From Gammaproteobacteria bacterium (lineage in GTDB: Bacteria; Pseudomonadota; Gammaproteobacteria; Pseudomonadales; Azotimanducaceae), in NCBI GenBank assembly GCA_028821405.1, contig JAPPGK010000075.1, forward strand, positions 1 through 53,992: DNA of 53,992 bases, read 5' to 3'. The notes under the pieces are model-generated. The model did no database searches, was not told where the DNA came from, and was given only the letters and a program-made list of their open reading frames with translations. Made by a program: the position numbers and the translations under genes. Positions 1 through 53,992 of the stretch are shown in pieces; within the stretch, counting starts at the first letter, position 1; each line of letters opens with the position of its first letter.

Positions 1-55
1 GGGGTGACGCTTGCGGACACGCTGACGCGACGTTTGAGGCTTGACGTGACACTAG
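1..55 (+). repeat. Right end of a CTAG-flanked MITE (truncated by the window)
   Basis: These 55 bases match the last 55 bases of the element at 22153-22421 with four differences (compare 22367-22421). They end in the same terminal inverted repeat (22-55) and the same CTAG (52-55). The rest of the element lies outside the window. Only the end is visible, so its full length and other terminus cannot be judged. It abuts the deoxynucleoside kinase gene, and all plausible start codons of that gene (GTG 4, CTG 22, TTG 34, GTG 46) fall inside it. The repeat match is seen directly; the name MITE is an inference from the full copy. Confidence 0.85.
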
Positions 56-729
56 CGGAACCCGAACAGCCGGTCGCCGAGACACCCTGGGCGCCCCACT
101 ACATCGCCGTCGAGGGACCCATCGGCGTCGGCAAGACGACCTTGGCGCGTCGCCTCGCCGACACGTTCCACCGTCCGCTGGTGCTCGAACCCGCAACGGA
201 AAACCCGTTTCTCGACCGCTTCTACCGGGAGGGTCGACGGTATGCACTGCCCGCGCAGCTCTTCTTCCTGCTGCACCGGGCGAACCAAGTGGCCGGATTC
301 GCCCGCGACGACCTGTTGGGGCCAATCCTCGTGACCGACTTCATGATGGAGAAGGACCGCCTGTTCGCCGAGGCGACCCTCGACGAAAACGAACTCGAAC
401 TCTACGAGCAGATTCACCGCACGCTCGACATCCGTCCCCCGACGCCGGATCTGGTGATCTACCTGCAAGCGCCGGTGGCGGTCCTGCTCGACCGCATCCG
501 CCGACGCGGCATCGGCTACGAGCAACGCATCGATTCGGAATACGTCACGCTGCTAAGCGATGCCTACACCGAGTTCTTCCACGCCTACGAAGCCGCGCCG
601 CTGTTGATCATCAATGCATCGGAAATCGACTTCGCCGACAACGAGGCGCACTATCGGGCCTTGGTGGAAGAGATCCGAAACATGAACGGCCTACGCCACT
701 ACTTCAATCCGAGTCCCAGTCTCCTGTGA
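46..729 (+). CDS. Deoxynucleoside kinase (dAK/dGK-type), start codon inside a repeat
   Basis: Predicted to phosphorylate purine (or other) deoxynucleosides with ATP in the cytoplasm, feeding dNTP salvage. The P-loop GPIGVGKTT is at residues 24-32. It is followed by an acceptor-site helix and a TDFMMEKDRLFA segment, which in bacterial members of the dNK family sits where animal enzymes carry the ERS motif. An Arg-rich lid (DRIRRRG) follows. At about 227 residues the length is normal. GTG 46 is chosen because GAGG lies 6 nt upstream and the family normally starts only about 20-25 residues before the P-loop; GTG 4 is also open. Both lie in the repeat at 1-55, so the native N-terminus has probably been replaced. 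The gene lies just upstream of panB, as in many gammaproteobacteria where folK precedes it; folK is not visible here. Substrate preference cannot be read from the sequence. Confidence 0.88.
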   Translation: MTLAEPEQPVAETPWAPHYIAVEGPIGVGKTTLARRLADTFHRPLVLEPATENPFLDRFYREGRRYALPAQLFFLLHRANQVAGFARDDLLGPILVTDFMMEKDRLFAEATLDENELELYEQIHRTLDIRPPTPDLVIYLQAPVAVLLDRIRRRGIGYEQRIDSEYVTLLSDAYTEFFHAYEAAPLLIINASEIDFADNEAHYRALVEEIRNMNGLRHYFNPSPSLL

Positions 730-773
730 GTCGTCCGCGACCGCGTCTGCCGTAAGGTGTGGAGGATTTGCCG

Positions 774-1595
774 ATGAGCACCCAATCACGCAAGACACCG
801 GTTTCGCTGAACACGCTGCGCCAGAAGAAGGGCCGGGGACAGCGATTCGCGTCGCTCACGGCCTACGACGCGTTGTTCGCCGAGTTGATCTCGACATCGG
901 GTGTCGACGTGCTGCTGGTCGGCGATTCGCTCGGCATGGTTCTGCAAGGTCACGACAGCACGTTGCCGGTGACCCTCGACGACATGGTCTATCACATGAA
1001 CCACGTACGCCGGGGCAACCAGGGCGCGTTGATCATGGCCGACCTCCCCTTCATGAGCTATGCCTCGGAGTCCCAGTCGCTCGAGAGCGCCGCGGCCCTC
1101 ATGCGGGCGGGCGCGCACGTGGTCAAGCTGGAGGGAGGCGCCTGGCTTGCGGAGTCGACGCGCCTCTTGACCGAGCGCGGCATACCCGTATGTGCACACA
1201 TGGGGCTCACGCCGCAATCCATCAACCGCATTGGCGGCTATCGCGTCCAAGGGCGTGATCCCAGCCAGGCCCAGACGATGGTCGACGAGGCGCTGATCCT
1301 CCAGGATTCGGGCGCTTCGATAATCCTCGTGGAATGCGTGCCCGTCGACCTCGGTCAAAAAATCACCGAGCGCTTGGATGTGCCGGTGATCGGCATCGGG
1401 GCGGGCCCACACACCGACGGCCAGATCATGGTTATGCACGACATGCTGGGGCTCACACCGTCAAGCATTCGCGTACCGAAGTTCGTGAAGAACTTCCTGC
1501 CCGAGAGCGACGCCGGCATTCCCGGTGCTTTCCGCGCCTACGCCCAGGCCGTGAAGGCAGGGACATTCCCCGGGCCGGAACACTCGTTCACGTAG
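774..1595 (+). CDS. panB: 3-methyl-2-oxobutanoate hydroxymethyltransferase
   Basis: First committed step of pantothenate synthesis: transfers a hydroxymethyl group from 5,10-methylene-tetrahydrofolate to 2-oxoisovalerate, giving ketopantoate. The family signatures are clear: LTAYDALFAEL near the N-terminus, VGDSLGMVLQG (Mg-binding Asp), the VKLEGG strand, and GIGAGPHTDGQIMV toward the C-terminus. At 273 residues it is close to the usual 260-280. ATG 774 is preferred over the GTG at 759 because GGAGG sits 8 nt upstream. The next gene is panC, 37 bp downstream, so the two are very probably co-transcribed. panD (aspartate decarboxylase), often third in this set, is absent from the window. Confidence 0.97.
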   Translation: MSTQSRKTPVSLNTLRQKKGRGQRFASLTAYDALFAELISTSGVDVLLVGDSLGMVLQGHDSTLPVTLDDMVYHMNHVRRGNQGALIMADLPFMSYASESQSLESAAALMRAGAHVVKLEGGAWLAESTRLLTERGIPVCAHMGLTPQSINRIGGYRVQGRDPSQAQTMVDEALILQDSGASIILVECVPVDLGQKITERLDVPVIGIGAGPHTDGQIMVMHDMLGLTPSSIRVPKFVKNFLPESDAGIPGAFRAYAQAVKAGTFPGPEHSFT

Positions 1596-1632
1596 CCCTT
1601 CGGGAATTCCGGTTGGGCCGAGGGTAGGAACC

Positions 1633-2478
1633 TTGGATGTCGTTCGTGACATCGCCGAGCTACGCGGGACGCTGGACCCGGTGCGCCACCGGGTGATCGG
1701 CCTCGTGCCGACCATGGGCAATCTGCACGCCGGTCACGTCTCCCTGGTGCGGGCCTGCACCCTGGCCTGCGATGTCTCGGTCGTCTCGATCTTCGTCAAT
1801 CCAACCCAATTCGGCCCCAACGAGGACTTCGCAAGCTATCCACGCACGCTCACCGACGACTTGCGATTGCTTGCGCACAATGGCGCGGATGTGGTCTTCG
1901 AACCGCCCGTGGACGTCATGTATCCCGAAGGCCGGGAAAACCATGTCACCATAGCCGTTCCCTCCCTGGCGCATACGCTTTGCGGGGCGGCACGACCCGG
2001 TCACTTCGACGGCGTGGCCACGGTGGTGGCCAAGCTGTTCAACATCGTCACTCCGGACAAAGCCTTCTTCGGCGAGAAGGATTGGCAGCAATTGACCCTG
2101 ATCCGCACCATGGTGCGCCAGCTCGACATGCCGGTCGTGGTCGAAGGTGTCCCCACCGTCCGCGAGACGAGCGGACTCGCGATGTCGAGCCGCAACAACT
2201 ACCTCTCCGACGAGGAACGCCAACGCGCGGCGTTGATCAACAGGGTTCTTACCGGGATGAAGAAGGCCGTCGAGCAGGGGGAGAAGGACTACGCAAGTGC
2301 CGAAGCCCGGGGGCATCGGGTCTTGACCGAAGCAGGCTTCGATGTCGACTACGTCGCGGTACGCGACGCCGAGCGGCTGGTGGTCCCCGACGCCGATACC
2401 CGGACGCTCCGAATCCTCGCCGCGGCCCGATTGGGAGGCGCCCGGCTAATCGACAATGTCGGTGTGGAGATGCCGTGA
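1633..2478 (+). CDS. panC: Pantothenate synthetase (pantoate-beta-alanine ligase)
   Basis: Joins pantoate and beta-alanine through a pantoyl-adenylate intermediate, the last step of pantothenate synthesis. The nucleotidyltransferase HIGH-like motif appears in TMGNLHAGHVSLVR. The conserved IFVNPTQFGPNEDF and the KMSKS-like SSRNNYLS are also present. Length is 281 residues, as expected. The start is a TTG at 1633: translating from it gives MDVVRDIAELR, matching the usual PanC N-terminus, and the next in-frame start (GTG 1681) would delete it. A weak AGGGTAGG lies just upstream. The stop TGA overlaps the GTG start proposed for pgi, suggesting coupling to the next gene. Confidence 0.96.
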   Translation: MDVVRDIAELRGTLDPVRHRVIGLVPTMGNLHAGHVSLVRACTLACDVSVVSIFVNPTQFGPNEDFASYPRTLTDDLRLLAHNGADVVFEPPVDVMYPEGRENHVTIAVPSLAHTLCGAARPGHFDGVATVVAKLFNIVTPDKAFFGEKDWQQLTLIRTMVRQLDMPVVVEGVPTVRETSGLAMSSRNNYLSDEERQRAALINRVLTGMKKAVEQGEKDYASAEARGHRVLTEAGFDVDYVAVRDAERLVVPDADTRTLRILAAARLGGARLIDNVGVEMP

Positions 2479-4051
2479 AACGATCCATGACAACACCCTC
2501 GCGACCCCCCCAGGAACTCGCCGCCTGGCAGTCGCTGGCTCGGCTCGCCGAGCGTCGCACGAGCGCTAGCGCGATGCCTTCGGGCGGGCGCGCGACCGCT
2601 CGCTCGCGACGTCTCGGGCCGCTACTCGTCGACTATTCCAGGCAATTGATCGACGACGAAGTCGTCGACGCTCTCATGGACCTCGCCGTCGAGAGCGAGT
2701 TGGCGGGCGCGATCGACGACCTGTTCTCGGGGGTGCCGATCAACAACACCGACAACAGGCCGGTCCTGCACACGCTTCTCAGGGCACCCGACGAAGCATG
2801 TCCCGACGAAGTTGCCGAAGAACGGGAACGCTTTCTCGCCGTCGCGGAGGCGCTACGGGTCGGCGAACGCCGCGGCTACACCGGCAAGCCGTACGACGCC
2901 GTGGTGGTGATCGGCATCGGCGGCTCTCAACTCGGCCCGGAACTGGTCGTCGACGCGCTCAAGACGCCGCACGGGCTAAACGTGAGGTTCCTGGCCAATG
3001 TAGACGGTGCCGCCGCCACCGGGGCGCTTGCCGGGTTGGATCCCGCGACGACGCTGGTCATCGTGGTCTCGAAGAGCTTCACGACCTTGGAACCGCGCGT
3101 CAACGCGGAGACGACCCGCAGTTGGTTCCTGGAGCGGACCTGCGAACCCGGCGCCCTCGCCGAGCACTTCCTGGCCGTCACCGCCAACCAAGACGCCGCC
3201 GCCGAGTTCGGTATTCCGCCCGAGAACCGATTTAGCGTTTGGGATTGGGTCGGCGGCCGGTTCTCCCTGTGGTCCGCGGCGGGACTGCCCATCACCCTCG
3301 CAATTGGCCGCGACGGATTCGACGAGCTGCTCGCCGGCGCGCGCATGGTGGACGATCACTTCCGCGAGATGCCGTTTGCGGACAACATTCCCGTGATCCT
3401 GGCATTGCTTGCCGTCTGGAACACCAACTTCCACGGCATGGCCAGCCACGCGATACTCCCCTACGACCGCCGGCTTCGACTCCTGACGAGCTACCTGCAA
3501 CAACTCGAAACGGAGAGCAACGGCAAATCGGTGCGGCGCGACGGCACCACCGTGGGGACGCATACCGCGCCCGTGGTGTGGGGCGGCGAGGAGACCAACG
3601 GTCAGCACGCCTTCCACCAACTCCTTCACCAGGGAACTCGGGCGTTCAGCGCCGATTTCATCGCCGTGGCCCGGGCCGGGCACGACCTGAAAGTCCATCA
3701 CGACTGGCTGCTCGCCAACTGCCTAGCGCAGAGCAAGGCGATGAAGGAGGGACGCCGCGCCGAAGGTCCCCTTGGCAGCCACCGATCCGTCCCCGGCAAC
3801 CACCCGACCACAACCCTGATGCTCGACGAATTGAGCCCCCGGTCGCTGGGCGCGTTGCTGGCACTCTACGAGCACAAGGTGTTCTGCCTCGGCGCGATCT
3901 GGCAAATTAACGCATTCGACCAGTGGGGCGTTGAGCTTGGCAAGGAACTCGCCGGGCCGATCTATGATGAACTCGCCGGCGGCGATGACCGGGGCGCGCA
4001 GCACGACGCATCCACTGCCGCGCTACTCACCCAGCTAAAAAGGGCACGTTG

Positions 4052-4052
<1 letters not shown>
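2475..4052 (+). CDS. pgi: Glucose-6-phosphate isomerase
   Basis: Interconverts glucose-6-phosphate and fructose-6-phosphate in glycolysis and gluconeogenesis. Visible signatures are [15 protein letters not shown], the phosphate-loop [30 protein letters not shown], and the active-site region [19 protein letters not shown] with a [10 protein letters not shown] segment after it. The start GTG 2475 overlaps the panC stop (GTGA) and has GGAG 5 nt upstream; ATG 2487 is an alternative. At 525 residues it is slightly shorter than the roughly 550 of E. coli Pgi. An open frame runs further upstream to 1980 but only through panC sequence. The stop overlaps the acs ATG by one base. Confidence 0.96.
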
Positions 4053-5983
<1,931 letters not shown>

Positions 5984-5984
5984 T

Positions 5985-6005
5985 GGCCGTTCGCCGAACG
6001 CGGCC
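5985..6005. terminator. Candidate bidirectional hairpin between acs and pnp
   Basis: A GC-rich hairpin lies in the 60-bp gap between two convergent genes. GGCC-GTTC pairs with GAAC-GGCC around a 3-nt loop, with a two-base bulge. Neither side has a convincing T-run, so intrinsic termination is uncertain. Position and symmetry are the only support. Confidence 0.3.
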
Positions 6006-6043
6006 GTTCCATACCGCCGTTGCGGGTGCCTCCTGAGGTTGCC

Positions 6044-8143
6044 CTACGAGTCGGCCGTCGCGTAGTTCTGCACCTCCTTCATGGAGAGCTTGATGCGACC
6101 GCGCTGGTCCGTGTCCAGGCAGACCACCTCGACCTCCTGGCCTTCCTCGAGATAGTCGCTGACCTTCTCGACGCGCTCCTCGGCGATCTGGGAAATGTGC
6201 AGCAGACCGTCCTTGCCCGGAAGGATGTTGACGAACGCGCCGAAGTCGACGATGCGTTCCACCCGACCCTGGTAGATGCGCCCGACCTCCGCTTCCGCGG
6301 TGATTTCCTGGATCCGGGCGACTGCGGCATCCTTCGAGTCGGCGTCCTCGGCGTAGATCCGAACGCTGCCGTCGTCTTCGACATCCACCTCCGCACCGGT
6401 CTCCTCCGTGATGGAACGGATCGTGGCACCGCCCTTGCCGATGATGTCGCGAATCTTCTCGGGGTCCACCTTCAGCACGACCATCGTCGGGGCGTTCTCG
6501 GAGACGGTCTCCCGGGACTTGGCGAGAACCTTGTTCATTTCCCCGAGAATATGCAGGCGCGCATCCAAGGCCTGGGTGAGCGCGGTCTCCATGACCTCCT
6601 CGGTGATCCCGTCGATCTTGATGTCCATCTGTAGCGCCGTGACGCCGTGGGAGGTGCCGGCCACCTTGAAGTCCATGTCGCCCAAGTGGTCTTCGTCGCC
6701 CAAGATGTCCGTCAGCACGGCGAACCGGTCACCTTCCTTCACCAGCCCCATCGCAACGCCGGCAACCGGTGCGCGCATGGGCACACCCGCGTCCATCAGC
6801 GCCAGCGAGCTTCCGCAGACACTCGCCATCGAACTCGAGCCATTGCTCTCGGTGATCTCGGATACCACCCGCACCGTGTAAGGAAAGTCTTCTTCGGTCG
6901 GCAGGCAGGCCGAGATGCCACGGCGGGCCAAGTTGCCATGGCCGATTTCTCGACGCTTGGGGCTGCCCAGGAAGCCTTCCTCGCCGACGCTGTAGGGCGG
7001 GAAGTTGTAGTGCAGCATGAAGTGGTCCTTGAAGGTTCCTTCCAGGGTCTCCACCAACTTCGCATCGCGCAGCGTACCCAGCGTCGCCACCACGATGGCC
7101 TGCGTTTCGCCGCGCTGGAACAACGCGGAGCCGTGCGTCTTCGGCAGAATGCCGACTTCGACGTTGATCGGGCGCACCGTCCTGGCATCGCGGCCATCGA
7201 TTCTCGGTTCGCCGTCAAGCACGCTTTGGCGCACCAGGCTTTTCTCGAGTTTGTAGAACGCCTCGACGATGTCGTCGTCCTCGAAACCGCTGTCTTCTCC
7301 CCCGCATTGCGTGAGCACCGCTTCGCGCGCTTCCCGGACCTTGTTTTGGCGTTCCTGCTTGTCGGTCGTCCGGTATGCCCCGGCAAGCGCTTCGCGAGCC
7401 GCTGCGTCGACCTTCTCGACAAGCGCCGCGTCCATCACCGGCGACTGGAACTCCCACCTCGGCTTACCGGCTTCGGCCGCGAGTTCCTTGATCGCTCGGA
7501 TGGCAATCTGCATTTCCTGATGCGCGTAGAGAACCCCGCCGAGCATCTGGTCCTCGGACAGTTCGTCCGCCTCCGACTCGACCATCAGTACCGCCGATTC
7601 CGTTCCGGCTACGACCATGTTGAGCGCCGAGTCGGACAATGCCTCGTAACCTGGATTCAGCAGGTACCGTCCGTCTGCGTAGCCGACCCGCGCGGCCCCG
7701 ATCGGCCCGTTGAACGGGATTCCCGATACAGCGAGGGCCGCAGACGATCCGATCAGCGAGATGACGTCGGGATCCATGTCCCTGTCCACCGACATGACGG
7801 TGGCGATGACCTGGACTGCGTTCATGAACCCATCCGGGAACAGGGGCCGAATCGGTCGGTCGATCAACCTCGAGGTCAGCGTCTCCTTGTCGGAAGGTCG
7901 TCCCTCGCGACGCGGAAATCCGCCAGGAATCTTGCCCGCGGCATACGATTTCTCTTGGTAGTTTACCGTGAGCGGGAAAAAGTCCTGCCCCACGTTCGGT
8001 TTGGGGTTGGCTACAACCGTGCACAGAACGACGGTGTCACCCATGCTCGCCATGACGCTCCCCGTCGCCTGCTTGGCGATCTTGTTGGTTTCCAAGACGA
8101 CCTTGTGGTCGCCAAACTGAAACTCTTTTCTTACTGGACTCAA
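6044..8143 (-). CDS. pnp: Polyribonucleotide nucleotidyltransferase
   Basis: Phosphorolytic 3'-5' exoribonuclease, normally a trimer and part of the RNA degradosome. It shows two RNase PH-like domains (residues about 10-140 and 310-450), a KH domain ([17 protein letters not shown] region, about 555-615) and a C-terminal S1 domain ([19 protein letters not shown], about 620-690). At 699 residues it is full length. The start is TTG at 8143, with AAGGAG 8 nt upstream; translation then gives [15 protein letters not shown], a normal PNPase N-terminus. It follows rpsO by only 28 bp, too little for the long RNase III hairpin that governs pnp autoregulation in E. coli. It is last in the nusA-type cluster. 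Confidence 0.98.
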
Positions 8144-8171
8144 TTTACTTCTCCTTTCTAAACTCTTTCCG

Positions 8172-8441
8172 TTATCTACGAAGACCTAAACGTGCAATCA
8201 GCGACGAATAACGCTGCTGGTCTTTGCCTCTCAAGTAATCCAAGAGCTTTCGACGCCGGTTGATCATGCGAATCAATCCGCGGCGTGAATGGTGATCCTT
8301 GCCATGCGCTCGAAAGTGTTCCTGGAGTGAATTGATGTTGTAGGTCAGCAACGCCACCTGCACTTCCGGAGAACCGGTGTCGTTGTCATCCAAGCGATAG
8401 TCTTCGACTATCTTTTTTTTGGTTTCGGCTGCCAAAGCCAT
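8172..8441 (-). CDS. rpsO: 30S ribosomal protein S15
   Basis: Primary 16S rRNA-binding protein of the small-subunit platform. The 89-residue product has the typical [15 protein letters not shown] start, the [10 protein letters not shown] helix and the [20 protein letters not shown] rRNA-binding segment, ending in [12 protein letters not shown] 8441 has GAGAAA a few bases upstream. The 105-bp leader between truB and rpsO (8442-8546) contains an imperfect AAGGG...CCCTT pairing near the start. That could be part of an S15 autoregulatory fold, but I could not establish one. Confidence 0.97.
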
Positions 8442-8546
8442 GCATTTTTCTCCAATATGCCAATTAAAGACTCAAGGGCACCGCGCATATGTACAGTTGT
8501 CCCTTTCACCGTTATCCACTGTGCTACCAACGGACTACGTTCGTGA

Positions 8547-9458
8547 TCAGACGATGAGTCGCCTTGGGGCGACACGTCCATCGTTCAAGATTTCGCCAAC
8601 GCCGATGAAACGGCCGTCGTCGTTCTCCTGTTCGTAAAGCCGCACCCAACCCTGGGTCGGGGCGTGGGGTACCAGTACCGGCTGTCCCTGCTTGAGGTAG
8701 AACGCCGGCGCACCCGCTAGCTCCACCGGCGGCCACTGGCCGACAGCCGTCGCCACGGGCTGCAACAAGCTATCGAGCTTGCCGAGTTCCGCCATACGGG
8801 ACATTTCGTCGAACGTGACGAGGTCGTTCTCCCGGTAGGGCCCGGCGGTCGTGCGTCGGAGCGCTTCGACGTGGGCGCCGCAACCAAGCATTTCACCCAA
8901 GTCGTGGGCAATGGTGCGCACGTAGGTGCCCTTGCTGCAGTGAACCTCCAGGACCAGGCGGTCGTCCGCGTAGTCCACAATCTCGTTGCGGTAAATCGTG
9001 ACGGGCCTCGCCTCGCGCTCGATTTCGATTCCCTGCCGGGCCAGTTTGTAAAGGGGCTTGCCCTGGTGCTTGACGGCCGAGAACATCGACGGCACTTGTT
9101 CGATCTCGCCGCGGAACCCCTCCAACGCCGCGTCGATGCGTGCGCGGGACACGGCGCCCACCTCGCGTTCCTTAAGTACCGTGCCATCGGCATCGCCGCT
9201 GTCCGTGGATACACCAAGGCGCAACGTCGCCACGTAGGTCTTGTCGGACGTCAGGAGATACTGCGAGAACTTCGTTGCGTCGCCAAGACACAGTGGAAGC
9301 ACGCCGGTGGCCAGCGGATCCAGGCTGCCCGTGTGTCCCACCTTGCGTGCCGCAAACAGCCGCTTGACGCGTTGAACCGCCTCGTTGGAGCTCATCCCCC
9401 GGGGCTTGTCGAGAACAATGACGCCATTCACGTCGCGGCCACGCCGCCTACGTCCCAT
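8547..9458 (-). CDS. truB: tRNA pseudouridine(55) synthase
   Basis: Makes pseudouridine at position 55 in the T-loop of most tRNAs. The catalytic motif GSLDPLATGVLPLCLG contains the essential Asp. VNGVIVLDKPRGMSSNEAV at the N-terminus and KTYVATLRLGVSTDSGDADG follow the family pattern, and a PUA-like C-terminal region is present. Start ATG 9458 is chosen because AAGGAG lies 9 nt upstream; it gives 303 residues and overlaps the end of rbfA by 11 bp. A longer frame begins at 9482 without better signals. Confidence 0.96.
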   Translation of the reverse strand: MGRRRRGRDVNGVIVLDKPRGMSSNEAVQRVKRLFAARKVGHTGSLDPLATGVLPLCLGDATKFSQYLLTSDKTYVATLRLGVSTDSGDADGTVLKEREVGAVSRARIDAALEGFRGEIEQVPSMFSAVKHQGKPLYKLARQGIEIEREARPVTIYRNEIVDYADDRLVLEVHCSKGTYVRTIAHDLGEMLGCGAHVEALRRTTAGPYRENDLVTFDEMSRMAELGKLDSLLQPVATAVGQWPPVELAGAPAFYLKQGQPVLVPHAPTQGWVRLYEQENDDGRFIGVGEILNDGRVAPRRLIV

Positions 9459-9840
9459 GGCTTCCACTCCTTGCCTGCACATTGCTCTGATCGAGGCTCA
9501 CGGCATGATCGATGAGGGCGTTGATCCGGGCACCCCGCTCGGGCAGGTCGTCGTAGTGGAAACGCAGCCGCGGCGTCTTGCGCCAGCCCTGTCGTTTGGC
9601 GACGGCGGTGCGCAGGAATCCCGCCGCTTTGCGTAGCACCGCCACCAATTCTTGCTGCGCCGCCTTGTCCGTCGCCTCGACGGACGACACGTAGACATCG
9701 GCGACCGCGAAATCGCGGCTGACCGACACATCGGTGACCGACAGCATCGACACGCGCGGATCCCGCATTTGTGTCAGTACGACGGAGGCCAGTTGCGCGC
9801 GTATGAAGTCGGCGATGCGGTCTGCGCGGTCGGGCGTCAT
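9448..9840 (-). CDS. rbfA: Ribosome-binding factor A
   Basis: Cold-shock and 30S maturation factor that binds free 30S subunits near helix 1 of 16S rRNA. The single KH-like domain is recognisable: [42 protein letters not shown], and a C-terminal [20 protein letters not shown]. At 130 residues it is typical. Its ATG overlaps the infB stop (ATGA), which suggests translational coupling. It ends 11 bp inside truB. Confidence 0.96.
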
Positions 9841-12437
9841 ACAGCCGTTTCAGACGCAGCCAACGCCGGCTCCTGCGGGCGCAGCTCGGCACCGAGCGCC
9901 CTTGCCACGGTCCTCGACTCGAACACCTCGATCAAGTCGCCGACGCGCACGTCGTTGTAGTTGCGTACACCAATCCCGCACTCGAGGCCGTTGCGAACCT
10001 CCGTCACATCGTCCTTCACTCGACGCAGGGACTCGAGTTCCCCTTCGAAGATCACGACGTTGTCACGCAGGACGCGGATGCTCTTGTTGCGGGCCACCGT
10101 ACCGTCCACCACCATGCAGCCGGCAATCTGGCCGAACCGCGGCGAGTGGAAGACCTGGCGAACTTCCGCCACGCCGAGAATCTCCTCGCGGATCTCCGGC
10201 GCCAGCATGCCCTCGAGAATCGCCTTGATGTCGTCGAGCAACTCGTAGATGACACTGTAGTAGCGCAAGTCGATGGACTCGCGCTCGATAATGGTCTTGG
10301 CGGCACGATCGGCGCGGGTGTTGAAGCCGAAAATGGCCGCGCCGTAGGTCATTGCCATGTTGGCGTCGGACTCCGTGATGCCGCCAACCCCCGACGCCAG
10401 GACGTTCACCGAAACCTCGGTATTGCCGATGTCGGCGCAGGCCTTGGTAATCGCCTCCAAGGATCCGCGCACGTCCGCCTTCACGATGAGCTTGAGTACG
10501 CGCTTCTCGCCCTGTCCCAAGTTCGCGAACATGCTCTCGAAGGACGCGACTTTCTGGCTGGCGTGGCGTTGTGCCTGGCTTCGACCGGCGCGGAAGTCCG
10601 CCACTTCGCGGGCTTGACGTTCGCCAGCCACCGCGGAGAACTCGTCGCCGGCTTCGGGCGTGCTGTTCAAGCCGAGCATCTCCACCGGCGCCGACGGCGG
10701 TGCCTCCTGGACGTTTTCGCCGCGTTCGTTGGCGAGCGCTCTCACCCGTCCGAAGCACTCCCCCGCGACAATCACATCGCCGCGTTTGAGGGTTCCGTTC
10801 TGTACCAGCAACGTTGCGACGGGACCGCGCCCGCGATCTAGGCGCGACTCGATGACCACGCCCTGACCTGGCGCGTCGGGTACCGCGATGAGTTCGAGAA
10901 GCTCCGCCTGCAGGATCACGGCCTCCAGCAGGGTGTCGATGCCTTCGCCGGTCTCCGCGGACACCTCGATAAACTGGGTCGTTCCGCCCCAATCCTCGGG
11001 AATGACGCCGAGCGCGCTGAGTTCGTTCTTGACCCGTTCTGGATCGGCGGCCTCCAAGTCGATCTTGTTGACGGCAACCACCAGGGGCACGTCGGCCGCC
11101 CGCGCATGCTGGACCGCCTCTTGTGTCTGCGGCATCACGCCGTCATCCGCCGCGACCACGAGAATGACCACGTCCGTGGACTTCGCGCCCCGGGCGCGCA
11201 TCGCCGTGAAGGCCGCATGCCCCGGGGTGTCGATGAACGTGATGTTCCCGTGCTCGGTCTCGACGTGGTATGCCCCGATGTGCTGCGTGATGCCGCCGGC
11301 TTCGCCGGCCACCACCCGTGTGTGGCGTATGTAGTCGAGGAGCGAGGTCTTGCCATGATCGACGTGGCCCATGACGGTGACCACGGGCGGGCGGGGATGC
11401 CGTTCGCCTTCGACCTGGAGCGATTTCTCGAGATCCTGCTCCACCTCGTTTTCGGCCACGATCTTGACCTTGTGGCCAAGCTCCTCGACGAGCAGCACGG
11501 CCGTGTCCTGGTCGAGAACCTGGTTGATGGTGGCCATGACGCCCATGCCCATCAAGGCCTTGATCACCTCGCCGGCCTTGACGGTCATGCGCTGGGCCAG
11601 CTCGCCAACCGTGGCGACCTCGCCGATCTCGACTTCGCGAACGATGAACTCCTGGGGCTTCTCGAACTCGCCGCCCTGCTTCTCAACGGTGAGATGGCGA
11701 CGCTTGGTTCGCCGCGACTCGTGCTTGAGCGACAACTCGCGTCGGCGCACCCTGCCGTCGCCGAACTCGTCCTCCCGCCCGCCGCGGTCTCGATGCCGGG
11801 CCGCGGCCCGGCCCGGTGCCCGCCGGTTTCCGCTCTCGGCCGCACGCGCTTCGGCCTGGGCCTTGGCCGCCGCTTCCGCCGCGGCCTGCGCCACCGCCTC
11901 CGGCGATGCCTCGGCACGACGTTTCTCGGCTTGTTGGGCCTCTGCCGCCGCCTCGGCCTTCGCGGCAGCCTCCACGCGGAGGCGTTCCTCTTCCTCGGCC
12001 TTGCGCTGGGCTTCCTGACGGCGTGCTTCCTCCTCCGCCGCCTTGCGCTTGAGATCCTCTTCGCGGATTCGTTCCGCCTCGATCTGCGCCTGGGTGGGCG
12101 CGGCAGCCGCAGACGGCGCCTCGCTTTCCGCCTGCGCGGGCGCCCGCCGCACGAAGACCTTCTTCTTGCGGGTTTCGACCTTGACGGCCGTGCCGCGTCC
12201 ACCCTTGCCGGTTCTGAGGGTACTGACGTTGCGGCGGCGAACCGTGATCTGTTTCTGCTGCTCGGCGCGGTCGGTCTGCCGACGCCGTACGAAACCCAGC
12301 AGTTGCGTCTTCTGGTCGTCCGAGACGATCTCGTCGTCCCGTTCGTGCGGGAGGCCCGCCTGCTGCATGAGCTTCAGCAGGTCGTCGGACGGGCGCTTCA
12401 GCGTCGCTGCAAGCTGTCCTACCGTGACGTCAACCAT
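9837..12437 (-). CDS. infB: Translation initiation factor IF-2
   Basis: GTPase that delivers fMet-tRNA to the 30S subunit and promotes subunit joining. It has an N-terminal IF2_N domain ([16 protein letters not shown]), then a long Ala/Glu/Arg-rich, probably coiled-coil and disordered stretch (about residues 95-240). A second IF2_N-like domain follows, then the G domain with [19 protein letters not shown] (G1), the DTPGHAAF G3 motif and VAVNKIDLE (G4). Domains II, III and the fMet-binding C2 domain come last. ATG 12437 is the conserved start (866 residues) and overlaps nusA by 8 bp; the frame is open to 12491. Confidence 0.97.
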
Positions 12438-13974
12438 GCGGGTCTCCGACAGGGGCCTCTTCCGGCTCCAAGTCCTCAAACCAGGGCGCACGGGCGGTCA
12501 TGATCAGCTCGGCGGCCCGTTCCTCGCCGACTTCGTCGTTGATGTCCATGAGATCCGCGATCGACAACTCGGCGAGGTCCTCCATGGTGACCACCCCCGC
12601 AGCCGCCAACTTGAAGGCCAACGGGTTGTCCATGCCTTTCATCTCCAACAGGTCGGCTGCCGGCGTACCCGGGGCGTCGCCCGAGATTTCCATTTCCAAG
12701 AGCGCGTCCCGCGCCCGGTTCCTCAAGTCATCGACGAGTTCGCGGTCGAAATCCTCGATGCTCGTCAACTCCTCGATCGGCACGTACGCGACTTCCTCGA
12801 CGTCCGTGAACCCTTCTTCGACCAGCACGGTCGCAACGTCCTCGTTGGCCTCCAGGACCTTCATGAAGTACTCGACGTAACCCCGGGACTCCTCCTCCTG
12901 TTTTCGGGCCGCCTCTTCTTCGTCCATCACCTTGAGGTTCCAGCCCGTCAACTCGGTGGCCAGGCGGACGTTCTGCCCGCCGCGTCCGATGGCCTGGGCG
13001 AGATTGTCCTCCTCCACCGCGATGGTCATCGTGTGCGAGTCCTCGTCCTTGAAGATGGACTTCACGTCGGCGGGCGACATCGCGTTGACGGCCAGGATCG
13101 CCGGGTCCTCGTCCCAGAGCACGACGTCGATCTTCTCGCCGGCCAGTTCGCCGGACACCGCCTGCACGCGGGACCCGCGCATGCCCACGCACGCGCCGAC
13201 GGCATCGATGCGGCCGTCGTTGGTCTTGACCGCGATCTTCGCCCGGGATCCGGGATCCCGGGCAGCGGCACGGATCTCGATCACGTCCTCGGCGATCTCC
13301 GGCACCTCGATCTTGAACAACTCGATCAGCACCTGCGAGGTGGTCCGGGTCAGCACCAGCTGCGGGCTGCGTTGATCGGGCCGGACATCGACAAGGAGCG
13401 CACGAATCCGGTCGCCGATCCGGAAGCTGTCCCGGGGGATCAGGTTCTCGCGGGTGAGAATGGCTTCCGCGTTATTCCCCAGATCCACGATGACGCTGTC
13501 CCGGGAAGTCTTCTTGACGCTGCCGCTGACCAACTCGCCGACGCGCGGTTCGTACATGGCGATGACCCGCGCCCGTTCGGCTTCCCGCACCTTCTGCACG
13601 ATGACCTGTTTGGCGGTCTGCGCGGCGATGCGGCCGAACTCCACCGACTCGACGGGGATCCGGTAGAAGTCGCCGATGGCGAGCGTTGGATCCTTCTCCG
13701 CAGCTTCTTCAGGGGTCAACTCCGCATCGGGATTCGGCTCCTCGCCTTCCTCGAGTTCCCGTTGTGGATCGATGACCTCCCACACCCGGAACGTGTCGTA
13801 GTGGCCGGACTCGCGGTCGATGCTGACGGCGAACCTGGCGTTCTCGCGGTATTTCTTCTGGGTCGCCGTTGCCAGCGCTTGCTCGATGGCCTCGAAGATG
13901 ACGTCCTTCGAGACGCCCTTCTCGTGGGAGACGGACTCCACGACCATCAGGACTTCTTTGTTCATCTCCGCCAT
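12430..13974 (-). CDS. nusA: Transcription termination/antitermination factor NusA
   Basis: RNA polymerase-associated factor that modulates pausing, Rho-dependent termination and antitermination. Domain order: N-terminal RNAP-binding domain (1-130), S1 (about 135-200; [20 protein letters not shown]), KH1/KH2 (about 205-350; [20 protein letters not shown] and [11 protein letters not shown]), and two acidic helix-hairpin-helix repeats (about 365-500). The two acidic repeats and 514-residue length match the gammaproteobacterial form. ATG 13974 has GGGGAA upstream; ATG 13965 ([11 protein letters not shown]) is a reasonable alternative. It sits between rimP and infB in the conserved operon. Confidence 0.97.
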
Positions 13975-13997
13975 CGCGATTCCCCCAGCTCAACTCG

Positions 13998-14471
13998 TCA
14001 TGCGCTTAAGAAGGACACGGCTTCGGGGACGAGCCGAGTGCGTTGAATCTGTTCGAATGGCAGCACGATCTCGTGGTCTTCGACCTCCACCACCACGTCG
14101 TCGCCTTCGATGCCTGCCAAGCGCCCGGCGAACCGCCGCCGCCCGTCGAAGGGGAATGCCAAGCGGATGTCCACCCGCTCGCCGACGTTGGCGAGATACT
14201 GTTCGCGCCGGAACAGCACCCGGTCGATGCCCGGCGAGGACACCTCCAGCCGGTACGAGTGCACGATCGGATCCTCGACATCCAACAGTGCGCTGACCTG
14301 CCGGCTCACCCGTTCGCAGTCGTCGATGCCGATGCCCTCCGGCGACTCGATGTAGAGTTTCAAGGTCGAGTTGCGGCCCCGGGGTCGGTACTCGATCCCC
14401 CAGATCTCGCAGCCGAGCGCACGCACCGTCGGCGTCAACAGCGCTTCAAGTTCCCGTTCCTTCCGCGTCAT
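13998..14471 (-). CDS. rimP: Ribosome maturation factor RimP
   Basis: Assembly factor for the 30S subunit, acting early in S12-region maturation. Typical segments are LEALLTPTVRALGCEIWGIE at the N-terminus, STLKLYIESPEGIGIDDCE, LEVSSPGIDRVL and a C-terminal SH3-like barrel (VDIRLAFPFDGRRRFAGRL). The start is ambiguous: GTG 14501 adds ten residues but has no Shine-Dalgarno. ATG 14471 (157 residues) has GAGG close by and fits the family length, so I prefer it. It is the first protein gene of the nusA operon, downstream of tRNA-fMet, as metY-rimP in E. coli. Confidence 0.93.
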   Translation of the reverse strand: MTRKERELEALLTPTVRALGCEIWGIEYRPRGRNSTLKLYIESPEGIGIDDCERVSRQVSALLDVEDPIVHSYRLEVSSPGIDRVLFRREQYLANVGERVDIRLAFPFDGRRRFAGRLAGIEGDDVVVEVEDHEIVLPFEQIQRTRLVPEAVSFLSA

Positions 14472-14523
14472 GGCCTCGAGCCCGCGCAGCTCCTCTATCA
14501 CTCACACACAAACACTCACACAC

Positions 14524-14546
14524 AAAAAATGGGCAGCAATGCCCAT
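14524..14546 (-). terminator. Rho-independent terminator after tRNA-fMet, ahead of rimP
   Basis: On the minus strand ATGGGC pairs with GCCCAT around a 6-nt loop and is followed by a run of Ts (plus-strand As at 14524-14529). It lies between tRNA-fMet and rimP, where E. coli also has terminators after metY. Read-through or antitermination would be needed for the tRNA promoter to drive rimP-nusA-infB. Confidence 0.75.
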
Positions 14547-14664
14547 CCGAAACCGATCAGGCACGCCCCATCTCGCTGACGCGGCGTGCGTATACCGTCA
14601 TTGCCCGGTCATTCGCACCGGGTCATGTCACGGTGCCGCCCTTGTGCGGCACCGCCACCATGCT

Positions 14665-14741
<77 letters not shown>

Positions 14742-14753
14742 TCAGGTCGCGGG

Positions 14754-14782
14754 ATTATAGGTAGGCGTTAAAGTGACAGCAA
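14754..14782 (-). promoter_or_regulatory. Sigma-70 promoter for tRNA-fMet
   Basis: On the minus strand a perfect -10 TATAAT (14759-14754) lies 17 bp from a -35 TTGCTG (14782-14777). Transcription would start about 6-8 nt downstream, just before the tRNA 5' end at 14741. The -35 matches consensus only at TTG; the -10 and spacing are ideal. A stable-RNA promoter fits the position. Confidence 0.75.
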
Positions 14783-14927
14783 GTGCCCCGCCTGGCCTCG
14801 GGTGCATGGCGAGGAGACGCCCAGGGACGCGCTTGCCGCCTCCCGCGTCGGTGCTCGCCGCACCCAACCAAGACACCCCACTTCGCCTCCGAGAGGCGCC
14901 ACCCCAGCGGGCCGTCCGGTCGCTGGC

Positions 14928-16310
14928 TCACGGACCGGCAACCGGCGCCTCCATCGAAAACGAGTAGACGGTTGCCTTGCGGAACGTGAACTCAAGGCGG
15001 CACTTCGTCTCGGTCGCGATTGGCGCACGATGGTCCAACCACTCCACGATCCCGTCCGAGACGGTACTCGCCATCGGCCGGCTCGCGGCCAACACCTGCC
15101 TGTCCGGTCCCAAGACCCGGACGACGACCTCACCCCCGGGTGCAATGTCCGCGGATACCCGAAGCGTCCCGGCCTCCCAATGGACCGGCGTGGTCGTCAG
15201 CGTGGCCAGGACCGTCGCATCCGACGCCTTGTAGCCCGCGAACCCGTCCGCTCGCAGGGTGGCAAGACAGAGATACCCGTTTCGCCAGCTCGTGTGCAAA
15301 CCGTCGCTTGCGCCGTAGTAAAGGCGGACCTCGTTGTCGAGGAAGACCGGACATGCCGCCGGATAGACACAACCCCAGTCATAGTCGCCCGCCTCGCCGC
15401 CATTCGTTATGAACGGCGTCCCGGGGAGAACGCGATGCCAGGTGCTTGTGTCCGGACTCCATGTGAGTTCCGTCCAGACCCGATCCGCGTTCTGGTCATG
15501 AATGGCGACGAGGCCGATGTACACCCCGCCGTGGTAGAACGCGGGCATCGCGTAGGTCTGATGGTTCGGATCCAATCCCTCCAACGCAATGCGGGTCGAT
15601 TCCCAATCCAGGAAGTCGACGCTTGATGTCCGTGCAACCTGACGGCCGAATGGCTTGCCCCATTGGCGGGTGATTCCCACGTACCTTCCAAGCGTCGGCG
15701 CCCAGAAGGCGTTGTTGTGCGTATCTCCCGCGCTGTTCGCCTCGGGACACGCAATCGGCGACGCCCAATGGACGCCGTCGGCCGAGAACGCCACGGAGAG
15801 GATCTCGCTCTTCAGGAACGCCTTGTAGCGACGCGCCGGATCCGGGTCCCGCAGGTCCTTCAATACCCCCGCCCCATGCGGTCCCGCCCGAAGCTTCCGG
15901 GTGTCGCCGCCGCCCCGCCACAGAATGTTGTTGGCTCTGCTCCCCTCGTATTCGACAAGCCCCAATTCGGGCTTGACCCAGGTCAAGCCGTCTACCGAGG
16001 TGGCATAGCAGATCGCCATTTCCCGGTCCCCCGGCGCACGGTATCTCGCCGCTTGGCGCTGTTGAAGGCTCATTCCCATCGACGAGTGGTCGACGATGAA
16101 CGGGCTGTACCAGCACTTGTACAACCGCTCCTCGTCGTCGTAGATCACGTTGGCGTAGAGGTTGTCGAAGCGCATCTCCCACGGCTTGTCCTCGCCAAAC
16201 AGGGGATTGCCGGCGTGTTTCTCGACGGTGCCGAGCGCAAGTTCGGCGTTGTGCGCATCCTCAACGACACGCGTGTCAAGGAGGAGATGTCGCCGATGCG
16301 CTGAATCCAT
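14928..16310 (-). CDS. GH32/GH43-like five-bladed propeller glycosidase-type protein
   Basis: A 460-residue protein of the beta-fructosidase/GH43-like superfamily often seen in planctomycete and marine bacterial genomes. Support is the repeated propeller-type strands: NLYANVIYDDEERLYKCWY, MAICYATSVDGLTWVKPELG, SVAFSADGVHWASPI, ELTWSPDTSTWHRV and EVRLYYGASDGLHTSWR. A C-terminal beta-sandwich domain (about residues 370-450) follows. No signal peptide is visible, so it may act in the cytoplasm. I could not assign the catalytic triad or a substrate, so the enzymatic role is only inferred from the fold. ATG 16310 is used; GTG 16313 precedes it. It sits between tRNA-Leu and tRNA-fMet, interrupting a conserved housekeeping order, which points to insertion of cargo. 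The gap 16314-16510 holds no gene. Confidence 0.72.
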   Translation of the reverse strand: MDSAHRRHLLLDTRVVEDAHNAELALGTVEKHAGNPLFGEDKPWEMRFDNLYANVIYDDEERLYKCWYSPFIVDHSSMGMSLQQRQAARYRAPGDREMAICYATSVDGLTWVKPELGLVEYEGSRANNILWRGGGDTRKLRAGPHGAGVLKDLRDPDPARRYKAFLKSEILSVAFSADGVHWASPIACPEANSAGDTHNNAFWAPTLGRYVGITRQWGKPFGRQVARTSSVDFLDWESTRIALEGLDPNHQTYAMPAFYHGGVYIGLVAIHDQNADRVWTELTWSPDTSTWHRVLPGTPFITNGGEAGDYDWGCVYPAACPVFLDNEVRLYYGASDGLHTSWRNGYLCLATLRADGFAGYKASDATVLATLTTTPVHWEAGTLRVSADIAPGGEVVVRVLGPDRQVLAASRPMASTVSDGIVEWLDHRAPIATETKCRLEFTFRKATVYSFSMEAPVAGP

Positions 16311-16391
16311 CACCCGAACCCTTGCCTATGGAGGGATCGTGTCCGGCGTCGAACGACTCGGCGTGTCAAGACCGACGTGGACGAAAGCGCC

Positions 16392-16472
16392 GTAGGGGCG
16401 GCGTTCGTACCCCGTCCGAGCCGACAGATCCGCGCCGGGCGTTTCTCGGGAGTTCGCAAGGGCCGCCCCAAC
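16392..16472. repeat. Diverged GTAGGGG-type short dispersed repeat (tentative)
   Basis: An 81-bp stretch begins GTAGGGGCGG and ends CCGCCCCAAC, so its two ends are nearly inverted. Read from the right end on the minus strand, the first 26 bases match about 19 of 26 positions of the better copy at 45249-45327. It is in the gap between tRNA-Leu and the propeller gene. The similarity is partial and may be coincidental GC-rich sequence. Confidence 0.35.
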
Positions 16473-16510
16473 GGGCTGTTCCATTGCGAGGTCCAACGTC
16501 AAGAAAAGAG

Positions 16511-16598
16511 TGGTGCCGAAGAGAGGACTCGAACCTCCACGGACGCAAGTCCACTGCCCCCTCAAGGCAGCGTGTCTACCAATTCCACCACTTCGGCA
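16511..16598 (-). tRNA. tRNA-Leu (GAG)
   Basis: An 88-nt class II tRNA with an acceptor stem TGCCGAAG / CTTCGGCA, encoded CCA and a long variable arm. The anticodon loop CTTGAGG gives anticodon GAG, decoding CTC/CTT leucine codons. It follows secG by 27 bp on the same strand, the same secG-tRNA-Leu order as in E. coli, so it is probably co-transcribed and processed. Confidence 0.96.
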
Positions 16599-16625
16599 GT
16601 CCCGCCGTCGGAAGCGGGATGCGGA

Positions 16626-16985
16626 TTATACATCGGGGAGGTCGGATTCCGGGTCGGACGCCGGCGCCGGCGGCAATCCCTCGTCGTCGAGGGGCGTCTC
16701 CAAGTCCCCGAACCCGGACAGGCCCTCGCTGCGCATGTCGGTGGCGATTTCCTTGGCCGTATACGCCAAACCGAAGGCAATCACGAAGAATCCGATCGCC
16801 AGGTACACCGTCATCTTCGTGAGGAAGCTGGTGGATCCGGCGCTGCCGAACATCGTGTTCGCGCTGCCCGAACCGAACGCGGCGCCCACGTCGGCACCCT
16901 TGCCCTGCTGCAGGAGCACGATGGCAGCCAACGCCACGGCGTCGATGAGCAACAGAATCAACAGGACCGTTTGCAGCGTTTGCAT
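16626..16985 (-). CDS. secG: Preprotein translocase subunit SecG
   Basis: Small inner-membrane component of SecYEG that stimulates protein export. The 119-residue product has two hydrophobic segments (about residues 2-22 and 57-78) separated by the conserved loop QQGKGADVGAAFGSGSANTM, with an FGSAGSTSFLTK segment before the second helix. The acidic, proline-rich tail (about 90-119) is longer than the core. ATG 16985 is chosen because AAGGAGG lies 7 nt upstream; an open frame to 17027 is probably not translated. It is separated from tpiA by the cargo island at 17193-23383. Confidence 0.96.
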   Translation of the reverse strand: MQTLQTVLLILLLIDAVALAAIVLLQQGKGADVGAAFGSGSANTMFGSAGSTSFLTKMTVYLAIGFFVIAFGLAYTAKEIATDMRSEGLSGFGDLETPLDDEGLPPAPASDPESDLPDV

Positions 16986-17192
16986 CGTTGGCCTCCTTCG
17001 GTACGCTTGACAACCGGCACGGCTCAAGCATGCCTAACCCGACTCCTCAAGCGGAGTGTCGCGGGGCGGGGCAGCATATCCCGGAGAACTCTGCGGCGTC
17101 CAGCGCGGCAATGACCGCGTCAACGCAATTTCAGAGATCGCCGCTTGGATGATGTGGGATTCAGCACGTCGATCTGCTGTAGCGCGTGTCGC

Positions 17193-18623
17193 CTAGAACG
17201 GCTCATGCTCGGGCCCGGGAACGTTGACCTGGGGGAAGTGCCGGGCCAACCGGGTCATCACCTCACGGTGTTCATCCTCGACGGGTGCCGCGGCAAGATT
17301 GGTCCACTCGTTCGGGTCCGCGTCGTGGTCGTAGAGCTCTTCGGTCCCGTCGTGATAGCGGATGTACCGCCAGCGTTCGGTGCGCAACGAGTGATTCTGA
17401 AAACCGTAGGTGCTGACCACCGGCCGCGGCCAGTCTAGATCCGGCTCGCGCAGCAACGGGACGATGGATTGACCATCCATTCCGTCGCGCGGCTCGAGAC
17501 CTGCGAGTTCGATCAGTGTTGGATACAGGTCAAGCAAGCCAACGACGCGATCACTGCGCGAATCGCGGCCAAACCCGGGCACCGAGATCACCAGCGTTGT
17601 TCGGAGGCCGTCCTCCCACAGCGTGTGCTTGCGCCAGTGCTCCTTCTGCCCGAGATGGTAGCCATGATCACCCCAGAGCACGACGATCGTATTGTCGGCG
17701 TGGGGTGAGTGTGCCAGTGCATCGAGAACTTTCCCGACTTGCGCATCGGCAAACGTGATGCTCGCGAGGTAGCCCTGCACGGCCGGGCGCCACTGGTTGT
17801 AGCGAAGCACGTTGGCATGGTCGCCGCCTTCCGCCGCGTGGTTCCGGTCATTCGAAATGTCCAACACCTCCGCCGCAAGCCTGCGGCCGAACGGCGGTAT
17901 GTCGGCCAGGTCATTCTCGATCACCGTCGGCAGCACCACCGATTCCAGGGGGTGCATCTCGAAGTACCGTTGAGGAACGTTCCAGGGCAAATGCGGCCGG
18001 TATGTGCCATAGGCTAGAAAGAACGGTTTGTCGTGCTGAACTTCGAGCTCGGCGATGATGCGGTCGGCAATCTTTGCGTCAAGCATCGTGCCAACATCGG
18101 AAGACGACGGTCCCCAAGGGTCCCACATGCCTGTCTGCTGACCCTTCTTTGGCTTTTCCTTGGGCGCTTCCCCTTCGAGCCATTTCGCCTTCGCGTCGGT
18201 CAGGAAGAATTCGTCCCAGGCTTCCTCGTCTCCCGGCCCAGCGTGAAAGATCTTCCCGCCTCCCTTGACGCTATAACCGTTCTGGCGGAAGTACTGCGGC
18301 AGCGTGACCGCATCCGGTAGCTGCTCGCGAAGTCTCTCGTGGTTGCCGTAGACACCTGAGCGCGCCGGCATGACGCCCGTCAGCAGACTGACTCGTGACG
18401 GATTGCACAGTGGCGCCGCTGCGTAGGCGCGAGAGAACGTCACTCCCCGACCGGCAAGACGGTCGATGTTCGGGGTCAAGGTCCCCGGATGCCCATCGAG
18501 ATGCCCAACCCAGTGATTCAGGTCATCGACCGCAATGAACAGGACGTTTGGCCGTTCCTGCGCCAGCGAGGCTCCGACGTTGAACAGCGCCGAAACGAGC
18601 AGAAAGCGAGCGGCAGGGTTCAT
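17193..18623 (-). CDS. Secreted type I sulfatase, iduronate-2-sulfatase-like
   Basis: Predicted to hydrolyse sulfate esters, probably on polysaccharides, in the periplasm or outside. A signal peptide is evident (hydrophobic residues 5-20, cleavage after ...ASLAQ). The formylglycine motif is CNPSRVSLLTG, with the Cys that FGE or anSME must convert. The metal-binding VDD near the N-terminus and the WGDHGYHLGQKEHW segment agree with the S1 sulfatase family. The opening resembles iduronate-2-sulfatase-type members, but substrate cannot be fixed. At 476 residues it is full length. Its ATG overlaps the stop of the upstream GH127-like gene (ATGA), so the two are probably co-translated. No maturation enzyme gene is in the window. 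Confidence 0.9.
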   Translation of the reverse strand: MNPAARFLLVSALFNVGASLAQERPNVLFIAVDDLNHWVGHLDGHPGTLTPNIDRLAGRGVTFSRAYAAAPLCNPSRVSLLTGVMPARSGVYGNHERLREQLPDAVTLPQYFRQNGYSVKGGGKIFHAGPGDEEAWDEFFLTDAKAKWLEGEAPKEKPKKGQQTGMWDPWGPSSSDVGTMLDAKIADRIIAELEVQHDKPFFLAYGTYRPHLPWNVPQRYFEMHPLESVVLPTVIENDLADIPPFGRRLAAEVLDISNDRNHAAEGGDHANVLRYNQWRPAVQGYLASITFADAQVGKVLDALAHSPHADNTIVVLWGDHGYHLGQKEHWRKHTLWEDGLRTTLVISVPGFGRDSRSDRVVGLLDLYPTLIELAGLEPRDGMDGQSIVPLLREPDLDWPRPVVSTYGFQNHSLRTERWRYIRYHDGTEELYDHDADPNEWTNLAAAPVEDEHREVMTRLARHFPQVNVPGPEHEPF

Positions 18624-20419
18624 GTGGGGTCGATCACCTCGACGTCTTCATGGAGCACCGCGTATTCCTCCTTGTTCTGGCCCGCATCCGCAAAGGTCAC
18701 TAGGCGGAACTCCTTCTCTATGCCGTGCTGTTCGACGACTTGCGTATAGGGAGTGTCGCCCCACCACGACTCCGGCATACCGTTTTCTTCTATGGCCGTA
18801 TCCGTGGCGAGAACCTGCGGCCCTCTTACGAAGGCAACCGAGTTTCCGGTTTTGTCGCCGTCCGGAACCTGACGAGTCTGGAGGGGGATCTTCACGCGTA
18901 GCTTGTCGCCCGGCGACCAGAGACGCTCAATCTCGATCAGACGACTGTCCGAACGGCCGTAGGTCACGCTGCCAATCGTCGCTTCGAACCCCGCTGCCCA
19001 AGGAGGTACGCGCAAGACGACCGCAAACCGGGCCGCCTGTTCCAAGTCCACTGCAACCTCCAAGTCGCCTGTTCGGGGATAGTCCCCACCGACATGCAGT
19101 GTGACCTTCCCACGGTCGCTGCCGCTTGTGTAGTGCAGCACGTGCTTGCCCGGAATGTATTGCAGCAGCGCCGGCTTGCCGTTCAAGACGCCCGACGCGA
19201 AGGTCGGAATCAACGCGATGCCGCGGGGAATACTGCTCGAGCAGCAGGAGATCGGGGGATCGAGCTTGGCGTCGTGACCGTTGTAGTGCTTGCGCCCGAC
19301 GAGCGGCACGAAGTAGGTCACTTCACCGGTACGAGGCGACTGCGCGGCGAGGAGGGCATTGTAGGTGGTGCGCTCGAGTTCGTCGGCGTAGCGCACCTCG
19401 CCGGTCAGTTCGAGAAGGTGGCGGGTTAGCTGCAACCAAGTCACGGTGACGCAGCCTTCTCCCGCCGCCTGGCCGGACGGGAGCCTGTGATCCGGCGTGA
19501 AATGCTCGTGGTAGCTGGCGGTCCCCGTTATGTAGAGACGCTTCGTTGCGATGTCGTTCCATGCATTCGTGCAGGCCGTGAGGTAGCGCTCGTCGGGATC
19601 GACACGGTACAACTCGAGCAACCCCACCAAGTTCGACAGCATCTCGTAGGCTTTCCGGTTGGCTGTCCGGTAGACGTTTCCATGCTCGAGCAGACTGGTG
19701 AGAAGCCGGCAGCCGTCCTCGTTCATCCAGGTTTCCGGATTGTTCTCGTCCTCCCACGCCTCGATGATCGCGTGACAGAACTCGAGGTGGCGTGGCTCGC
19801 CGGTCAGCCGGTACAGGATTGCAATGGGCTCAAGTACGCTGGTCGCCGCCATGCCCTGGTGGGCGCTGGCAAGGCGCATGCTTCTCTTGCCTACAACGAA
19901 TATCTCGTACATCAGGTCCGCTGCACGCATGCCCGCCTCAAGCGATGGCCCATGGCCCGTGGCGCGGTAGTACGCGAGCAATCCAATGAGTACGTACTTG
20001 TGCGTCCAGACGTCCCAGACCGGGCCGTCCCAGCCTGTCCCGTCTCCTTGGCCGAATTGGTCGCTTTCCTTGTACGTGCCCAGATAGCCATTGGGAAGTT
20101 GGGTGCCGATCAGGGTGCTGACGGCAGAGTCCATGCGCGCCTTGAGTCGATCATCCCCGGTGAATAGCCAAGCGTGGGTTGCCGCGTGCAGGAACTTCCC
20201 CACGTGCTCCCCGGCCCACCATTGCTTGCCCGGCCGGTTGACGAACGGCTCGAGGATCATCGGCAGATCCACCGTGAGTAGACGTTTCTCGACGTTGATT
20301 GCCATGCGGTCCGCGATCCACCCGTCGTACCGGATACCCGACAATTCGGCCGGCTCGAACGAAATCTCGACCTCTGTTCGGACAGCGAATCTCACTCGAC
20401 GCTTCCCTTGGCAGCCCAT
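18620..20419 (-). CDS. GH127/DUF1680-family glycosidase (beta-L-arabinofuranosidase-like)
   Basis: A 599-residue protein with an (alpha/alpha)6 barrel region (about 50-380) and a C-terminal beta-sandwich, as in DUF1680. Characterised GH127 enzymes coordinate Zn with a Glu-x-Cys and a Cys-Cys pair, one of which is the nucleophile. Here GEGCVTVTWLQLTRHL supplies E-x-C and PPISCCSSSIPRG supplies Cys-Cys, so the catalytic set looks intact. It could remove beta-L-arabinofuranose or a related sugar. No signal peptide is visible, so the sugar may be imported after desulfation outside. It is coupled to the sulfatase downstream and divergent from a second sulfatase (116-bp gap). No clear Shine-Dalgarno precedes ATG 20419. 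Confidence 0.85.
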   Translation of the reverse strand: MGCQGKRRVRFAVRTEVEISFEPAELSGIRYDGWIADRMAINVEKRLLTVDLPMILEPFVNRPGKQWWAGEHVGKFLHAATHAWLFTGDDRLKARMDSAVSTLIGTQLPNGYLGTYKESDQFGQGDGTGWDGPVWDVWTHKYVLIGLLAYYRATGHGPSLEAGMRAADLMYEIFVVGKRSMRLASAHQGMAATSVLEPIAILYRLTGEPRHLEFCHAIIEAWEDENNPETWMNEDGCRLLTSLLEHGNVYRTANRKAYEMLSNLVGLLELYRVDPDERYLTACTNAWNDIATKRLYITGTASYHEHFTPDHRLPSGQAAGEGCVTVTWLQLTRHLLELTGEVRYADELERTTYNALLAAQSPRTGEVTYFVPLVGRKHYNGHDAKLDPPISCCSSSIPRGIALIPTFASGVLNGKPALLQYIPGKHVLHYTSGSDRGKVTLHVGGDYPRTGDLEVAVDLEQAARFAVVLRVPPWAAGFEATIGSVTYGRSDSRLIEIERLWSPGDKLRVKIPLQTRQVPDGDKTGNSVAFVRGPQVLATDTAIEENGMPESWWGDTPYTQVVEQHGIEKEFRLVTFADAGQNKEEYAVLHEDVEVIDPT

Positions 20420-20535
20420 TCACGCCCAGCGCAAGTTGATCGTCACTTCCGGTGCCTCGTCAAGCGCAAACGCATTCCCATTACCGGGTGCCGCAATGCT
20501 AGAGTCCTCAACAATAGCCTCTAGGGAGTCAATCC

Positions 20536-21957
20536 GTGCGAGTGTTTTCCATACTGGCCCTGGTGCTTGCAAGCGCCGCACATGGTGCCGATTCGGTGCC
20601 GCCGAACGTCGTTGTCATTCTCGTTGACGATCTCGGCTATTGCGACAGCGAACTCTACGGGTGCGACACGGTCCCCACGCCGAACATCAAGCGCATCGCG
20701 GAGGAGGGGGTATTGTTCACCGATGGCTACGTCTCGAGCCCCGTTTGCTCGCCTTCCCGGGCAGCGCTTTTGACCGGTCGCTACCAGCAGCGTTTCGGGT
20801 TCGAATTCCTCCCCACGACCGGGCCCGAGAGCGACGACGGTCTGCCCGAGGACGAGGTCACCCTGGCCGATGCCCTGAAGAGAGAAGGCTACGTTACGGG
20901 CATGGTGGGCAAGTGGCATCTGGGTTCGCACGAGAAATTCAATCCGGTCAACCGGGGATTCGACGAGTTCTTCGGCATGAACCCCGGGGGCACCGACTAT
21001 CTCGACCCGACGCGAGAAGACGCCCGGATCATGCGTCGTGTGGGAGAACTGTTGATCGAGCCGGGACACCCGTCAAAGGCGCCGTGGAAAGGCCGAGGCG
21101 ACGGGTCTTTGATGCGGGGAACGACTCCGGTCGAGGAAAACGACTACCTCACCGACGCTTTCACCCGCGAAGCGGTGGCGTTCATCAGAAACCACAAGAA
21201 ACGGCCGTTTTTTCTCTATCTGCCGTATACCGCCGTTCACGGTCCCCTTCAGGTTACGCAGAACTACTACGACCGTTTCCCACACATTGAAGTCGAGGGC
21301 AGTCGCATCTACGCGGCCATGACATCGGCTCTCGACGACGGCGTCGGTGCTGTCTTGGATGCGTTAGAGGAGGCTGGCCTCGAAGAAAACACGCTGGTGG
21401 TCTTTCTCAGCGACAACGGCGCCGGCGTGTCCGAGTACTGCAGCAACGAACCGCTTCGGCTCGGCAAGCAGACGATGTTCGAAGGGGGTATCCGTGTGCC
21501 TTTCACCATGAAGTGGCCAGCACGGATTCCCCAAGGTATTACCTACGAACATCCGGTCAGCGCGCTGGATATCTTCCCGACCGCCATCGCTGCCGCTGGC
21601 GGGGAATTGCCGGCGGACCGAGACATCGATGGCGTTGACCTGGTCCCGTATCTCGATGGTTCGAACAGCGCAAGACCCCATGACAGGCTCTTCTGGCGGG
21701 CTGGCCCGATCTGGGCGGCTAGAGTAGGCGATTGGAAACTCACCTATGCCGCGGACCGATACTGGCTTTACGATCTGTCCGAAGACATCGGCGAAGTGAA
21801 CAACCTCGCCGACAAACGTCGAGACATCGTCAAAACGATCAAGGCAAGCTACGCGCAGTGGAACAGCGGAAACATCGAACCGCTTTGGCCCACCTTCGGC
21901 GCCAAGACCATGCCGCAATACTCGGTGGACGGTGTTCAGGTGCATTGGACGTTCTAG
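20536..21957 (+). CDS. Secreted type I arylsulfatase-family protein
   Basis: Second S1 sulfatase of the island, 473 residues. A signal peptide (residues 1-18, ending near ASAAHGA) directs export. The formylglycine signature is CSPSRAALLTG. The NVVVILVDDLGY metal-binding start, GKWHLGSHEKF, and VVFLSDNGAG complete the pattern. Start GTG 20536 has AGGGAG about 7 nt upstream. The sequence resembles arylsulfatase or N-acetylgalactosamine-sulfatase-like members; the substrate is not resolved. The TAG stop (21955-21957) lies in the first CTAG of the 147-bp hairpin element. If CTAG is the duplicated target, the protein end was preserved by the insertion. Confidence 0.9.
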   Translation: MRVFSILALVLASAAHGADSVPPNVVVILVDDLGYCDSELYGCDTVPTPNIKRIAEEGVLFTDGYVSSPVCSPSRAALLTGRYQQRFGFEFLPTTGPESDDGLPEDEVTLADALKREGYVTGMVGKWHLGSHEKFNPVNRGFDEFFGMNPGGTDYLDPTREDARIMRRVGELLIEPGHPSKAPWKGRGDGSLMRGTTPVEENDYLTDAFTREAVAFIRNHKKRPFFLYLPYTAVHGPLQVTQNYYDRFPHIEVEGSRIYAAMTSALDDGVGAVLDALEEAGLEENTLVVFLSDNGAGVSEYCSNEPLRLGKQTMFEGGIRVPFTMKWPARIPQGITYEHPVSALDIFPTAIAAAGGELPADRDIDGVDLVPYLDGSNSARPHDRLFWRAGPIWAARVGDWKLTYAADRYWLYDLSEDIGEVNNLADKRRDIVKTIKASYAQWNSGNIEPLWPTFGAKTMPQYSVDGVQVHWTF

Positions 21958-22100
21958 GGAAGGTCTGAACAAGACCTTCCCTAGCGCGGCACAGGGATGT
22001 GCCGCCAAATTCGATGTCGTAAGCCATTGAATTTGCGAGCGAAACTATTTGTTTCGCTAATGTTCAAGTCCAGGGACGGACTTGAACAGAGGTTTCCTAG
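21954..22100 (+). repeat. 147-bp five-hairpin element, copy A
   Basis: This block is almost wholly made of stem-loops: 21954-21984 (13-bp perfect stem), 21986-22005 (8 bp), 22007-22034 (11 bp, imperfect), 22038-22058 (8 bp) and 22061-22088 (11 bp). It starts and ends with CTAG. Its two termini read inward as GGAAGGTCTGAAC and GGAAACCTCTGTTC, imperfect inverted repeats. The copy at 53671-53817 is the reverse complement with two differences in 147 bases. From memory, the termini resemble those of IS5-family elements, which favour CTAG-like targets. That suggests a non-autonomous (MITE) derivative, but no transposase is present. It begins on the stop codon of the sulfatase gene. Confidence 0.9.
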
Positions 22101-22152
22101 TCGGGCGGGAACACTCCACTTGTCGTCTCGGTGGAATACCGAAGGTGTTCCT

Positions 22153-22421
22153 CTAGTGTCACGTCAACCCTCAAACGTCGCGTCAGTGGTCGCCGGAGTG
22201 TTCCTCGCAAGGCGCGGTCGCGAAGTCGTACCGGGGGTACGGCGAGCCGGCCGCAACGCCGCGAGGGGCGCTCCGGCCACCACCCGAAGGGCGCGGCCGC
22301 AAGCGCCTCCCGCATCGTTGGCGCATCTCGACGTAGCCCCGCTATGCCTTCGATGCGCCGCCTCGCGGGGCGACGCTTGCGGCCACGCTGACGCGACGTT
22401 TGAGGGTTGACGGGACACTAG
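22153..22421. mobile_element. 269-bp MITE with 34-bp terminal inverted repeats
   Basis: The left end (22153-22186) and right end (22388-22421) are inverted repeats, 33 of 34 positions matching. Each end carries CTAG at its outer edge, probably the target duplication. The interior is GC-rich and has no credible gene; short frames across it are compositional. A partial second copy forms window positions 1-55. Read outward, the left terminus contains GAGGGTTGACGTG, a Shine-Dalgarno-like GAGG followed by GTG; the right terminus has GGG in place of GTG. Transposase is absent, so movement would need a partner elsewhere. IS481-family elements are known to use a CTAG-centred target, but family membership is only a guess. 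Together with copy A of the hairpin element it fills most of the gene-free stretch 21958-22524; the remaining bases there show nothing further. Confidence 0.85.
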
Positions 22422-22524
22422 GCACGATCGATGGACTTCGACGCGGCACACTCTCGATCGATGGCGGTTGTTGCCAGCCGGCCTGTTGCGTCGTACCTTG
22501 CGCAATGGGTGCGAAGGACGGTGA

Positions 22525-22797
22525 GTGCACTGCGACATGGAGGAAACCTTGACCGAACAGCAGCGTGTGGCCAGCGCTCATTTCGAGCGCTTGGGCAGAG
22601 CCATGGTCGAGACCCGGATCATCGAGCCGAGACCCCAATCGTTCGGTGAAATGATACGGCGGATGTGCGCCATCGACACGCAATGCGGCTGGGGTACGGA
22701 AGACCCTCTCGGCGGTGATTGGGACGGACACCTGGCCTACCTGCACAACCGCGAGCGGGCGGTGGCATGGAATCGGGCTCTTGGCAGGCGTGTGTGA
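22525..22797 (+). CDS. Small hypothetical protein paired with a nucleotidyltransferase
   Basis: An 85-90-residue, mostly helical, polar protein that I do not recognise. There is no signal peptide or membrane segment. The start is either GTG 22525 (AAGGA 6 nt upstream) or ATG 22537. Its stop overlaps the probable GTG start of the next gene by 8 bp, so the two are likely translated together. That arrangement is typical of antitoxin-toxin or sensor-nucleotidyltransferase pairs, which makes this a candidate partner protein. It lies just right of the 269-bp MITE in the cargo island. Confidence 0.5.
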   Translation: MHCDMEETLTEQQRVASAHFERLGRAMVETRIIEPRPQSFGEMIRRMCAIDTQCGWGTEDPLGGDWDGHLAYLHNRERAVAWNRALGRRV

Positions 22798-23383
22798 CCC
22801 CCACATCGTTGCTCTGGGCAGCCTGGCCGACGCGCTCGACCACGAGGGTATCGACTGGGCGGTCGCGGGTGCGGTGGCTGCCAACGTCCATCGGGAGGCG
22901 ATTCGCACGACAAACGACCTCGATGTGATGGTTGCCCTTGCGGGCAAGGGGTTGTCCGTCGTGCAGGATGCGCTGCATCAGCGGGGTTGGACCACACTCG
23001 CGGTGGCCGAGGACTTCCTGCTTCGCCTAGAGCACCCGGAAGGGGGACGGCTCGACGTGATGGTGTCTGGCACCGACTACGAAACCGGTGCCATCGCCAG
23101 GGCAGATCGAACCAACCATGACGAGCGGCTGAGCTTCAAGACGTTAGCCGTCGAGGATGTCGTTATCCTGAAACTGATTGCCGACAGGTCGCAGGACGCG
23201 GCGGATGTCGAGTCCATCTTGGCGACCAAGCCGGATTGCGACAGGGAATACATGACGCGGTGGTTCGAGGTGTTCAACCACTTGGACCTCCGCGGACGCT
23301 ATGAGCGATGTTTGGCCAACGTTCTGGATCGAGGGTTGTTGCAGCCGCCTCGCCCGCGCAAAACGGGTCTCCCCGATCAATAG
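22790..23383 (+). CDS. Nucleotidyltransferase-fold protein (AbiEii/MNT-like)
   Basis: A 197-residue protein of the polymerase-beta-type nucleotidyltransferase superfamily. WAVAGAVAANVHREAIRTT leads into TNDLDVMV, giving the metal-binding D-x-D (Asp43, Asp45), and GGRLDVMV supplies the third acidic residue (about Asp89). A helical C-terminal half contains LAVEDVVILKLIADRSQDAADV, the 'K..A...R...D..D' region common in AbiEii-like and DUF6036-type proteins. The usual GG/GS signature is degenerate here (AGA). GTG 22790 overlaps the upstream small gene; a longer frame begins at 22715 inside that gene. Likely roles are toxin-type nucleotide transfer or a house-cleaning function; neither is shown. 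Confidence 0.7.
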   Translation: MCDPHIVALGSLADALDHEGIDWAVAGAVAANVHREAIRTTNDLDVMVALAGKGLSVVQDALHQRGWTTLAVAEDFLLRLEHPEGGRLDVMVSGTDYETGAIARADRTNHDERLSFKTLAVEDVVILKLIADRSQDAADVESILATKPDCDREYMTRWFEVFNHLDLRGRYERCLANVLDRGLLQPPRPRKTGLPDQ

Positions 23384-23414
23384 CGGTGTCGGATTAGAGC
23401 GCCCCAACGGCTCG

Positions 23415-24173
23415 TTAAGGGGGTGGTTTCGCCGCCGTACCGCATATGCTGGCGAACTCCCCGGCCACAAGCGATGCGCCGCCAACCAGACCCCCGTCGA
23501 TGTCCGCCTGCGCGAAGAGATCGTTCGCGGCCGCCGCGTTGACGCTGCCGCCGTAGAGAATCCGCGTCCCTTCGGCAAGCGCTGAACTCCGCCCCGCCAG
23601 GTATTCGCGGATGACGACGTGCATTTCCTGGGCTTGGGCCGGGGTCGCGGTCTCGCCGGTTCCGATCGCCCATACCGGTTCGTAGGCGATCACGGCGTCT
23701 TCCCAGGCAGACGGTCCGGCACCCGCGTCGATGGCGTCGAGTTGGGCGAGTACGACACCGACGGCATTTCCGCCGCGCCGCTCCTCCAAAGTCTCGCCGA
23801 CGCAGACGATCGGCGTGAGGCCGGCCCTTCGCGCGGCCAGCAACTTGGCGACGACGACCGCGTCGGTCTCGGCGTAGAGGCGACGGCGTTCCGAATGACC
23901 GACGATGGCGAACTCGGCGCCCAAGTCGCGCGCCATCTCGGCGGCATGTTCGCCGGTGAACGCGCCGGCGGGTTCGATCGCCGTGGTCTGCACGCCGAAC
24001 CGAACGCCCCTGTCGCGAAGCGCAGACGCCAAGCGATCGAGGTATGCCCAAGGAGGACAGAACACGACGTCGATTCCCGGGGGCGCATCGGGCCAGGCAC
24101 TGGCGTACTCGGCGACGGCTTGCGCCGTGCCGTTCATCTTCCAGTTTGCGGCTACGAGGGGGCGACGGAGCAC
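23415..24173 (-). CDS. tpiA: Triosephosphate isomerase
   Basis: Interconverts dihydroxyacetone phosphate and glyceraldehyde-3-phosphate. Catalytic residues are visible: Lys12 in ANWKMNG, the His in IVGHSERR (about 95) and the Glu in AYEPVWAIGTG (about 167), plus the C-terminal phosphate loop ILYGGSVN and GGLVGGASL. At 252 residues it is full length. The start is GTG 24173, three bases after the glmM stop, so they are co-transcribed. In related genomes secG follows directly; here 6.4 kb of other genes intervene. Confidence 0.97.
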   Translation of the reverse strand: MLRRPLVAANWKMNGTAQAVAEYASAWPDAPPGIDVVFCPPWAYLDRLASALRDRGVRFGVQTTAIEPAGAFTGEHAAEMARDLGAEFAIVGHSERRRLYAETDAVVVAKLLAARRAGLTPIVCVGETLEERRGGNAVGVVLAQLDAIDAGAGPSAWEDAVIAYEPVWAIGTGETATPAQAQEMHVVIREYLAGRSSALAEGTRILYGGSVNAAAANDLFAQADIDGGLVGGASLVAGEFASICGTAAKPPP

Positions 24174-24176
24174 TAA

Positions 24177-25517
24177 CTAGCCGCCGTTGGCTTGTTCGAC
24201 CACCGCCGCGAGGGAGGCAGCTTGCTCGTTCACCTCGTCGGCGTCCTCGCCCTCGACCATGACCCGCACCACGGGCTCTGTGCCGCTCGGGCGAATGACC
24301 ACCCGGCCGCGGCCGTTCAGATGGGCTTCGATGCCACGGATGGCATCGTCGACCAACGGATTCGCCGCGATGCCGCCGGGATTCTCGATCCGCACGTTGA
24401 CCATGGCTTGCGGGAGTTTGCTCATGCCGTTGCGCAACTCCGCCAGCGAGCGTCCGCTCTCGACCATTGCAACCAACACCTGCAGGGCCGAGACGATGCC
24501 GTCGCCGGTCGTGGTCAGCGCGAGGCAGACCAGGTGGCCGGAAGTTTCGCCGCCGAGTTGCCAGCCGCGGGCCCGCATCAGCTCCAGGACGTAGCGATCG
24601 CCGACGGACGCCCGCTCGAAGGGGATGCCGCAGGTCTCCAGGGCGCGTTCCAACCCGAGGTTGGACATCACGGTGCCGACGACGCCACCTGTTAGGCGGC
24701 CCTTGGGAAGGCCCGTCTTGGCGATCACGTAGAGCATCTCGTCGCCGTCGACGATGTCGCCGTTGGCATCGACCATGATGACCCGGTCGCCGTCGCCGTC
24801 GAAGGCGATGCCCGCGTCGGCACCGATCTCGACGACCTTGCGGGCGACGGTCTCCGGATACGTGGAGCCGCATTCGTGGTTGATGTTGGTGCCATCCGGG
24901 TCCGCGCCGATGACGGTGACGTCGGCGCCGAGTTCGGAGAACACGCCCGGCGCCACGGCATAGGTGGCGCCGTGTGCACAGTCGATGACGAGCTTCAAAC
25001 CGCGGAAGTGTACGCCGCGGTCGATGGTGCCCTTGCAGAACTCGATGTAGCGTCCCCGCGCATCGTCGACGCGGTAGGCACGGCCGAGTGCCTGGGATCC
25101 CACCGAGACCACCGGCTGGCGAAGCTGGGCCTCGATGGCGACCTCCATCTCGTCCGGCAGCTTGTTGCCGTCGCCATCGAAGAACTTGATTCCGTTGTCT
25201 TCAAAGGGGTTGTGCGAGGCGCTGATGACGATGCCCGCGTCGGCCCTGAGCGTGCGGGTGAGATAGGCGATGGCGGGCGTCGGGATGGGCCCGAACAGGT
25301 TGACGTCGATGCCAGCGGAAGCGAGCCCCGCTTCCAGCGCGGATTCGATCATGTAGCCGGAGATGCGCGTGTCCTTGCCGATGACCACCAGCGGCGAGCC
25401 ACTCGACGCGAGTACCTTGCCCACGGCCCAGCCGAGATGGACGCAGAAGTCGGGCGTGATCGGTGTGTCGCCAACGCGGCCCCGGATTCCATCCGTTCCG
25501 AAATAGTCCCTGTCCAT
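24177..25517 (-). CDS. glmM: Phosphoglucosamine mutase
   Basis: Converts glucosamine-6-phosphate to glucosamine-1-phosphate for peptidoglycan and LPS precursors. The active phosphoserine loop is [16 protein letters not shown]. The Mg site is [12 protein letters not shown], the sugar loop GETSGH and the phosphate-binding loop [17 protein letters not shown] 25517 ([13 protein letters not shown]) is preferred because GGGAG lies 6 nt upstream; ATG 25529 is possible. Length is 446 residues. folP, commonly between ftsH and glmM in gammaproteobacteria, is missing here: only 66 bp separate the two. Confidence 0.97.
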
Positions 25518-25583
25518 GTCAACTCCCATCCTTGACCCCGACGGAACGGGGCATGGGGCAATGGCGCCGGCGATCGTCGGCGA

Positions 25584-27524
<1,941 letters not shown>

Positions 27525-27706
27525 CTCGTCAGTAGCAGTTCTTCCATTGCCCAGCGGCGCTGTGTCGATGCCGCCAAGCGCGATCCGAAGGTTACACCAC
27601 CGCGTATCCCGCGGCCACGCGCAGACGCTTACCGGCCGCCCACGCTTTCAGAGCATAGTTGGGGGCGACGCGGGCGCTTTGCAACCACCGCCGTCGCGAC
27701 GGCTCG

Positions 27707-28933
27707 TCAATACGTGATCGAGGTGTCCAGCGTGACCCAGCGGCCGTTTCGCACCACCGACAGGGCGGACTCGGAGGTTCCCTTGTGGTCGTCGGGGCCG
27801 AACACGATCTTGTAGCCGAAGATGTCGGTGTAGTCGTCGATGGACTCCATCGCGGCGATGAACTTCTCCCGGGTCAGGTCGCGCCCGGCACGTTCCAGCG
27901 CCACCACGATCAGATCGCCTCCGCGGTAGCCTTCCATGGCCGGCAGCCCCGCTTCCTCGCCGTACCGTTCCCGGTACCGACGCATCCAGTCGCGCTCCAC
28001 TTGGGTCAGCGATTCGTCGTCCTCGTAGATCTTCGCCATGTGGACGAAGGCGTAGTAGCCCTCGCCCGAACCGCTCTCCTGGTCGGCGATCACCTGTCCG
28101 TAGGCCGCGTTGTTGCCCACCCAGGCGACGTCGTCCCAGCCGATCTTGCGGGCGGCCTCGAGTATCAGGATCGTGTCCCGGTGGACTGAACCCATGAGCA
28201 CCACATCGCAGCCGGCGTTGCGCAACCGGATGACCGGCGCAGTGAATTCGCTGTCGGTGATCTTGTAGGCCGCCATCTCGGCCACCTCGAGGCCCATTTC
28301 CGCCGCCTGGTCCTGGGCCGCCTCGACGATCTCCAGACCGTACTCGTTGTTGAGGTACATGACGCAGGGCGTCGTCCGGCCTTCCTTCTCGGCGAAGTAC
28401 TTCACGGCCGCCCGGATCTCGTCGTAGTAGGTGCCGTGCTGGGAGAACATGAGCTCGTGGAAGGGCTCGACCATCGAGCGCGCGCCGCTGCCCGGGAAGA
28501 TGTTCGGAACGCCCGCTTCGAACTGTTCCTCCATGACCGCGTTGTTGGTCGGCGTCCCCACCGCCATCAGCATGGCGAAGATCTTGTCGCGATAGATGAG
28601 CTTGTTGGCCGCCTGGATCGCCCGCGGCACCTGGTACTGGGTGTCTTCGACGATGTAGCGGATCGTCCGACCGTGCACCCCGCCCGCCTCGTTGACCTCG
28701 TCGAACCGCATCCGGGCACCGTTCAAGACGCCCACGCCCCAGATGGCGATGGCCCCGGATAGGTCGGTGTGGGTCCCGAACACCACCTCGGTGTCGGTGA
28801 CGCCGTCGACCGTGGCCTCTTCCTGCGCCGGCGCCGCGGTCGTGGCCCCGTCTTCTTCGCCCGAAGGGGCTTCCTGGGTGCCGCACGCGGCAAGAACGAC
28901 CGCCGTTGCGATCAGCAGCAGGTGTCTATTCAT
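27707..28933 (-). CDS. Branched-chain-type ABC transporter substrate-binding lipoprotein
   Basis: Periplasmic receptor of the LivJ/LivK family (type I periplasmic binding fold). ATG 28933 gives a lipoprotein signal peptide with lipobox LAAC at residues about 13-16, then a Ser/Glu/Ala-rich linker. The body begins EVVFGTHTDLSGAIAIWGVG. GGVHGRTIRYIVEDTQY and later repeats of the two-lobed fold are typical. 408 residues. GGAG lies about 10 nt upstream. It is on the same strand as livHMGF and the acyl-CoA ligase but is separated from them by an Rpn-type gene. The ligand may be an amino acid, amide or aromatic acid. Confidence 0.92.
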   Translation of the reverse strand: MNRHLLLIATAVVLAACGTQEAPSGEEDGATTAAPAQEEATVDGVTDTEVVFGTHTDLSGAIAIWGVGVLNGARMRFDEVNEAGGVHGRTIRYIVEDTQYQVPRAIQAANKLIYRDKIFAMLMAVGTPTNNAVMEEQFEAGVPNIFPGSGARSMVEPFHELMFSQHGTYYDEIRAAVKYFAEKEGRTTPCVMYLNNEYGLEIVEAAQDQAAEMGLEVAEMAAYKITDSEFTAPVIRLRNAGCDVVLMGSVHRDTILILEAARKIGWDDVAWVGNNAAYGQVIADQESGSGEGYYAFVHMAKIYEDDESLTQVERDWMRRYRERYGEEAGLPAMEGYRGGDLIVVALERAGRDLTREKFIAAMESIDDYTDIFGYKIVFGPDDHKGTSESALSVVRNGRWVTLDTSITY

Positions 28934-29151
28934 GGGTTGGAATCTCCACTGGTGAACCGACTCGCGTAGGCGTTGAACATACGTCAAGACGGGGCTCTGC
29001 GGCTAGCGGAGCGATGTCCGCAGATCGCCCGCGACCCCACGTAATCGTCCTCGCCCAGTCCCACGCTGCCCCCGGCTTGTCCGTGTCCGGACATGCCCCG
29101 AGCCCGCTGCCGGACCGGGGCGGACTTCAAGCTGACGGCACCGGCGCTGTC

Positions 29152-30225
29152 TCACAGCAGGCCGCGGATGCAAGCGAGCAACTCGTCGGCCGTGCCGCTC
29201 TGCATCAGGCACTTGCCGACCTCCTGCAGGTCGCCCGGTCCCGACACCCCGGGCAGCAGCGCAGCCATGTCCTCCGCTGCGGCTGCGCCGAACTTTACCG
29301 ACGCCATCCGGCACAACAGAGCGCGTTCCTCCGAACGACCCCGCTCGATGCCTTGTTCGACACCTTCCGAACGGGCGCGGGCGAAGGCCGCGTCGATCGA
29401 CTCCTCGATGCGCGACGTCACCGGCCCTACTTCCGCAAGTTCCATCATCTCCTCCAGTTCCGGCAGTGCCGTTCCGTACTTCTCCGCAAGACGCCGCAGC
29501 CACGCGCCCACCGTCTGCCGCAGACGCGGACTCAACCCGCGGGCCGTGTCGAGCAGCGGTCCCCGCAGCACACCCGGCAGGCCGTTCGGCCCGGCGTACT
29601 CGATGGCGGCGATCAGCGATACGATGCTGCCCGGCACGGGCGCCTCGCCGCGGTGCCGCGCGAGGTCCAACGGATGGTAGCCCCACGGGTAGAATGCCGC
29701 CAAGCCCTCTGGCAGCGACGCCCGGCCGAAGGACGGCGGCAGCCGGGCGATGTCCGCGGCCCGCGTCGGCGGACGCCACGGCGCGGCACCGTTGTGTACC
29801 ACGACGCACAGGATCGCGCACGGCTCCTCCGCCGCCAAGGCGCCGGTGTCGCGCAGCTCCCGGTACAGCTCGCCGCCGTACTCGAGAAACCGCAGCGCCA
29901 TGTCCCGGTCGGCGGCGGACTGGAACTCCAGGTGGACGAACAGGTTCGCCGGCCAGCGGTCGCGGGCACCGCCCCGGAAGCTCACGCACCACACCTGGTC
30001 GCCGCGCCGGGCGCGGAAGTCCCGGGCGACCCACTCGCCGGGCAGCCGCCGTAGCGTGCGCATGTCGAGGCCGCCGAGGAGATCCCCGCCGAGCGGGCCG
30101 GACGGCGCCGCGAGATGGTTCCGCAGCATGTCCGAGACCGTGGCGCGGTCGCGGAACAGCGCCTTGTAGATGGCGTCGAACGGGAACGGCGGGGTGCGCC
30201 CGGACGCGTCTTCCGGGGTGTCCAT
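29152..30225 (-). CDS. Rpn/YhgA-like PD-(D/E)XK nuclease family protein
   Basis: A 357-residue member of the recombination-promoting nuclease family (formerly 'YhgA-like putative transposase'). Typical segments are FDAIYKALFRDRATVSDML at the start, the nuclease core NLFVHLEFQSAADRDMALR with the catalytic E-x-Q, and YGGELYRELRD. FYPWGYHPLDLA-type and GLSPRLRQTVGAWL helices come later, with a tail of charged helices (SEGVEQGIERGRSEERALL). E. coli Rpn proteins are DNA endonucleases that raise RecA-independent recombination. This gene sits between the acyl-CoA ligase and the substrate-binding protein of one transport locus, which suggests insertion. The gap to the binding protein (28934-29151) has no gene. 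Confidence 0.8.
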   Translation of the reverse strand: MDTPEDASGRTPPFPFDAIYKALFRDRATVSDMLRNHLAAPSGPLGGDLLGGLDMRTLRRLPGEWVARDFRARRGDQVWCVSFRGGARDRWPANLFVHLEFQSAADRDMALRFLEYGGELYRELRDTGALAAEEPCAILCVVVHNGAAPWRPPTRAADIARLPPSFGRASLPEGLAAFYPWGYHPLDLARHRGEAPVPGSIVSLIAAIEYAGPNGLPGVLRGPLLDTARGLSPRLRQTVGAWLRRLAEKYGTALPELEEMMELAEVGPVTSRIEESIDAAFARARSEGVEQGIERGRSEERALLCRMASVKFGAAAAEDMAALLPGVSGPGDLQEVGKCLMQSGTADELLACIRGLL

Positions 30226-30340
30226 GCCAGCACCATGGCCTCGACGGATGCCGCAGCGGGGCCGTCGGGCGGATCTCCCACGACGATTTCAGCTTTCGCC
30301 CATGCCGTACGGGGCCGTTTGGGTTCCCCGTGCGTGGCCG

Positions 30341-32182
30341 CTACGGCTTAGCGCGGTACATGTCCTCGATCAAGTCCGCGTACTTCTCGTTCACCACCTT
30401 GCGCTTGAGCTTCTGGGTCGGGGTCAACTCGTCGTCCTCCGGATCCAGCAATTGGTCGATCAATCGGAACCGCTTGATGGTCTCGACGCGGGCGAAACGG
30501 GCGTTGACCGTTTCGATCTCGCCCCAGATGAGATCCTCCACTTCCCTCGTGTGGCACAGACTCGTGTAGTTGGTGAACGGCACGTCGTTGTCCTGGGCGA
30601 ACTTCATGACGTTCTCGTCGTCGATCATCACCAGGCAGGTCAGGTACGCCCGCCGGTCGCCGACGACCACGGCGTCGGTGATGTAGGGCGAGAACTTGAG
30701 CTGGTTCTCGATTTCGCTGGGCGTGATGTTCTTGCCGCCGGCGGTGATGATGATGTCCTTCATGCGGTCGATCAGGTAGACGAAGCCGTCGTCGTCGATG
30801 CGTCCGACGTCGCCCGTGTGCAACCAGCCCTGGCGAATCGTATCGGCGGTCTTCTCCGGCTTGTTCCAGTAGCCCTGGATGACGCCGGGGCTCTTGATGA
30901 CGATCTCGTCGTGCGCCGCCAGGGCGACCTCGACACCTTCGGCGGACTTGCCCACGCTGCCGATGCGGAAATCGTCGGCCAGGTTCGCCGTGGCGATCCC
31001 CGTGCACTCGGTCTGTCCGTAGAGTTCGTACATCGGTTTGCCAAGCGCCCAGTACCAGTCGATGAGGTCGGGGGCGATCGGCGCGGCGGCCGTCGACAGC
31101 CATCGGCACTTGTCGATTCCTAGCAGCCGCCGGATGTTCTTGAGAACCAGTGCCTCGGCGACGAAAAACGCGACAGCGAGGTGCAACGGCACCCGGCGCT
31201 GTTCCTTCAGGGCAGCCGCTCGCCGCTCGCCGATGGCAAAAGCGAGGCGGTAGGCGGTGCGGCCGAGGGCCGTACCCTCCTTGAGCTTGATCTGCACGGT
31301 GGAGAACTGCTTTTCCCAAACCCTCGGGACGGCGAAATGGACGGTCGGCGAGACCTCCTGCTGATCGTGGTTGATGGTCTCCAAGTTCTCGACGAGATTG
31401 ACGATGCAGCCGGACTCGATGGGCGTGAAGGTGTAGAACATCCGACCGGCGACATGGGCCAAGGGCAGGAAACCGAGTTGCTCGTCGGTGTCGTGCACGC
31501 CGTAGCAACGCTGCACCGTGGCCATCATGAACAGCATGTTGGCCTGCGAGATCATCGCGCCCTTGGGCGGGCCCGTGGTCCCTGAGGTGTAGGTGAGGAT
31601 CATGAGGTCGTCGGGACGGGCCTTGTCGATCTCGCCGTCCCAGACTTCCGGATGGGTCTCGGCGTACTCGCGGCCCAAATCCTGCAACGCGTCGAAGGAC
31701 AGGCACATGGGATCGTCGAGACCGCGCAGCCCCTCCATGTCGAAGATGATGATCTTCTCGAGGGTCGGCGTGCGTTCCCGCACCTCGAGCACCTTGTCGA
31801 GCTGTTCCTCGTCCTCGGCGAAGTAGAAGCGTGTGCCGCTGTCGTTGATGAGGTACTCCACCTGGTTGGGCGCATCGGTGGGATAGACGCCGTTGGTTAT
31901 GCCGCCGATGCAGATCACGCCGAGGTCGGCGAACAGCCATTCCTTGTTGACCTCGGAGGCGATGGAGCAGACGTCTCCCCGCTCAAGGCCCAGCGACTTC
32001 AAACCCAGTCCCGCGAGCCGCGCCCGCTCGCCGTAGTCGGCCCAGGAATACTCGTTCCAGATGCCGAAGTCCTTCTCCCGAACGGCGACTTTCGAGCCTA
32101 GATCGGCGACGCGTTTGCGGAATAGCGCCGGCAAGGTCTCGCAGCCGTCGATCACGGTGCCATTGCGCTGGGCGACGCTCAC
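30341..32182 (-). CDS. AMP-dependent long-chain acyl-CoA synthetase (FadD/FAA1-type)
   Basis: Activates a carboxylic acid to its CoA thioester via an acyl-adenylate. The core motif is LTYTSGTTGPPKGAM. Further motifs are YGQTECTG, LHTGDVGRIDDDGFVYLIDR and the C-terminal-domain IITAGGKNITPSEIEN. Its length (613) and insertion pattern match the long-chain, Faa1/ACSBG-like subgroup. GTG 32182 overlaps the livF stop (GTGA) with GAGGAAG about 8-10 nt upstream; TTG 32188 is possible. Its position after livHMGF suggests that the transported compound, perhaps an aromatic or branched acid, is activated on entry. Substrate is an inference. Confidence 0.9.
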   Translation of the reverse strand: MSVAQRNGTVIDGCETLPALFRKRVADLGSKVAVREKDFGIWNEYSWADYGERARLAGLGLKSLGLERGDVCSIASEVNKEWLFADLGVICIGGITNGVYPTDAPNQVEYLINDSGTRFYFAEDEEQLDKVLEVRERTPTLEKIIIFDMEGLRGLDDPMCLSFDALQDLGREYAETHPEVWDGEIDKARPDDLMILTYTSGTTGPPKGAMISQANMLFMMATVQRCYGVHDTDEQLGFLPLAHVAGRMFYTFTPIESGCIVNLVENLETINHDQQEVSPTVHFAVPRVWEKQFSTVQIKLKEGTALGRTAYRLAFAIGERRAAALKEQRRVPLHLAVAFFVAEALVLKNIRRLLGIDKCRWLSTAAAPIAPDLIDWYWALGKPMYELYGQTECTGIATANLADDFRIGSVGKSAEGVEVALAAHDEIVIKSPGVIQGYWNKPEKTADTIRQGWLHTGDVGRIDDDGFVYLIDRMKDIIITAGGKNITPSEIENQLKFSPYITDAVVVGDRRAYLTCLVMIDDENVMKFAQDNDVPFTNYTSLCHTREVEDLIWGEIETVNARFARVETIKRFRLIDQLLDPEDDELTPTQKLKRKVVNEKYADLIEDMYRAKP

Positions 32183-32943
32183 CGCCAAGTCTTCCTCTGC
32201 TTCCAGCGGCGCCGACCGCGCACGCCTTGATCCTTCATGCCCAGATAGAACTCCTTGATGTCGGTGGCGTTCTTCAACCGCTGGCAGGTGTCCTCCATGA
32301 CGATGCGGCCGTTCTCCATGACGTAGCCGTAGTCGCCGAGATCCAGTGCCATCTTCGCGTTCTGCTCCACCAACAGCATCGTCACCTCCTGCTCTTCGTT
32401 CAAGCGCTTCACGATCCCCGCGATCTCGTGCGTAAGGATCGGCGAAAGACCGAGGGACGGCTCGTCCAGAAGCATGAGGCGCGGGCGCAGCATGAGCGCC
32501 CGGCCGATGGCGAGCATCTGCTGCTGGCCGCCGGACAGGAACCCCGCCGCGAGGGAGCGATCCTCGGCCAGTGCGGGAAAGTAGTCGTATACCAGCTCGA
32601 GGTCGGCGCCGATGTCGGCATCGCTTCGCGTGTAGGCGCCCATGCGCAGGTTCTCGTCGACGCTGAGGAACGGAAACACCTCCCGCCCTTCCGGTACGTG
32701 GCCGATGCCGAGTCGGGCGACCCGGTCGGGGTCCAAGGCGGTGATGTCAACGCCTTCGAAGGTGACGCTCCCCTTTTGCGCTTCCATGGCGGCGCTGATG
32801 GTCTTCAGCACCGTGGTCTTGCCCGCGCCGTTGGCACCGAGAATGGTCACGATGTCGGACTGGTCCACCTTGAGCGAAACGCCCCGGATGGCCATGATCG
32901 GTCCGTAGTAGGTCTCGATGTTGCGCAGTTCGAGCAACGCCAC
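32179..32943 (-). CDS. livF: Branched-chain ABC transporter ATP-binding protein LivF-type
   Basis: One of two ATPases of a HAAT-type importer. Walker A GANGAGKTT, Q-loop region, signature LSGGQQQMLAIGRAL, Walker B LMLLDEPSLGLSP and the H-loop equivalent in LLVEQN are all present. The VEQN in place of the more common H, and the short form (254 residues), are usual for LivF. The tail is basic (RGRRRWKQRKTWR), longer than in E. coli LivF. It lies 3 bp after livG and overlaps the ligase gene. Confidence 0.95.
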   Translation of the reverse strand: MALLELRNIETYYGPIMAIRGVSLKVDQSDIVTILGANGAGKTTVLKTISAAMEAQKGSVTFEGVDITALDPDRVARLGIGHVPEGREVFPFLSVDENLRMGAYTRSDADIGADLELVYDYFPALAEDRSLAAGFLSGGQQQMLAIGRALMLRPRLMLLDEPSLGLSPILTHEIAGIVKRLNEEQEVTMLLVEQNAKMALDLGDYGYVMENGRIVMEDTCQRLKNATDIKEFYLGMKDQGVRGRRRWKQRKTWR

Positions 32944-32946
32944 GGC

Positions 32947-33705
32947 TTAGTCTCCGAGATACGCCCGCAGGACGTCGGGATGGTTTTGGATCTCGGTCGG
33001 ATCCCCCGTCGCCAGCACCACACCGTCGGCCATGGCGAGCACCCGGTTCGATACCGTGGCGACGAGGTTCATGTCGTGCTCGACCATCGCCACCGTGATG
33101 CCGAGATCCTCCACGATGTCCTCGATCCAGAACGACAGGTCCTCGGTCTCTTCCGGATTGAGGCCAGAGGACGGCTCGTCAAGCAGCAGAAGCTTCGGTT
33201 CGAGGCAGAGCGCTCGGGCGATTTCAACCATCTTGCGCGCGCCGTAGGGCAGGCCGCCGATGGGTTGCTCCCGGTAGCTCTGCAAGTCCAGGAGATCGAT
33301 CACGTCTTCCACCCGGCGGCGAAAGTCGAGTTCCTGGCGACGCGCGCCCGGCAGGAACAGCAGATCGGCGACGAGGCGGGTGCGGCGATGGACATGGTGG
33401 GCGATCAGCAGGTTGGTCAGCACCGTCTCGTGTTCGAACAGTTCGGTGTTCTGGAACGTCCGCGCGATCCCCATTTCCGCGATGCGGTGCGGGGGAACAC
33501 CGGTGATGTCGACCCCGTCGAAGGCCATGCTGCCGGAGTCGGTTTCGTAGAAGCGGCTGACCAGGTTGAAGAGCGTGGTCTTGCCGGCCCCGTTCGGTCC
33601 GATGATGCTGAACACCTCGCCCGAACGAATAGTGAACGACACATCGCGGACGGCCTTGATGCCGCCGAAGCTGACCGACAAATCGTGGGCCTCGAACAGG
33701 CTCAC
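32947..33705 (-). CDS. livG: Branched-chain ABC transporter ATP-binding protein LivG-type
   Basis: Second ATPase of the importer. Walker A GPNGAGKTT, the LivG-type insertion after VARTFQN (here IARTFQNTELF), signature GLPYGARKMVEIARAL and Walker B LLLLDEPSSGLNP, then VEHDM for the switch His. GTG 33705 overlaps the livM stop (GTGA) and gives 252 residues, the normal length; an open frame extends to 33894 only inside livM. The Tyr replacing the usual Ser in the signature LSYG/LPYG region is common in LivG. Confidence 0.95.
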   Translation of the reverse strand: MSLFEAHDLSVSFGGIKAVRDVSFTIRSGEVFSIIGPNGAGKTTLFNLVSRFYETDSGSMAFDGVDITGVPPHRIAEMGIARTFQNTELFEHETVLTNLLIAHHVHRRTRLVADLLFLPGARRQELDFRRRVEDVIDLLDLQSYREQPIGGLPYGARKMVEIARALCLEPKLLLLDEPSSGLNPEETEDLSFWIEDIVEDLGITVAMVEHDMNLVATVSNRVLAMADGVVLATGDPTEIQNHPDVLRAYLGD

Positions 33706-34778
33706 CGGACGCGCTCCGTGCGCAGGTAGCTTCGCTGGCGCTTGTAGGTGGCCCGACGATAGAGCGGAAACTGATCGAACCACAGCCGGACCTTGACCCA
33801 GCGGCCGTGTATGCCGAGCGGCTCGAAGATCAAAAAGAGCACGAGGATCGCCCCGAATAACCCCGGTTCCAGCCCCGGTATCTCGCCGATCCACTGAGGC
33901 AGCACGTCACGACCGATTGCGATGGCCTGGGGCAGTAGGCCCAAGAATATTGCCCCGTAGACGACGCCCTGCAGGGATCCCAGGCCGCCCACTACCACCA
34001 TGAGCAGCAGTTGGATCGAGGTCTGGACGGTGAACGCGTCGGGTGCCAAGTAGCCGATCCGGTGCGAAAACAGGGTTCCCGCCAATCCGGTGAAGGCCGC
34101 CGACAGTGCGAACGCCGTGCACTTGGTCCGCGCCAGGTTGATGCCCATGCTCTGGGCCGAGACCTCCGAGTCCCGCACCGCGATGAACGCCCGTCCGGTC
34201 GGCGAGCGAAGCAGGTTCAACGCCGCGAAGAGACTCAAGCTCAGGATTCCGAGGCAGAGATAGTAGAACGGCACGGGGCCGTCGAGGTTCATGCCGAAGA
34301 CCGTGGGATCCGGCACCCGCATGCCGAAATGACCGCCGGTGACCGATTCCCAATGCTCGATCACCCACGCGGCGATGCGTTCGAACGCCAGCGTCGCGAT
34401 GGCAAGGTAGATCCCGGTCATGCGCAACGCCGGCAACCCGACGAGGTAGCCGATGATGGCGCAGAAGGCCGTCGCCAAGGGCACGGAAAGAACGAAGGGG
34501 ACACCTTGGGTGAGCAGCCAAGCGTGGGCGTAGGCGCCGATGGCCAGGAATGCCGCATGGCCCAGGCTCACCAGGCCCGTATAGCCGACCAGGAGCATCA
34601 GGCCGACGCCGGCGATCGCCCAGATGTAGAGATAAGCGAACTCCCCCAGGTAGAACCTGTCGAGAACCAGCGGCGCGAGCAGGACCGCCAGGGCAAGCAA
34701 GCCGTACCAGAACCGCTGCCCGTTGTGCAGGAAGAGGTTCACGTCCTGGGCGTAGTTGGTCTTCTGGACGAATCTCAC
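33702..34778 (-). CDS. livM: Branched-chain ABC transporter permease LivM-type
   Basis: Inner-membrane permease with about ten hydrophobic segments. The conserved LLVGYTGLVSLGHAAFLAIGAY-type region (split here as GYTGLVSLGHAAF), the EAA-like GLAGTLFSH and VGGLGSLQGVVYGAIF are visible. 358 residues including a hydrophilic C-terminal extension of about 40 residues rich in Arg/Tyr. GTG 34778 follows the livH stop by one base. It would pair with LivH to form the channel. Confidence 0.93.
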   Translation of the reverse strand: MRFVQKTNYAQDVNLFLHNGQRFWYGLLALAVLLAPLVLDRFYLGEFAYLYIWAIAGVGLMLLVGYTGLVSLGHAAFLAIGAYAHAWLLTQGVPFVLSVPLATAFCAIIGYLVGLPALRMTGIYLAIATLAFERIAAWVIEHWESVTGGHFGMRVPDPTVFGMNLDGPVPFYYLCLGILSLSLFAALNLLRSPTGRAFIAVRDSEVSAQSMGINLARTKCTAFALSAAFTGLAGTLFSHRIGYLAPDAFTVQTSIQLLLMVVVGGLGSLQGVVYGAIFLGLLPQAIAIGRDVLPQWIGEIPGLEPGLFGAILVLFLIFEPLGIHGRWVKVRLWFDQFPLYRRATYKRQRSYLRTERVR

Positions 34779-34779
34779 G

Positions 34780-35736
34780 TCAGACCTTCTTCTGCTGCAA
34801 CGAGGGGAAGATGCCTTGCGGGCGTACGACCAGCATGGCCAGCAGGATGACGAACGCGCTCACTTCGGAGAGCCCCGGGGGCAGGTGCAGGGCGACGAAC
34901 GGCTCGGCGATACCGATCAAGAGCCCGCCGACGATGGCGCCCGGCAGGCTGCCGAAACCCCCGACGATGGCCGCCGCGAAGGCCTTGATGCCGATGAACC
35001 CCATCAACGGGTCGATCAGGTTGACCGGCGCCACCAGGATGCCCGCGGCGGCGGCGATGGCGGCCGATATGGCCCAAACCAGCGCAAACACCCGCTTCAC
35101 GGGGATGCCGACGTAGAACGCGGCCAGTTGGTTCTGCGACGCGGCCTGCATGGCGATGCCGATCCGCGTGAAGCGGAAGAACAGGTAGAGCGCCCCGCAC
35201 AGCAACGCCGTGCCCACCACGATGGCGACGTTCTCGTAGCCGATGATCAAGCCCCCCAGATCGAACGTGCCGCCGGCGAAGGGCGAGTCCAGGGCCCGGG
35301 GCTGGTTGCCCCAGATGGCGCCGGCGACCGCCCGGAGGACGAATCCAAGCCCGATGGTGAGCATGAGCACAGCGAACGGCGGCTCGCCGATCATGGGTCG
35401 CAGCACGCCCCGTTCGAGCACCACGCCGAAGGCCGCCATCACCAGCAACGTGCCGAGAAACGCGAAGGCGAACGACGCGCCGGGTAGGGCGCCGAGGACC
35501 GGCACGAACGCAAACAGCCAGTCGAACGCCTCGATGAGGCTGAACGCGATGAACGCCCCCAGCATCATCATGTCGCCCTGGGCGAAGTTGACCATCTCGG
35601 TGGCCTTGTAGATCAGCACGAAGCCGAGCGCGATCAGGCCGTACACGCAGCCCTGGGAAATACCGATGATGAGAAGCTGCAGGGTTTCCAAGATCGTGTG
35701 GGCGCGCCGCGTCCGGCAAGCAAATACCCGCGGCAT
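34780..35736 (-). CDS. livH: Branched-chain ABC transporter permease LivH-type
   Basis: Inner-membrane permease, about eight hydrophobic segments. Family marks: LIIGISQGCVYGLIALGFVL, YKATEMVNFAQGDMMMLGAF and the C-terminal VGGFGSLPGAIVGGLLIG. ATG 35736 gives 318 residues with a basic 15-residue lead; TTG 35691 (303 residues, starting just before ETLQLLIIG) may be the real start, and neither has a good Shine-Dalgarno. It is first in the livHMGF-ligase operon and divergent from the GT-C gene (87-bp gap), so the operon promoter should lie in or near 35737-35823. Confidence 0.92.
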   Translation of the reverse strand: MPRVFACRTRRAHTILETLQLLIIGISQGCVYGLIALGFVLIYKATEMVNFAQGDMMMLGAFIAFSLIEAFDWLFAFVPVLGALPGASFAFAFLGTLLVMAAFGVVLERGVLRPMIGEPPFAVLMLTIGLGFVLRAVAGAIWGNQPRALDSPFAGGTFDLGGLIIGYENVAIVVGTALLCGALYLFFRFTRIGIAMQAASQNQLAAFYVGIPVKRVFALVWAISAAIAAAAGILVAPVNLIDPLMGFIGIKAFAAAIVGGFGSLPGAIVGGLLIGIAEPFVALHLPPGLSEVSAFVILLAMLVVRPQGIFPSLQQKKV

Positions 35737-35823
35737 GATACGCGGCTTGGCGAACCGACGGGACTCGTTGACAGGCGACGGACTGCCTCCCAAGAATGGC
35801 CGTATCCACCCCGTATCCGTCCC

Positions 35824-37152
35824 ATGGCACCAGCGCCTAGACCCCTCTCGCGCCAGACGTCTCGATGGACTCCCGAGCTCATTGTCGATACGGGCGGCCT
35901 CGTCTGCGTGCTCGGCTACCTGGCGCTTGCCTACTACTCCTGGGGCAGCATCGGGGAACCGAGCCTGGCGCCGTTCTTCGCGCTGATCGGCTGGGTTGCC
36001 CTGCCTTGGCTGGCCGTTTTCGCGCTGCTGGCCAAGCATCCGGACGGCGTGCCGGTGGGCCGTCTCATCATCTGGGCGGTCGCATTCCGCGTCTCGGGAC
36101 TGGTCGGCGTACCGCTCTTCGAGGACGACTACTTCCGGTATCTCTGGGACGGCTACCGGTTCGCCGAGACCGGCACGCCCTACGGCTGGGCACCGGTCGC
36201 CTCCTTTGCGGACGAAAACGTTCCCGCAGCCTTCCAACGCGTCCTGGATCAGGTCAACTACCCCGACGTTCCGACGATCTACGGGCCCACGACGCAGTTC
36301 GCGTTCCTGCTGGGATACCTCGTGGCGCCCGCGAGCTTGTGGCCGGTTCAGCTCATTCTGATCGGCATCGACATACTGCTGATCCGTTTGCTCGCGACGG
36401 TCGCCGCGCCGCGATTCGCTTTGCTCTACGCCTGGTGCCCGCTGGTGATCAAGGAAGTCGCGTTCACCGCCCATCCCGACGGGCTGGGCGCGTTCCTGCT
36501 CGTAGCCGCGGTGCTGCTGCGGTATCGCGAACACGCACGGGCGGCGGCCGTGTGCCTCGGGCTGGCGGTGGGCGCCAAGGTATTCGCCCTGCTGCTCGTG
36601 CCGTTCGTGCTGGCGCGGGCGGGTCCGCGCGCGTGGATCGTCTTCGCCGCTACCCTATCCCTGCTTTATTTGCCGTTCGTCATCCAAGGGGGAACCGACC
36701 TCACTGCGCTGGCGCTGTTCGCGGCCACCTGGGAGTTCAACTCGGCCCTGTTCGGTTTGCTGTCCCAGTGGTTGCCGGCCGCCCACACGAAGTGGCTTCT
36801 TGGTGCGGTCCTGTTGGTCCTAGGAGGTGCCTACTGGCGCCACTATGCCCGCCACAGCGCCGGACAGATTCCGCGCGGGGATTGGATATTCGGGTGTTTC
36901 CTGCTGGCCGCCCCGGTGATCAACCCGTGGTATGCCCTCTGGCTGCTTCCGTTCGCCGCCGTGTATCCGAGTTGCTGGGCGTGGACGGCCTCGCTGGCGC
37001 TGTTGCTTTCCTACGTCACGGGCTTGAACCTGGGCGTCTTCGATTTCGAACCGTTCGCCCATCCCCACTGGCTTCGACCCTTGGAGTTCGGTCTGATCCT
37101 CGCCGCCGTCGGGGTTGATGTCTGGCGACGCCGCTCGACGGCCTCGACCTGA
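35824..37152 (+). CDS. GT-C superfamily polytopic glycosyltransferase (GT87/DUF2029-like)
   Basis: A 442-residue integral membrane protein with about ten hydrophobic stretches. After the first segments lies EDDYFRYLWDGYRFAETGTP, the acidic catalytic loop typical of GT-C enzymes that use polyprenyl-phosphate sugars. FTAHPDGLGAFLL and a SPVINPWY-type motif (APVINPWYALWLLPF) agree with mannosyl- or glucosyltransferase-like families. Sugar and acceptor cannot be told. ATG 35824 is used; the frame opens at 35698 but that part is not conserved-looking. It is divergent from livH. A GT2 gene that could supply the lipid-linked sugar lies 2.2 kb downstream. Confidence 0.75.
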   Translation: MAPAPRPLSRQTSRWTPELIVDTGGLVCVLGYLALAYYSWGSIGEPSLAPFFALIGWVALPWLAVFALLAKHPDGVPVGRLIIWAVAFRVSGLVGVPLFEDDYFRYLWDGYRFAETGTPYGWAPVASFADENVPAAFQRVLDQVNYPDVPTIYGPTTQFAFLLGYLVAPASLWPVQLILIGIDILLIRLLATVAAPRFALLYAWCPLVIKEVAFTAHPDGLGAFLLVAAVLLRYREHARAAAVCLGLAVGAKVFALLLVPFVLARAGPRAWIVFAATLSLLYLPFVIQGGTDLTALALFAATWEFNSALFGLLSQWLPAAHTKWLLGAVLLVLGGAYWRHYARHSAGQIPRGDWIFGCFLLAAPVINPWYALWLLPFAAVYPSCWAWTASLALLLSYVTGLNLGVFDFEPFAHPHWLRPLEFGLILAAVGVDVWRRRSTAST

Positions 37153-37274
37153 CCATCCATGAAGGCCCGAATTTTCAAAATGAGACACACGAAGTCTAGG
37201 GAAGCAACCCACTTCCCAAATCGCTAGAATCCGCGCCACGACGACGCCGGAGATGGGTTTCGCGCCCAGCCCGC

Positions 37275-37937
37275 ATGAGCAGTCCTGTCAAGATAACGGT
37301 GTTCCGATGGGCGGGTGCCTGGGGGCCGTTCAAGGTCAACATACCCTGCGGCGAGTGCTCGCTCACCAAGGACATCATCCAAGACTGCATCGACACCGAT
37401 CTCAAGGGAATCGACGTGGAACTCGACCTGCGCGACTGGCTGAGCGAGTGGTGGAAGCCGCTGCCCAAGGGCGGCTGGCATGCCCCCATCGTGCTCGTCA
37501 ACGGCAAGATCATCTCCCAGGGGCGGGCGCTGAACCGGGGCGTGCTGACACAGACCGTGATCGAAGCCGCAACGGCTGACACGCCGCTCTCCGGCAACCA
37601 CGTCTTCGGCAAGTCCACATGCCCGCATTGCGTGCGCGCCAAGGGCTACCTGGCCGAGGCCGATGTTCCCAACCAATACTACGACGTCGTCAAGGACACC
37701 CGGGCGCTCTACGAGATGCTGGCCCGGGTCAAGCCCATCATCGGGCCCAAAACACCCGTCACCGTGCCGCAGATCTGGATCGACGGAACCTACATCGGCG
37801 GCGCGGACGCACTCAAGGAAGTCCTCGGACTGTCCGAGGTCGAACCGAATCCCGATCGCGGCCAGTGTTCGCTGTCGCCGGGCAGGGGTCCGGGCCATCG
37901 ATCGCCCGCCGGGTCGGCGCAGTCGGCCGGTGTCTGA
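37275..37937 (+). CDS. Two-motif thioredoxin/glutaredoxin-like protein
   Basis: A 220-residue cytoplasmic protein with two redox sites. The first half carries NIPCGECSLTKD (CxxC, about residues 25-28), followed by a glutaredoxin-like strand PIVLVNGKIISQG. The second is a recognisable glutaredoxin: FGKSTCPHCVRAKGYL (CPHC, about 115-118), then TVPQIWIDGTYIGGADAL with the cis-Pro and the glutathione-binding GG. A low-complexity Gly/Pro/Ser/Arg tail (about 195-220) follows. No signal peptide. ATG 37275 has no good Shine-Dalgarno. It could reduce disulfides in tandem or serve the small Cys-containing secreted protein next to it. That link is inference. Confidence 0.8.
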   Translation: MSSPVKITVFRWAGAWGPFKVNIPCGECSLTKDIIQDCIDTDLKGIDVELDLRDWLSEWWKPLPKGGWHAPIVLVNGKIISQGRALNRGVLTQTVIEAATADTPLSGNHVFGKSTCPHCVRAKGYLAEADVPNQYYDVVKDTRALYEMLARVKPIIGPKTPVTVPQIWIDGTYIGGADALKEVLGLSEVEPNPDRGQCSLSPGRGPGHRSPAGSAQSAGV

Positions 37938-37994
37938 AGATCCGCATCGTCTCTTGAGGATCTCCCAATCAACCCAGACGTCATGGAGCCACGA

Positions 37995-38396
37995 ATGTTG
38001 AAATCGCATCCCAATCTCGTCAGGCCACTGGCGCTTGCCGGCCTTCTAGCCGCCTTTGCGGTTGCCGCCCCGCCAACCGTGATGGCTTCCGGCTCAATCG
38101 GCGGCGGCAGCGGCGTGTCCCAGTTCGGGCAGATGTACAAGCAGGGCAAGGTCGCGTTCTTCAAGAAACTGGCTTGTCGATCCGGTTGTCCGATCGAGCG
38201 GGCGCAGGTCGACAAGGCGCTGGCCGAATCGCTCGTCGAGAGCATCAAGACCCGTGACGCGTTGAAGGCGGCGCCCGGTAGACACGACGAGACGATCAGC
38301 CTGCTATGCCCCGGTGCCAACGCGAAGGGCTGTACCCCGGGCGTAGACGAACAGGAAATGGTTCAGCACTACCTGAGCCGACGCTACGGCGTCTGA
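37995..38396 (+). CDS. Small secreted protein with conserved-looking cysteines
   Basis: A 133-residue product that I do not recognise as a named family. It has a signal peptide (residues about 13-35, cleavage near VMASG), then a Gly/Ser-rich start and a globular part. Four cysteines occur as CRSGC and CPGANAKGC, which could form two disulfides in the periplasm. ATG 37995 is chosen because GGAG lies 6-7 nt upstream; ATG 37983 is also in frame. It lies 57 bp after the glutaredoxin gene and 67 bp before an outer-membrane barrel gene, all on the same strand. Confidence 0.65.
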   Translation: MLKSHPNLVRPLALAGLLAAFAVAAPPTVMASGSIGGGSGVSQFGQMYKQGKVAFFKKLACRSGCPIERAQVDKALAESLVESIKTRDALKAAPGRHDETISLLCPGANAKGCTPGVDEQEMVQHYLSRRYGV

Positions 38397-38463
38397 CCAC
38401 CCGTCGACAAACCCCCAGAACGACGACGGCGCCACCGCTTGGCGCCCAGATGGACACAACACA

Positions 38464-39354
38464 ATGAGACTCTCCCTGAATCTGATCCTGACCGGCGTAT
38501 TCGGCTTCGCTGCCAGCCCGGTATTGGCGCAGGGCTCGCCCTGGTTGCCCGTTCCCAAGACGGGCTCGATCACCATCACGCAGGTTTCCCAGGAAGCCAC
38601 GCATTTCTATCGCGGCCCGAACGGGACAGCACGCGGCGCGTTCCCGTACGGCAAACTCGAACAGAGCACGACGTGGTTCACCGCCAACTACGGCATTGCC
38701 GACGCCGTGGCAGTGGACGCTCGGATCGGGCGGTCGGCGGCGGAAGCCGCCTCGCCGAGCCCGGCCGGCACGGGACCGCCGGCTGACCAAGATGGCAGCG
38801 CCGACATGTCAATCGGCGTGACCTGGCGCTTCGTGGACGAGGATACCTCCGACACGGGCCTGCCGAGCGTTGCCCTACGCGTCGGCATGATCAGAGCGGG
38901 CGACTACGATGTGGGCACGCCGACGGCCATCGGAGACGGCGGCGACGGTTTCGAGGCGTCGTTGCTCGTTGGCAAGGTGATGGGACCAATCGCGGTGTCT
39001 GCCGAGTTCGGGATCAAGTCGCTGAACAACGACATACCCCAGGCCACGACCCTGGCGGCGACGGCGCACTGGTTCACCCCCCTGCCGGGTTTGTCCGTGC
39101 GGGCCCAGTACTACGCCCAGGGGTCCGACGGGTCGCTGAACATCGGCACGCCTGAGGGTCCTCCCGCGCATCCCGACCGCTTTCCGCAAGTGGCCGAGGA
39201 GGTCGACCGGATATCCGTCGGTGCCACCTACAGCTTCGGCGCGTTGAGCGTCGGCGTCGACAGGTTCGACACCCGCGACGGCCGCAATACCGGGGACTTC
39301 GATGCCTGGGCGGCATCGGTCAGCTACAGTTTCGACCTTTTCCGGCCGAATTAG
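38464..39354 (+). CDS. Outer-membrane beta-barrel protein
   Basis: A 296-residue exported protein. The signal peptide ends near ASPVLAQ (residue about 22). The mature part alternates short hydrophobic and polar residues across many predicted strands, e.g. TTWFTANYGIADAVAVDARI, GVTWRFVDE, SVSYSFDLF, and is Gly/Asp/Ser-rich between them. The last strand (SVSYSFDLFRPN) ends close to an aromatic residue, as BamA-targeted barrels do. It is similar in style to DUF3034- or transporter-like barrels, but I cannot name the family. The neighbouring small secreted protein may be functionally tied to it. Confidence 0.65.
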   Translation: MRLSLNLILTGVFGFAASPVLAQGSPWLPVPKTGSITITQVSQEATHFYRGPNGTARGAFPYGKLEQSTTWFTANYGIADAVAVDARIGRSAAEAASPSPAGTGPPADQDGSADMSIGVTWRFVDEDTSDTGLPSVALRVGMIRAGDYDVGTPTAIGDGGDGFEASLLVGKVMGPIAVSAEFGIKSLNNDIPQATTLAATAHWFTPLPGLSVRAQYYAQGSDGSLNIGTPEGPPAHPDRFPQVAEEVDRISVGATYSFGALSVGVDRFDTRDGRNTGDFDAWAASVSYSFDLFRPN

Positions 39355-39384
39355 CACCGTCCGGCATCAGAGAAAGCGCCACGG

Positions 39385-40131
39385 ATGTACCGCGGACTGA
39401 CCGTGGGCGTTGCCATCCCCGCGCTGGACGAGGCGGCGTCCATCGGTTCCGTGGTCGGTGACCTTAAGGACCTGCGCAACGACGATGGCTCGGCGGTGAT
39501 CGACGACATCGTCGTCTGCGACAACGGCTCCCGGGATGCCACCGGCACCTGCGCCACCGAGGCCGGTGCCCGCGTCGTGCGAGAGGCGCGCAAGGGTTAC
39601 GGCAGCGCGTGCCTCGCCGCCATCGCCGAGCTTGAACGCACGGACGTCGTGTTGTTCACCGATGCCGATCACGCCTTCCACGCATCCCAGGCTTGCCGAT
39701 TGCTCGATGGCATTGCCGGCGGCGCGGATCTCGTGATCGGCTCACGGGCCTTGGGAGGCATGGATCCCGGCGCGATGTCCGCTACGCAGGTATTCGGCAA
39801 TCGGCTCGCCACCGCGCTGGTTCGCTGGCTTTGGGGGCAAAGCGTCACGGACTTGGGACCGTACCGCGCGATTCGCACCCAAGCCCTATCCAGTCTCGCC
39901 ATGCGCGATGCCACCTTCGGCTGGACGGTCGAAATGCAGGTCAAGGCCATCCAGCACGCCTTGCAGATCGTCGAAGTGCCCGTGGACACCCGGGTGCGCA
40001 TCGGCAAGTCGAAGATCAGCGGCACGGTACGCGGCGTTCTCGGTGCCGGCTTCGGTATTCTCTCGATGATCGCCAAGCTGCGCTGGCAGCAAGGAAACAA
40101 AACCCCACGGCTACAAGGGAGGAGGGTATGA
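39385..40131 (+). CDS. Family 2 glycosyltransferase (polyprenyl-phosphate-sugar synthase-like)
   Basis: A 248-residue GT-A-fold enzyme. VGVAIPALDEAASIGSVV opens the nucleotide-binding domain, and VVCDNGSRDAT follows. The metal-binding signature is FTDADH (a DxD form with His instead of the usual Leu-Gln). GSRALGGMDPGAMSATQVFGN continues the dolichol-phosphate-mannose synthase-like pattern. No C-terminal transmembrane segments are present, so it would be a soluble or peripheral enzyme. It may charge a polyprenyl phosphate with mannose or glucose; this is inferred. Its stop overlaps the DUF547 ATG (ATGA), tying the two together. Confidence 0.85.
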   Translation: MYRGLTVGVAIPALDEAASIGSVVGDLKDLRNDDGSAVIDDIVVCDNGSRDATGTCATEAGARVVREARKGYGSACLAAIAELERTDVVLFTDADHAFHASQACRLLDGIAGGADLVIGSRALGGMDPGAMSATQVFGNRLATALVRWLWGQSVTDLGPYRAIRTQALSSLAMRDATFGWTVEMQVKAIQHALQIVEVPVDTRVRIGKSKISGTVRGVLGAGFGILSMIAKLRWQQGNKTPRLQGRRV

Positions 40132-40961
40132 CGTCGCGACTTGCAGTCCGACTGGTGTCGACCTTGGCGATATCCGCCTGTGCAATGGCGGTTCACGGCG
40201 CGGCCCCGCCGGAGCTGATTCCGATGTGGAACGCGAGCGACGAGTCCAGCACGGCGACCATCGACCACGGGCCCTGGCAGGAGATCCTGGACGCATACTT
40301 GAAGGAGCACCCCTCCGGGATCAACCGATTCGACTACGCCGCGCTCAAGGCCAACTCGGACCATCGCCAGAAGCTGACCTCGTATTTGATGGGGTTGACG
40401 CAACTCGATCCCCGAACGCATTCCCGGGACGAGCAGAAGGCCTACTGGATCAACCTCTACAACGGCCTGACGGTGCACGTGATCGTCGGGCGGTATCCGG
40501 TGGATTCGATCCGGGACATCAAGAGCGGCCTGCTCACCCCGGGTCCCTGGGAGATGGAGTTGATCACCATCCAAGGTCAGAAGCTCACCCTCGACAACAT
40601 CGAGCACGGCATCCTGCGCCCGATCTGGAAAGATCCCCGCATCCACTACGCGGTCAACTGCGCAAGCATCGGCTGCCCGAACCTCGCGCCGGAAGCCTAC
40701 CGGCCGGACAACCTCGAACGGCTCCTGGAGAACGGCGCCCGGGAGTACGTCAACCATCCGCGGGGAATGAGCGTCGACGATGGCGACCTGGTGCTATCCA
40801 GCATCTACGACTGGTTCAAGGTGGATTTCGGCGACACCGACGAAGGGGTCTTTGCCCATCTACGCCAATACGCCACGCCGGAGAACGCCCAGATGCTGGA
40901 AGGCCACGACGACTTCGATGACGACTACGACTGGGCGCTCAACGCGCCGGACGCGCCGTGA
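40128..40961 (+). CDS. DUF547-domain exported protein
   Basis: A 277-residue protein with a signal peptide (about residues 1-25, ending VHGA) and one DUF547 domain. The signature regions KAYWINLYNGLTVHVIVGRY, HYAVNCASIGCPNLAPEAY and SSIYDWFKVDFG are clear. The Cys-containing NCASIGCP is part of the catalytic-looking site of the family, whose biochemical role is unknown. ATG 40128 has AGGGAGGAGG just upstream, one of the strongest ribosome sites in the window. The C-terminus is very acidic. It overlaps both neighbours (GT2 and TVP38), a compact three-gene unit. Confidence 0.88.
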   Translation: MTSRLAVRLVSTLAISACAMAVHGAAPPELIPMWNASDESSTATIDHGPWQEILDAYLKEHPSGINRFDYAALKANSDHRQKLTSYLMGLTQLDPRTHSRDEQKAYWINLYNGLTVHVIVGRYPVDSIRDIKSGLLTPGPWEMELITIQGQKLTLDNIEHGILRPIWKDPRIHYAVNCASIGCPNLAPEAYRPDNLERLLENGAREYVNHPRGMSVDDGDLVLSSIYDWFKVDFGDTDEGVFAHLRQYATPENAQMLEGHDDFDDDYDWALNAPDAP

Positions 40962-41653
40962 AGCGCAACCAGGTCATCCTGCTCGGCGCCATCGTCGTCC
41001 TGGTGGCCCTGTTCTTCGTCTTCGACCTAGGCCGCTACCTCAACCTCGAGTACTTCCAGGCGCAACGATCCGTCGTCGTCGGCCTCTACCAGGAAAACAC
41101 GCTGGCGTTCATCGTGGCGTTCATGGCGATCTACATCGCGATGGCCGCCCTGTCGCTTCCCGGCGCCACCATCATGACGCTTGCCGCCGGTGCGGTCTTC
41201 GGCCTGGCGGTCGGCCTCGTGCTGGTGTCGTTCGCTAGCACGATCGGCGCAACACTCGCCTGCCTGCTGGCAAGGTACTTGTTCCGGGACGCCGTGCAGA
41301 ACCGCTTCGGGAAGTACCTCGCCAGGATCAACGAGGGGGTGGAGAAGGACGGGGCATTCTATCTCTTCGCCATGCGACTCGTTCCCGCTATCCCCTTTTT
41401 CGTCATCAACCTCGCCATGGCTTTGACGCCGATACGCCTCTGGACGTTCTACTGGGTGAGTCAGATCGGCATGCTGGCAGGTACCGCCGTATACGTGAAT
41501 GCCGGCAAGGAGATCGGCCAGTTGGAGTCGCTCTCGGGAATCCTGTCGCCCACGCTGGTGATTTCGTTCGTCCTGCTCGGTGTATTCCCGTTCATCGCCA
41601 AGAAGGCGCTCAATCTGATCTCCAAGCGGTTCGGCAAGGGCGAACAGGGCTAG
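40958..41653 (+). CDS. TVP38/TMEM64 (DedA-like) membrane protein
   Basis: A 231-residue polytopic inner-membrane protein. The SNARE-associated/VTT domain is recognised by LPGATIMTLAAGAVFG and a GATLACLLARYLFRD re-entrant region. FYLFAMRLVPAIPFFVINLA, with the conserved Arg, and INLAMALTPIRLWTFYW follow. DedA/TVP38 proteins are implicated in lipid carrier or phospholipid flipping; a role with the adjacent GT2 (which would make polyprenyl-phosphate sugars) is attractive but inferred. GTG 40958 overlaps the DUF547 stop (GTGA). Confidence 0.9.
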   Translation: MKRNQVILLGAIVVLVALFFVFDLGRYLNLEYFQAQRSVVVGLYQENTLAFIVAFMAIYIAMAALSLPGATIMTLAAGAVFGLAVGLVLVSFASTIGATLACLLARYLFRDAVQNRFGKYLARINEGVEKDGAFYLFAMRLVPAIPFFVINLAMALTPIRLWTFYWVSQIGMLAGTAVYVNAGKEIGQLESLSGILSPTLVISFVLLGVFPFIAKKALNLISKRFGKGEQG

Positions 41654-41854
41654 CCTCGCGGCACCACTTCGTGATTGCCTTCGGCGGCGGCGTGCTCGTC
41701 GGTACTGATCGCCGTGGTGTGGTCCGGCCAGGCGCGTTGTCGCGACTTGTCGCAGAGCGCCTCGTCGGGAACAATCTGGACGGTGGCGGTTCTCCCACTC
41801 AAGTCCTAAGCTACGCCTCGTCGTGTGAACAGGAAGGGCAGTGCCCGTCTGCCG

Positions 41855-42820
41855 ATGAACATAGAGCCGGTCGAAGACAAGGTGTTCGGTGCCGTGGTCA
41901 CGAACGTATCGCTCGGGAGCGTGACGGACGAACAATTCGCGACCCTCAAGGCGGCATTCCTGGAGTTCGGGTTCCTCTTCTTTCCGGGGCAATTCCTCTC
42001 CGATGAAGAGAACGTCGCCTTCGGCAAGCGCTTCGGCGAGCTCGAGTTCGGCGCCAACCCGATGTCCAACCAGGAGAAGCTAGGCGACGGACGCTTTGGC
42101 AAGATCTTCGGTATCGACACCCAGCGCATGCGCTCCAATGTCGGCAACGAGGCCTGGCATACCGACTCCACCTACAAGCCGATCAGCAGCAAGTGCGGCA
42201 TGCTGTCCGCGGTCGCAGTTCCCAAGACCGGCGGCGAAACGGAGCTTGCCGACCTGCGCGCCGGATACGCGGCCCTCGACGAAGCCACCAAGGATCGCAT
42301 CGAGGGTCTGAGTGCCTACCACTCGACCCAGTACTCCCAAGCCAACGATGTCGGCGATTTTCCACCCCAGAACCCGGAAGGCATCTACCACGGCGAGGCC
42401 TATCTGCGGCCCTTGGTCAAAGTGCATCCCGACACGGGCGTCAAGAACCTGTTCGTCGGCCGCCACGCGTTCGGCATACCGGGGCTCGAGCGCAGTGAGA
42501 GCAAACGACTGATCAAGTCGCTAGTGGCGTTCGCCGTTTCGGACCCGGCACGCGTCTACACCCACCGCTGGCAACCCGGCGACACCCTGTTCTGGGACAA
42601 CCGAGCCATCCTGCACCGGGCCCAACCCTACGACTACGCCGAGCCAAGGGTGCTCATCGGCACCCGAATCGCCGGCGAACCCGAAAGCGAACTCGCGTAC
42701 TACCCGTCCGATCCCGAGGCCGAAGCCGGTCGCGAAGCTCTCAAGGCGGAACTGGACTTGCTGCGTAGCGAAACAGCGGACCGACGATACGGGGGAACCA
42801 CCGCCACCCGCGTTGCGTAG
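41855..42820 (+). CDS. TauD/TfdA-family Fe(II)/2-oxoglutarate dioxygenase
   Basis: A 321-residue non-haem iron dioxygenase. The iron ligands are the His and Asp of AWHTDSTYK and the distal His of DNRAILHRAQPY; the 2OG-binding Arg lies in RVLIGTRIAGE. The family includes taurine, 2,4-D and other small-substrate oxygenases; the substrate here is not evident. ATG 41855 (MNIEPVEDKVFGAVV) is the start that matches relatives; GTG 41825 is open too. No transporter genes for taurine are adjacent. It is convergent with the AlbA_2 gene. Confidence 0.92.
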   Translation: MNIEPVEDKVFGAVVTNVSLGSVTDEQFATLKAAFLEFGFLFFPGQFLSDEENVAFGKRFGELEFGANPMSNQEKLGDGRFGKIFGIDTQRMRSNVGNEAWHTDSTYKPISSKCGMLSAVAVPKTGGETELADLRAGYAALDEATKDRIEGLSAYHSTQYSQANDVGDFPPQNPEGIYHGEAYLRPLVKVHPDTGVKNLFVGRHAFGIPGLERSESKRLIKSLVAFAVSDPARVYTHRWQPGDTLFWDNRAILHRAQPYDYAEPRVLIGTRIAGEPESELAYYPSDPEAEAGREALKAELDLLRSETADRRYGGTTATRVA

Positions 42821-42850
42821 GCGACACCTTCGAGACGACTGAAGCGGCGT

Positions 42851-44482
42851 TCACTTGCCGGAGTCCGTGAGTTGACGGGCGAGCGTCTCCCCAGCGAGCG
42901 TGCGACGGTACCGCTGGTTCCTGCTGGTGGGTTTGTCCGGCATGGTCATTTCGATGATGCCGGCTTTGAGTGCGGGCTTCAGATAGGTCTCCCTGAAGCT
43001 GCGTCGGTCCCGCAGGTTCAGTTCGGCCTGCAAACCGGCACGACTCATTTCGCTTTGCAGCGTTCGGACTAGCCGCTCGACGCATCGAGCTACTTGAGGG
43101 GCATCTTGGGGGGTGTCATGGCGATCTTGGGGGGTGTCATGGGGGGTGTGGATTGAGTTCTCGTTGTTTTTCAGTTGCTTATCTTGTTCACTAAACTGTT
43201 CGCGGACGGTCTCGTCCGTCAGCGGAAACGCCGTGTGCACAGGTAGCCGGACGCGAAACCAGGTGCGATCCTCGTCGCTCTCGAAGCTCGGCGCGGGAGA
43301 GCCATTGTCGCGCATGGCGCGGAGTATTTTCGGCACACCGGTGGAACGGCCCTCCGCGAGGTCAAGCTCTTTCAGAAACTCGCCGATCCGCCGGTTGCGG
43401 TAGCGACGGCTCACCGCCTCGCCCCGCTGTAGATCCGCCATACGGATCGAGCGATCCGCACCCGGATAGCTGAGGACCAGCAACTCCTCCGGCGTGACCC
43501 GCACCTCCACCGGTTCGCGTTCCTCGTAGGAGCGGTGGTAGATGGCGTTGCCGAGGGCCTCCTCGATCGCAGCCACAGGGAAGTTACAGAACCGCTCGGC
43601 TTCGGGCTTGTGGGGGTGCTTGACGACCGCCTCCTTCACGTAGTTGCGCTCGATGTAGCTCACCGCATCGCGGAGGATTGCCGCCAGTGGCCCGCGAAAC
43701 TCCTTCTCCTCGAAATAGTCGCCGCCGGGGCCGTCGGGAAACCAGACCACATCGATCTGCGTCGCGGGGAAGAACTCGTGCGGACGGTCGTTGAAGAACA
43801 GGAGGCCAACGTTCTTGGGGAACAGGGCTTCCGGGGGACCGCCGACGATGTTCAAGCGTCGTCCCAGAACGTCCATCGACAGCCCGGCCACTTCCTGCAG
43901 AAGATCGCTGCCGACATCCTGCAGGTGTTGCTGAATCAGCCGGAAGGAGAGATCGTCCAACGAGGCGTTTCGGTGGTAGCGGTCGTCGAACGGCACCGTC
44001 GCGGCCAATCCGAGCAACTCGCGCTCGTCCTCCCCACGCGCCCGTACCGTGCTGCTGTGCCTGCGGATGAAGTAGGCCCACTCGCGGCTACTCGCAGAGA
44101 GTCTGACTTTCGTTCGGTACGGCCGCGTTTCGCCGCCGGGTGCATAAAGCACGAGGATCGTCCTGCCGTCGACATCGTGGACCGCCGTCAGTGGATGGTA
44201 GGGCGGCTGAATCGCCGAGTTGCCCAGGTTGAGCAACGCCTTCTGTATGCCGTCGATGGCAGCCGGGTCCAACCCCTTCGGCGGCAACACCGGTCGACCG
44301 TCGCGTTCCTCCACGCCCAGCACGACGTAGCCGCCGCCGAGATTGTGGAAATCGTTGGCAAACGCTCCGAGCGTCGCCAAGACGCTTTGCGGGTTCCACC
44401 CGGCCTTGTACTCGATGCGCTCGCCCTCGATGGTACGCCGATGCAACAGGCTGTCGATGTTGATGGGAAGGGCGAGTGTCAT
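42851..44482 (-). CDS. Schlafen AlbA_2 domain / GHKL-type ATP-binding regulator
   Basis: A 543-residue protein. The N-terminal AlbA_2 domain (residues about 10-140) has RIEYKAGWNPQSVLATLGAF and NLGGGYVVLGVEERDG. The middle (about 310-410) has an HATPase_c_4-type region, FPVAAIEEALGNAIYHRSY and LSYPGADRSI. A linker (about 435-465) contains HDTPQD-type repeats, and the C-terminal part looks like a winged-helix domain. Proteins of this type are annotated as transcriptional regulators or RecG-C-terminal-like; some occur near defence genes. I see no partner here. ATG 44482 lacks a good Shine-Dalgarno. Confidence 0.82.
   Translation of the reverse strand: MTLALPINIDSLLHRRTIEGERIEYKAGWNPQSVLATLGAFANDFHNLGGGYVVLGVEERDGRPVLPPKGLDPAAIDGIQKALLNLGNSAIQPPYHPLTAVHDVDGRTILVLYAPGGETRPYRTKVRLSASSREWAYFIRRHSSTVRARGEDERELLGLAATVPFDDRYHRNASLDDLSFRLIQQHLQDVGSDLLQEVAGLSMDVLGRRLNIVGGPPEALFPKNVGLLFFNDRPHEFFPATQIDVVWFPDGPGGDYFEEKEFRGPLAAILRDAVSYIERNYVKEAVVKHPHKPEAERFCNFPVAAIEEALGNAIYHRSYEEREPVEVRVTPEELLVLSYPGADRSIRMADLQRGEAVSRRYRNRRIGEFLKELDLAEGRSTGVPKILRAMRDNGSPAPSFESDEDRTWFRVRLPVHTAFPLTDETVREQFSEQDKQLKNNENSIHTPHDTPQDRHDTPQDAPQVARCVERLVRTLQSEMSRAGLQAELNLRDRRSFRETYLKPALKAGIIEMTMPDKPTSRNQRYRRTLAGETLARQLTDSGK
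43101..43142 (-). repeat. Two tandem 21-bp units inside the AlbA_2 gene
   Basis: Two 21-bp units (43101-43121, 43122-43142) differ at two positions and are followed by a partial third unit. In the minus-strand frame they encode a repeated HDTPQDx segment in the linker between the ATP-binding and C-terminal domains. Length variation by slippage would keep the frame (21 = 7 codons). Confidence 0.8.
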
Positions 44483-44619
44483 GGCGGAGTCCCGGCACGG
44501 GCCCTTTGTCGCGTATCCCTGCCGGTTTGGTCGTCCTGGATCATTACAACGCTCTCAAGCACCCCTTGCATCCCAGCCTAGGCTATACCTCATCAGGTGC
44601 CGGCATTCTGAAGCGTCGA

Positions 44620-45093
44620 TCAGATGTGCCGAACCGTGTCGACCTCGTACTCCCGGCGACCCTGGGGCGTTTCGACGACCAGAGTATCGCCCTCGGACTT
44701 GCCGATCATGGCGCGGGCCAAGGGCGACATGATCGAGATCTTGTCTTCCTTTAGGTCCGCTTCGTCCTCGCCGACGATCTTGTAGCGGACCTCTCCGTCC
44801 GTCTCCAAGTCGACCAGCGTAACCGTTGCGCCGAATACGACGTTCCCGGTCGCCGGGATCTTGGCGATGTCGATGATCTGGGCATCACCGAGCCGTGCCT
44901 CAATGAGTCGGATGCGCGCCTCGGCAAGCCCCTGTTGATCCTTCGCGGCGTGATACTCCGCGTTCTCGCGCAGATCGCCGTGCTCCCGCGCTTCGCCGAT
45001 GGCCTTGACGATCCGCGGCCGCACGACCTTCCTCAAGTGCGCAAGCTCTTCGCGCAGCTTCTCAGCACCTTCGACGGTCATGGGCGTCGGCAT
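44620..45093 (-). CDS. greA: Transcription elongation factor GreA
   Basis: Binds the RNA polymerase secondary channel and stimulates cleavage of backtracked RNA. The N-terminal coiled coil carries [18 protein letters not shown] with the conserved acidic tip (Asp/Glu), and the C-terminal FKBP-like domain includes [17 protein letters not shown]. 157 residues, typical. ATG 45093 or ATG 45081 may start it. It is downstream of carB in this order, as in carA-orf-carB-greA of Pseudomonas, but here a phosphotransferase gene and a short repeat separate them. Confidence 0.97.
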
Positions 45094-45248
45094 GGTCAGA
45101 CTTCCGCTAACGACATTTGGTAGACCAGGGCACGCGAGGTACGCCTTCTAACGGACGACGCAAACGACATCCAACTGGCCGGCCAAACGTGGTGTAGCAC
45201 ACTTTGGGGCGAAGCGCACTTGCCCTCGGCGCGTGGCGGTGTCGGATC

Positions 45249-45327
45249 GTAGGGGACGGGCTTGTCCCGTCCCGTGCACGACCAAGCCGCAGACCACGAT
45301 GCGGGCAACCACAAGGGTCGCCCCTAC
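45249..45327. repeat. GTAGGGG-ended short dispersed repeat with internal hairpins
   Basis: A 79-bp segment begins GTAGGGG and ends CCCCTAC (inverted ends, 7 bp). It contains an 8-bp perfect hairpin (45253-45273, GGGACGGG / CCCGTCCC with loop CTTGT) and a second imperfect one near the right end. Minus-strand motif GTAGGGGCGACCCTTGTGG is, from memory, a common intergenic repeat in many genomes. Its right end gives the TAG stop of the phosphotransferase gene. Mobility is not shown. The rest of the 45094-45323 gap holds no gene. Confidence 0.65.
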
Positions 45328-46223
45328 GGGCCGTTGTTCTGGGCGAGGCGACGAAGGATTGCGGCTCCGACGGCGGCATGACGCGGATGGTCCATCAAGC
45401 CCGTGTCGAGCAGCAAGACGCCGAACAGGATCGCCCAACCCATCGCCCGCGCCCGCATGTGGTCGTCGACAGGTCCGTAGGCTGCGAGTGCCCGTTCCCG
45501 TGTCGGCGCGTCGAACAGCATCCAGAACGCTGCCAGGTCCGTGGCCACATCGCCGGCGGTCAGGTCGCCCCAGTCGATGACGCCGGTGATCCGTCCACGT
45601 CTGACAAGGATGTTCAATGGATGCAGGTCGCCATGCAGCCACAGCCGCTCGGTGCCCGGCGATGCCGCCAAGGCGTCGTGCCAAGCCGCGCGAACCGCCG
45701 GGGTGATGGCATCCGTCGCCCGAGCAAGTCGTTCCATGCGTTCGCCAAAGGGATCGGCGCGCGTCGCCAATGGAACCCCGCGGACTGGATTGACCCGTGC
45801 GCCAGCCGGTGGCGCTCGATGCAGGCAAGACAGGAACGAGGCCAGCCGCCGGCCTGCATCCGAATTCGGCGGTGATCGGTCGGCACCCTCTCCAGGCAGC
45901 CAGCGGACGATGCTCCAAGGCCAGGGATAGTCCTTGGACGGTCGGCCCACGTGAATCGGCACGGGCACGTCGATCGGAAGCCGCAGAGACAGTTCAGGCA
46001 ACCAGCGCTGCTCCTCTTCGATCAGGATCGCGGCGATTGCCCGGCGCGGAAGACGTACCAGCAAGTCGGTGCCCAACCGCATCATGACGTTGTCCCAGCC
46101 GCTGCCGATAGGCCGAATCCGGTACGACGCGTATCCGGGAACCTGTGTCCGCACCAGCGACCGGACGAGCGCGACGTCGATGGGTATTTCCGCCGGCGGC
46201 GTGCCGACCGGGTTGTCGAGCAT
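45324..46223 (-). CDS. Aminoglycoside phosphotransferase-family kinase
   Basis: A 299-residue APH/ChoK-like kinase fold. The catalytic loop is LWLHGDLHPLNILV (HxDxxxxN) and the metal-binding loop GVIDWGD. An N-terminal lobe with the ATP-binding Lys region is less clear. Such proteins act on small molecules (macrolides, homoserine, hydroxyurea-like compounds) and need not confer resistance. ATG 46223 directly follows the carB stop (no gap), so it is in the car transcript. Its TAG stop (45324-45326) lies in the GTAGGGG repeat, so the last residues may have been reshaped by it. Confidence 0.85.
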   Translation of the reverse strand: MLDNPVGTPPAEIPIDVALVRSLVRTQVPGYASYRIRPIGSGWDNVMMRLGTDLLVRLPRRAIAAILIEEEQRWLPELSLRLPIDVPVPIHVGRPSKDYPWPWSIVRWLPGEGADRSPPNSDAGRRLASFLSCLHRAPPAGARVNPVRGVPLATRADPFGERMERLARATDAITPAVRAAWHDALAASPGTERLWLHGDLHPLNILVRRGRITGVIDWGDLTAGDVATDLAAFWMLFDAPTRERALAAYGPVDDHMRARAMGWAILFGVLLLDTGLMDHPRHAAVGAAILRRLAQNNGP

Positions 46224-49468
<3,245 letters not shown>

Positions 49469-49469
<1 letters not shown>

Positions 49470-50590
49470 CAGGCGTCGTCCCGCATCATTCCGACAAAGC
49501 GGTCGAACAGGTAGCCGCAGTCGTGGGGCCCCGGACTGGCCTCCGGGTGCCCTTGGAACCCGAACGCGGGCATGTCGGTACAACGGATGCCTTGGACGGT
49601 GCCGTCAAAAAGGGACCGGTGGGTGACCTCGACGTTGTTGGGGAGGGACTCACCGTCCACAGCGAAACCGTGGTTCTGGCTGGTGATGACGACCGCGCCA
49701 GTGGCGACATCCTTGACCGGATGATTGGCACCGTGGTGGCCGAAGGGCATCTTCACCGTCCGCCCGCCACAGGCCAGCGCGAGTAGCTGGTGGCCAAGAC
49801 AGATGCCGAATACCGGCAAACCTTCGCCGAGTACCTCGCGGATTGCCGCGATGGCGTAGTCGCAGGGTTCGGGGTCACCGGGTCCATTGGACAGAAAGAC
49901 CCCGTCCGGCAATAGGTCGAGTGCTTCCTCGGCCGGGGTCTGCGCGGGGACGACCGTCACCTTGCAGCCACGGTCCACCAGCATCCTCAGGATGTTGCGC
50001 TTGACGCCGAAGTCGTAGGCCACGACATGCCGGGGGCGCTGGCCGTTCGCCGTGCCGTAGCCGCTTCCCAGCGTCCAGCCGCCGCCATCCCACGGACCGA
50101 CTTCCGGCCGGCTAACGACCTTCGCCAAGTCCATGCCTGCCAGGCCGGGAAACGCCCGGGCCTGGGCCAAAGCCGCATCCGGGTCGATGTCCCCGGTCGC
50201 GATGCATCCCGCCATCGCGCCCTTCTCCCGGATCAGCCGCGTCAGGCGTCGCGTGTCCAAATCCGCGATGGCCACGACTCCCGAGTCGCGTAGGTACCGC
50301 GGCAACGGCACCTGGGCCCGCCAATTCGAGTGGGCCGTTGGGCAGTCCCGGATCACCAAACCCGCCGCCCAAACCTGCGCCGACTCCGTGTCCTCGACGT
50401 TGACGCCGGTGTTGCCGATGTGGGGATAGGTGAGCGTGACGATCTGCTGCGCATACGACGGATCCGTCAGGATTTCCTGGTAGCCGGTCATCGCGGTGTT
50501 GAACACCACCTCGCCAACGGCGGTACCCGGCGCACCGATGCCGGTACCGCGGAACAGACTGCCGTCCTCCAGCATCAACAGCGCGGTCAT
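49469..50590 (-). CDS. carA: Carbamoyl-phosphate synthase small subunit
   Basis: Class I glutaminase that supplies ammonia to CarB. The catalytic Cys is in [16 protein letters not shown] and the His-Glu pair in [13 protein letters not shown]. The N-terminal domain has the usual [22 protein letters not shown] 50590 (373 residues) is chosen; AGGA lies 7 nt upstream. An open frame to 50629 is upstream leader. A terminator-like hairpin lies about 50 nt before it, suggesting attenuation of the operon. Confidence 0.98.
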
Positions 50591-50640
50591 GCCATTCCTA
50601 TCCGAGGGGTCCCAAGGCGAACGACACACCCCAAATCGTG

Positions 50641-50666
50641 AAAAAGCCGCGACACTGCCGCGGCTT
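50641..50666 (-). terminator. Terminator-like hairpin in the carAB leader (possible attenuator)
   Basis: On the minus strand AAGCCGCG pairs with CGCGGCTT around a 7-nt loop and runs into TTTTT (plus-strand As 50641-50645). It sits between the TonB-domain gene and carA. A short upstream segment (50696-50701 on the plus strand) can pair with the 5' side of the hairpin (CTGCCG/CGGCAG), a possible competing fold. It could be the terminator of the upstream gene, or control carAB. Both are unproven. Confidence 0.6.
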
Positions 50667-50802
50667 CAGCCCGGACGAGAAAGCAACGCGCCAGACGGCA
50701 GCGCGGTAGACGATCGAAAAGAAAACTTAACAGCCCAAGTCCGGGAACTTGAGCGGCGATTCTAGCAGACTGCCGGGCGTGGGGCGTCAGAACGACGAGG
50801 AC

Positions 50803-51858
50803 TCAAAGCTGGGTCAGCGTGAAGGTCGTTCCCGGATCGCCGATCAGTTCCAGGTGGCAGGGCTGGTAGTCCGGATTCGTCTTGTACTTTATCGCCGGGT
50901 CGAATCGCAGGAAGATGAACTTCCTGGCGCAGCGGAGCTTGATTTCCTCGATCTCCCCGTCGACGTCCTGGAACAGGAACTCGTCCTTGAAAAGCCCGTA
51001 GCTCCAGCTGAATCGGTCGCCGAAGTCCCCGGGTACGGAGTAGGCACGGTCGTCGTCACGCAGGGTCTCGAGCCTGCCCGCCACGGTCGCCAACGCGGCC
51101 AGGACAGGCTCTTCAAGTTCGTATCCCGAAAGGGTCTCGTAGGTCTCTAGGGCTCGTTGGTAGTCGCGGTCCCTGACCAGCAATCCGAATCGCGCGCGCT
51201 GCAGGGACACGTAGAGTGGCTCCGGCAGCCGCTTTTCGGCGGTGTCGTGGCCCACCGCACGATCCAAGGCTTCGAGCTGTTGTTGGTCGTCGCCCCACTT
51301 GGCGTGGTAGTTGTACTTCGCCACGTGCAGATAGGCGTCCTCGTAGAGATTGGCGACGCTATCCGAGTCGAGCTGTCGCAGACGCTCGTCGGCAACGTCC
51401 CTGTCGCCCGAGCCTATGGCGCGGATCAGGGCCTTGTAGGTTCTGACGAAATGCGGTCGAGCGCCGGTGGGGCCGGCCATCTCGAAGTGGTAGTAGAGGG
51501 CGAATCCCGCATCCAACGGCTCGCCGTTGAAGCGGGCTGGCTCGAACTCGGAGCGCTCCAACGCCCGGACTGCCGCCTTGTGGAAGTCGACATCTCCCAC
51601 GGACTCCGTGACCGCTATCTCGTAGGGCTTGCCGTTGGGGTCCACCATGAAATCGAGCCTCACCCACCCTTCCCTGTTTCTGGTGAGAGCACGGCGGGGA
51701 TACGTCGGCTCGACTAGCGACGAGCGGCGTGGCAACGTATAGAGCTCGAGGGCCGCGTCCGCCCCGTCCGCGACGTCGTCCGGTCCGGGCTCTGTCTCGC
51801 TCGTGGACGCGAACGACGCGGTCGCGACAAGCGTTCCCAATATCCAGAAACAACGCAT
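50803..51858 (-). CDS. Secreted TonB C-terminal-domain protein with helical repeats
   Basis: A 351-residue exported protein. A signal peptide runs from the start to about residue 20 (WILGTLVATASFAS). A TonB C-terminal domain follows: EPTYPRRALTRNREGWVRLD, VDPNGKPYEIAV, AAVRALERSEFEP. The latter two-thirds are helical, perhaps TPR-like. No N-terminal transmembrane anchor or Pro-rich linker is present, so it is not a classic TonB energiser. ATG 51858 is favoured over the open-frame start at 51870. Its role is unknown; it lies between the car operon and a GPP34 gene on the same strand. Confidence 0.72.
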   Translation of the reverse strand: MRCFWILGTLVATASFASTSETEPGPDDVADGADAALELYTLPRRSSLVEPTYPRRALTRNREGWVRLDFMVDPNGKPYEIAVTESVGDVDFHKAAVRALERSEFEPARFNGEPLDAGFALYYHFEMAGPTGARPHFVRTYKALIRAIGSGDRDVADERLRQLDSDSVANLYEDAYLHVAKYNYHAKWGDDQQQLEALDRAVGHDTAEKRLPEPLYVSLQRARFGLLVRDRDYQRALETYETLSGYELEEPVLAALATVAGRLETLRDDDRAYSVPGDFGDRFSWSYGLFKDEFLFQDVDGEIEEIKLRCARKFIFLRFDPAIKYKTNPDYQPCHLELIGDPGTTFTLTQL

Positions 51859-51888
51859 CACGGCCGGCAACCCTGCGTTTGGGCGGCT

Positions 51889-52632
51889 CTAGACCTGGAG
51901 CGCCGCCTGCTGCTGCAACACCGCGACGGACAGCTCGATGTCGCTGATGGCCTGGGTCATCGCCTGGCCGATCAGGTCGAGCTTGCGTACTTGCTCGATA
52001 CGCGCCGCTGCCTGCTCGTGTTCCCGCCGGGACAGCAGCTCCTTGAGGATGCCGCAGGCATCGGCCAGGCAGATGATGACCACATCGCGAGGCTCGGGAA
52101 TGTCGTCGCTGAACAGCACTCCCATGATGCGAAGCTTGACTTCGCGTTCGGCCCGCCCGTCGATGACGGGATACCGGCGGGATCGGAACACCCACAGCAA
52201 ACGGTCGTCCCGGCGCTCCAGGATGCCCCGTTCGATGAGTCGTCCGAGGGCCCGTTCGCGGATGTCCTCCGCGTACCCGGCCGTACGCTCCACCCAAAAC
52301 CGCGCGTCCCGCCGGTCCTCCGACTTGGCAATGTCGGCAAGCGTGGTGTCGAGCAATGCGTCGCCGGTCGGCGCTTCATCGATGAGGATCAGATGGGTCA
52401 GGTCCGTGTCGATGCGGTTCAACAGTGCCAAGTCCATCAGCACGCCGCCGGCCAACGCGTAGTCCAACGACCAGCCGGGAACGCGGGCGAATTTCCCCTC
52501 GTGGTCGTGGAGGAGCAGCAGCATGATCTCCTCCGCGAATCGCAACGTCGCACCGTTGCCGTGTTCAGCCGTGTCCACGCCGCTCACCCATCCCACTGCG
52601 ATTTCCCGCCGAGTGTAGCGGACAACAATCAT
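51889..52632 (-). CDS. GPP34 (GOLPH3/Vps74-like) domain protein
   Basis: A 247-residue protein with the GPP34 fold. RFAEEIMLLLLHDHEGK, SLDYALAGGVLMDLALLNRI, PTGDALLDTTLADIA and a C-terminal helical region agree with the family. In eukaryotes GOLPH3 binds PI4P and retains glycosyltransferases. Bacterial members are common in actinobacteria and less expected in this type of genome; their role is unclear. ATG 52632 is the earliest start; the conserved part begins near residue 28, so a later GTG may be the true start. Neighbours: the TonB-domain gene and a PP2C phosphatase. Confidence 0.85.
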   Translation of the reverse strand: MIVVRYTRREIAVGWVSGVDTAEHGNGATLRFAEEIMLLLLHDHEGKFARVPGWSLDYALAGGVLMDLALLNRIDTDLTHLILIDEAPTGDALLDTTLADIAKSEDRRDARFWVERTAGYAEDIRERALGRLIERGILERRDDRLLWVFRSRRYPVIDGRAEREVKLRIMGVLFSDDIPEPRDVVIICLADACGILKELLSRREHEQAAARIEQVRKLDLIGQAMTQAISDIELSVAVLQQQAALQV

Positions 52633-52741
52633 TGGTGCGCGAACCGTTCACCTCCCGACCCCCCTTGACCCTCCCTTCCCTAGGTGGGACCCGAGTTTGA
52701 AGCAGATGCACGTATTGGGACGGGGGCGAACTACGAGCCCA

Positions 52742-53605
52742 TCAAGCTGAAACACTGCCCAGAACTTCCCGGTCAGGCGCATCGGATACCGGGACGTATT
52801 CCCCGGCCCATTTGTTGCGACCCCCCAGGGTCCGCAGCGCGATGGCCGTGGTGTTGTCTGCCGCGGCACCTGCGGTGAGAACCGACTCGACATGCGCGAG
52901 GAAGTCTTTTGGATTCATGTCGTAGAACGCCTGGCGCCATTCCGCTGGCATCCGCGCCTGTCCCCGCTGCATCCAGCCACCGCGGGTGCCCACGTGCTCG
53001 AGTACATCCATCCCGTCGCTCCCCACGAATATCAACCTCCCCGGCGACACGTCGAGGGGGCCGGGGTGCAGGTCAATCTCGGTCACGCAGAATTGCGCCT
53101 CGAGGGACCCGGCCCGAAACGGTCCTGCCTTGGCGATCAAGCCTGAATCCACGCGATTGCCTTCACCGTGCCGACCGTTCAGGCGCGTCGGGGCGTATTC
53201 GCCGACCACGTGGCTCATCCAGATGCCGCTGTCGCCCACGCTCAGCCAGCGCATTCCGTCCGGGTCTATCCAGACCGCGGCCAGGGTCGTCGCCATGCCG
53301 TCCGCGCCATCTCCCCGGGCCAACGCTTCCGCCATACCATCCAGCGCGCCGCGCAGGCCGTCCATGAACCGGAACGCCCAGCGCATGTTGTCCTCCGGTT
53401 CGTCCGGCGGCGCGCCGAACCCCTTCTCGAATCCGAGGATGGCGGACATCGACGCGACGTCTCCCGCGGGCTCGCCACCCATGCCGTCGGCAACGACGAG
53501 CAGTCGCCCGCGGCCGTGCCGGACATGAAGAGCCGCATCCTCCTGCCGCCTTCTCGGACCCAGAATCTGAAAGGCGGCGACATCCGCCATGGGTATCGTT
53601 GACAC
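52742..53605 (-). CDS. PP2C-family serine/threonine phosphatase
   Basis: A 287-residue PPM phosphatase. Metal and catalytic motifs: RRRQEDAAL near the N-terminus, LVVADGMGG, LSVGDSGIW, FVGSDGM and AADNTTAIAL near the C-terminus. They are all present, so activity is likely. No transmembrane segment. GTG 53605 is preferred: GGAGG lies 8 nt upstream, and it gives MSTIPMADVAAFQILG. ATG 53590 and a longer frame to 53722 (which would read into the hairpin element) are less likely. No kinase partner is visible in the window; the truncated gene upstream may be part of the same locus. Confidence 0.88.
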   Translation of the reverse strand: MSTIPMADVAAFQILGPRRRQEDAALHVRHGRGRLLVVADGMGGEPAGDVASMSAILGFEKGFGAPPDEPEDNMRWAFRFMDGLRGALDGMAEALARGDGADGMATTLAAVWIDPDGMRWLSVGDSGIWMSHVVGEYAPTRLNGRHGEGNRVDSGLIAKAGPFRAGSLEAQFCVTEIDLHPGPLDVSPGRLIFVGSDGMDVLEHVGTRGGWMQRGQARMPAEWRQAFYDMNPKDFLAHVESVLTAGAAADNTTAIALRTLGGRNKWAGEYVPVSDAPDREVLGSVSA

Positions 53606-53670
53606 GGGTACAACCTCCAAGTGGATAGGTGAAGTCGCTTCGTTCCGTGTCGAACGTAACCAAAACGACA

Positions 53671-53817
53671 CTAGGAAACCTCTGTTCAAGTCCGTCCCTG
53701 GACTTGAACAGTAGCGAAACAAATAGTTTCGCTCGCAAATTCAATGGCTTACGCCATCGAATTTGGCGGCACATCCCTGTGCCGCGCTAGGGAAGGTCTT
53801 GTTCAGACCTTCCCTAG
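53671..53817 (-). repeat. 147-bp five-hairpin element, copy B
   Basis: Reverse complement of copy A (21954-22100) with two differences in 147 bases, both compatible with the hairpins. One change (G for T in the third stem) improves pairing, so this copy is closer to a perfect fold. It is flanked by CTAG on both sides. On the minus strand it starts at the TAG stop of the truncated gene on its right and ends 65 bp before the PP2C GTG start. Each copy has the same end next to the upstream gene. Confidence 0.9.
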
Positions 53818-53992
53818 TGCACTCCCTCCCGCGTTTCGGCAATCACAAGATCGACCACCGAACGGAGAGCCTCTTCGTCGGTGTCCCCCTCCAGCCGGCG
53901 CAGGCGGTAGTGGTCGACCTGGCGGTCCGCGCCGCTGCCGTCGCTGATGATCGAGAGCACGTGGCGCAACTCGGCTTCGCATTCCAGGGCAT
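53814..53992 (-). CDS. 3' end of an unidentified gene (cut by window edge)
   Basis: Fifty-eight codons are open to the window edge, ending in GTG CAC TAG, where the TAG is the stop and belongs to the CTAG of the hairpin element. The visible residues (ECEAELRHVLSIISDGSGAD...; charged, helical, ending VIAETREGVH) do not allow a family call. Codon use and GC resemble neighbours. A real gene is inferred from uninterrupted reading, the downstream phosphatase on the same strand and the parallel with the sulfatase-copy A junction. Confidence 0.55.
   Translation of the reverse strand, partial: ALECEAELRHVLSIISDGSGADRQVDHYRLRRLEGDTDEEALRSVVDLVIAETREGVH

Follow-up and report, generated by a model that had tools for sequence, protein, structure and literature searches.

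A Widespread IS5-Type MITE Made of Five Conserved Hairpins, Two of Them with CsrA-Type Loops: A Candidate Mobile CsrA-Binding RNA

Introduction

The window analysed here is the whole 53,992-nucleotide stretch of contig JAPPGK010000075.1, which is contig 13 of a 4.77-Mb assembly (122 contigs) from a gammaproteobacterium of the Azotimanducaceae. It holds two almost identical copies of a 147-bp multicopy element devoid of transposase gene and built of five consecutive hairpins. This locus raises the question of what kind of element this is, how it moves and what its hairpins are for. A preliminary description, made from the letters of the window, had reported both copies and proposed a MITE with IS5-like ends, the stacked hairpins of which could function as an RNA or as a single-stranded DNA structure. 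Its observation is correct and understated, and it overlooked two features, namely that hairpins 2 and 5 share a conserved A(N)GGA loop and that the terminal CTAG is a duplicated target site.

The Element and Its Two Copies

The two copies lie at the positions first reported, and folding gives the same five hairpins, the third spanning 22006-22035. The features of the locus are as follows.

20536..21957, + strand: upstream sulfatase gene (PF00884), with its stop codon inside the left CTAG of copy A
21954..22100, + strand: five-hairpin element, copy A, with both target duplications
21954..21957, + strand: left-hand target-site duplication (CTAG) of copy A, which provides the upstream sulfatase ORF with its TAG stop codon
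21954..21984, + strand: hairpin 1 of copy A; the left terminal repeat GGAAGGTCTG is contained in the 5' arm and its inverted copy in the 3' arm
21986..22005, + strand: hairpin 2 of copy A, with a CsrA-type loop
21993..21998, + strand: loop of hairpin 2 of copy A, AGGGAT (ANGGAN)
22006..22035, + strand: hairpin 3 of copy A
22038..22058, + strand: hairpin 4 of copy A, shortened in the host species, with loss of the YCRCRY loop common in the family
22061..22088, + strand: hairpin 5 of copy A, with a CsrA-type loop; its outer 3' side continues into the right terminal repeat
22072..22077, + strand: loop of hairpin 5 of copy A, AGGGAC (ANGGAN)
22097..22100, + strand: right CTAG target-site duplication of copy A
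53671..53817, - strand: copy B of the five-hairpin element, with the letters common to the other host copies
53773..53778, - strand: loop of hairpin 2 of copy B (ANGGAN)
53694..53699, - strand: loop of hairpin 5 of copy B (ANGGAN)

Each copy starts and ends with CTAG, and a search of the window for further copies found none beyond A and B. Copy A folds with an energy of -79.3 kcal/mol versus a mean of -38.5 for shuffled sequences (z -10.8; 0 of 200 shuffles as good), and both of its strands fold stably. The two copies differ at two positions, at which copy A is the deviant (T at 22017, A at 22060), the 22 other displayed 147-bp copies, B included, carrying the letters of B. As read on the sequence, each of these changes removes a pair, one inside hairpin 3 and the other at the foot of hairpin 5. 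There is no compensation within this pair of copies; compensation comes only from the wider family.

Two other features of the window should be mentioned. An imperfect fold-back repeat some 270 bp long (22153-22421, 72.6% self-complementary) lies near copy A, at a distance of about 50 bp. Parts of it recur at positions 1-61 of the window and, in the same genus, at loci L035 and L042, and it seems to represent a second family of repeats, unrelated to the element. Furthermore, positions 42851-44482 (- strand) encode a protein with Schlafen/AlbA_2, HATPase_c_4 and Fic-like C-terminal domains.

Ends, Target Sites and Relationship with IS5 Insertion Sequences

Among 29 loci of the host genome, a script located both ends of 26 copies, and the flanking 4-mers agree in 25 of them (22 CTAG/CTAG, 3 TTAG/TTAG), the remaining one being mixed. 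CTAG lies outside the element proper, since three copies are flanked by TTAG on each side instead. In the same way, the flanking 4-mers of 30 elements taken from 30 genomes are identical in 17 cases, of which 14 are YTAR, the others being ATAA, TTCA and TAGA. In 10,000 re-pairing shuffles, this agreement had a mean of 5.3 and a maximum of 12.

The 122 contigs of the host assembly have no PF01609 or PF13340 match, i.e., no IS5 transposase was found in them. Draft assemblies often lose IS copies, so the missing transposase lowers only the claim of present mobility. Twelve other genomes, from the same genus or family or bearing the element, were also searched, and 9 of them have PF01609 matches; 4 of the 19 PF01609 loci sit just inside ends resembling those of the element. 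In the element-bearing genomes, the ends beside PF01609 genes read GGAAnnnCTGA next to TTAG or TTAA. For example, IS loci with one end seen each read TTAG followed by GGAAGGTCTGATTAAG, TTAA followed by GGAACCTCTGATTTATTCA and TTAA followed by GGAAGCTCTGATTGA, and the only locus for which both ends were found has a TTAG duplication (GGAATCTCTGAACAATT). The ORFs of two IS loci were scanned with NF033581, the NCBIfam IS5 model (cut-off 140 bits). The intact ORF of L160 reaches 329 bits; that of L168 is broken, one piece passing at 143 bits and the second failing at 62. The IS5 link proposed in the preliminary description holds, as two of the scanned ORFs pass this cut-off and IS5-family ISs with like ends lie beside YTAR sites. 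A further type of element, from a Sedimenticola MAG, has the ends GGGCACCTC, which match the end of another IS, and a copy of this type lies within the transposase ORF listed for that IS. The transposase ORF of the IS5-type element of L162 (1021-2060, PF01609) encloses a five-hairpin element that shares its end type.

Folding of IS5 ends (both ends of L168 and one each of L156, L158, L160 and L162) does not give five hairpins, and the hairpins are therefore the MITE's own body. Given its ends, its 4-bp, mostly YTAR duplications and the presence of IS5-family ISs with like ends beside YTAR sites in related or element-bearing genomes, the 147-bp repeat is almost certainly an IS5-type MITE, which supports the interpretation given in the preliminary description. 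Like IS5-family MITEs, it is short, multicopy and devoid of gene, with IS5-like terminal repeats and a 4-bp, mostly YTAR duplication. It differs from them by its body, made of five packed and covarying hairpins found across many genera with several end types.

REP and BIME elements mobilized by RAYT are likewise dispersed intergenic hairpins, whereas the ends and the target duplication of the present element are of the IS5 type. The host genome has no PF01797 match (Y1/RAYT transposase), and a REP/RAYT origin was rejected. Carriage by other elements was also looked for: the hairpin 2 pattern had no match in viral contigs, and the one element tried against plasmids and phages (L182) had no match there.

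A long hairpin with a GGAAGTCCTGA end lies beside an IS-like locus (L174, 824-944) and scores 27.4 bits with the covariance model R2; it is possibly a decayed element.

Copies in the Host Genome and Their Gene Context

The search for more copies that the preliminary description had proposed yields 38 matches in the host genome and further copies in relatives; 29 of the host matches are full-length, with 95-100% identity. The genes around the host copies were called in-house. Four of 30 loci gave no entry and 5 of the 26 others, called inside a gene, were set aside. Among the 21 clear intergenic copies, 13 lie between convergent genes and 12 have the stop codon of a neighbour inside the duplicated 4 bp. 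A pooled set of 91 sites, after removal of 16 that were called intragenic, 4 distant from any gene and 1 lacking a neighbour, gave 12 sense versus 19 antisense insertions in same-direction contexts. The + strand is not favoured, and a sense bias toward neighbouring genes was rejected.

Such a location recalls repeats of the ERIC/REP kind, found at gene 3' ends, which would act as transcript stabilisers or two-way terminators and whose loop sequences would have no special meaning. Both host counts and the stable folding of the two strands speak for this explanation. However, the convergent excess and the stop-codon placement fit the CTAG target, from which the latter follows. Furthermore, copy A has a single terminator-like site, on the minus strand and not above shuffles, and stability alone would leave unexplained the fixed GGA of two loops in an element whose stems turn over (see below). 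We therefore consider this explanation improbable.

Copy A starts at the stop codon of the sulfatase gene, so that it would begin the 3' untranslated region if transcription runs through. No sigma-70-like promoter, the one promoter type searched, was found around copy A (21700-22400). This result and the lack of sense-strand preference speak against the reading as a CsrA-binding RNA proposed below.

Distribution and Subfamilies

A search of 38 genomes (the host and relatives) gave matches in 5 of them at E <= 0.001: the host itself, three congeneric genomes (11, 24 and 32 matches) and a genome from a different genus, whose only match is weak. The copies from relatives keep the layout with different stem letters, and some have lost one or two hairpins. 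In public genomes, the hairpin 2 pattern occurs in at least 102 stretches and, among the 80 matches listed, nearly all titles are those of gammaproteobacterial MAGs. The few non-gammaproteobacterial matches that could be checked looked like chance. Pattern matches were taken as chance at L054, L062 and L063, where no five hairpins appeared among the output listed, and at L086 and L092, which had no covariance-model match.

The covariance model R1, built from nine sequences that all have GGA loops, was run on 369 genomes sampled from the class; 70 of them, including the host, contain the family, as do 54 of the 272 genera. Among 398 genomes drawn from the phylum, 46 carry the element (42 of them outside the class). 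Opposite-strand model matches (e.g., L175 + and L104 -, 34-43 bits) are mirror hairpins and were not used as elements. None of the Rfam families matched at its cut-off in the element loci scanned.

Subfamilies with different ends (CAGGCTGTTGAAAAAC, GGGCACCTC, a G053 type and GAGCCTGTCGCAG) share the same layout. Some elements are of mixed type: those of L079 (357-508) and L152 join a left half of the GGAATCTCTGA type to a right end of the CATCCTG type, which suggests recombination between subfamilies.

The single-contig 4.1-Mb genome G766, from the order of the host, has one R1 match (E 6.5e-13); the Rfam RsmW model found nothing there.

Conservation of the Five-Hairpin Structure

The preliminary description had proposed compensatory changes as a check of the structure, and the wider family provides many of them. 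They were counted in a sequence-only alignment, A6, of 32 elements, 30 from as many genomes and two from the genus of the host. This alignment is partly faulty at three pairs, the two outer ones of hairpin 3 and one in hairpin 5. A first alignment of 25 elements (A1) had misaligned hairpin 1 between groups, and its consensus structure was not used. The stems have 7-12 bp. In A6, 91.7% of the cells pair, and double changes affect 35 of 55 pairs. There are 205 double-changed cells, versus 59.3 in shuffles (0 of 500 reaching this number) and at most 68 when partners were slid, the slid control keeping relatedness, which shuffles do not. The five-hairpin structure is almost certainly under selection.

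These data bear on the idea of an ordinary MITE whose hairpins and loops would be conserved merely through recent descent from a few master copies. The near identity of the host copies is what such descent would give. However, between the 30 genomes the stems have diverged widely, with compensating changes, whereas the loops are kept, and the count given above contradicts this idea, as does the maintenance of the layout by subfamilies with different ends. It appears very improbable.

GGA Loops and CsrA

GGA loops were counted strictly, only triplets located wholly inside the loop being retained, in 74 elements from 70 genomes (34 from model-search loci and 40 fetched separately). GGA is present in 68 of the 71 resolved loops of hairpin 2 and in 70 of the 74 of hairpin 5, versus 0 of 74, 1 of 72 and 1 of 74 in hairpins 1, 3 and 4, respectively. 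In A6, the hairpin 2 loop has invariant A, G, G and A at positions 1, 3, 4 and 5 (32/32), positions 2 and 6 carrying all four letters, and the hairpin 5 loop has G, G and A in 31, 31 and 32 of the 32 elements. Elements that lack one GGA still score 76-126 bits with R1, far above the weakest accepted matches (about 30 bits), so the score threshold did not create this loop pattern.

This pattern is that of a known RNA-binding protein. In excerpts from PMC7652899, the site of the CsrA family (RsmE) is described as an ANGGAN hexaloop in a hairpin, with variable N, and the SELEX consensus of CsrA is RUACARGGAUGU. In the window copies, the sequence of hairpin 2 is ACAGGGAUGU. According to the same excerpts (PMC7652899), most SELEX ligands have stems of four bp or fewer, whereas those of the element are longer, as given above. 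The host encodes a CsrA (65-aa ORF at C72:66227-66382) with L4 and R44, two residues named as important for RNA binding in parts of PMC7652899 and PMC4950607.

CsrA was detected in 63 of the 70 element-bearing genomes versus 250 of the 299 others, and its presence was rejected as a correlate of the element since it does not discriminate. Seven element-bearing genomes, all drafts, two of which are 95% and 98% complete, showed no CsrA. Their 28 copies have GGA in 13 of 18 resolved hairpin 2 loops and 17 of 24 resolved hairpin 5 loops. This share is lower than in the 74 better-scoring elements, without being lost, in a comparison that sets lower-scoring, older-looking copies from drafts against the best copies elsewhere. 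Hairpins 2 and 5 probably bind CsrA/RsmA; a sponge or cis-regulatory effect in cells would be a further step, which we regard as doubtful.

The hairpins could serve instead a structured IS5-type MITE at the DNA level, the end hairpins or single-stranded or cruciform DNA being read by the transposase or a host factor and the GGA loops being a mark for transposition rather than a CsrA site. Several observations agree with this explanation. The ends and target duplications are those of a transposon, and an element that multiplies is selected most directly for whatever aids its movement. Moreover, in the end types examined, hairpins 1 and 5 involve the terminal repeats, there is no sense bias toward genes, and the hairpin 4 loop is conserved too, as YCRCRY across genera (L175-L204 and others), which CsrA does not explain. 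On the other hand, IS5-type transposases act on double-stranded ends, and the folded ends of five IS5 loci (L168, L156, L158, L160 and L162) do without five hairpins. Furthermore, the GGA loops keep the letter pattern of the known RNA-binding protein, variable N included. All this makes a purely DNA-level role rather unlikely.

Comparison with RsmW and Other Known Systems

The known RNA whose design is closest is RsmW (Rfam RF02809), made of four consecutive hairpins, the outer two of which have GGA in their loop; the four line up with hairpins 2-5 of the element. RsmW is devoid of hairpin 1 and has a third GGA, at its second hairpin, that is absent from the element. As described in parts of PMC4950607, RsmW is an RsmA-binding sRNA of P. 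aeruginosa with 3 of its 7 GGA in outer loops. Besides binding RsmA in vitro, it restores phenotypes of an rsmY/rsmZ mutant and increases the glycogen of E. coli, and it was suggested to derive from the 3' untranslated region of PA4570. The 3' untranslated position that copy A would occupy is thus the setting proposed for RsmW, although it also follows from the CTAG target.

The full length of the Rfam RsmW model could be aligned with elements from two genomes (45.6 and 41.7 bits, cut-off 52); such alignments were obtained for 1 of 8 sources in one scan and 2 of 20 in another. In 20 genomes, its best matches (90.7 and 75.7 bits) belong to two genomes of the order of the host, and we take them to be Pseudomonas RsmW. 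The next ones are elements (45.6, 42.7 and 39.2 bits), followed by a mixed tail at 28-33 bits. Thirteen of these 20 genomes bear the element, and the model found it in 3 of them, always below the cut-off. The host copies had no match to this model at E <= 0.01. Conversely, the element models score the two RsmW loci at 20.8 and 10.1 bits (one model) and 20.4 and 15.6 bits (another), close to other matches of these models (17.9 and 27.4 bits). RsmW was therefore rejected as a proven relative, the scores being too weak and L174 and L284 scoring similarly. Reading of the two RsmW loci revealed no terminal repeats or target duplication. The model scores weakly suggest a likeness of design, and common descent is not claimed.

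The other sponges, CsrB, CsrC and RsmX/Y/Z/V (Rfam clan CL00106), also display on one strand hairpins with GGA in the loop. Nevertheless, they have many sites whereas the element has two, is mobile and dispersed, and has no promoter seen at copy A. None of the Rfam sponge families exceeded its cut-off on the elements, RsmV reaching 18.3 bits of 100. The TwoAYGGAY motif of Rfam consists of two hairpins with a GGA-containing loop, while the two GGA hairpins of the element are separated by two others; no match to this motif was found in three scans of elements.

MITEs that give rise to small RNAs are already described, namely the Coxiella QMITEs (parts of PMC5896051 and PMC10969869). The role and targets of these RNAs are unknown according to a section of the review PMC10969869, and the main texts of both papers do not mention CsrA. 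In the same way, the text portion available for the stem-loop family survey PMC2267715 contains neither CsrA nor RsmA, and none of the titles and abstracts of open-licence papers listed describes a MITE or mobile repeat of the CsrA/RsmA type.

A Proposed Mobile CsrA-Binding RNA

The best reading of these data is that of a MITE spreading a CsrA-binding RNA, toward which we lean by a little. This combination is a new one of two known kinds. The element, which is non-autonomous, would be moved in trans by IS5-family transposases recognising its ends. It would insert mostly at YTAR sites, which in the host are CTAG and often the stop codon of a neighbour. Its body would be a structured RNA, conserved and read on the + strand, with five hairpins, of which hairpins 2 and 5 present A(N)GGA loops, the CsrA/RsmA binding motif. 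When transcription of a neighbour runs into a copy, the resulting RNA would be expected to bind CsrA through both loops. It would then either titrate CsrA, as RsmW does RsmA, or place the host transcript under the control of CsrA. The mobility signature, the matching IS5 ends, the covarying structure, the loop conservation and the host CsrA gene with L4 and R44 are the observations from which we infer transcription, CsrA binding and a sponge or cis effect.

More speculatively, an ancient IS5-mobilised family may spread ready-made CsrA/RsmA-binding RNAs through Proteobacteria. Insertions at stop codons would generate 3'-end CsrA decoys, and chromosomal sponges such as RsmW would be domesticated descendants of such elements. 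The element itself may gain by loosening the control exerted by CsrA on transposase or host expression. This broader scenario is unlikely, although conceivable.

Should the loops bind CsrA, transposition would rewire or buffer, at dozens of sites at once, a highly connected post-transcriptional regulator of Proteobacteria. The origins of Rsm/Csr sponge RNAs are, to our knowledge, unclear, and transposition would then be a testable source of new ones. Even without CsrA, these elements make up a large unannotated family of RNA or DNA structures, with strong covariation, that is present in about one-fifth of the sampled genomes of the class (70/369).
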